Made by a program: the position numbers and the translations under genes. Of a stretch of DNA of 34,662 bases, positions 1 through 34,662 are shown in pieces (within the stretch, counting starts at the first letter, position 1; every line of letters starts with the position of its first letter). This stretch comes from Myxococcota bacterium (GTDB taxonomy: Bacteria > Myxococcota_A > UBA9160 > PR03), in NCBI GenBank assembly GCA_030066475.1, contig JASJBO010000097.1, positions 1 to 34,662 of the forward strand, in the 5' to 3' direction. The notes below the pieces were generated by a model. It was not told the DNA's origin and ran no database searches. It was given only the letters and a program-made list of their open reading frames with translations.

Positions 1-62
1 TGGACTTCGCTCGCCTGCGGCTCGCTGCGCGCGCCGCCGGGGGAACCGGCGGCGCTTGCGGG
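1..62 (+). repeat. Dispersed two-hairpin repeat, copy 1 (edge)
   Basis: Begins TGGACTTCGCTCG and ends GGCGCTTGCGG. Read on the minus strand, hairpin I is a perfect 10-bp stem, GCGCCGCCGG with CCGGCGGCGC, around TTCCC. Hairpin II follows the family pattern. It lies inside the open frame of the histidine kinase. Confidence 0.85.
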
Positions 63-1064
63 GGTGCCGGTCCTGGGGCCAGTTGCCAGTCCGGCGCCGG
101 CTTGATGGACTTCGCTCGGCTTCGCCTCGCTGCGCGCGCCGCCGGGGGAACCGGCGGCGCTTGCGGCGCGCAGGCGCACGAGGAAGCGGCTGCCGTGACC
201 GGGGCCGTCGCTGCGGACCTCGACGCGGCCGCCCTGGCGGCGCAGCAGGAAGCGGACGATGAAGAGGCCGAGGCCCAGGCCCTTGGCGCGGCTCGTGTGT
301 CGGCCCGCGCGGTAGAACGGCTGGAAGATGCGCCTCAGCTCCTCGCGCGGGATGCCCAGGCCACGGTCGACGATCTCGACCTCGACGCCGCCCTCGCCTT
401 CCCGCGCCCCCACCTCCACGTCGACCCGTTCGGGGGAGTACTTGACTGCGTTGTCCAGCAGGTTGCGGAATACCAGCGCCAGCTCGTACGCCTGTCCCCT
501 CACGATCGGAGCGCCTGTCACCTCGAGCCTCAGCACCTCCGGCTCGAGTCGGTAGCGCTCGCGCACATCGCGTACGGCGTCCTCGAGCACCGTCGTCAGG
601 TCGACGGCCTCGCGTCGGGGCCGGCGCGCGCGCGCGGCCGCCCGCGCCGCGGCCAGCACCTGCTCGACCGTGCGCTCGAGTCGGTCGACGTCCTCCCCCA
701 TGCGGCCGAGGAACTCGGCGCGGCGCTCGGACTCGAGCTCGTGGCGGCGCAGCGTATCCACGTACAGGCGCAGCGAGGCCAGCGGCGTCTTCATCTCGTG
801 GGTCACGGCATCCAGGAAGGCCTGCTGGCGCTGGCTCTGGCGCATCTCGCGGACCAGCCAGGCGCACAGCAGCGAGAGCCCCGCGATCAGCAGGGCGAAG
901 AACAGCGAGCCCAGCACGAGCAGCACCCAGTGCAGCGCAGTCAGCTGCTCCGCGACGGGCCGGAGGTCGCTCACCACCACCAGGTTCCAGGCCACCGCCA
1001 GCACCAGGGCCAGCAGCACCAGGACGATCCCGATCGTCAGGGGCAATCCGATCGAGCGGCGCAT
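1..1064 (-). CDS. Sensor histidine kinase, open at left edge
   Basis: Two-component sensor kinase, inner membrane. An ATG at 1064 opens about 355 codons that reach the window edge without a stop. Two hydrophobic helices (about residues 6-30 and 45-70) flank a very short loop, so there is no real periplasmic sensor domain. The H-box DAVTHEMKTPLASL has its phospho-accepting His at residue 89. The ATPase domain shows the N-box NLLDNAVKYSP, G1 DRGLGIP and G2 GLGLGLFIV. The domain ends normally at HGSRFLVRLRAA near position 170. The frame then runs through two copies of the dispersed repeat, giving an Ala/Gly/Ser-rich tail. No response regulator is visible, so the partner probably lies to the left. 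It is divergent from the DUF1329 gene with 56 bp between starts. The start has no strong Shine-Dalgarno sequence. Confidence 0.85.
   Translation of the reverse strand, partial: MRRSIGLPLTIGIVLVLLALVLAVAWNLVVVSDLRPVAEQLTALHWVLLVLGSLFFALLIAGLSLLCAWLVREMRQSQRQQAFLDAVTHEMKTPLASLRLYVDTLRRHELESERRAEFLGRMGEDVDRLERTVEQVLAAARAAARARRPRREAVDLTTVLEDAVRDVRERYRLEPEVLRLEVTGAPIVRGQAYELALVFRNLLDNAVKYSPERVDVEVGAREGEGGVEVEIVDRGLGIPREELRRIFQPFYRAGRHTSRAKGLGLGLFIVRFLLRRQGGRVEVRSDGPGHGSRFLVRLRAASAAGSPGGARSEAKPSEVHQAGAGLATGPRTGTPASAAGSPGGARSEPQASEV
106..166 (+). repeat. Dispersed two-hairpin repeat, copy 2
   Basis: Same family as copy 1, 43 bp further in. On the minus strand hairpin II reads GCGAGGCGAAGCCGAGC, with a GAA triloop and two G-A mismatches. 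Compared with copy 1 the central stem pair is swapped (C-G to G-C), so pairing is kept. It also lies within the histidine kinase reading frame. Confidence 0.85.
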
Positions 1065-1120
1065 CGTGCCCGGGAATGTACGGTAAGATCCGGCCGCGTC
1101 CTCTCGAGGCCCGTCCATCC

Positions 1121-2614
1121 ATGTCGATTCGCCCGTCCCAGTCGTCCCAGCCGTCCCCGCCGCGCCGGCGCGCGCTCCGCGCCGGGCTCGCCACGCTCGT
1201 GCTGCTGGCCGCTGCCCCTGTGGCGCATGCCGGCCTGCCCGACGAGGGTCGCTGCCCGACGCTGCCCCGCCCGCGCGGCGAGGGCGAGGTGGACGCGGTC
1301 GCGGCGCCCCTGAAGGAGGGCATGGTCTTCGGGCTGCAGGACCTCTTCTCGCTCCACCGGCTGCTCCCGTCGGAGATCTGGAAGTTCCGCGACGTCTTCT
1401 TCTTCGAGGGCATGCGGATGGAGCTGGGCCCCTGCCACCGCCGCTATCCCACCGGCGCCTGGTATCGGGAGGCCACCGAGCGCTACGCCGGACGGGCCTG
1501 GGTCGACGACGACGGCAACCTGAAGGACTACGTCGCGGGGCTCCCGTTCCCGCCCGAGGCGATCGACGCCGACGCAGCGGACGCCGGCGTCCGCTGGGCC
1601 TGGAACTTCGAGCAGCGCTACCGGGGCTCGGGCCCGGTCGGGAGCTTCCGGCTGCTCGACCTGCCCAGCCGGATCGGCAAGGCCGAGACCTACGAGGGGA
1701 CCTTCTTCTTCCTGCGCACCGGCCACCGCGCCGACCTGCCGGAGAGCGACTACGAGGTGCCCGAGGTCAAGGACCGCGCCTGGGTCGGCGGCGGCCGCTT
1801 CGACGAGCCGTTCAACGCGCGCCACCTGGCCTGGCGCCAGCTCCGCCCCGTCAAGTCCGAACGCCGCTTCAAGGAGCCCGACGACACCTTCGTCTACGTG
1901 CCCACCATGCGGAAGGTGCGGCGCTCGGCCACACCCTGGGTCGACGGCTTCTACACGCCCCGCTACTCGGTCAGTGGCACCGAGGGCGGCGGCGGCGGCA
2001 TCCCCTTCGGCTCCACCGAGTTCGGCCCCGCCGGCTCGATCCAGCCCACCGCGGGCCTCTCGATCTCGACCACCGAGAACGCCAACAAGGGCTTCCTCGG
2101 CCTCACCCTGCGCCCCAACGCCTACGTGTGGCGGGTGGTCGAGGAGCGCGAGGTGATCGCGCCGCTCAACGGGGTGCGGGCCGGCTATCCGGAGAGCAAG
2201 GAGCGCAATTACGGCACCAGCGGCCTCTCGGTCGCCAGCGACCGCTGGGACGTGCGCTGGGCCATCGTCCTCGAGGGACGCGCCCGCAAGGTGGTGGGCG
2301 AGGTCGGCTACGTCACGCTCTTCCTCGACTACCAGACGCAGCAGCCGCTCTACCTGATCACGCGGCGACCGAACCGGCTGCTGGTGGACGTGGGCATCCT
2401 GGTGCACCGCTTCAGCGGCGACCTGCCCCGCTACCCCCTGTGGCCCGAGAAGGGCCTGGCCTACGTGTTCGACCCGGTGGCGGCGTCGTTCTACTACGTG
2501 GGCGAGGGGGGCAGCGGCTGGCGGCGGGAGTCGTACGACGTCCAGTCGGTGCCGGTCGACGCGGACAAGCTGCGCCGGCTCACCTCGACGGACGAGCTCA
2601 CCCGGGGCAACTGA
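1121..2614 (+). CDS. Secreted DUF1329 family protein
   Basis: 497 aa. The N-terminus has an Arg-rich segment, a hydrophobic core and a likely signal peptidase site after AHA (about residue 37), so it should be periplasmic or outer-membrane associated. The mature part matches the DUF1329 (PF07044) type, with motifs such as IWKFRDVFFFEG, EGTFFFLRTGHRADLP and the C-terminal LYVFDPVAASFYYVGE-type region (here AYVFDPVAASFYYVGEG). The start at 1121 is preferred over an in-frame ATG 45 bp upstream because the signal peptide follows it directly. DUF1329 genes often accompany DUF1302 genes in proteobacteria, and two DUF1302 genes converge on it here. Biochemical function is unknown; a role in handling hydrophobic compounds at the envelope is inference. 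Confidence 0.85.
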   Translation: MSIRPSQSSQPSPPRRRALRAGLATLVLLAAAPVAHAGLPDEGRCPTLPRPRGEGEVDAVAAPLKEGMVFGLQDLFSLHRLLPSEIWKFRDVFFFEGMRMELGPCHRRYPTGAWYREATERYAGRAWVDDDGNLKDYVAGLPFPPEAIDADAADAGVRWAWNFEQRYRGSGPVGSFRLLDLPSRIGKAETYEGTFFFLRTGHRADLPESDYEVPEVKDRAWVGGGRFDEPFNARHLAWRQLRPVKSERRFKEPDDTFVYVPTMRKVRRSATPWVDGFYTPRYSVSGTEGGGGGIPFGSTEFGPAGSIQPTAGLSISTTENANKGFLGLTLRPNAYVWRVVEEREVIAPLNGVRAGYPESKERNYGTSGLSVASDRWDVRWAIVLEGRARKVVGEVGYVTLFLDYQTQQPLYLITRRPNRLLVDVGILVHRFSGDLPRYPLWPEKGLAYVFDPVAASFYYVGEGGSGWRRESYDVQSVPVDADKLRRLTSTDELTRGN

Positions 2615-2672
2615 CCCGTCCTAGTTCGTCTCGCCGGTCTGCCAACCCGGACGAACCGCACGACGCCGCCCG

Positions 2673-2730
2673 CGCAAGCGGAGCCGCGCAGCGGCGGAGC
2701 GCGCAGCGAGCCGCAGGCGAGCGAAGTCCA
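2673..2730 (-). repeat. Dispersed two-hairpin repeat, copy 3
   Basis: The plus-strand text starts CGCAAGCGGAGCCGC and ends GCGAAGTCCA. Hairpin I is GCCGC-GCA-GCGGC (2683-2695). Hairpin II is GCGAGCCGCAGGCGAGC. It sits in the 209-bp gap between the convergent DUF1329 and DUF1302 genes. Confidence 0.9.
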
Positions 2731-2766
2731 TCAGGCCGTCTTCGCCCGGCAACGAGCCCCCTGCCG

Positions 2767-2823
2767 GCAAGCGGAGCCGCGCAGCGGCGGAGCGCGCAGC
2801 GAGCCGCAGGCGAGCGAAGTCCA
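2767..2823 (-). repeat. Dispersed two-hairpin repeat, copy 4, abutting a stop codon
   Basis: Nearly identical to copy 3 from AAGCGG onward, 36 bp away. In the direction of the DUF1302 gene, the TGA stop (2826-2824) is followed at once by TGGACTTCGC of the repeat. Confidence 0.9.
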
Positions 2824-5727
2824 TCAAAACGTGTAGCGGAGGCGCAGAAACAGCTCGTCGCGCTCGGCGATCGGCGAGAGGCCCTGGTAGCGGGTCCGCG
2901 CGCGGTAGCTGCCGCCCTGGTTCTGCACCAGCGGCGGGCTCAGCGGCGTCGGCTCCTGGCGCGCCTGCCCGTAGAAGCCCGCTCCGCCGACCGTGATCGA
3001 GAAGTCCTGGCTGAAGCGGTACGTCAGCTGCCCGATCAGGGCGCCCGACGTGGAGCTGATGTCGTGCACGAACGTCAGCGACGGCAGCAGGCGGTCCTGG
3101 AAGTAGCCGGTCGCCACCGTGAAGGTCGCGAGCGCCGAGATCGGGCCGTCGGCCGCGAACACCTTGCCGTCCCGGTAGTCGTCGATGACCCGGATGAACC
3201 ACTGGGAGTTGAAGAAGAAGGTGCGGTTCTGGTTCAGGAAGTCGATGAAGGTCGGCCGGTCGATCGAGATCGTGACGTTGTAGACGTCGCGCTCGACCCA
3301 GCCGCGCCGCGAGTCGGAGCGCTGGAACGGCTGGTCGTGGAACCAGGTCGCCTCCACGCCCCAGTTGGTGGCGGTCGGGTCGTGGGCGAAGTCGAAGGCG
3401 AAGCCCAGCACGTTGCGCTTGCGGTAGCGAAAGGCGATCTCGGTACCGCCGGCCCACACGAAGGTGCGGCGGCCGAAGCGGCCGTTGCCGCCGGCCTTCA
3501 CCTCGGGACGCGTGACGCCAGCGACCGCGATCACGCCCCGCACCAGCTCGCAGGTCTCGGGGCTGTCGACGACGCACTCGGGGTCGTCCTCGTTGGCCAC
3601 GCCGAGCGAGGCGATCAGGTTGAGGAAGTTGAAGGAGAGCGCGCCCAGCTCGCTGTCGAACTGCTCGCCGGTGAAGGGGTGCGTCAGCACGCGGGCGTCG
3701 TCGGTGCGGCCGAGGTCGCCGGCGTTGCAGCCGAAGGGGCCCGGCTGGACGCAGCCGTCCACCAGCGCGTCATAGGCGGGGTCGTCGATGCTGCGCGCGC
3801 CGGGCAGCGTGACGGCGACGCCGTTCACCGGCCGCGTGGCCACCGGGCCGCCGGGCTCGAACATCGGGAACTCCTGGAGCAGCACGCTGGCCTCGGCGTT
3901 GAACAGGTCGATTCCGTCGGTGTCGCAGTTGGTGTCGTAGAAGTCGCCGCAGCCGAGCAGCGCCTGCTGCTGGACGGTGAGGTACTCGCTCACCGCGCCG
4001 ATGCCGTCGAAGGACCCATCGTCCTCGTCGAACGGGTCGTCGAGCGGGTCCTGGTTGAGCTCGACGAGCTCGACGGGGACGCCCGAGATCAAGCCCGCGA
4101 CGCCCTCGCCGATCGCACTTCCGCCGAGCACCACACCCAGGGCCTCCGGTATGGAGATACCTACGATCGTCACGTCGCTCGCGTTGAGCACGTCCACCAG
4201 GCAGCGATCCTCGGTGCCCGGCAGCAGGTCGCCCGCCAGGCCCTTGGTGATCGAGCAGACCACGTCGAAGACCTGGCGGTTGCTGGGGTGGAACTGGAGC
4301 ACGAAGTCCGAGCCGGAGTCGGGAAGCAGCGGGGTGCCCACCGAGGTGAGGGGCCGCCCCGTCGCGACGTCGACGTTGCGCGAGTACTCGTTGAAGTTCT
4401 CGATCACCGGGGCGTCTTCGTAGCCGTAGAAGTCGGAGATCTGGAAGCTGAAGCGGTCCCAGCGGAACTCGACGCGGGCGCCGATCTCCCAGCCCTCGAT
4501 GTCCTTCCACGGGTCGCTGGGACGCTCCTCGCCCGCGATCCCCACTCCCGCCCAGCCGTGAGCGGTCAGCCCGAAGCGCTTGCCGCACACGATCCACACG
4601 GTGTACGGCTCGCCGCACTGGCCGAGGTCGAGCGGCTCGAAGTCGTCGAAGTTGGCGGCTACCTCGAGCCGCACGTCGGAGAGCGGGCCCACGTCCCAGA
4701 AGGACCAGACCGCGCGCATCGCCCAGTTCGGGATGCGCGACTCCTCCAGGCTCGGCAGCGAGGAGAGCGCCAGGTCCTGCGGGTTGTACTGGTCGGTGGT
4801 GCGGAACAGCTCCGTCTTGCCCCACACGATGGTCTGCTTGCCGATCCGCATCCACAGCCGGCCGTCGATCGCCTCGAGGTCGGCGTACAGCTCGCGCAGC
4901 TCGTACTCGTCCTGCTGGCTGGCGCCATGGTTCCACTGCAGCTCGTTCTGGCTGAAGCGCTGGTCGAACTGGTCGAAGCGGCTGCGGCGGCGCTGCAGCG
5001 AGTCGCTCGGGACGAACAGGCCCTGCGCCGACCAGCGGTCCGGGCTCTGGTTGGGCACGAGCGGACGCAGCGGCAGGCCGAGCGTGGTGTTCTCGCTGTC
5101 GCGCAGCGAGCCGTTCGGCCGCACGTCGTCCTCGGGGCGCCACGGCCCCATCGGGAACACGGCGTTGCCCAGCGAGGCGTCGACGTCCTTGCCCGAGTAG
5201 CGGCCCTTCAGCAGCCGGCCGAAGGTGCTCTCCACGGCCGCCGGGTCGATGAGCGACGAGGTCACCAGGGCGCTCAGCGCCACGTCGGGCAACGGCAGCA
5301 GCTCGTTGTCGCTGTGGATCCCCTCGCGCGGGACCAGCTTCAGCACCCCCCGGTAGGGGTTGGTGCGCCCGTCGGCGTAGTTGCGCAGGGTGGAGTTGGC
5401 GCGGTCGCCGTTGTAGCGCCAGGTGGGCGCGATGCCGCAGCCGGTCCAGATGCAGTCGAAGCGCACCTCGACGCGCGAGAACGCCGAGATCAGGTCGAAG
5501 GGGCCGAAGCCGTCGGGCGCCACGTCGAGCTCGGCCTCGAGGTTGAGCACGTGGGCCCACTGGCTGGCGTTCCAGTACTTGCGCTGGAACTGGTCGGACA
5601 GCGTCCGCAGCTGCAGCTCGGTGAAGCCGTGCAGCTCGAAGCGGGGCGTGCCGGCGGCCCCGGCCGGCGCCGACGGGAGCAGCAGGGCGAGGGCGAGCAG
5701 CGTGAGGAGCGGTCGGGCGCGCAGCAT
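2824..5727 (-). CDS. DUF1302 outer-membrane protein, paralogue A
   Basis: 967 aa, downstream member of a tandem pair (53 bp after paralogue B). The start is ATG 5727, followed directly by a signal peptide (MLRARPLLTLLALALLLPSA, probable cleavage near AGAAG). Family features include GFGPFDLIS near the N-terminus, a conserved WGKTELFRTTDQYNPQD block, and long alternating beta-strand sequence. The C-terminus LRLRYTF has the terminal Phe of a BAM beta-signal, so an outer-membrane beta-barrel is well supported. DUF1302 proteins are often 500-650 aa. This one is longer because of a central Asp/Cys-rich insertion (about 3700-4300) with CGDFYDTNCDTDGIDL and LVDGCVQPGPFGCNAGD. Substrate is unknown. 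It probably acts with the neighbouring DUF1329 protein (inference from known co-occurrence). Confidence 0.85.
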   Translation of the reverse strand: MLRARPLLTLLALALLLPSAPAGAAGTPRFELHGFTELQLRTLSDQFQRKYWNASQWAHVLNLEAELDVAPDGFGPFDLISAFSRVEVRFDCIWTGCGIAPTWRYNGDRANSTLRNYADGRTNPYRGVLKLVPREGIHSDNELLPLPDVALSALVTSSLIDPAAVESTFGRLLKGRYSGKDVDASLGNAVFPMGPWRPEDDVRPNGSLRDSENTTLGLPLRPLVPNQSPDRWSAQGLFVPSDSLQRRRSRFDQFDQRFSQNELQWNHGASQQDEYELRELYADLEAIDGRLWMRIGKQTIVWGKTELFRTTDQYNPQDLALSSLPSLEESRIPNWAMRAVWSFWDVGPLSDVRLEVAANFDDFEPLDLGQCGEPYTVWIVCGKRFGLTAHGWAGVGIAGEERPSDPWKDIEGWEIGARVEFRWDRFSFQISDFYGYEDAPVIENFNEYSRNVDVATGRPLTSVGTPLLPDSGSDFVLQFHPSNRQVFDVVCSITKGLAGDLLPGTEDRCLVDVLNASDVTIVGISIPEALGVVLGGSAIGEGVAGLISGVPVELVELNQDPLDDPFDEDDGSFDGIGAVSEYLTVQQQALLGCGDFYDTNCDTDGIDLFNAEASVLLQEFPMFEPGGPVATRPVNGVAVTLPGARSIDDPAYDALVDGCVQPGPFGCNAGDLGRTDDARVLTHPFTGEQFDSELGALSFNFLNLIASLGVANEDDPECVVDSPETCELVRGVIAVAGVTRPEVKAGGNGRFGRRTFVWAGGTEIAFRYRKRNVLGFAFDFAHDPTATNWGVEATWFHDQPFQRSDSRRGWVERDVYNVTISIDRPTFIDFLNQNRTFFFNSQWFIRVIDDYRDGKVFAADGPISALATFTVATGYFQDRLLPSLTFVHDISSTSGALIGQLTYRFSQDFSITVGGAGFYGQARQEPTPLSPPLVQNQGGSYRARTRYQGLSPIAERDELFLRLRYTF

Positions 5728-5780
5728 GGCCGGCCGGAAGACACCCGCCGGACGGGGTCCGGCGGATGGAATCCCGTGCG

Positions 5781-8700
5781 CTAGAAGGCGTACCGGAGGC
5801 GGAGGAACGCCTCGTCGCGCTCGCGGACCAGGGCCAGGCCGTTCTCGACCCCGCGCTGGTAGGCGCGGTTGCCGGTCTCCTCGCCGCCCCCGCCGATGCC
5901 CCCGTTGACGCCCATGTCGCGGTCCTGCGGGTTGCCCCAGAACCAGTTCGTCCCGATCGTGAGCGAGAAGTTCTCGGTGAAGCGGTAGGTGATCTGGGGC
6001 AGTGCGGCGCCCGACTGCGACTGGGTGTCGTATACCAGCGTGAACGACGGCAGCAGCCGGTCCTGGAAGTAGCCGGTCTGGATCGTCAGGGTGCCGAGCA
6101 CGTTCCACGGGCCGTTGCTCGTGAAGCCCCGCCGGTAGTCGTCGACGTACTGGATGAACCACTGCGTGTTGATGAAGAAGGTGCGGTTCTGGTTCAGGAA
6201 GTTGACGAAGGTCGGCCGATCCACCGAGATCGTGAGGTTGTAGGTGTCGGCCGTGGTGCGTCCCGAGAGCGAGTTGTTGTCGCTGAACGGCACGCCTTCG
6301 ATCCAGGTGGCCTCGAAGCCCCAGTTCGACTTGGTGACGTCCTCGGCGAAGTCCATCGAGAAGCCCAGCACGTTGCGCTTCTCGTAGCGCAGCACGGCCT
6401 GGCCGCCCGCGTTCCAGGCGAAGTCGCGGCGGCCGTGGGTGCCGTTGCCCGCGGCCCGCACGCTCTTGCGGCGCAGGCCGGAGACGTCGAAGAGCGCCTG
6501 CTGCGAGCCGCAGAACTGCGGCTGGGCCCAGGAGCACTGCTGCGGCGAGGTGTCGAAAGGATCTTCCGTGTTGAACTCGTTCAGCTCGTGGGGCGGGTCC
6601 GGCCTGGGGGAAGGCGGCGCCGTGTCGGGCGACGAAGAGAGCGCCGCCAGGCCGAGCTGGATGTTGAAGGAGACCGCCGCCATCTCGCTCCGGAACAGCT
6701 GGCCGCCGGCTCCGGTGAACACGGGCGGGATGCGGAGCTCCAGGGCGTCGGCGGGCCGCACGACCCCGTTGAGGTTGTCGCCGGCGTTGCAGCCGAAGGC
6801 GCCCGGTCGGGTGCAGCCGTCCACCAGCGGGTCGTAGCCCGCGTTGCCCTCGCCGCGGTCGCCGGGCAGCACGACGTTGCCCTGGCCGAAGCGGCGCTGG
6901 GCGGGAACCTGGTCGGAGCCCACGGTCCCGGGCGCCGGCTGCGTACTGTCCATGTAGTTGTAGCCCTTGAGCGGGATCGTCATCGCCGTGCCGACGAAGC
7001 TCTGCATGTAGGTGGCGGCCTCGGCCTGCAGCAGGTCGATCCCGTCCACCTCGCAGTCGGTGCCGTAGAAGATGCCGCAGCCGAGCAGCGCCTCCTGCTC
7101 GTCGGTCAGGCCCTGGTTCAGCGAGGCGAAGCCCGGCACCGTGAACGCCGGGTGCGGACCGAAGTCCGGCATCACGGCGGTACCGGTCGCTCCCTTGGCG
7201 GGGCAGCCGTCGGTGCGGAACTGGTCGCAGGGGTCGATGTTGATCGGCACGGTCGGCGGCACCGCGCCGGCCAGCAGCGCGAAGATGCCGGCCGCGTTCG
7301 GGTTGCCCGCCGCCCCGTTGGCCAGGAACGACGAGATCGGCAGCGAACCCGGGTTCTTGGCGTTCTCGCGCGCAAAGGTCTGCCCCTGGACCAGCAGGTT
7401 GTTCAGGCTGTTGAACACGCTCTGGCCGCAGGCCGAGGTGTCGAGGCTGCTGAAGCCGATGCTGGTGGCGCAGATCATCGCGAACAGCTGGATGTTGTTC
7501 GACGCCTCGTTCAGCACCTCGTTGCGCAGCGTCGGGTCGGTGATGCGGTTGGTGCCGTTGTCCTCGATGCCGGTGGGGCTGCCGTCGGTCAGCGACAGCT
7601 CGAAGCGGTTGACGCCGTTGACGGAGCCCAGGCACGAGGGCTCGTCGCCGGTCAGGCACGGCCCGCGCGCGTTGAACTTGCGCGCCCGGCCCGAGACCGG
7701 GTCGACGTTGCGCTCGTAGAGCGTGATGGTGTCGGCGTAGGGGAGGTCGTTGTAGCCGTAGAAGTTGGAGACCTGGAAGCTGAAGCGCCCCAGGCGGAAC
7801 TCGAGGCGCGCGCCGATCTCGATGCCCTCGACGTCGTCCCAGGGGTCGTCGGGGCGCTGCTCGCCGGCGAGACCGAAGCCCGTCAGGCCGTGGGCCCACA
7901 GGCCGACGGTCTTGGCGCAGGCCGCCAGCGCGGTGAACGGCTCGCCGCAGCGACCGATGTCGGCGGGCTCGAACTGGTCGAAGTTCATCGCCACCTCGAT
8001 GCGCACGTCCTCGGCCGGGCCCACCTCCCAGAACGACCAGACGCCGCGCGCCGACCACAGCGAGATGCGCGACTCCTCCAGGCTCGGCAGCGAGGCCAGC
8101 GCCAGGTCCTGCGGGTTGTACTGGTCGGTGGTGCGGAACAGCTCGGTCTTGCCCCACACGATGCTCTGCTTGCCGAGCCGTAGCCACAGCCGGCTGTCGA
8201 ACATCTCGATGTCGAGGTAGGCCTCCTTCAGCTCCTTCTCGTCCTGCTGCGAGGCGCCGCGGTTCCACTGCAGCTCGTTCTCGCGGAAGTCCTGGTCGGG
8301 GTCGTTGCCCTTGCCGCCGCGCAGGAAGCGCTTGAACGACTTGCTCGGGTAGTAGACGCCGCGGGCCTCGTAGCGCGGGGAGTCCGAGGTGTTGCTGAAC
8401 AGCGGCCGCGGGCGCGCGGGCAGCTCGCCCTTGCCGGTCGTGCCGGTGACCTCGTTGAAGTCGCCGTCGCTGAACGGGTTCGGGAAGTCGCGCAGGCGGC
8501 CCACCTCGCGGGCCCCGCAGCGGGGGTTCAGGATCAGGATCTGGTTCGAGTTGCCGAGCGCGCCGCCCTGGGTCTCGCGCACGCCGAAGCGGCACTTGCG
8601 CTGGCGTTGGAAGTAGAAGTAGGCCGGGTCGTCGCGGCCGAAGGGGCCCTGGCCGGCGCCGAACTGGGCGTCGGGACCGGCGACGCCGAACAGGCCGACG

Positions 8701-9278
8701 AAGCCGGGGAGCTGGTCGATGCGCGCGGGCTTGTTCTTGTTCTCGGGCAGCAGCGCGTCGACGAAGTCGCCGCTGCGCGGATCGACCACCGGGCGCAGGC
8801 GCCGGCCGGTGAAGCGGCCGAGGTCGCCGCGCGCGATCAGCGGGCCCGACTGGTTGCCCTGGAACACGGCGCCGTTCAGGCCGGCCCGCTTGCCGTCGGA
8901 GCGCACGTCCGGGATGCTGCCGACGCTGTCGCCGTAGGCGTCGACGCTGCGGAACAGCCCGCAGCCATGCGACCAGATGCAGTCGAAGCGGGCCTCGACC
9001 CGGACGAAGCTCGAGATCAGGTCGAAGGGCCCGAAGCCGTCGGGCGCGATGTCGCCTTCGATCTCGAGGTTGAGGACGTGGTACCACTGCGCGAGGTCCA
9101 TGTCCTCGCCGATGTTGATGTCCTCGCCGAGGAAGCGGATCTGCTGCTCGTAGAAGCCGTGGATCTGGAGCCGCCCGTCGAAGAACTCGAACGCCCGGGC
9201 CTCCGGTGTCGCGCCGAACAGCAAGAACAGCCCCGCGGCCAGCACGGCCGCGCGGCGAGCTGCGAGAACCCCGCCCAT
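5781..9278 (-). CDS. DUF1302 outer-membrane protein, paralogue B
   Basis: 1165 aa. ATG 9278 is preceded by GAGGAGGGG about 5 bases upstream, which fixes the start over an in-frame ATG 129 bases earlier. The signal peptide ends near ATPEARA. Shared blocks with paralogue A include HGFYEQQIRF-type N-terminal strands, GFGPFDLIS, WGKTELFRTTDQYNPQDLA, NQNRTFFINTQWFIQ, GYFQDRLLPSFT and the C-terminal AFLRLRYAF beta-signal. It also carries the same Cys/Asp-rich insertion (CGIFYGTDCEVDGIDLL, LVDGCTRPGAFGCNAGD), plus extra loops that make it about 200 residues longer. Blocks shared along the whole length indicate a tandem duplication followed by loop divergence. It lies 144 bp downstream of topB on the same strand and may have its own promoter. 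Function unknown. Confidence 0.85.
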   Translation of the reverse strand: MGGVLAARRAAVLAAGLFLLFGATPEARAFEFFDGRLQIHGFYEQQIRFLGEDINIGEDMDLAQWYHVLNLEIEGDIAPDGFGPFDLISSFVRVEARFDCIWSHGCGLFRSVDAYGDSVGSIPDVRSDGKRAGLNGAVFQGNQSGPLIARGDLGRFTGRRLRPVVDPRSGDFVDALLPENKNKPARIDQLPGFVGLFGVAGPDAQFGAGQGPFGRDDPAYFYFQRQRKCRFGVRETQGGALGNSNQILILNPRCGAREVGRLRDFPNPFSDGDFNEVTGTTGKGELPARPRPLFSNTSDSPRYEARGVYYPSKSFKRFLRGGKGNDPDQDFRENELQWNRGASQQDEKELKEAYLDIEMFDSRLWLRLGKQSIVWGKTELFRTTDQYNPQDLALASLPSLEESRISLWSARGVWSFWEVGPAEDVRIEVAMNFDQFEPADIGRCGEPFTALAACAKTVGLWAHGLTGFGLAGEQRPDDPWDDVEGIEIGARLEFRLGRFSFQVSNFYGYNDLPYADTITLYERNVDPVSGRARKFNARGPCLTGDEPSCLGSVNGVNRFELSLTDGSPTGIEDNGTNRITDPTLRNEVLNEASNNIQLFAMICATSIGFSSLDTSACGQSVFNSLNNLLVQGQTFARENAKNPGSLPISSFLANGAAGNPNAAGIFALLAGAVPPTVPINIDPCDQFRTDGCPAKGATGTAVMPDFGPHPAFTVPGFASLNQGLTDEQEALLGCGIFYGTDCEVDGIDLLQAEAATYMQSFVGTAMTIPLKGYNYMDSTQPAPGTVGSDQVPAQRRFGQGNVVLPGDRGEGNAGYDPLVDGCTRPGAFGCNAGDNLNGVVRPADALELRIPPVFTGAGGQLFRSEMAAVSFNIQLGLAALSSSPDTAPPSPRPDPPHELNEFNTEDPFDTSPQQCSWAQPQFCGSQQALFDVSGLRRKSVRAAGNGTHGRRDFAWNAGGQAVLRYEKRNVLGFSMDFAEDVTKSNWGFEATWIEGVPFSDNNSLSGRTTADTYNLTISVDRPTFVNFLNQNRTFFINTQWFIQYVDDYRRGFTSNGPWNVLGTLTIQTGYFQDRLLPSFTLVYDTQSQSGAALPQITYRFTENFSLTIGTNWFWGNPQDRDMGVNGGIGGGGEETGNRAYQRGVENGLALVRERDEAFLRLRYAF

Positions 9279-9422
9279 TGACCCCTCCTCGTGACCCGCG
9301 GTCGCGCATTCGCATCGATCCGCAGGCAACGTCGCTTCCCCCGGCCGAGCGGGAAGGGGCACTGCGCCAGTGGAGACAGGCGCGCGGCGACAGGGCATCC
9401 CCCCCACAACAGCCGGTCGCTG

Positions 9423-12350
9423 TTATACCCCCGAAGGGGGCAAGAACACAACGAAAAAGCTGTTCGGCCCCTTTGGGGAGGACTTGAGTCCTGAGGAGGA
9501 CGGGGTCCGGCGCAGGGCGCTCGGGATGGGTCCCCGGCGCCGCGCGGCTGGTGGCTCGCTGGTGACCTTCTTGACCGAACGTGTGGGTTTCAACGCGGTC
9601 TTCTTGCTCGAGGTCTTCTTACGCGTCGCCTTCTTCCGCGTGGCCTTCTTGCCGGAGGCCTTCTTGCGCGTCGTCTTCTTGCGGGTGGTCTTCTTGCCGG
9701 AGGCCTTCTTGCCCGCGGTCTTCTTGCCCGAGGTCTTCTTGCGGCCCCCGGCCTGGGCGCCGGCCTCGTCCTCCGCGCCGCCATCCTTGCCCTTGCGCGG
9801 CGCGCGCGGCGGGAACTCGAAGCCGTGGCGGCCGTTCTTCTTGAGCACCAGCGTCGCCGAGAACGGGCGCCCGAAGCGCGAGGTGAAGTCGGTGAGCAGC
9901 TCGGTGCGGCCGTTGGCCAGGTAGTAGAGCGCCTCCTCGCGGGTGATCTCGCGCTTGCAGACCGTGCGCGGGAAGTTGAAGCCGCAGCTCTTGGGCCGCT
10001 CCGGGTCCTTGCCGAGCTCCTGCTCCTTGAGCTTGCGCTCGCACACGAAGTGGGTGGCGCTCTCGACGATCTGGCACTCCTCCTCGAAGGGGCAGGTGCC
10101 GAGCGGCTCGGTGTTCACGTCGTACTCGGGGTCCGCGCTGACCGAGCCGTCGTCCCAGGCCACGGGGCGCACCCGCACCGCCCACTCCTCGCGGTCGATC
10201 TCGAGCATGCCCTGGTAGGTGCGGCCGTTGCGCGCCGTGAAGCCCTCGAGGGTGCCCGTCTTGCCGTCGTTCACGAGCGCGGTGGCCGTGGCGCGGTCGA
10301 TGTAGCGCCCCGAGGTGTCCTTCCAGATCCGGAGCGGGCAGTCCTCCTCGCGCTCCGGCTTCTCCTCGCAGCGGTAGAACCACGGCGCCTCGACGACGGG
10401 ACGGGCGCAGCTTGGGCAGGGGCCCAGCGGCGGGTCGTCGGCGTAGATCTCGGAATACTCGAAGGTCCTGGTGGTCTCGACGATCTCGCGGGCGTAGCCC
10501 TCCATCTCGCGCATGAAGTCGGCCGCGGTGCGGCCGCCCTGCTCCACCTGGTTCAGGTGGTACTCGATCTCGCCGGTCAGCTCGGCGGAGGCGAGCCGGT
10601 CGATGTGCACGCGCTTCAGGATGTCGATCAGGCGGATGCCCTTCGCGGTGGGCCGCAGCGCCTTGCCCAGGCGCACGACGTAGCCCTTGGCGATCAGGTT
10701 CTCGATCACCTCGGCCCGCGTCGCCGGCGTGCCGAGCCCGCGCTCGTGCAGCGCGGCGGCGAGGTCCTCGTCCTCGACCTGCTTGCCCGCGTTCTCCATC
10801 AGCGAGAGCAGGCGGGCCTCGGTGATGCGCGGCGGCGGCCGGGTCTGCTCGGCCTCGAGCTCGCTCCCGGTGTTCGCGACGCCCACGCCCGACGCCTCGG
10901 ACTGGCCCGGCACCAGCGCGGGCAGCGACGACTCCTCCTCGCCAGTGGCACCGCCGATCGAGCGCCAGCCCAGCTCCACCAGCGTGCGCGCACGGCTGCG
11001 GAAGTGGTGCTCGCCGACCTTCGTGGTGCGCTCCACGCGCTCCCACACCGCGGCCGGGTGGAAGGTGGAGAGGAAGCGGCGCGTCACCAGGTCGTACAGG
11101 CGCTTGTCGTCGCCCGACAGCCCGTCGCCGGGGATCTGCCCGGTCGGGATGATCGCGAAGTGGTCGGAGACCTTCGAGTCGTCGAAGGCGCGGCGCTCGT
11201 TCTCGAGGCCGCCCTCCAGCAGCCGGCGCGCCGCGGCGCCGTAGTCGCCGATCGGCGAGATCATGCCGTCCTTGTCGCGCACCACGCCCCGTCCCGCGTC
11301 CGCGAAGCTCTGGAGCACGTTCTGGACCGTCTCGCGGTAGTCCTCGGGCAGGCAGCGCGAGTCGGTGCGCGGGTAGGTCAGCAGCTTGTGCGCCTCGTAG
11401 CAGCGCTGCGCGGCCGACAGGGTGCGCCGCGCCGACCAGCCCAGCCGCCGGTTGGCCTCGCGCTGCAGGCTGGTGAGGTCGAACAGCGGGGGCGCCGTCT
11501 CGCGCGACGGCTTGCGGGTCTCGGAGGCCTCGCCGGCCTGCCCGCGCACGGCGTCGGCCACGGCGCGGGCGCGCGCCTCGTCGAAGATGCGGTCTTCGCG
11601 GGCGTCCTCGTCGGCGCCCTCGCGGAACTCGGGGTCGAACCAGGTGCCGGGGTAGGCCTGGCCCTCGTGCTCGAAGGTCGCCGCGATGCGCCAGTAGGGC
11701 CGGGGCACGTGCGCCAGCACCTCGAGCTCGCGGTCCACCAGCAGCGCCAGCGTCGGCGTCTGGACCCGCCCCGCCGACCACGCCCCCCGCTCACGGCGCC
11801 CGCGCAGGCGCTTGGTGAGCGCCCGCGTGGCGTTCATCCCGATCAGCCAGTCGGTGAAGGCGCGGCACTCGGCGGCGGCCGCCAGCCCCTCGAGCTCCTC
11901 CCCGGGGCGCAGGCTCTCGAAGCCCTGACGGATCGCGCTGGTCGTCATCGACTGGAGCCAGAGCCGCCGCACCGGCTTGTCGCTGCCGAAGTACTCGAGG
12001 ATCTCGCGGAAGATCAGCTCGCCCTCGCGGCCGGCGTCGCAGGCGTTGACGACGTCCTCCACCTCGGGGTCGGCGAGCAGCTTCTTGATGGTGCGGATGC
12101 GCTCGCTCTGGCGCGCCTTGGGCTTGAACTGGAACTTCTCGGGAATGATCGGGAGGGTGTCGAGGGTCCAGCGCTTGTAGACCTCGTCCACCTCCTCGGG
12201 CTCGAGCAGCTCGAACAGGTGCCCCACCGCCCAGGTCAGCAGGTAGCGGTCGCTCTCGAAGTGAGAGTCGGTCTCGGTGAACCCGCCGAGCGCGCTCGCG
12301 ATGTCGCGGGCGACGCTGGGCTTCTCGGTGATGATGAGGGACTTTGCCAC
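9423..12350 (-). CDS. topB: Type IA DNA topoisomerase (topoisomerase III-like) with basic tail
   Basis: 975 aa. It relaxes and decatenates DNA through a transient 5'-phosphotyrosine. GTG start at 12350, with AGGGAAG about 7 bases upstream. The N-terminus MAKSLIITEKPSVARDIA and TOPRIM motif DAGREGELIF (D105, E109) are typical. The catalytic Tyr is residue 326 in TYPRTDSR. SAGRVQTPTLALL and ATRAEVIENLIAKGY are family blocks. C-terminal zinc-ribbon-like segments follow (CPSCARP..C..C and CPFEEEC..C). Residues about 869-918 form ten KK-containing pentapeptides (KKTSG, KKTAG, KKASG, KKTTR and so on), resembling histone H1-type tails. E. coli TopB is about 650 aa, so roughly 300 residues are extra. 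The last 20 codons are rich in short DNA hairpins. Confidence 0.9.
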   Translation of the reverse strand: MAKSLIITEKPSVARDIASALGGFTETDSHFESDRYLLTWAVGHLFELLEPEEVDEVYKRWTLDTLPIIPEKFQFKPKARQSERIRTIKKLLADPEVEDVVNACDAGREGELIFREILEYFGSDKPVRRLWLQSMTTSAIRQGFESLRPGEELEGLAAAAECRAFTDWLIGMNATRALTKRLRGRRERGAWSAGRVQTPTLALLVDRELEVLAHVPRPYWRIAATFEHEGQAYPGTWFDPEFREGADEDAREDRIFDEARARAVADAVRGQAGEASETRKPSRETAPPLFDLTSLQREANRRLGWSARRTLSAAQRCYEAHKLLTYPRTDSRCLPEDYRETVQNVLQSFADAGRGVVRDKDGMISPIGDYGAAARRLLEGGLENERRAFDDSKVSDHFAIIPTGQIPGDGLSGDDKRLYDLVTRRFLSTFHPAAVWERVERTTKVGEHHFRSRARTLVELGWRSIGGATGEEESSLPALVPGQSEASGVGVANTGSELEAEQTRPPPRITEARLLSLMENAGKQVEDEDLAAALHERGLGTPATRAEVIENLIAKGYVVRLGKALRPTAKGIRLIDILKRVHIDRLASAELTGEIEYHLNQVEQGGRTAADFMREMEGYAREIVETTRTFEYSEIYADDPPLGPCPSCARPVVEAPWFYRCEEKPEREEDCPLRIWKDTSGRYIDRATATALVNDGKTGTLEGFTARNGRTYQGMLEIDREEWAVRVRPVAWDDGSVSADPEYDVNTEPLGTCPFEEECQIVESATHFVCERKLKEQELGKDPERPKSCGFNFPRTVCKREITREEALYYLANGRTELLTDFTSRFGRPFSATLVLKKNGRHGFEFPPRAPRKGKDGGAEDEAGAQAGGRKKTSGKKTAGKKASGKKTTRKKTTRKKASGKKATRKKATRKKTSSKKTALKPTRSVKKVTSEPPAARRRGPIPSALRRTPSSSGLKSSPKGPNSFFVVFLPPSGV
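9461..9487 (-). promoter_or_regulatory. Possible sigma-28-like promoter inside the topB 3' end
   Basis: On the minus strand TCAAGTCC, 11 bases, then GCCGAACA resembles the FliA consensus TAAAGTTT-N11-GCCGATAA (5/8 and 6/8 matches with correct spacing). It points at the DUF1302 operon about 180 bp downstream. The 11-base spacer itself holds CCCC-AAA-GGGG. This is a weak match that could arise by chance. Confidence 0.2.
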
Positions 12351-15014
<2,664 letters not shown>

Positions 15015-15050
15015 CGGGACCTCCTGGGAGCGTGCGCGGCGGAAGCCCCC

Positions 15051-15098
15051 TGCAAGTGCCCGGAGGGCGCGCGCAGTGAGGCGGAGCCAAACGAAGTC
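15051..15098 (-). repeat. Dispersed two-hairpin repeat, copy 5 (diverged)
   Basis: Plus text: TGCAAGTGCCCGGAGGGC..., ending ACGAAGTC. Hairpin I is GTGCCC-GGA-GGGCGC with one T-G wobble. Hairpin II is GTGAGGCGGAGCCAAAC. Unlike the other copies it lies between two divergent starts. The preceding GCGCGGCGGAAGCCCC (15035-15050) also precedes the array at 20526. Confidence 0.8.
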
Positions 15099-15201
15099 GA
15101 ACCGCGGGGCGGCCCAATCTTGTAGCGACTTCGAGCGCCCGGAGCCCGCCGCCCGACGCGGCCCTGCCCGGGGCGGCGCGCCTGCGCTACCCCGTCCCGC
15201 C

Positions 15202-16476
15202 ATGGCCAAGGGCAACCTGCAGGCGCCGCGCGGCACGCGCGACTTCTATCCCGAGGAGATGCGGCTGCGGACCTGGCTGTTCGACCAGTTCCGCGCCGTC
15301 TCGCGCGCCTTCGCCTTCGAGGAGGTCGACGCCCCGATCGTGGAGCACGCGGAGCTGTTCATCCGCAAGGCCGGCGAGGAGATCGTCGAGCAGCTCTACC
15401 ACTTCGAGATGCACGATCGGCACCTGGCGCTGCGCCCGGAGCTGACCCCCTCGCTGTCGCGCATGGCGATGGCGCGCGCCGGCGCGCTGCGCCTGCCGCT
15501 GCGCTGGTACACGATCGGGCAGAACTGGCGCTACGAGCGCACCACGCGCGGGCGCAAGCGCGAGCACTACCAGTGGGACGTGGAGCTGCTCGGCGAGCCC
15601 GACGTGACCGCCGAGGCCGAGCTGCTGGCGATGATCTTCGCGCTGCTCGAGCGCGTGGGCGTGGGCGGCGGGCAGGTGCGGGTGCGGCTCAACAGCCGGG
15701 CCCTGCTCGAGGAGACGCTGCGCGCGGGCGTGCTGCGCGAGCGGCCCGACGCCTTCGCGCCGCTCTGCGTGCTGATCGACAAGCTCGCGAAGATCGGTCC
15801 GGACGCCGTGGTGGACCTGCTCTGCGACGGCGCGGGGCCCGTCGGCCTCGCCCCCGCCGAGGCGCGCGACGTGGTGGCGCTGCTCTCGCTCGCGAGCCTC
15901 GACGAGGCCGCCGCGGCCGCCCCGGCCGACTCCGCCGCGGTCGCGGCGCTGCGCCGCCTGCTCGAGCTGCTCGACGCCTACGGCGTCGCCGACCGGGTCG
16001 ACTTCGACGCCTCGGTGGTGCGCGGGCTGGCCTACTACACGGGCATCGTCTTCGAGGGCTTCGACGCGCAGGGCAAGCTGCGCTCGGTGTGCGGCGGGGG
16101 GCGCTACGACCGGCTGATCGAGACGCTCGGCGGCGCGCCCATGCCGGCGGTGGGCTTCGGCTTCGGGGACGTGGTGATCGCCGAGCTGCTGGCCGACCTG
16201 GGCCTGCTGCCCACGCCGCCGCGCGGCCTGGACGACGTGGTGTTCGCCTTCGGCGATGCGGAGCGGGCCCAGGCGATCGCGCTGGCCGGGCGCCTGCGGG
16301 CGGAGGGACGCAGCGTCGAGCTGGTGCTGGGGAAGGCGCGCCTCAAGCGCGTGCTCGCCGACGCCGACCGCTCGGGCGCCGGCCGCGTCCACCTGATCGG
16401 CTCCGACGAGGCCGCCCGCGGCGTGGCCCGCGTGCGCGACCTGCGCAGCGGCGAGGAATCCGACGAGGCGCTCTGA
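15202..16476 (+). CDS. hisS: Histidyl-tRNA synthetase
   Basis: 424 aa, the same length as the E. coli enzyme. It charges tRNA-His in the cytoplasm. Class II motifs are clear: N-terminal PRGTRDFYPEEM, motif 2 LRPELTPSLSRM with IGQNWRYERTTRGRKREHYQWDVELLG, the histidine-specific loop VRGLAYYTGIVFEGF, and motif 3 CGGGRYDRLIETLGG. A C-terminal anticodon-binding domain follows (about 325-424). ATG 15202 has no evident Shine-Dalgarno sequence. It is 40 bp upstream of speA on the same strand and may be co-transcribed with it. Confidence 0.95.
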   Translation: MAKGNLQAPRGTRDFYPEEMRLRTWLFDQFRAVSRAFAFEEVDAPIVEHAELFIRKAGEEIVEQLYHFEMHDRHLALRPELTPSLSRMAMARAGALRLPLRWYTIGQNWRYERTTRGRKREHYQWDVELLGEPDVTAEAELLAMIFALLERVGVGGGQVRVRLNSRALLEETLRAGVLRERPDAFAPLCVLIDKLAKIGPDAVVDLLCDGAGPVGLAPAEARDVVALLSLASLDEAAAAAPADSAAVAALRRLLELLDAYGVADRVDFDASVVRGLAYYTGIVFEGFDAQGKLRSVCGGGRYDRLIETLGGAPMPAVGFGFGDVVIAELLADLGLLPTPPRGLDDVVFAFGDAERAQAIALAGRLRAEGRSVELVLGKARLKRVLADADRSGAGRVHLIGSDEAARGVARVRDLRSGEESDEAL

Positions 16477-16516
16477 GCCCTTCCCGCCCGCCGCCGGAAA
16501 ACGCTATCTGTTCGCC

Positions 16517-18415
16517 GTGCGGAGCTGGACGACCAAGGACAGCCTCGAGCTCTACCAGGTGCCGAGCTGGGGAGCGGGCTTCTTCGACATCAACGAGCGC
16601 GGCCACCTGGAGGTGCGCCCGCAGGGCGACGCGGGGCCGGCGATCGACCTGGTCGAGCTGCTCCCGAGCCTGCGCGAGCGCGGGCTGCGCACCCCGCTGC
16701 TGGTGCGCTTCTCCGACGTCATCGCCACCCGCGTGCGGGGGCTCGCCAAGGCCTTCGCGCGCGCGGCGTCCAACGAGGGGTTCGAGGGCAAGTACCGCGG
16801 CGTCTTCCCGATCAAGGTGAACCAGCAGCGGCACGTGGTGGAGGAGATCCTGCGCTTCGGCGCGGCCCATCGCATCGGGCTGGAGGCGGGCAGCAAGCCC
16901 GAGCTGCTCGCGGCGATCTCGCTGCTCGACACGCGCGGCGCGCTGCTGGTGTGCAACGGCTACAAGGACCGCAGCTACATCGAGACCGCCCTGCACGGCC
17001 AGCGCCTGGGCCTGCACCCCGTGATCGTGGTCGACCGCTTTCCGGAGCTCGAGCTCACCATCCGGGTGGCGCGCGAGATGGGCGTCGAGCCCCACCTCGG
17101 GGTGCGCGCCAAGCTCACCAGCCGCAGCGCCGGCAAGTGGGCGGGCTCGAGCGGCGAGGGCTCGAAGTTCGGGCTCTCTGCCGAGGAGATCGTCGAGGCG
17201 GTCGAGCGCCTGCGCGCCGAGGGCTGGCTCGACCGGCTCGAGCTGCTGCACTTCCACATCGGCTCGCAGATCACCACGATCCGCGCCCACAAGGACGCCC
17301 TGCGCGAGGCGAGCCGCATCTTCGTGGGCCTGCACCAGATGGGGGCGCATCCCAGCCTGCTCGACGTGGGCGGGGGCCTGGGCGTCGACTACGACGGCTC
17401 GCGCACCAACTTCCACTCCTCGATGAACTACTCGGACCAGGAGTACGCCAACGACGTGGTCTCCGCGGTCAAGGAGGCCTGCGACGAGGTCGGCGTGCCC
17501 CACCCCGACATCATCACCGAGTCGGGCCGGGCGATGGCCGCCCACCACTCGGTGCTGATCTTCGACGTGCTGGGCGTGAACGAGCTGCGGCGCGACAGCC
17601 GCCCCGAGCCGCCGCGCGACGAGGACCACCGGGTCCTCCACGACCTGGTGGACGTCTGGAACGTGCTGTCGCGCAAGAACGCCCAGGAGTCGTGGCACGA
17701 CCTGCTCCAGCTCAAGGAGGAGGCGGCCTCGCTGTTCGCGCTCGGCTACCTCGACCTGCGCGACCGGGCGCGCGTGGAGCGGCTGTTCCGCGCCGGCTGC
17801 GAGAAGCTGCTGCGCATCGTGCGCGAGCTGCCGCGCGTGCCCGAGGACCTCGAGGACCTCGAGAAGTCGCTGGCCGACACCTACTTCGGCAACTTCTCGA
17901 TGTTCCAGTCGCTGCCCGACCACTGGGCCTTCCGCCAGCTCTTCCCGGTGATGCCGATCCACCGGCTCGACGAGAAGCCCACGCGCCGCGGCACCTTCGC
18001 CGACCTGACCTGCGACAGCGACGGCAAGATCGCCCAGTTCATCGACCAGCACGACGTGCGCGACGTGCTCGAGCTGCACGCCTGGAACGGCCAGCCCTAC
18101 CTGATGGGCGTGTTCCTGATCGGTGCCTACCAGGAGATCCTGGGCGACCTCCACAACCTGTTCGGCGACACCGACGCGGTCCACGTGCGGCTCGACGAGC
18201 GCGGCGAGGTCCAGATCGAGCACGTCGTCGAGGGCGACACGGTGCGCGAGGTGCTCGCCTACGTGCAGTACGAGCAGCCGGGCCTGGTCGCCAGCCTCCA
18301 GCGCGCGATCGACGCGGCCCTCCAGAGCGGACGCATCGACCATCAGGAGTCGGCGCGGATCCTGAAGCACTTCGAGCAGCTCCTCCAGGAGACCACCTAC
18401 CTCTCCGGGCACTGA
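16517..18415 (+). CDS. speA: Biosynthetic arginine decarboxylase
   Basis: 632 aa (E. coli SpeA is 658). It is a PLP enzyme converting arginine to agmatine, the first step of one putrescine/spermidine route. Fold type III features: the PLP lysine K100 in VFPIKVNQQRHVVEEI, HFHIGSQITTIR, the Gly-rich phosphate site DVGGGLGVDYDGS, and the C-terminal domain with ITESGRAMAAHHS. The start is a GTG at 16517 without a strong ribosome site, chosen because WTTKDSLELYQVPSWGAGFFDIN is the usual N-terminus of this family. Downstream agmatine-processing genes are not in the window. Confidence 0.95.
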   Translation: MRSWTTKDSLELYQVPSWGAGFFDINERGHLEVRPQGDAGPAIDLVELLPSLRERGLRTPLLVRFSDVIATRVRGLAKAFARAASNEGFEGKYRGVFPIKVNQQRHVVEEILRFGAAHRIGLEAGSKPELLAAISLLDTRGALLVCNGYKDRSYIETALHGQRLGLHPVIVVDRFPELELTIRVAREMGVEPHLGVRAKLTSRSAGKWAGSSGEGSKFGLSAEEIVEAVERLRAEGWLDRLELLHFHIGSQITTIRAHKDALREASRIFVGLHQMGAHPSLLDVGGGLGVDYDGSRTNFHSSMNYSDQEYANDVVSAVKEACDEVGVPHPDIITESGRAMAAHHSVLIFDVLGVNELRRDSRPEPPRDEDHRVLHDLVDVWNVLSRKNAQESWHDLLQLKEEAASLFALGYLDLRDRARVERLFRAGCEKLLRIVRELPRVPEDLEDLEKSLADTYFGNFSMFQSLPDHWAFRQLFPVMPIHRLDEKPTRRGTFADLTCDSDGKIAQFIDQHDVRDVLELHAWNGQPYLMGVFLIGAYQEILGDLHNLFGDTDAVHVRLDERGEVQIEHVVEGDTVREVLAYVQYEQPGLVASLQRAIDAALQSGRIDHQESARILKHFEQLLQETTYLSGH

Positions 18416-18500
18416 GCCCGTTTCCGCGGACGGGGCTCAAGACCGGCCCCCGTCCGGCCGATCCCTGCGGCGCCGCCCTGGGTCGGCCCGGGAGGGAGCC

Positions 18501-19391
18501 GTGCGCCTCGTCGCGTGTCCGAACTGCCACGAACAGTACGACGTCACCCACGTCGAAGAGCCCCATTTCGACTGCCGCTGTGGCACCGCGATCCGCAACG
18601 AGACGCACGCGGCCGTCGACGCCCGCATGCTGCGCTGCAGCTCGTGCGGCGCGGCCCTGGCCGAGGGCGCCGAGCGGTGCGCCTACTGCCACTCGGTCGC
18701 CGTCCCGCCCGACGACGCCGAGCTGTCGCTGATCTGCCCCGAGTGCTACGCGCGCAACACCGAGGACTCGCGCTTCTGCACCGGCTGCGGCGTCGAGTTC
18801 CGCCCCCAGCCGCTGCCCGCGGAGCAGGAGGCGCCGCTGCGCTGCCCCTGCTGCGACGTCGAGATGGCGCACCGGGGCATCGGCGGGGTCTGGGTGCAGG
18901 AGTGCGGCAAGTGCAACGGCCTGTGGGCCCCGGGCGACCGCTTCGACGCGCTGGTCGACCGGGCGCTCGACGCCGCGCGCGTGCGCCAGGCGGGCTTCCA
19001 GCCGGTGCAGTCCACCGCCACGCGGACCGTCGAGCGCAGCTTCCAGTACCGCCACTGCCCGGTCTGCAACGCCCGCATGCTGCGCAAGAACTACGGCAAG
19101 CGCTCGGGCGTGATCGTCGACTGGTGCGGCAGCGACGGCGTCTGGCTCGACGCCGACGAGCTCGAGCACATCGCGGCCTTCGTCCTGGGCGGCGGCCTGC
19201 GCGATGCGGCCACCGGCACGCGGGGCGTGCCGGGCCTGTCGAGCGGCGGGCGCCTGAACGCCGAGCAGATGCGCGCGGTGACGGCCGTCGACCACGAGCT
19301 GGCCCGCGAGCGCGCCCGCGCCGAGGCGCCCTGGGACCAGCGCGGCCCCGGCGTCTCGCTGGTGCGCTTCCTGCTGGATCTGATCACCTGA
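18501..19391 (+). CDS. Multi zinc-ribbon protein with TFIIB-type fingers
   Basis: 296 aa, probably cytoplasmic. The GTG at 18501 follows GGGAGGGAGCC. Cys pairs are spread along the first 200 residues: CPNCHEQYD, CRCG, CSSCGAAL..CAYC, CPECYARN..CTGCG, then two zf-TFIIB modules, CPCCDVEM..CGKCNGLW and CPVCNARM..WCGSDGVWLD. The second module has lost one Cys of its final pair (WCGSDG), so zinc binding there may be altered. There is no transmembrane segment. It is 23 bp from the SPFH-GYF gene and clearly co-transcribed. The pair resembles YdjG/YdjI of the Bacillus subtilis ydjFGHI (PspA) locus, a comparison made on domain content only. Confidence 0.75.
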   Translation: MRLVACPNCHEQYDVTHVEEPHFDCRCGTAIRNETHAAVDARMLRCSSCGAALAEGAERCAYCHSVAVPPDDAELSLICPECYARNTEDSRFCTGCGVEFRPQPLPAEQEAPLRCPCCDVEMAHRGIGGVWVQECGKCNGLWAPGDRFDALVDRALDAARVRQAGFQPVQSTATRTVERSFQYRHCPVCNARMLRKNYGKRSGVIVDWCGSDGVWLDADELEHIAAFVLGGGLRDAATGTRGVPGLSSGGRLNAEQMRAVTAVDHELARERARAEAPWDQRGPGVSLVRFLLDLIT

Positions 19392-19414
19392 ACGAGTCCG
19401 AAAGGAGTCCGACC

Positions 19415-20503
19415 ATGGGTCTCTTCGAGAAGCTCCGCGCCGAGCTGATCGACATCATCGAGTGGGTCGACGACAGCCGCCACACGCTGGTCTGGCGCTT
19501 CCCCCGCTACCACAACCAGATCAAGCACGGGGCGCAGCTCATCGTGCGCCCCGGCCAGGTCGCCGTGTTCGTGAGCCAGGGACGGATCGCGGACGTGTTC
19601 GAGCCGGGACACTACACGCTCGAGACCCGCAACCTGCCCGTGCTGTCGACGCTGGCCGGCTGGCCCCACGGCTTCGACAGCCCGTTCAAGGCCGAGGTCT
19701 ACTTCTGCAGCACCCGGCAGATCACCGACCTGAAGTGGGGCACGCCCAACCCGATCCCGATGCGCGACGCCGACTTCGGCCCGATCCGGATCCGCGCGTT
19801 CGGCACCTACACGCTGCGCGCCAGCGACCCGAAGGCGCTGCTCCAGGAGCTGGTCGGCACCGACTCGATGCTCGAGGCCGAGGAGGTGCAGGTGCTGCTG
19901 CGCTCGATCGTCTCGAACGCGCTGGCCGACCTGATCGCCAACAGCGACATCTCGGTGGTCGACCTGGCCTCGAGCTACCAGGAGCTGTCCGAGAAGCTGC
20001 GCCGGATGGTGCTCGAGCGGGTGGACGACGAGTACGGCCTCGACATCCCGCAGCTCTACATCGTGAACGTCTCGGTGCCCGAGGAGGTCGAGAAGGCGCT
20101 CGACGTGCGCACCAGCATGCGCGTGATCGAGGACCTGGCGCAGTACCAGCAGTACCAGATCGGGCACGCCATCCCGACCGCCGCGGCGAGCCCCGCCGGC
20201 GGCCTGGCCGGCGCCGGCCTCGGCCTGGGCATGGGCGCCGCCGTGGCGGGCCAGATGATCCCGGGCCTGGGCGCCGCCGTCGCGCCACAGCCCACGCCGC
20301 CGCAGGCCCCGCCCCCGCCGCCGCTCCCGACCTGGCACGTCGCCCAGAACGGCCAGAGCACCGGCCCGTTCACGGCCGAGCAGCTCGCCCAGGCGGCCGC
20401 CGCGGGGAACCTCGGGCCGCAGACGCTGGTGTGGACCGCGGGCATGGCGCAGTGGACGCCGGCCAGCCAGGTCCCGCAGCTGGCGGGACTGTTCGCCGGG
20501 TAG
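19415..20503 (+). CDS. SPFH-domain protein with C-terminal GYF_2 domain (YdjI-like)
   Basis: 362 aa. ATG 19415 has AAAGGAG 7 bases upstream. The N-terminal two-thirds (MGLFEKLRAELIDIIEW, LIVRPGQVAVFVSQGRIADVFEPGHYTL, IRIRAFGTYTLRASDPK, and QLYIVNVSVPEEVEKALD) is the SPFH/band-7-like fold often annotated as virion core protein or YdjI. A Gly/Ala-rich and Pro-rich linker (about 255-305) leads to a GYF_2/DUF4339 domain, WHVAQNGQSTGPFTAEQL..LVWTAGMAQWTPA, which usually mediates protein contacts. Members of this group recruit partner proteins at the membrane. The zinc-ribbon neighbour is the obvious candidate partner (inference). The stop is followed within 25 bases by the triple repeat array. Confidence 0.85.
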   Translation: MGLFEKLRAELIDIIEWVDDSRHTLVWRFPRYHNQIKHGAQLIVRPGQVAVFVSQGRIADVFEPGHYTLETRNLPVLSTLAGWPHGFDSPFKAEVYFCSTRQITDLKWGTPNPIPMRDADFGPIRIRAFGTYTLRASDPKALLQELVGTDSMLEAEEVQVLLRSIVSNALADLIANSDISVVDLASSYQELSEKLRRMVLERVDDEYGLDIPQLYIVNVSVPEEVEKALDVRTSMRVIEDLAQYQQYQIGHAIPTAAASPAGGLAGAGLGLGMGAAVAGQMIPGLGAAVAPQPTPPQAPPPPPLPTWHVAQNGQSTGPFTAEQLAQAAAAGNLGPQTLVWTAGMAQWTPASQVPQLAGLFAG

Positions 20504-20525
20504 GAGTCTGCGCGGCAGAAGCCCC

Positions 20526-20677
20526 CGCAAGCGCCCGAAGGGCGCGCGCAGTGAGGCGCAGCCGAACGAAGTCCACCGCAAGCGCCCGAAGGGCGCGCGC
20601 AGTGAGGCGCAGCCGAACGAAGTCCACCGCAAGCGCCCGGAGGGCGCGCGCAGTGAGGCGCAGCCGAACGAAGTCCA
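20526..20677 (-). repeat. Tandem array of three dispersed-repeat copies (51-bp period)
   Basis: Copies 6, 7 and 8 start at 20526, 20577 and 20628; each is 50 bp with a single C between. Copies 6 and 7 are identical. Copy 8 differs by one base (GAA to GGA in the loop of hairpin I). Hairpin I is GCGCCC-GNA-GGGCGC and hairpin II is GTGAGGCGCAGCCGAAC. Each unit ends GAAGTCCA. Confidence 0.95.
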
Positions 20678-20709
20678 TCAGCTCCAGGACCGGTATCCTC
20701 AGCGGCCCC

Positions 20710-21774
20710 ATGGCCGTCCCGAACGAGGTCGAGCTCGAGATCCTGCACCGCCTGCCCGGACGCGCCGTGCTGGCGCAGGCGGACGGGATCCATCTCGGCC
20801 ACAACTACGACGTGCTGCGGCTGGCGCCCGACGGGTCGGGCTGCACGCGCGTCACGTCGTTTCCGCGCTCGCCGCTGCGGCGCATGGCGGAGCACTCGCG
20901 GCTGGCGTGCCGGCTGGCGCGCCAGGAGGTGCGGGCGCTGGTGCGGCTCGCCGACGGCAGCTACGTGGGCGCCAACCGCGAGGGCGTCTTCCGCGGCCGC
21001 GAGGGCGACGCCGTGATGGCGCCGTGCGAGGTCGCGAGCGAGACCCTGCCGCTGCAGCCGCCGCTGCGCATCGAGCTGGGTCCGGACGAGACCGTGGTGT
21101 TCGGCGAGTACGGCTTCGACCGGTCGCGCGCCATGCGCCTGTTCGCCTCGCGCGACGGCGGCCGCCACTTCCAGGTGGTGCACCGCTTCCCGGCCGGCGA
21201 GATCCTGCACGTCCACAACGTGCGCTGGGACGCGAGCGCCGGGCACTACTGGGTGCTGGCCGGCGACCACGACCACGAGCCCGGCTTCGCGCGCCTGTCC
21301 GCCGACTTCGAGCGCCTCGAGTGGGTGGCGAAGGGCCGCCAGGAGGCCCGCGCCGTCGACTGCTTCGACCTCGGCGACCGCCTCGCCTACGCCACCGACA
21401 CCGAGAAGGCCGTGAACGGCGCGATCACCCTCGACAAGCAGAGCGGCGCGCTCACCCGCCACCGCGACTTCGAGGGCAGCGGCATCTACGCCTGCCGCTT
21501 CGGCGGCCTGCTCGCGATCAGCACCAGCGTGGAGCCCTCGGAGGTGAACCACGCCACCTGGGCGAGCCTGTACCTGTCGCGCGACGGCGTGCAGTGGAAG
21601 CGCGCCTTCTCCGCCGAGAAGGACCGCTGGCACCCGCACTGGTTCCAGTTCGGCTCGATCGTGCTGCCGAAGGGCGCGAGCGAAACGGAGCGGCTGGTGT
21701 TCAGCGGCCAGGCGCTGCGCGGGATCGACGGCGTCACGCTGGTGGCCCGCCTGGCCGGGGGAGCGGAGGTCTAG
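20710..21774 (+). CDS. Asp-box (BNR-like) beta-propeller protein, function unknown
   Basis: 354 aa without a signal peptide or transmembrane helix, so probably cytoplasmic. Two Asp-box type motifs, SRDGGRHF and SRDGVQWK, plus repeated short beta-rich units (SYVGANREGVFRG, HYWVLAGDHDHEPGFARL, LYLSRDGVQW) point to a sialidase/BNR-like beta-propeller, which is a fold and not a function. No catalytic signature of sialidases is evident. ATG 20710 lacks a Shine-Dalgarno sequence. TATCCT about 10 bases upstream could be a -10 element of a nearly leaderless transcript, which is speculative. The repeat array separates it from the SPFH gene. Confidence 0.65.
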   Translation: MAVPNEVELEILHRLPGRAVLAQADGIHLGHNYDVLRLAPDGSGCTRVTSFPRSPLRRMAEHSRLACRLARQEVRALVRLADGSYVGANREGVFRGREGDAVMAPCEVASETLPLQPPLRIELGPDETVVFGEYGFDRSRAMRLFASRDGGRHFQVVHRFPAGEILHVHNVRWDASAGHYWVLAGDHDHEPGFARLSADFERLEWVAKGRQEARAVDCFDLGDRLAYATDTEKAVNGAITLDKQSGALTRHRDFEGSGIYACRFGGLLAISTSVEPSEVNHATWASLYLSRDGVQWKRAFSAEKDRWHPHWFQFGSIVLPKGASETERLVFSGQALRGIDGVTLVARLAGGAEV

Positions 21775-21816
21775 ATAGCCCTAGAGCGCCTACTCGAATA
21801 GCGCCCGAAGCTCCCC

Positions 21817-21864
21817 CGCAAGCGCCGAAGGCGCGCGCAGCGAGCCGCAGGCGAGCGAAGTCCA
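21817..21864 (-). repeat. Dispersed two-hairpin repeat, copy 9
   Basis: Plus text begins CGCAAGCGCCGAAGGCGC and ends GCGAAGTCCA. Hairpin I is shortened by one pair on both arms at once (GCGCC-GAA-GGCGC). Hairpin II is GCGAGCCGCAGGCGAGC. It lies between convergent genes. On the minus strand it follows the HlyD stop as TAG-CTGG-TGGACTTCG, the same junction as copy 10. Confidence 0.92.
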
Positions 21865-21868
21865 CCAG

Positions 21869-23008
21869 CTAGGTCTTCTTCGACGAGTCACCCGGCCCCG
21901 CGCCCGGGTCGGGCAGCGGCGGGAAGCGGTTCAGCTGCCGCCACAGCTCGTAACCGAGCGGCACGGTATTGAGCAGCACCCAGCCCTTCACCTGCGAGCC
22001 GAGGCGCAGATAGCGGTCGTCCGGCCACGGGTCGGCGGGATCTTCCTTCACCAGGATGCGGAAGCGTCCGTTGGGCGAGACCGAGGGGTCGACGGAGGCG
22101 ACGACGCCTCCGAACGTTCCCACGGCGACGGCAGGCCAGCCGCTGAACTGCACGGCGGGCCAGCCCTCGAACTCGAGGCGGAGCTGGCGGCCGGGCTGGA
22201 TCAGGGGCGCGTCGAGACCGCTCACGTAGAGCTCCGCTGCGAGCTCGACGTCGGACGGGGCGAGCGTGGCGACGGTCTGCCCCTCCTTGACGAGCGTCGC
22301 CTTGTCGCCCGCCTGCAGGCTCACGATCGCGCCGTCGCGAGGCGCCGTGACGAGCTGCGTCGACTGGCGCGAGAGCTTCACGTCCACCGCGTTGAGCTCG
22401 GCCAGGGCCTGGGCCTCCTTGGACGCGAGCTCCTCGTAGCGCACCCGGGCCCGCTCGAACTCGCGGCGCGAGGCCAGCCCCTCCCCGAAGAGCTCTTCCT
22501 GGCGCGCCGTGTCGAGCTTCGCGATCTCGCTGGCGGTGCGCGCCGCCATGTACTTGCTGGCCACGGCCGCGCGCTCCGCCTCGAGGCGCTCGAGGTAGCG
22601 GGGATCGACGTCCACGATCTCGACGATCGGGTCGCCCTCCTTCACGCGGCTGCCGTCGCGCACGAACCAGCGATTGATGCGACCGCCGACGAGCACGGTG
22701 ATCTCCTGGAGCCGCGCGTCGGGGTCGAGCGCGGTGACGCGCCCCATGCCCACCGAGGTCTGCACCCAGGGCGTGAAGCCGAGTATGGCACCGCCGACGA
22801 GCAGGCTCAGCACGAACATGCCGGCGAGCACGCGCGTCGCCGGCGGCACCTCGATCGACGCCAGCGTCTCGAAACACTCGACGTAGTCGCGTCGGGCCAC
22901 CACGTGCAGGTCGGGGACCGCGACCTCCAGGGACTCGTCCCCCGCCGTCGCCGCTGCCGGCGCCGCCGGGTGGGGGTGCACCGAGGGGCTGTGCCCGGGC
23001 TGCGCCAT
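21869..23008 (-). CDS. HlyD-family membrane fusion protein
   Basis: 379 aa periplasmic adaptor anchored in the inner membrane. An N-terminal cytoplasmic tail (about 1-58) is followed by one transmembrane helix (RVLAGMFVLSLLVGGAILGF). Then come a split lipoyl-like domain (GRINRWFVRDGSRVKEGDPIVEI and VTAPRDGAIVSLQAGDKATLVKEGQTV), an intervening coiled coil (about 140-205, rich in Glu/Ala/Arg), and a C-terminal beta domain. ATG 23008 shares one base with the TGA of the upstream ABC gene (TGATG), so the two are translationally coupled. Such adaptors normally bridge an ABC exporter to a TolC channel. No TolC gene is present here, and the paired ABC protein looks ATPase-deficient. Confidence 0.88.
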   Translation of the reverse strand: MAQPGHSPSVHPHPAAPAAATAGDESLEVAVPDLHVVARRDYVECFETLASIEVPPATRVLAGMFVLSLLVGGAILGFTPWVQTSVGMGRVTALDPDARLQEITVLVGGRINRWFVRDGSRVKEGDPIVEIVDVDPRYLERLEAERAAVASKYMAARTASEIAKLDTARQEELFGEGLASRREFERARVRYEELASKEAQALAELNAVDVKLSRQSTQLVTAPRDGAIVSLQAGDKATLVKEGQTVATLAPSDVELAAELYVSGLDAPLIQPGRQLRLEFEGWPAVQFSGWPAVAVGTFGGVVASVDPSVSPNGRFRILVKEDPADPWPDDRYLRLGSQVKGWVLLNTVPLGYELWRQLNRFPPLPDPGAGPGDSSKKT

Positions 23009-24717
23009 CAGCGCCCCCCCAGCTTCTGGGCGAGCGCCGCCGTCTCCGCCTCGCTCCAGCGGGCGCTCTCGAGGCGCTGCAGCTCCTCGAGGTCGCGCAC
23101 GTACTGCTGCTCGGTCGGCGTGAAGTACAGGAAGTGATCGAAGCAGTCGAGGTCGCGGCGGTTCGAGAAGTAGAGCAGGGTCAGCTCGGGAATGCGGCGG
23201 ATCGCCTCCAGCACCTGGAGCCGCTTCTGGTGGCCGACCACGTCGAACAGCGGGCTCAGCACGAGGACGCGGGGTCGGCTCAGCAGCGCGTGGGCGACCT
23301 TGAGCCGCATCGTCTCGGAGACCGACAGCGGGTAGCCGTTGGGCGCGAGCCGGCGGTCGAGGCCGCCCTCGATCTTCAGGACGGCCTCGGCGAGGCCCAC
23401 CTGCGTGACGACCTCGCGGATGCGCGCGCGCGAGGCCTCGGGATCGGCCATCGCCAGGAACTCGGCGATGCTCCGCTCGAGCATGACCGGGCTGTCCACC
23501 ACCTTGATCTCGTCGCGGAGGTGGTGCACGTCGACGTCCGTGATGTCCACGCCGCCGATCGAGACCGTGCCCGACTCCGGCTCCCGGAAGCGCTGGAGCA
23601 GGTCGGAGAAGTGCTTGGCGAGCGAGCCGCCGGTGGCGGCCACGAGCACGCCGGCGCCCGAGGGCACCGAGAGGTCGAACGCCACGTCGACGCCGCGGTA
23701 GTGCGAGCGCACGCCCCGCACGACGAGCCCGGACGAGGAGCAGTCGAGCCGCTCGTCGCCCTGGACGCTCTCGAGCGAGATGTCGAAGAAGACCGAGATC
23801 TTCTTCACGGCGGCGCGCATCTCGTAGTAGGAGCGCAGGTAGTAGCCGAGGCGGGTGAGCCCCACGAAGATGGCCGACAGGATCAGCTCGGCCGCGACCA
23901 GCTGACCCAGCGTGAGCTCGCCGCTGATCACGAGCCAACCGCCGAGGCCCAGGAGCGCGGCGCTCGCGACCGCGTAGAGCACCAGGAAGCCGATCAGCTG
24001 GCCGAAGGTGTAGGAGAAGTGCCGCTTGTGCTCTTCGACGTAGTGGTGCGACAGCTCCTCGGAGCGGCTCACCGCCTGCTGGATGCTGCGGTTCGACTTG
24101 AAGAAGGCGTTGGCGCGGGCGAGCTCCTCGAGCCAGCCGGCCATGTCGTACTTCGCGTGGGACAGGGCCAGCGCGCTCTCCTTGGCGCCCCGATGCAAGG
24201 CGCGCCAGATGAGGGCGGCGAGCGCGACCACGGCCGCGTTGAAGACCAGCAGCAGCGGGTGGTAGAAGGACGTGACGATGAAGCCCACGAGCGTCTGCAG
24301 GAAGAGCGAGATCCCTCCGGTGAGCAGGATCGGCATGTTCTTCTGAACCGTCATGATGTCGAAGTAGCGGTTCGCCATCTCGTCGCGGTTGAGGCTCTCG
24401 AGGTGGGAGAAGCGCGCGTAGGCGAAGCGCAGGACGATCTCGGACGCGACGCGCGCGAAGAAGCGCCGCTCGAAGAGCTCCAGCGCGTAGTACTGGAGCG
24501 CCATGAAGATGGCCGAAAAGCTCAGCAGGACCAGGAGCGCGATCGCCAGGATCAGGACCGGCTCGGGCTGGGCCGTATTCGCCACGGTGCTGATCAGGAC
24601 CTGCACGGAGATCGGGATCGAGAGGGTCAGGATCCCGATCGCCACGCCGTAGATCACGGCGAGCGCGTAGAAGCTCTTTTCCGGGGCGAGGATCAGGCGA
24701 AGCGGCGAAATGCGCAC
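23008..24717 (-). CDS. ABC exporter-like protein with degenerate nucleotide-binding domain
   Basis: 569 aa. The N-terminal half has about six membrane helices of the type I ABC exporter fold. The C-terminal half (about 335-545) keeps the NBD layout but has lost its catalytic residues. The Walker A region is TGGSLAKH, with K368 followed by His instead of Ser/Thr. The Q-loop position reads VVDSPVML. The signature is LSVSETMRLK (464-473) instead of LSGGQ. Walker B is VLVLSPLFD, with S488-P489 replacing Asp-Glu. The switch His is N519 (YFSNRRD). GTG start at 24717 with GAGGA upstream. The reading frame is long and intact and overlaps hlyD, so it is not an ordinary pseudogene. It may bind nothing, or act as a static or regulatory partner of another ATPase. 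Confidence 0.85.
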   Translation of the reverse strand: MRISPLRLILAPEKSFYALAVIYGVAIGILTLSIPISVQVLISTVANTAQPEPVLILAIALLVLLSFSAIFMALQYYALELFERRFFARVASEIVLRFAYARFSHLESLNRDEMANRYFDIMTVQKNMPILLTGGISLFLQTLVGFIVTSFYHPLLLVFNAAVVALAALIWRALHRGAKESALALSHAKYDMAGWLEELARANAFFKSNRSIQQAVSRSEELSHHYVEEHKRHFSYTFGQLIGFLVLYAVASAALLGLGGWLVISGELTLGQLVAAELILSAIFVGLTRLGYYLRSYYEMRAAVKKISVFFDISLESVQGDERLDCSSSGLVVRGVRSHYRGVDVAFDLSVPSGAGVLVAATGGSLAKHFSDLLQRFREPESGTVSIGGVDITDVDVHHLRDEIKVVDSPVMLERSIAEFLAMADPEASRARIREVVTQVGLAEAVLKIEGGLDRRLAPNGYPLSVSETMRLKVAHALLSRPRVLVLSPLFDVVGHQKRLQVLEAIRRIPELTLLYFSNRRDLDCFDHFLYFTPTEQQYVRDLEELQRLESARWSEAETAALAQKLGGR

Positions 24718-24841
24718 GGTCGGGGTCCTCGGCGGGCCTAGGCGTCTCCGCGAGCGCGGCCTTGAAAGGATAGCGCCGTCGGGCGCACCGTGTGCCTCCC
24801 GCTGGCCTGGCGCGCCCTCCCGGCTCGCCGATATGCGAACA

Positions 24842-24869
24842 ATATTACATGAAATACTTATCGCATCAA
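24842..24869 (-). promoter_or_regulatory. Candidate sigma-70 promoter for the ABC-HlyD unit
   Basis: The only strongly AT-rich pocket of the region. On the minus strand TTGATG, 16 bases, then TAATAT (4/6 matches each to TTGACA and TATAAT), placing a start near 24835 and a leader of about 118 nt. It is overlapped by the 6-bp inverted repeat ATGCGA (24833-24838) / TCGCAT (24861-24866), which could be an operator. Confidence 0.4.
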
Positions 24870-24964
24870 GCCCGGCCGCCCTGAGGGGGTTCCCAGCTCG
24901 CCTCAGCCTCCGCTCAGGACGGCTCCGGCAGTGTCCCGGTCTCGCTCACCTGGAGGGACACCCC

Positions 24965-25045
24965 GACGGGCAGCGCTCCGAGATCGCGGCGCTGCTCGGC
25001 GCCGAGCAGCCGTGGGTGACCGAGCTGGAACGCGACCGGATGGCC
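24965..25045 (+). pseudogene. Possible remnant of an XRE-type helix-turn-helix gene
   Basis: The plus-strand frame reads DGQRSEIAALLGAEQPWVTELERDR, matching the XRE spacing E-I-A-x-L-L-G-x-x-Q-x-x-V-x-x-L-E-x-x-R. The frame then degrades into Arg/Gly-rich noise, while another frame (ALGADDVVEVDIPAAVG, about 25068-25118) becomes protein-like, consistent with a frameshift. There is no credible start. Chance similarity in GC-rich DNA cannot be excluded. Confidence 0.3.
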
Positions 25046-25167
25046 GTCGAAGCGGCGGGTACCGGGCGCACTCGGTGCGGACGACGTCGTCGAGGTCGAC
25101 ATCCCGGCGGCGGTCGGCGCGGAGGGGGAGGCTTCCGGGGCGGGCGCTAGCGCTAGAGCCGGCCCCC

Positions 25168-25199
25168 GGGATCGCGCGTTCGTGCGGACGCGCGATCCC
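25168..25199. terminator. Strong 12-bp stem, terminator-like hairpin
   Basis: GGGATCGCGCGT (25168-25179), loop TCGTGCGG, ACGCGCGATCCC (25188-25199): a perfect 12-bp stem. There is no T-tract, so it may be a factor-dependent terminator, a 3'-end stabiliser or a protein-binding palindrome. It lies just downstream of the XRE-like remnant and about 105 bp before the symporter start. Confidence 0.4.
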
Positions 25200-25303
25200 T
25201 TGGCTCCGGCTTCCCTTCCGCCGTCGTCGATGTCGGTCGCCCGAGCTCGGCTGGGGCGAGGTCGAGACCGAGTCCATCGGCGGTTCCGCTAGGCTCGAGT
25301 GCC

Positions 25304-27469
25304 ATGCAGGCGCGCCTCAGAGTCGGGCTCTCGCTCGGCACGCGGATCCTGATTGGTCTCCTGCTGGGGATCGCCATCGGCCTCTTCGTCGGCGAGCTCG
25401 CCGCGCCGCTGCGGATCGCGGGCGACGTCTTCGTCGGCCTGCTCCAGATGACCGTGCTGCCCTACATCATCGTGACCCTCATCGCGAGCGTCGGGCAGCT
25501 CTCGCTGAGCTCGGCGAAGTCGCTCGGCCTGCGGGCCGTGAGCGTGTGGCTGCTGCTGCTGGTTGTCGGGATGGTCGTCCTCGGCGGGCTGTCCCTGGCC
25601 TTCCCCGAACGCCGCGAGCCGTCCTTCTACAGCGCGCCGCCGACCGCGTCGGCCGAGCTCGACCTGGTCGGGCTGTTCGTGCCGGTGAACGTCTTCCAGT
25701 CCCTGTCCCGCAACGCGGTTCCCGGCGTCGTCGTCTTCTGCATCCTGGTCGGCGCCGCGCTGATCACGCTTCCCGAGAAGGCGAGAGTCATCCGGGGGCT
25801 CGAGGCCCTGGGCGCGGCGATCGCCCGGGTGAACGGGTACGTGGTGCGTCTCACCCCCTACGGCGTCCTCGCCATTGCCGCCGCAGCGGCGGGCACCATG
25901 ACCGTCGAGGAGTTCGGGCGGCTGCGCGGCTACTTCCTGCTCTCGATCCTGGCCACCCTGATCCTGGCGTTCTGGCTGCTCCCGGCGCTGGTGTCGGCGT
26001 GCACGCCCTTTCGGGGGAGCGCCCTGCTCGTGGCCGGGCGGGACGCGCTCGTGACGGCCTTCGCCACCGGGAAGGTGCTGGTGGTGCTTCCCATGCTGGT
26101 CGAGGCCACGCAGAAGCTGTTCCGGAGTCGGGAGCTCGCCGAGGAGCACGTCGACCCCAGCATCGAGGTCCTCTACCCCCTCGCCTATCCCTTTCCCTAC
26201 CTCGGCAAGCTGATGGCGCTGCTCTTCGTTCCCTTCGCCGCCGCCTTCGTCGGGGAGCGCCTCGGCTGGATCGAGCTGCCGGCTTTGTTCGGAGTCGGGA
26301 CCTTCGCGCTCTTCGGCGGCCCGGCCGCCGCCATCCCCTTGCTGCTCGACGCCCTCGAGCTGCCCACCGACATGTACCAGCTCTTCCTGCTCTCGGGCGT
26401 CCTCGTGAGCCGGCTGGGCGACGTCGTGGGCGTGGCCCACCTGATGGCGTTCACCGTCATCACGACCTGCGCGCTGACCGGCACGCTGCGCATCCGCCCC
26501 GGCCGGCTCGTCGCGGTGCTCGCGATCACCGGGGTCCTGGTCGGCGCCGTCGCCCAGGGGAGCCGGCTCTGGCTCGACAGCCGGAAGGACGACTACGCGC
26601 GCGCCAAGGTGATCGAGGAAATGCATCCGGTGAACACGCAGCAGCTCGCGCCGCGCATCGTCTTCACCGAGGCCGCGCCGAACCCGGTGCCCCTGGACCC
26701 CGGGGAGACCCGCCTCGAGCGCATCCACCGCCGTGGCATCCTCCGCGTGGGATACGAGGACGGTGACGTCCCGTTTGTCTTCCGCAACGGCAAGGACGAG
26801 CTCGTCGGTCTCGACGTCGAGATGGCGAACGACCTCGCCGAAGACCTGGGCGTCACCCTCGAGTTCGTTCCGCTCGATCGCCGGGACGTCGCCGCAGGTC
26901 TCCGGGCCGACCACTTCGACATCGCCATGTCGGGCCTCGTCGGGGGCATCGATCGCGCCATGAAGACCCGGCTCTCCCGCTCCTACCTCGAGGGCACGGC
27001 CGCCATCGTGGTGAGGGACCACATGGCCGACGAGCTCTCCGACCCGGAGGCCCTGCGCGAGCGCAGGCTGCGCGTCGGGATCATCACGGGGGGCCGGCCC
27101 CAGCGGGCGGCCGAGGAGCTGCTGGGCCAGCTCGAGCTCGTCCCGATCCCTTCGTCGCGCTGGTTCTTCGAGACGGATCACGATCTCGACGCTCTGCTCG
27201 TGAGCGCGGAGTCGGGAGCGGCCTGGTCGATGCTCTACCCCGAATACCGGGTGATCATTCCGACCAGGCGCCCCGTGGGCCTTCCCTTCTGCTACGCGAT
27301 GCATCCCGATGCAGTTCGTCTCGCCCGCTTCGTGGACCAATGGGTCCTTCTCGCCGAGACCATGGGGCGGATCGAGACGCTCACTGACTACTGGCTCTAC
27401 GGCGAGGGGGCAGAGGAGGAGGCTCCGCGCTGGAGCATCCTGCGCGACGTGCTCGGCTGGGTCGAGTAG
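25304..27469 (+). CDS. SDF-type symporter fused to a periplasmic solute-binding domain
   Basis: 721 aa, inner membrane. Residues 1 to about 395 form a dicarboxylate/glutamate symporter-like (SDF, DctA/GltP) domain with many hydrophobic helices (TRILIGLLLGIAIGLFVGEL, LQMTVLPYIIVTLIASVG, LTPYGVLAIAAAAAGTM). A further helix (about 405-425) precedes a linker. From about residue 470 there is a bacterial solute-binding protein family 3 domain (RGILRVGYEDGDVPFVFRNGKDELVGLDVEMANDLAEDLG, then FDIAMSGLVGGIDRAMKTRLS). Canonical SDF substrate and sodium residues are poorly kept: the NMDG motif of TM7 is replaced around PYLGKLMALLF, and HP2/TM8 reads SRLGDVVGVAHLM. The substrate is probably an amino acid or carboxylate, but could be only sensed. 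ATG 25304 lacks a strong ribosome site. Confidence 0.88.
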   Translation: MQARLRVGLSLGTRILIGLLLGIAIGLFVGELAAPLRIAGDVFVGLLQMTVLPYIIVTLIASVGQLSLSSAKSLGLRAVSVWLLLLVVGMVVLGGLSLAFPERREPSFYSAPPTASAELDLVGLFVPVNVFQSLSRNAVPGVVVFCILVGAALITLPEKARVIRGLEALGAAIARVNGYVVRLTPYGVLAIAAAAAGTMTVEEFGRLRGYFLLSILATLILAFWLLPALVSACTPFRGSALLVAGRDALVTAFATGKVLVVLPMLVEATQKLFRSRELAEEHVDPSIEVLYPLAYPFPYLGKLMALLFVPFAAAFVGERLGWIELPALFGVGTFALFGGPAAAIPLLLDALELPTDMYQLFLLSGVLVSRLGDVVGVAHLMAFTVITTCALTGTLRIRPGRLVAVLAITGVLVGAVAQGSRLWLDSRKDDYARAKVIEEMHPVNTQQLAPRIVFTEAAPNPVPLDPGETRLERIHRRGILRVGYEDGDVPFVFRNGKDELVGLDVEMANDLAEDLGVTLEFVPLDRRDVAAGLRADHFDIAMSGLVGGIDRAMKTRLSRSYLEGTAAIVVRDHMADELSDPEALRERRLRVGIITGGRPQRAAEELLGQLELVPIPSSRWFFETDHDLDALLVSAESGAAWSMLYPEYRVIIPTRRPVGLPFCYAMHPDAVRLARFVDQWVLLAETMGRIETLTDYWLYGEGAEEEAPRWSILRDVLGWVE

Positions 27470-27579
27470 CCCGCTCTTCGACGAGCTCGGTCCGGCGCTC
27501 CGCCGCGGGCCCCGCCCCCGCGCTCGCCGCCCAGCGGCCCCCGCGATCGCCATACGGGGGACACCATGGAGCCAGTGAG
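27470..27579. other. Convergent intergenic spacer
   Basis: 110 bp between the symporter stop and the end of the minus-strand pseudogene. I see no repeat copy and no clear terminator. Confidence 0.4.
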
Positions 27580-27616
27580 TCACGTGAGGTGTTGAATTGA
27601 CTCATAATGATGAGTC
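27576..27616. promoter_or_regulatory. Cluster of TGASTCA palindromes
   Basis: TGAGTCA at 27576-27582, TGACTCA at 27598-27604 and TGAGTC at 27611-27616. The last two form a perfect 7-bp hairpin, GACTCAT-AATG-ATGAGTC (27599-27616). TCACGTGA (27580-27587) is a further palindrome. They overlap the last codons of the pseudogene. Could be an operator, a mobile-element scar or a coincidence. Confidence 0.3.
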
Positions 27617-28119
27617 GAACCCGGTTCCGGCACCAGCAGGACGGCCTGCGGGCCGTCGTCGAAGCGCACGCGCGTCGCGACGCGCGTCGCGTTCATGCCG
27701 TTGCCCCGACCGGCCTGACGGTGGACGGTGACGCCGGCCACCCAGTGCTCGGTGACGATGCGCGAGTCGCCGGGCGCCACCTCGATGGCGTGCCGTAGCG
27801 CAGCAGCCGGTGCCGCGCGCCCGCGAGGTCGATCCAGAAGAGCGCGCGGAAGTTGGTGGCGTCCACGTCGGGGCCGATCAGCCGCGCGTCGATCATCACC
27901 CGGCCGCCGTCGCTGATGCGTCGCCCTCGCTCCAGACGATCTTCGGGCCCGCGCCCAGGTCGCGGTAGACCAAGACGTCGTCGCCCGAGGTCACCTCGCC
28001 GTTCAGCCGCGCCCGAAACGCAGGTCACCCGTCGCGCCCAGCCGGACGTCGGACACGCGGAAGCACGGCGGCCGGGTCGAGACGGCGGCCGACGATCTCG
28101 GCCCAATGCCCGCGTTCAT
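27580..28119 (-). pseudogene. Frameshifted gene of unknown function (three single-base deletions)
   Basis: ATG 28119, with GAGGAGAGGGC directly upstream, overlaps the stop of the 57-aa ORF (ATGA). The frame soon hits a stop. Protein-like sequence continues by switching frame three times: CFRVSDVRLGATGDLRF, then RARLNGEVTSGDDVLVYRD, then RRISDGGRVMIDARLIGPD, then AIEVAPGDSRIVTEHWVAG to HHYESIQHLT and a TGA at 27582. Each junction is repaired by adding one base to a short C or G run (near 28015, 27922 and 27792). The repaired protein would be about 180 aa, beta-rich and without recognised motifs. The good ribosome site and codon use suggest recent decay, or local base-calling errors. No other gene in the window is broken this way. 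Confidence 0.65.
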
Positions 28120-28289
28120 GCCCTCTCCTCCGGCTCTTCGAACAGGCGCAGGTACGGATCGAAGCGGAAGCGGCGATCGACGCTGGATGCCTCCCCAGCG
28201 AGGCCGGGGCTTCTCCAGCTCTCCGCCCTGCCCGGCTCCGCCATCAAGCGCTCGAAGCGCGCCCGTCGGAGCGACGCGCCTGTGATCAT
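28116..28289 (-). CDS. Small ORF, 57 aa, coupled to the downstream broken gene
   Basis: ATG 28289 to TGA 28116. The protein (MITGASLRRARFERLMAEP to DPYLRLFEEPEERA) is charged, has no signal peptide and matches nothing I recognise. Its end encodes the ribosome site of the next gene and overlaps its ATG by four bases, which supports translation. It is 80 bp downstream of the trehalose synthase-like gene in the same orientation. The ribosome site for its own start is weak. Confidence 0.4.
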   Translation of the reverse strand: MITGASLRRARFERLMAEPGRAESWRSPGLAGEASSVDRRFRFDPYLRLFEEPEERA

Positions 28290-28369
28290 CCCGTTCCGCT
28301 GCGAATCGCCGGCCGTCCGCCGCGGCCGGCCCAGTGGCGCCGCCGGGCCATCGCGCCCCAGCGCCCGAC

Positions 28370-29836
28370 TCAGCGACGTAGCTGGTTGGCGAGCGTCTCG
28401 ATCCAGCGGCGGACCTGGGTGAAGATGAGGAACTCGTTGTGGACGCGCCGCTGGGCGCTTCGGCCGTTGCGCGCGCGGCCCGGCAGGTCGTCGAGCATCC
28501 GGTCCAGCAGGTCCGCGATCTCCTGGGGGTCCTCGCTGTTCGGGATGAGCCGACCGTCCACGCCGTCGCGGATCTGCGCCCGCACGCCGCAGGAGCGGCT
28601 GCCCAGGACGCTGCGCTGCTTCCACATGGCCTCGGTCACGGTGAGGCCGAAGCCCTCGCGCAGGGAGTTCTGAACCACGACGCTCGAGCAGGTCTGAAGC
28701 ACGTTCACCATCAGCGCGTTCTTCTTCCGCGAGCCCATCGGCAGCGAAACGAGTGCCACGTCCTCCTGGAGCCAGTGCGGCAGCCGCTCGTACTTGTCGA
28801 TGAGATCGCGCAGCACGTCCTGCGCCTCCGGGTCGTCGGCGACGGCCGCCGGGTCCGGTCCCGCCATCACCAGGCGCACCTGGTTCAGGCGCCGGCGGTG
28901 TCGCGGCGAGACGTCGCGGGCGCCGATGCTCTGCTTCAGCGTCACGAAGGCGTCGAGCAGCGGCTCGAAGCCCTTGAGGCGGTCCCAGCGCGAGACCTGG
29001 GTCACGAGCGGTCGGAACGGGATCCCGATCTCGCTCTCCTCGTCGATCGGGGCGAAGCTGCCGCCCGGACGCAGCCGCGTCGCCTGCTCGTCGAAGACCT
29101 CCGGAACGACCGGGTGCCGCGAGCGGAGCAGGCCCGAGTTCTTCAGGATGCCCGCCAGCTTGTGGGCGCTGAGCTCCCGGTTCTTGAAGCTGAGCGGGTC
29201 GATGGCGGGCGTGATGATGCCCGCCTTGCCGGCGAGGAAGGAAGGGATGTACTCCGGGCAGGAGAAGATGGCGTGGTCGCAGGCCTCGGCGTAGGGCCTG
29301 AGGAAGTTCCAGGCAGCGCGCGTCTCGGGCAGGTCCTCGTCCAGGCCGATGTGGCAGCGAAAGAAGAACGGCATGCCCAGCTCGGCCTTCAGCAGCGCGC
29401 CCATCCCGAGCGGCTGCGGGTCGTGGATGACCAGGACGTCGTCGGGCCGGATGCGCTGCTTCATCTCCGCGGCGTTCTCGGAGCTGACGGCTGCGTAGAG
29501 CTCCCGTTCCTCGGCCCCGAGCCCCGGGTCGCCGTGGCCGTGGATCAAGTTGTGCAGGCGCTTGGTGAGGTCGAAGAAGCCCGGCTGCTCCGTGCCCATG
29601 ACCACCCACTCCGTCTCCACGCCGAGCTCGTTCAGCAGCACGACGAGCTTGGGCAGCATCTCCGCAACGCCCCCGCCCTTGGCGGTGGAGTTCACCATCC
29701 AGACCTTGCGGCCCCGCAGCTCGGTCACGAGCCCCGCCGCCTCCTCGCGCAGGCAGCGGACGGCTTCCATCAGGTGGACGACCTCGGCGTAGTCGTCCAG
29801 TCCCAGCGATTCATCGATCCGGATGCTCTCGATCAC
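28370..29836 (-). CDS. GT4 glycosyltransferase, trehalose synthase-like
   Basis: 488 aa, cytoplasmic. It resembles TreT-type trehalose glycosyltransferring synthase, which makes trehalose from an NDP-glucose and glucose. The N-terminal Rossmann half has VWMVNSTAKGGGVAEMLPKL and WVVMGTEQPGFFDLTKRLHN. The C-terminal half has the donor-site blocks VTQVSRWDRLKGFEPLLDAF, VVQNSLREGFGLTVTEAMW (the E-x7-E motif of GT4) and SCGVRAQIRDGVDGRLIPN. GTG start at 29836 with GGGAG upstream, 17 bp after the CoA-transferase stop, so they are co-transcribed. Trehalose phosphorylase of GT4 type is an alternative that sequence alone cannot exclude. Confidence 0.85.
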   Translation of the reverse strand: MIESIRIDESLGLDDYAEVVHLMEAVRCLREEAAGLVTELRGRKVWMVNSTAKGGGVAEMLPKLVVLLNELGVETEWVVMGTEQPGFFDLTKRLHNLIHGHGDPGLGAEERELYAAVSSENAAEMKQRIRPDDVLVIHDPQPLGMGALLKAELGMPFFFRCHIGLDEDLPETRAAWNFLRPYAEACDHAIFSCPEYIPSFLAGKAGIITPAIDPLSFKNRELSAHKLAGILKNSGLLRSRHPVVPEVFDEQATRLRPGGSFAPIDEESEIGIPFRPLVTQVSRWDRLKGFEPLLDAFVTLKQSIGARDVSPRHRRRLNQVRLVMAGPDPAAVADDPEAQDVLRDLIDKYERLPHWLQEDVALVSLPMGSRKKNALMVNVLQTCSSVVVQNSLREGFGLTVTEAMWKQRSVLGSRSCGVRAQIRDGVDGRLIPNSEDPQEIADLLDRMLDDLPGRARNGRSAQRRVHNEFLIFTQVRRWIETLANQLRR

Positions 29837-29853
29837 CGTGCGTTCTCCCGTGG

Positions 29854-31170
29854 CTAGACGAATCCGAGTCTCGCGGCCTCGTGCCGCAGCTCGTCCCGGA
29901 ACTGCGGATGTGCCACCTCGATCAGCGCCCGGGCGCGCTCGCGAATGCTGCGTCCGCGCAGCTCCGCGACGCCGAACTCGGTGACCACGTTGTCCACCGT
30001 GTTCTTGTTGGTGGTGACCACCGCGCCGGGAGTGAGCTGCGCCCGGATGCGCGAGGTCTCCCCGTCCGAGGTCGTCGAGCGCAGCACGATGACGGCCACG
30101 CCTCCCCGGGAGTACATGCAGCCACGGGCGAAGTCGGACTGGCCGCCCGAGCCCGAGTAGTACCTGCTGCCGATCGACTCCGAGGCGGCCTGCCCCAGCA
30201 GATCCACCTCCAGGGCGGCGTTGACGGACACGAAGTTGTCCTCCCGCGCGATGACGCGCGGGTTGTTGACGTAGCTGACGGGCCAGAGCTCGATCGAGGG
30301 ATTGTCCTCGAGGAAGTCGTACAGGCGCCGCGTGCCCAGCACGAAGGTCGTGACGATCTTGCCGGGGTTGAGGGTCTTGGCGGTGCCGGTGATCACGCCC
30401 CGCTCGAAGAGGTCCACGATGCCGTCGCCCACGAGCTCGGTGTGCACGCCCAGGTCCCGATGGTCCGCGAGCAGCGCGAGCACCGCGTTGGGAATCGCCC
30501 CGATTCCGATCTGGAGCGTGGCGCCGTTGCGCACGCGCTGCACCACGAACTCCGCGATCCGGCGCTCCTCCTTGCCCGGCTCGGACGGGGGCACCTCCAC
30601 CAGCGCGCGCTCCGACTCGGTGAAGCCGGCGATCTGGCTCACGTGGAGCTGGTTGCGGCCGAAGCTGCGCGGCATCGCGGGCGTGGCTTCGAGGAAGAAG
30701 GGCACCTTCCCGATGAAGCTCGCCACGTAGTCGGCGTTGGTGCCGAGGGAGAAGTAGCCGTGCCGGTCGGGCCGGCTGGCCGCCGCCAGGATCACGCTGC
30801 AGCGGGTGGAACGCTCGAGGTGCAGCGGCACCTCGCTGAAGTGGCAGGGCACCAGGTCGACCTGGCCCTTCTCGTAGGGTCCGCGCGTGACGTGGGACAG
30901 GAAGTACGAGACGTGGCGCAGGTGCCCCGGGAAGGCGTCGTGGAGGTAGGGCCGGTCGTGGAGCGCGTGCATCTGGTGGATGCGCACGCCGGAGAGCTGC
31001 TCGGCTCCCGCCTCGAGCGCGTCCAGCAGGGCGGTCGGCTCGCCGTTGGCGAGGGGCACGATCACGTCGGCGCCCTCCGGAACGGCGTCGAGCACCGCCT
31101 CCGGCGCGCAGCGCTTGCGATCCAGCAGGCTCGCGCTGCGTCGCTCGCTGACGGGGTTCTGGCCGTGCAT
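29854..31170 (-). CDS. Acetyl-CoA hydrolase / 4-hydroxybutyrate CoA-transferase family protein
   Basis: 438 aa, the usual length of this class I CoA-transferase subgroup. It moves CoA between acetyl-CoA and a carboxylic acid, or hydrolyses an acyl-CoA. ATG 31170 follows GAGGAG by 4 bases. Visible motifs: the probable nucleophile E245 in LGVHTELVGDG, SVNAALEVDLLGQAASE, and the CoA-loop YYSGSGGQSDFARGCMYSRGG. It lies 53 bp downstream of pckA and 17 bp upstream of the trehalose synthase-like gene in one unit. The acyl substrate cannot be read from sequence; acetate/succinate exchange would fit the pckA context. Confidence 0.88.
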   Translation of the reverse strand: MHGQNPVSERRSASLLDRKRCAPEAVLDAVPEGADVIVPLANGEPTALLDALEAGAEQLSGVRIHQMHALHDRPYLHDAFPGHLRHVSYFLSHVTRGPYEKGQVDLVPCHFSEVPLHLERSTRCSVILAAASRPDRHGYFSLGTNADYVASFIGKVPFFLEATPAMPRSFGRNQLHVSQIAGFTESERALVEVPPSEPGKEERRIAEFVVQRVRNGATLQIGIGAIPNAVLALLADHRDLGVHTELVGDGIVDLFERGVITGTAKTLNPGKIVTTFVLGTRRLYDFLEDNPSIELWPVSYVNNPRVIAREDNFVSVNAALEVDLLGQAASESIGSRYYSGSGGQSDFARGCMYSRGGVAVIVLRSTTSDGETSRIRAQLTPGAVVTTNKNTVDNVVTEFGVAELRGRSIRERARALIEVAHPQFRDELRHEAARLGFV

Positions 31171-31223
31171 CGGCTCCTCTGCCTGGCTGGCGGACTCGCC
31201 TGCCCGCGCCGCGGCGGCGGCTC

Positions 31224-32807
31224 TCAGACCCGGGGCCCGGCGCGTCGCACCGCGTCGGCGATCTCGAAGCGGGCCTCGTTCTCCCGGAACAGCTTCGCGA
31301 GCTTCTCGGCGGCCTGGTCGTAGGCATCCGGGTCGGCCCAGGTGTTGCGCGGGTTGAGGCACTCGCGGGGCACGCCGGGCGCGTCGGTCGGCATCCGGAG
31401 CCCGAAGATCGGGTGTTCCTCGTAGCTGGCATCGTGGAGCGACCCGTCGAGGATCGCCGAGACGAAGGCGCGGGTGTAGGCGATCTCGAAGCGCCTGCCG
31501 ACGCCGTGGGGACCTCCCGTCCAGCCGGTGTTCAGCAGCCACACGTCGGTGTCGTGCTCCTCGATGCGGCGCGCCAGCAGCTCGGCGTAGACCATGGGCG
31601 GGCGCGGCAGGAAGGGCCCCCCGTAGCAGGGGCTGAAGTTCGGCGTCGGCTCGCCGACGCCGGCCTCGGTGCCCGCGAGCTTCGAGGTGTAGCCGTTGAC
31701 GAAGTAGTACATGGCCTGCTCGCGCGTGAGCTTGCTCACCGGCGGCAGCACGCCGAACGCGTCGGCGGTCAGGAACAGCACGTTCTTCGGGTGGCCGGCC
31801 AGCGACGGGGTGATCGCGTTCGGGATGTGCTGCACCGGATACGTGACCCGGGTGTTCTCGGTCCGGCTGCCGTCGTCGTAGTCCGGCGTGCGCGCCCGCG
31901 AGTCGAGCACCACGTTCTCCAGCACCGAGCCGAAGCGGATGGCGTCCCAGATCTGCGGCTCGCCCTCGCGCGTGAGATGCAGGCACTTGGCGTAGCAGCC
32001 GCCCTCGAGGTTGAAGACCCCCTGGTCGGACCATCCGTGCTCGTCGTCGCCGATCAACGGCCGGGCCGGGTCGGCCGACAAGGTGGTCTTGCCCGTGCCG
32101 GAGAGGCCGAAGAAGAGCGCCACGTTGTCCGGATCGTCCTGGTCGACGTTGCAGGAGCAGTGCATGGGCAGCACGTCCCGCCCGGGCAGCTCGTGGTTCA
32201 TGGCGTAGAAGATCGACTTCTTCATCTCGCCGGCGTAGTGCGAGCCGAGGATCACCACCTTGCGCTGCTCGAGCGACTGGAGGATGGCCACGCCCGAGTT
32301 CAGGCCGTAGTCGGAGAAGGTGTGCACGCGCAGCTCGCTGGCGTTGATGACCAGCCAGTCGGGCTCGAATCCGGCCAGCTCGGCGGGCTCGGCGTTGATG
32401 AAGAGCGTCTTGGCGAAGAGCGCGTGCCAGGCCTTCTCGGCGATCACGGTCACGCGCCGGCGGTACCGGAGGTCGGCGCAGGAGTAGCCGTCGAAGCGGA
32501 ACAGCTGCTCCTGCTGGGAGAGGTGGTAGCGGGCCAGCTCCTCGAGCTCGGCGAAGTGAGCGGGGGAGATGGGCTGGTTGGTCGCCCCCCAGTCGACCTG
32601 GTCGTGGACCGTGGGCGTGTCCTCCAGGAACTTGTCCTTGGGGCTGCGGCCGGTGCGGTCTCCCGTGCCCACGGCCAGCGCCCCGTTGGTGGCGAGGACG
32701 CCCTCTCTGCGCGCGAGCGCGAGCTCGATCAGCTGGGGCACGGAGAGCCCGCGCAGGATGGTGGTGTTGCCGAAGTCGAGGCGGTCGTTGGCGGTGTCGC
32801 TGATCAT
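31224..32807 (-). CDS. pckA: Phosphoenolpyruvate carboxykinase (ATP)
   Basis: 527 aa (E. coli 540). It converts oxaloacetate and ATP to phosphoenolpyruvate, the entry step of gluconeogenesis. The P-loop GLSGTGKTTLSAD has K240. Other family blocks are GRSPKDKF, LGSHYAGEMKKSIF, LPMHCSCNVD, the metal-binding DDEHGWSD, and NTGWTGGPHGVGRR near the C-terminus. ATG 32807 follows GAGGGAG by 5 bases. It heads a same-strand unit with the CoA-transferase and the trehalose synthase-like enzyme. Confidence 0.96.
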   Translation of the reverse strand: MISDTANDRLDFGNTTILRGLSVPQLIELALARREGVLATNGALAVGTGDRTGRSPKDKFLEDTPTVHDQVDWGATNQPISPAHFAELEELARYHLSQQEQLFRFDGYSCADLRYRRRVTVIAEKAWHALFAKTLFINAEPAELAGFEPDWLVINASELRVHTFSDYGLNSGVAILQSLEQRKVVILGSHYAGEMKKSIFYAMNHELPGRDVLPMHCSCNVDQDDPDNVALFFGLSGTGKTTLSADPARPLIGDDEHGWSDQGVFNLEGGCYAKCLHLTREGEPQIWDAIRFGSVLENVVLDSRARTPDYDDGSRTENTRVTYPVQHIPNAITPSLAGHPKNVLFLTADAFGVLPPVSKLTREQAMYYFVNGYTSKLAGTEAGVGEPTPNFSPCYGGPFLPRPPMVYAELLARRIEEHDTDVWLLNTGWTGGPHGVGRRFEIAYTRAFVSAILDGSLHDASYEEHPIFGLRMPTDAPGVPRECLNPRNTWADPDAYDQAAEKLAKLFRENEARFEIADAVRRAGPRV

Positions 32808-33268
32808 GGGCTCCCTCGCGCCGGTCGTCGATGCGCGGCGTCTCGCCGTCCCGCCCTTTCGGACGGCTGGTCGCCGAAGCTGAGTCCCGATTCCCGCGGG
32901 CGGGGGGCGGCCCGGAGGTCGGCCAGGCGACATCCGGGCCCGGCCCGTGGCGGATCTCGATGGAGGGATCGACCCTTCCTCAAGCCTTCCCCCGGGCGCG
33001 GAGGATCTCGAGCGCTCTGGACGGGCCCGGCGCCGTCCCCGGCGCGGCACCGCTACCGCTGCGCCGCTTCGAGTACTACGCGGGCCTGCGCTCCACCGAG
33101 TCGAAGCTGCGCACCGTGCTGGCGCAGCACGAGTTCGTGGGCGCCTGGGCCTGGCTCGAGGCGAACCGCGCGCGCCTCGCCGACCACGTGCTCGACCTGA
33201 CCGAGCAGATCGAGCAGATCGACCCACGTCCCGACCCGCAGCACGTCCGCCGCCGGCCTGAGACCGCG
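32808..33268. other. 461-bp region upstream of pckA
   Basis: Lies between the pckA start and the stop of the next minus-strand gene. It should hold the pckA promoter, but no clear motif is visible. Positions 33062-33240 look like a coding fragment on the plus strand (separate entry). The rest shows nothing recognisable. Confidence 0.5.
33062..33240 (+). pseudogene. Coding-like fragment without start or stop
   Basis: One frame reads RRFEYYAGLRSTESKLRTV, then LAQHEFVGAWAWLEANRARL, then ADHVLDLTEQIEQIDPRP. It has nearly all G/C third positions and a helical, well-mixed composition like the real genes here. No convincing start lies upstream, and the frame passes into the antisense of the next gene without a stop at a sensible place. 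It is probably a decayed or truncated gene; a short gene with an unusual start is the alternative. Family unknown. Confidence 0.35.
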
Positions 33269-33949
33269 CTACATGCGCCGGCACTGGCTGGTGGTGGGCT
33301 GGTAGCAGCCCAGCTCGCACTCGGCGGCCCGGGTGCCCATGCGCGCCCAGCCGCCGGCGCGCCGCGAGCAGGCCCAGCGCCGGCGCCGGTCGTCGAAGAC
33401 GCACTCGCCGCGGGCGCAGGCGATGGCGCCGAGCGGGTTCACGACGGCGGTACCCTGCGGGTTGCGCGCACAGTAGGTCCCCTGCACGCGGTCGGTCTGG
33501 CAGCGCGAGCCGCCGCCAGCCACGGGCAGGGCGGCGCTGCGCGCCTCGACGTCGACCACCGAGATCTCGGTCGCGTCGCCCTCGAGCCGGATCGAGAGCT
33601 CGTACTCGACGTCGCCGTCCGGCGCCTGGGTCTCGCGGCAGACGGCCCGCGAGAACAGCTCGCCCACCGGGTGGCTCTCGCGAACCAGCGCGAGCGCCTG
33701 CTCGCTGGCGGCGCGGTCGGCGACGGCCGCCAGGCGCTCCGGGCTCGCGCCCTGGCCCTGGACGTGCGTGAGCAGCTCGAGCGAGACGGCGTCGCCCCGG
33801 GCGTCCGAGGTCATCACCTGGCACGCCTCGAAGCGCGCCAGCTCGGCCGAGGGCGCCGCGGCGGGCTCCTCGGCGCCGGCGGCGGCAGCGCCGGGCACCA
33901 GCCAGAGCAGCAGAGCGGGGAACGAGCGGCGGATCGGGGGGAACCACAT
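33269..33949 (-). CDS. Secreted Cys-rich protein, function unknown
   Basis: 226 aa. A signal peptide (RRSFPALLLWLVPGAAAAGA) indicates export. The mature part has ten cysteines (FEACQ, AVCRE, SRCQT, GTYCAR, ACARGEC, WACSRR and a C-terminal cluster AECELGCYQPTTSQCRRM), mostly in the C-terminal third, suggesting up to five disulfides in the periplasm or outside. The C-terminal region, with its GTYCARNPQGTAVVNPLGAIACARGECVFDD-type pattern (residues about 165-195), looks like a small disulfide module. I do not recognise a family. The start at 33949 has no good ribosome site. It is divergent from the glutathione peroxidase gene. Confidence 0.65.
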   Translation of the reverse strand: MWFPPIRRSFPALLLWLVPGAAAAGAEEPAAAPSAELARFEACQVMTSDARGDAVSLELLTHVQGQGASPERLAAVADRAASEQALALVRESHPVGELFSRAVCRETQAPDGDVEYELSIRLEGDATEISVVDVEARSAALPVAGGGSRCQTDRVQGTYCARNPQGTAVVNPLGAIACARGECVFDDRRRRWACSRRAGGWARMGTRAAECELGCYQPTTSQCRRM

Positions 33950-34042
33950 GACGCGGCAGGATAGCCCGCAGCGCCCCTACCAACGGCGGCCCGCTGGACC
34001 GCGGGGAGGCGGGTGTCTAGCCTCGGCCGGGAGGATTCCATC

Positions 34043-34606
34043 ATGCGTGGTTCCGCTGCCCTGCTGACGCTGCTGGCGCTCGGCGCCGCTCCACTCGCGC
34101 TCGCGGCTGCCGACGCGCCACTCTACGAGTTCGCGCTCAAGCGGCTCGACGGTCCCGAGGAGTCGCTCGGTCGCTACGCCGGCCAGGTGCTGCTGATCGT
34201 CAACACCGCCAGCCAGTGCGGCTACACGCCGCAGTACGCCGGCCTCCAGAAGCTCTACGCGAGCCACCGCGAGCGAGGCTTCACGGTGCTGGGCTTCCCG
34301 TCGAACGACTTCGGCCAGCAGGAGCCGGGCAGCGACGCCGAGATCGGCGCCTTCTGCAAGTCGAACTACGGCGTCGAGTTTCCGATGTTCAGCAAGATCC
34401 CGGTGACCGGCGAAGGCGCCCATCCGCTCTACCGCTATCTGACGGGCCTGCCGGAGCCGGTCGGGGGACCGGTGCGCTGGAACTTCCAGAAGTACCTGGT
34501 CGACCGCAGCGGGCAGGTCGTGGCGCGCTTCGACTCGCGCACGCGCCCAGAGGATCCCGCACTGGTGGACCGGATCGAGGCGGAGCTGGCCAAGCCGAAG
34601 TCCTAG
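34043..34606 (+). CDS. Periplasmic glutathione peroxidase-family protein
   Basis: 187 aa. A signal peptide (RGSAALLTLLALGAAPLALA) sends it to the periplasm. Thiol peroxidase tetrad: peroxidatic C59 in NTASQCGYTPQY, Gln in FPSNDFGQQEPG, and Trp-Asn in VRWNFQKYLVD. It lacks the selenocysteine codon of some family members. Most bacterial homologues (BtuE) are cytoplasmic and use thioredoxin, so export is a notable variant and the electron donor is unclear. ATG 34043 follows GGGAGG by 8 bases. The stop is followed after four bases by a dispersed-repeat copy. Confidence 0.93.
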   Translation: MRGSAALLTLLALGAAPLALAAADAPLYEFALKRLDGPEESLGRYAGQVLLIVNTASQCGYTPQYAGLQKLYASHRERGFTVLGFPSNDFGQQEPGSDAEIGAFCKSNYGVEFPMFSKIPVTGEGAHPLYRYLTGLPEPVGGPVRWNFQKYLVDRSGQVVARFDSRTRPEDPALVDRIEAELAKPKS

Positions 34607-34610
34607 CTGG

Positions 34611-34661
34611 TGGACTTCGTTCGGCTTCGCCTCACTGCGCGCGCCCTACGGGCGCTTGCGG
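34611..34661 (+). repeat. Dispersed two-hairpin repeat, copy 10 (right edge)
   Basis: TGGACTTCGTTCGG to GGCGCTTGCGG. On the minus strand hairpin I is GCGCCC-GTA-GGGCGC, supplying the fourth base at the triloop centre, and hairpin II is GTGAGGCGAAGCCGAAC. It joins the glutathione peroxidase gene as TAG-CTGG-TGGACTTCG. Confidence 0.9.
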
Positions 34662-34662
34662 G

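Follow-up and report, generated by a model that had tools for sequence, protein, structure and literature searches.

A REP-like repeat of two hairpins, dispersed between and within genes in part of one bacterial phylum

A short repeat made of two adjacent hairpins occurs in many copies in part of one bacterial phylum, mostly in genomes near that of the DNA analysed here, a stretch of 34,662 nucleotides referred to below as the window. Its copies differ between orthologous loci and show a sense bias at gene ends. We take it, with a probability of about 0.6, for a non-autonomous REP-like family of dispersed repeats that is spread in trans and whose copies act, or are tolerated, as hairpins at 3' ends. 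Since the tests of tag, dimer and RAYT failed, the family is not classed with the RAYT-associated REPs, though it is REP-like in behaviour.

Copies in the window and the two-hairpin plan

The 28-base core of the repeat (GCGCAG to GTC) has exactly 10 matches in the window at up to three mismatches, nine exact and one with a single mismatch, versus none in 100 dinucleotide-preserving shuffles of the window. The sequence-only reading, which had proposed a dispersed family of at least ten copies in both orientations, is borne out: seven copies lie on the plus strand and three on the minus strand, and the positions it gave agree within a few bases. Copy 1 (1..59, minus; hairpin I of 10 bp with a TTCCC loop) and copy 2 (106..164, minus) are both translated in frame at the 3' end of a histidine-kinase ORF, from the end of its HATPase_c match (residue 300), which is where copy 2 starts. 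Copies 3 (2674..2730, plus) and 4 (2767..2823, plus) lie between convergent genes and share a GGA/GGA internal loop in hairpin I; copy 4 ends where the convergent DUF1302 gene has its stop codon (2824-2826). Copy 5 (15052..15098, plus) occupies a gap between divergent genes and has a degenerate foot, GTCGA instead of GTCCA. Copies 6, 7 and 8 (20527..20575, 20578..20626 and 20629..20677, all plus) form a direct tandem of 51-base period at 20526-20677, in a gap between codirectional genes, the first unit standing 23 bp 3' of the stop of a Band-7/GYF gene. Copy 9 (21818..21864, plus; hairpin I of 5 bp with a GAA loop) lies in a convergent-gene gap, and copy 10 (34611..34659, minus), at the window end, has its foot four bases from the stop codon of a glutathione-peroxidase gene. 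Both ends of the window fall inside copies, which would fit a contig broken at a repeat.

The 21 genes of the window were called by codon usage. The 19 of them run against Pfam are those of an ordinary chromosome (histidine kinase, DUF1329, DUF1302, topoisomerase, FG-GAP repeats, histidyl-tRNA synthetase-like, arginine decarboxylase, PEPCK, glutathione peroxidase and others); none of the 19 matched a transposase family and two matched no family at all. Rfam gave no match above the gathering score in the window and, at eight loci of genomes G005 and G006, RNase P and one tRNA and nothing else. Between 15000 and 34662 there are four terminator-like sites, where 3.9 would be expected; one of these reaches the foot of copy 5. 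No repeat copy has a T run at its 3' end. Two other observations concern genes of the window. On the minus strand, 2824-5727 (the DUF1302 match) and 5781-9245 are adjacent long ORFs with common direct repeats at 71-87% identity, which from the sequence looks like a tandem gene duplication, and 15-base tandem repeats occupy 9583-9773, in the 3' part of the topoisomerase gene.

The consensus of the repeat runs GCAA, stem I, loop, stem I', GCGCAG, YGAGSC, GNA, GSCGAR, CGAAG. Hairpin I measures 2-15 bp among the copies compared and is very variable in sequence, its arms being complementary; hairpin II carries a tandem G.A step in mid-stem and a GNA loop. Covariation was measured in a gap-free alignment of 49 distinct copies that share GCAA, a stem I of 6 bp and a three-base loop. 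In this set 99.4% of 539 cells are paired, versus 76.4% after shuffling and 26-42% with slid partners, and both sides have changed in 104 cells versus 37.6 in the shuffles, none of the 500 being as high. Four of the six pairs of stem I, where the choice of copies itself favours pairing, occur reversed (G-C and C-G), in 13 to 21 copies each; in hairpin II, whose variable positions are free of such choice, one pair alternates between C-G (32 copies) and T-A (14) and another between C-G (30) and G-C (19). Covariation strongly supports the two-hairpin plan, on one strand. What the sequence-only reading had proposed as plan therefore stands, with the two-base purine mismatch step of hairpin II and the variability of hairpin I as added detail; the foot GAAGTCC(A) does not, since CGAAG is general and TCC(A) belongs to some genomes only.

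A wider set comprised 254 copies anchored on GCGCAG and CGAAG, in 182 of which stem I measures 4 bp or more. Both GA steps are kept in 98% of these 182 and the closing C-G in 99%, a conservation partly ascertained because both were fixed in the search patterns (0-3 mismatches allowed). The GNA loop is kept in 95%, its first base never having been fixed in the patterns and its last base only in the 84,980-species and IMG/VR scans described below. Among the 254 copies the commonest loops of hairpin II are GAA (107) and GCA (93), followed by GGA (22) and by GTA as the rarest (12). Hairpin I was part of no search pattern, and 49 of its 71 distinct three-base loops are GNA, mostly C-G closed. Its first pair is G-C in 179 of the 182 copies; the tetranucleotide 5' of it is GCAA in 146, GCTA in seven and GTAG, GTGG or CGTC in none, counts in which the hairpin-I routine favours GCAA and GTAA by a bonus. 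As a side observation, genome G347 (L174-L198) and two copies of G006 (L093, L142) show an extra hairpin beside the core, with two tandem GA steps; the pattern GCCGG..CCGAG..GAGCG..GCGAG..GAGG, written after the hairpins had been seen, has 11 matches.

The case for structure rests on covariation, not on fold energy. When three copies were folded, each strand both as DNA and as RNA, single-copy z values against shuffles ran from -0.98 to +1.11, and the predicted minimum fold was the two-hairpin plan on the plus strand for the copy at 20526 only, as RNA. Counted without a filter, the four outermost pairs of 111 distinct hairpins I (444 pairs) comprise 372 Watson-Crick, 10 G.U, 8 A.C or C.A and 54 other combinations; in the same set a sub-filter that counts G.U as paired leaves 8 G.U versus 1 A.C or C.A. 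The 108 filtered hairpins I contain 12 G.U and 10 other mismatches, and the Y-R pair of hairpin II, over 182 copies, is T-G in eight versus C-A in three. The available text of PMC4686876 and PMC6479982 describes GNA loops on G-C stems as unusually stable DNA mini-hairpins, GAA ranking above GTA. The mini-hairpin d(GCGAAGC) is a physical motif, unlike a repeat family, and GGC-GNA-GCC variants of hairpin II contain GC-GNA-GC. By this analogy the GNA loops and the order of their frequencies hint at a folded DNA strand, an RNA reading also being possible. Tandem G.A in DNA follows the 5'-YGAR-3' rule and the RNA counterpart of GNA hairpins has a low melting point; neither was used as evidence.

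Distribution, gain and loss

An exact scan for GCGCAGYGAGNCNNAGNCGARCGAAGTCC in one genome per species (84,980 species) returned 31 stretches in 12 assemblies, labelled Deltaproteobacteria, Myxococcota, Myxococcales or proteobacteria, and the exact pattern found no locus in IMG/VR. Each of the 12, selected as a carrier, contains between 6 and 163 matches when two mismatches are allowed, versus none for a reversed control pattern. They are included in a sample of 377 genomes of one phylum, read as Myxococcota because all 12 fall in the phylum of G005 and four are labelled so. The proposal of a family had depended on copies outside the window, and such copies exist: at up to one mismatch, 49 of the 377 genomes match once or more and 37 of these match at least twice (with 3 control matches), some of the low-count genomes, e.g. 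G340, being off-motif. The single contig of G347 (3,670,799 bases of a 3.7-Mb genome) has 49 matches at up to three mismatches and 41 at up to two, the control pattern giving six at up to three.

Among the matches listed, two or more copies are found in 23 of 39 genomes with about 62% or more SpeA identity to the window versus 14 of 338 others, an approximate comparison in that some genomes lack the gene and G353, a carrier and sister of G333, gave a weak match only. The best SpeA among the matches listed for the 377 genomes is 73% identical to that of the window. Judged from these sequences, the repeat appears to mark, approximately, a tree neighbourhood, patchy inside it and also present outside. 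Vertical inheritance with loss would also account for the pattern across the clade.

Comparison of flanks between genomes yielded 55 pairs, many redundant, of which seven were aligned in detail. Four of these (L117/L148, L131/L164, L073/L135 and L002/L131) have a copy in one genome and none at the orthologous junction; the other three (L070/L144, L243/L237 and L145 7532/L222) were not readable. One sister-genome locus has three versus two units of an 82-base tandem that takes in the gene end, and a second has two copies versus one. Copies also occur within proteins. Three tandem copies in cinA of G006 are read through in frame, and the blocks on either side of them lie a few residues apart in the protein of G347. 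The dnaE2 gene of G005 holds two separate in-frame inserts, one of them close to a site that in G006 likewise contains element-derived sequence and in G010 a different stretch, which is unclassified (both gene names are from NCBIfam). No target-site duplication was identified at copies. The error-prone DNA polymerase genes at L113 8158-11469, L141 3296-6595 and L161 7006-10311, from three genomes, have differing extra stretches near one site.

G006 also has a second family, of palindromes about 150 bp long, in L131-L150, L013 and L025 (for example L136, about 10200-10370), with a similar segment in L024. Its outer stem of about 21 bp varies in sequence from copy to copy with complementarity kept, and subterminal CGCAGCGAAATCAAGCGCAGGCC and GGCCGAGCCATTCGCGGAG are conserved. 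Some copies have the core repeat in the loop and others a different interior; among 35 segments, some fold otherwise.

Position relative to genes

The setting of 199 copies in 92 stretches, making up 134 clusters, was surveyed with genes from our own ORF caller. In codirectional gaps 35 clusters are sense versus 14 antisense (p 0.004); of the remainder 19 are convergent, nine divergent, 37 overlap called ORFs and 20 lie at contig edges. Gaps of at least 50 bp in the same stretches number 249 codirectional, 70 convergent and 137 divergent, a tally in which gaps that contain copies, and a small number of stretches that overlap, are counted too. Divergent gaps are under-represented among the clusters (9 of 77 versus 137 of 456 gaps, p 0.0005). 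Twenty-one of the 35 sense clusters overlap the stop codon or start no more than 5 bp from it, and in 13 of 126 listed copies the TAG stop consists of TA and the first G of GCAA. Clusters that overlap ORFs are sense in 35 cases versus two antisense (p 1e-8), though antisense frames hold fewer stops; overlap depends on the start chosen by the ORF caller, and 12 of the 47 ORF-overlapping copies are near a called gene start. Multi-copy clusters have a single orientation, as direct repeats, in 50 of 52 cases and are mixed in two.

Copies are probably tolerated or used as mRNA 3'-end hairpins. Transcribed copies would act, or be tolerated, as stable hairpins that may shield mRNA ends or limit read-through. 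However, an mRNA role cannot be general, since 14 of the 49 codirectional clusters are antisense. That the repeat is nothing but an RNA structure at mRNA 3' ends, a stabiliser or attenuator under selection and not mobile, we regard as unlikely. Both sense biases, the covariation and the clusters next to or across stop codons agree with such an element. Nevertheless, the in-frame copies in cinA and dnaE2, the tandem arrays and the antisense copies are unexpected for a 3'-UTR signal, orthologous junctions exist without a copy, and the outer pairs of hairpin I show scarcely any preference for G.U (10, above) over A.C (8).

Mobilisation and comparison with known systems

A HUH/Y1-type nuclease whose presence tracks copy number had been suggested by the sequence-only reading, and this suggestion failed. 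Y1_Tnp (PF01797) is found in 8 of 12 plus 7 of 13 carriers (15 of 25) versus 16 of 30 non-carriers (Fisher p 0.79), the latter drawn from the early zero-copy genomes of the list of 377 (328 zero-copy in total, G042 passed over), and is unrelated to copy number (Spearman 0.08, p 0.71). PF01797 is without a match in G347, a carrier in a single contig, and likewise in the high-copy G005, G006, G141 and G319, where absence is weaker because these are many-contig assemblies. Of the 31 Y1 loci, examined over up to roughly 1.5 kb per side, a single one has the repeat nearby, at a distance of about 1.4 kb (some loci are cut by contig ends). A Y1 transposase was rejected as the driver on these grounds, being as common without the repeat and missing in G347; a reverse transcriptase was rejected as a general driver, RVT_1 occurring in 3 of 12 carriers searched. 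Neither search yielded a mobilising gene. The 13 listed genes with copies on both sides are by eye ordinary host genes, in which no transposase was recognised.

In the available text of PMC3733652, REPs are placed near gene 3' ends, between unidirectional or convergent genes, and can supply a TAG stop; Di Nocera and colleagues describe REPs inside dnaE2 genes there. The E. coli REP is given a 5' tetranucleotide and a mid-stem mismatch (PMC3733652 and PMC8266576, in the text available). The Myxococcota repeat shares with GTAG REPs and REPINs, which go with a RAYT (TnpA_REP), the short hairpin, the many copies, the gene 3' ends, the TAG stops and dnaE2. It differs in having no GTAG/GTGG tag, the opposite conserved end being CGAAG; in having two hairpins instead of one, the first of them varying in both length and sequence; in its direct clusters, in contrast to the inverted dimers (BIME/REPIN) of GTAG REPs, head-tail dimers being absent or rare in most REP genomes (same available text); and in that no Y1 transposase was found linked to it. 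Resemblance to REPs without the GTAG/GGAG tag had been noted from the sequence, and the tag is indeed present in none of 182 copies. In the wide sense the repeat is REP-like, being short, hairpin-forming, present in many copies and mostly extragenic, but 37 of the 134 clusters overlap ORFs.

According to the available text of PMC3733652, CGTC REPs (families 1-4) are reported without a dedicated transposase and inside Rickettsia genes, and their spread is stated as an open question. Their short CCA tail resembles the TCCA of the window. They have a CGTC (TGTC, CCTC) tag, stems of 8-9 bp with A-T first pairs, loops of 4-5 bases and inverted dimers; in contrast, the Myxococcota repeat has CGTC before hairpin I in none of 182 copies, and its first pair is G-C. 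Rickettsia palindromic elements (RPE), compared by description only from the same text, are alike in being in-frame palindromic inserts in protein genes. The string 'Myxococc-' is absent from the main text of the three REP papers searched for it, PMC3733652, PMC2817692 and PMC6006769. The view that the family is undescribed agrees with a literature search in which none of the best matches listed describes it.

As a non-autonomous REP-like family, the repeat would owe its spread to a trans-acting enzyme, outside the PF01797 class, that recognises it as a folded single strand. By analogy, the GCAA that precedes the hairpin would be the counterpart of the REP tetranucleotide, and the G.A step that of the mid-stem mismatch of the E. 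coli REP. It is quite unlikely that the repeat forms a separate class of dispersed hairpin repeats, recognised by the tandem G.A steps and GNA loops of a folded DNA strand and not by a GTAG or CGTC tag, moved by an enzyme of neither known Y1 nor known RT type and inserted by preference in sense at stop codons. A classical REP/RAYT system, in which a Y1 (HUH) RAYT transposase mobilises hairpins with an aberrant tag, is very unlikely: size, hairpins, 3' location and mid-stem mismatch are all REP-like (PMC3733652 and PMC8266576, in their available text) and most carriers have Y1_Tnp, but so do as many non-carriers, Y1 loci rarely have a copy nearby, G347 and, more weakly, the four many-contig carriers have none, and GTAG or GTGG never precedes hairpin I. 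A DNA-level site for protein binding or supercoiling, kept for chromosome organisation, is very unlikely too: local density in the window is high, GNA loops form stable DNA hairpins (PMC4686876, PMC6479982) and gyrase is reported at E. coli REPs (PMC3733652), all in the text available, but such a site predicts no orientation bias to transcription, whereas bias is observed, and presence is patchy among near relatives.

As a REP-like family spread in trans, the repeat would represent a further build of REP-like repeats, in genomes where the usual RAYT explanation fails. G347, with about 40 copies on a single contig and no Y1 match, makes the spread of transposase-less REPs testable, and the strand- and sense-specific hairpins would offer clean targets for binding and transcript assays.
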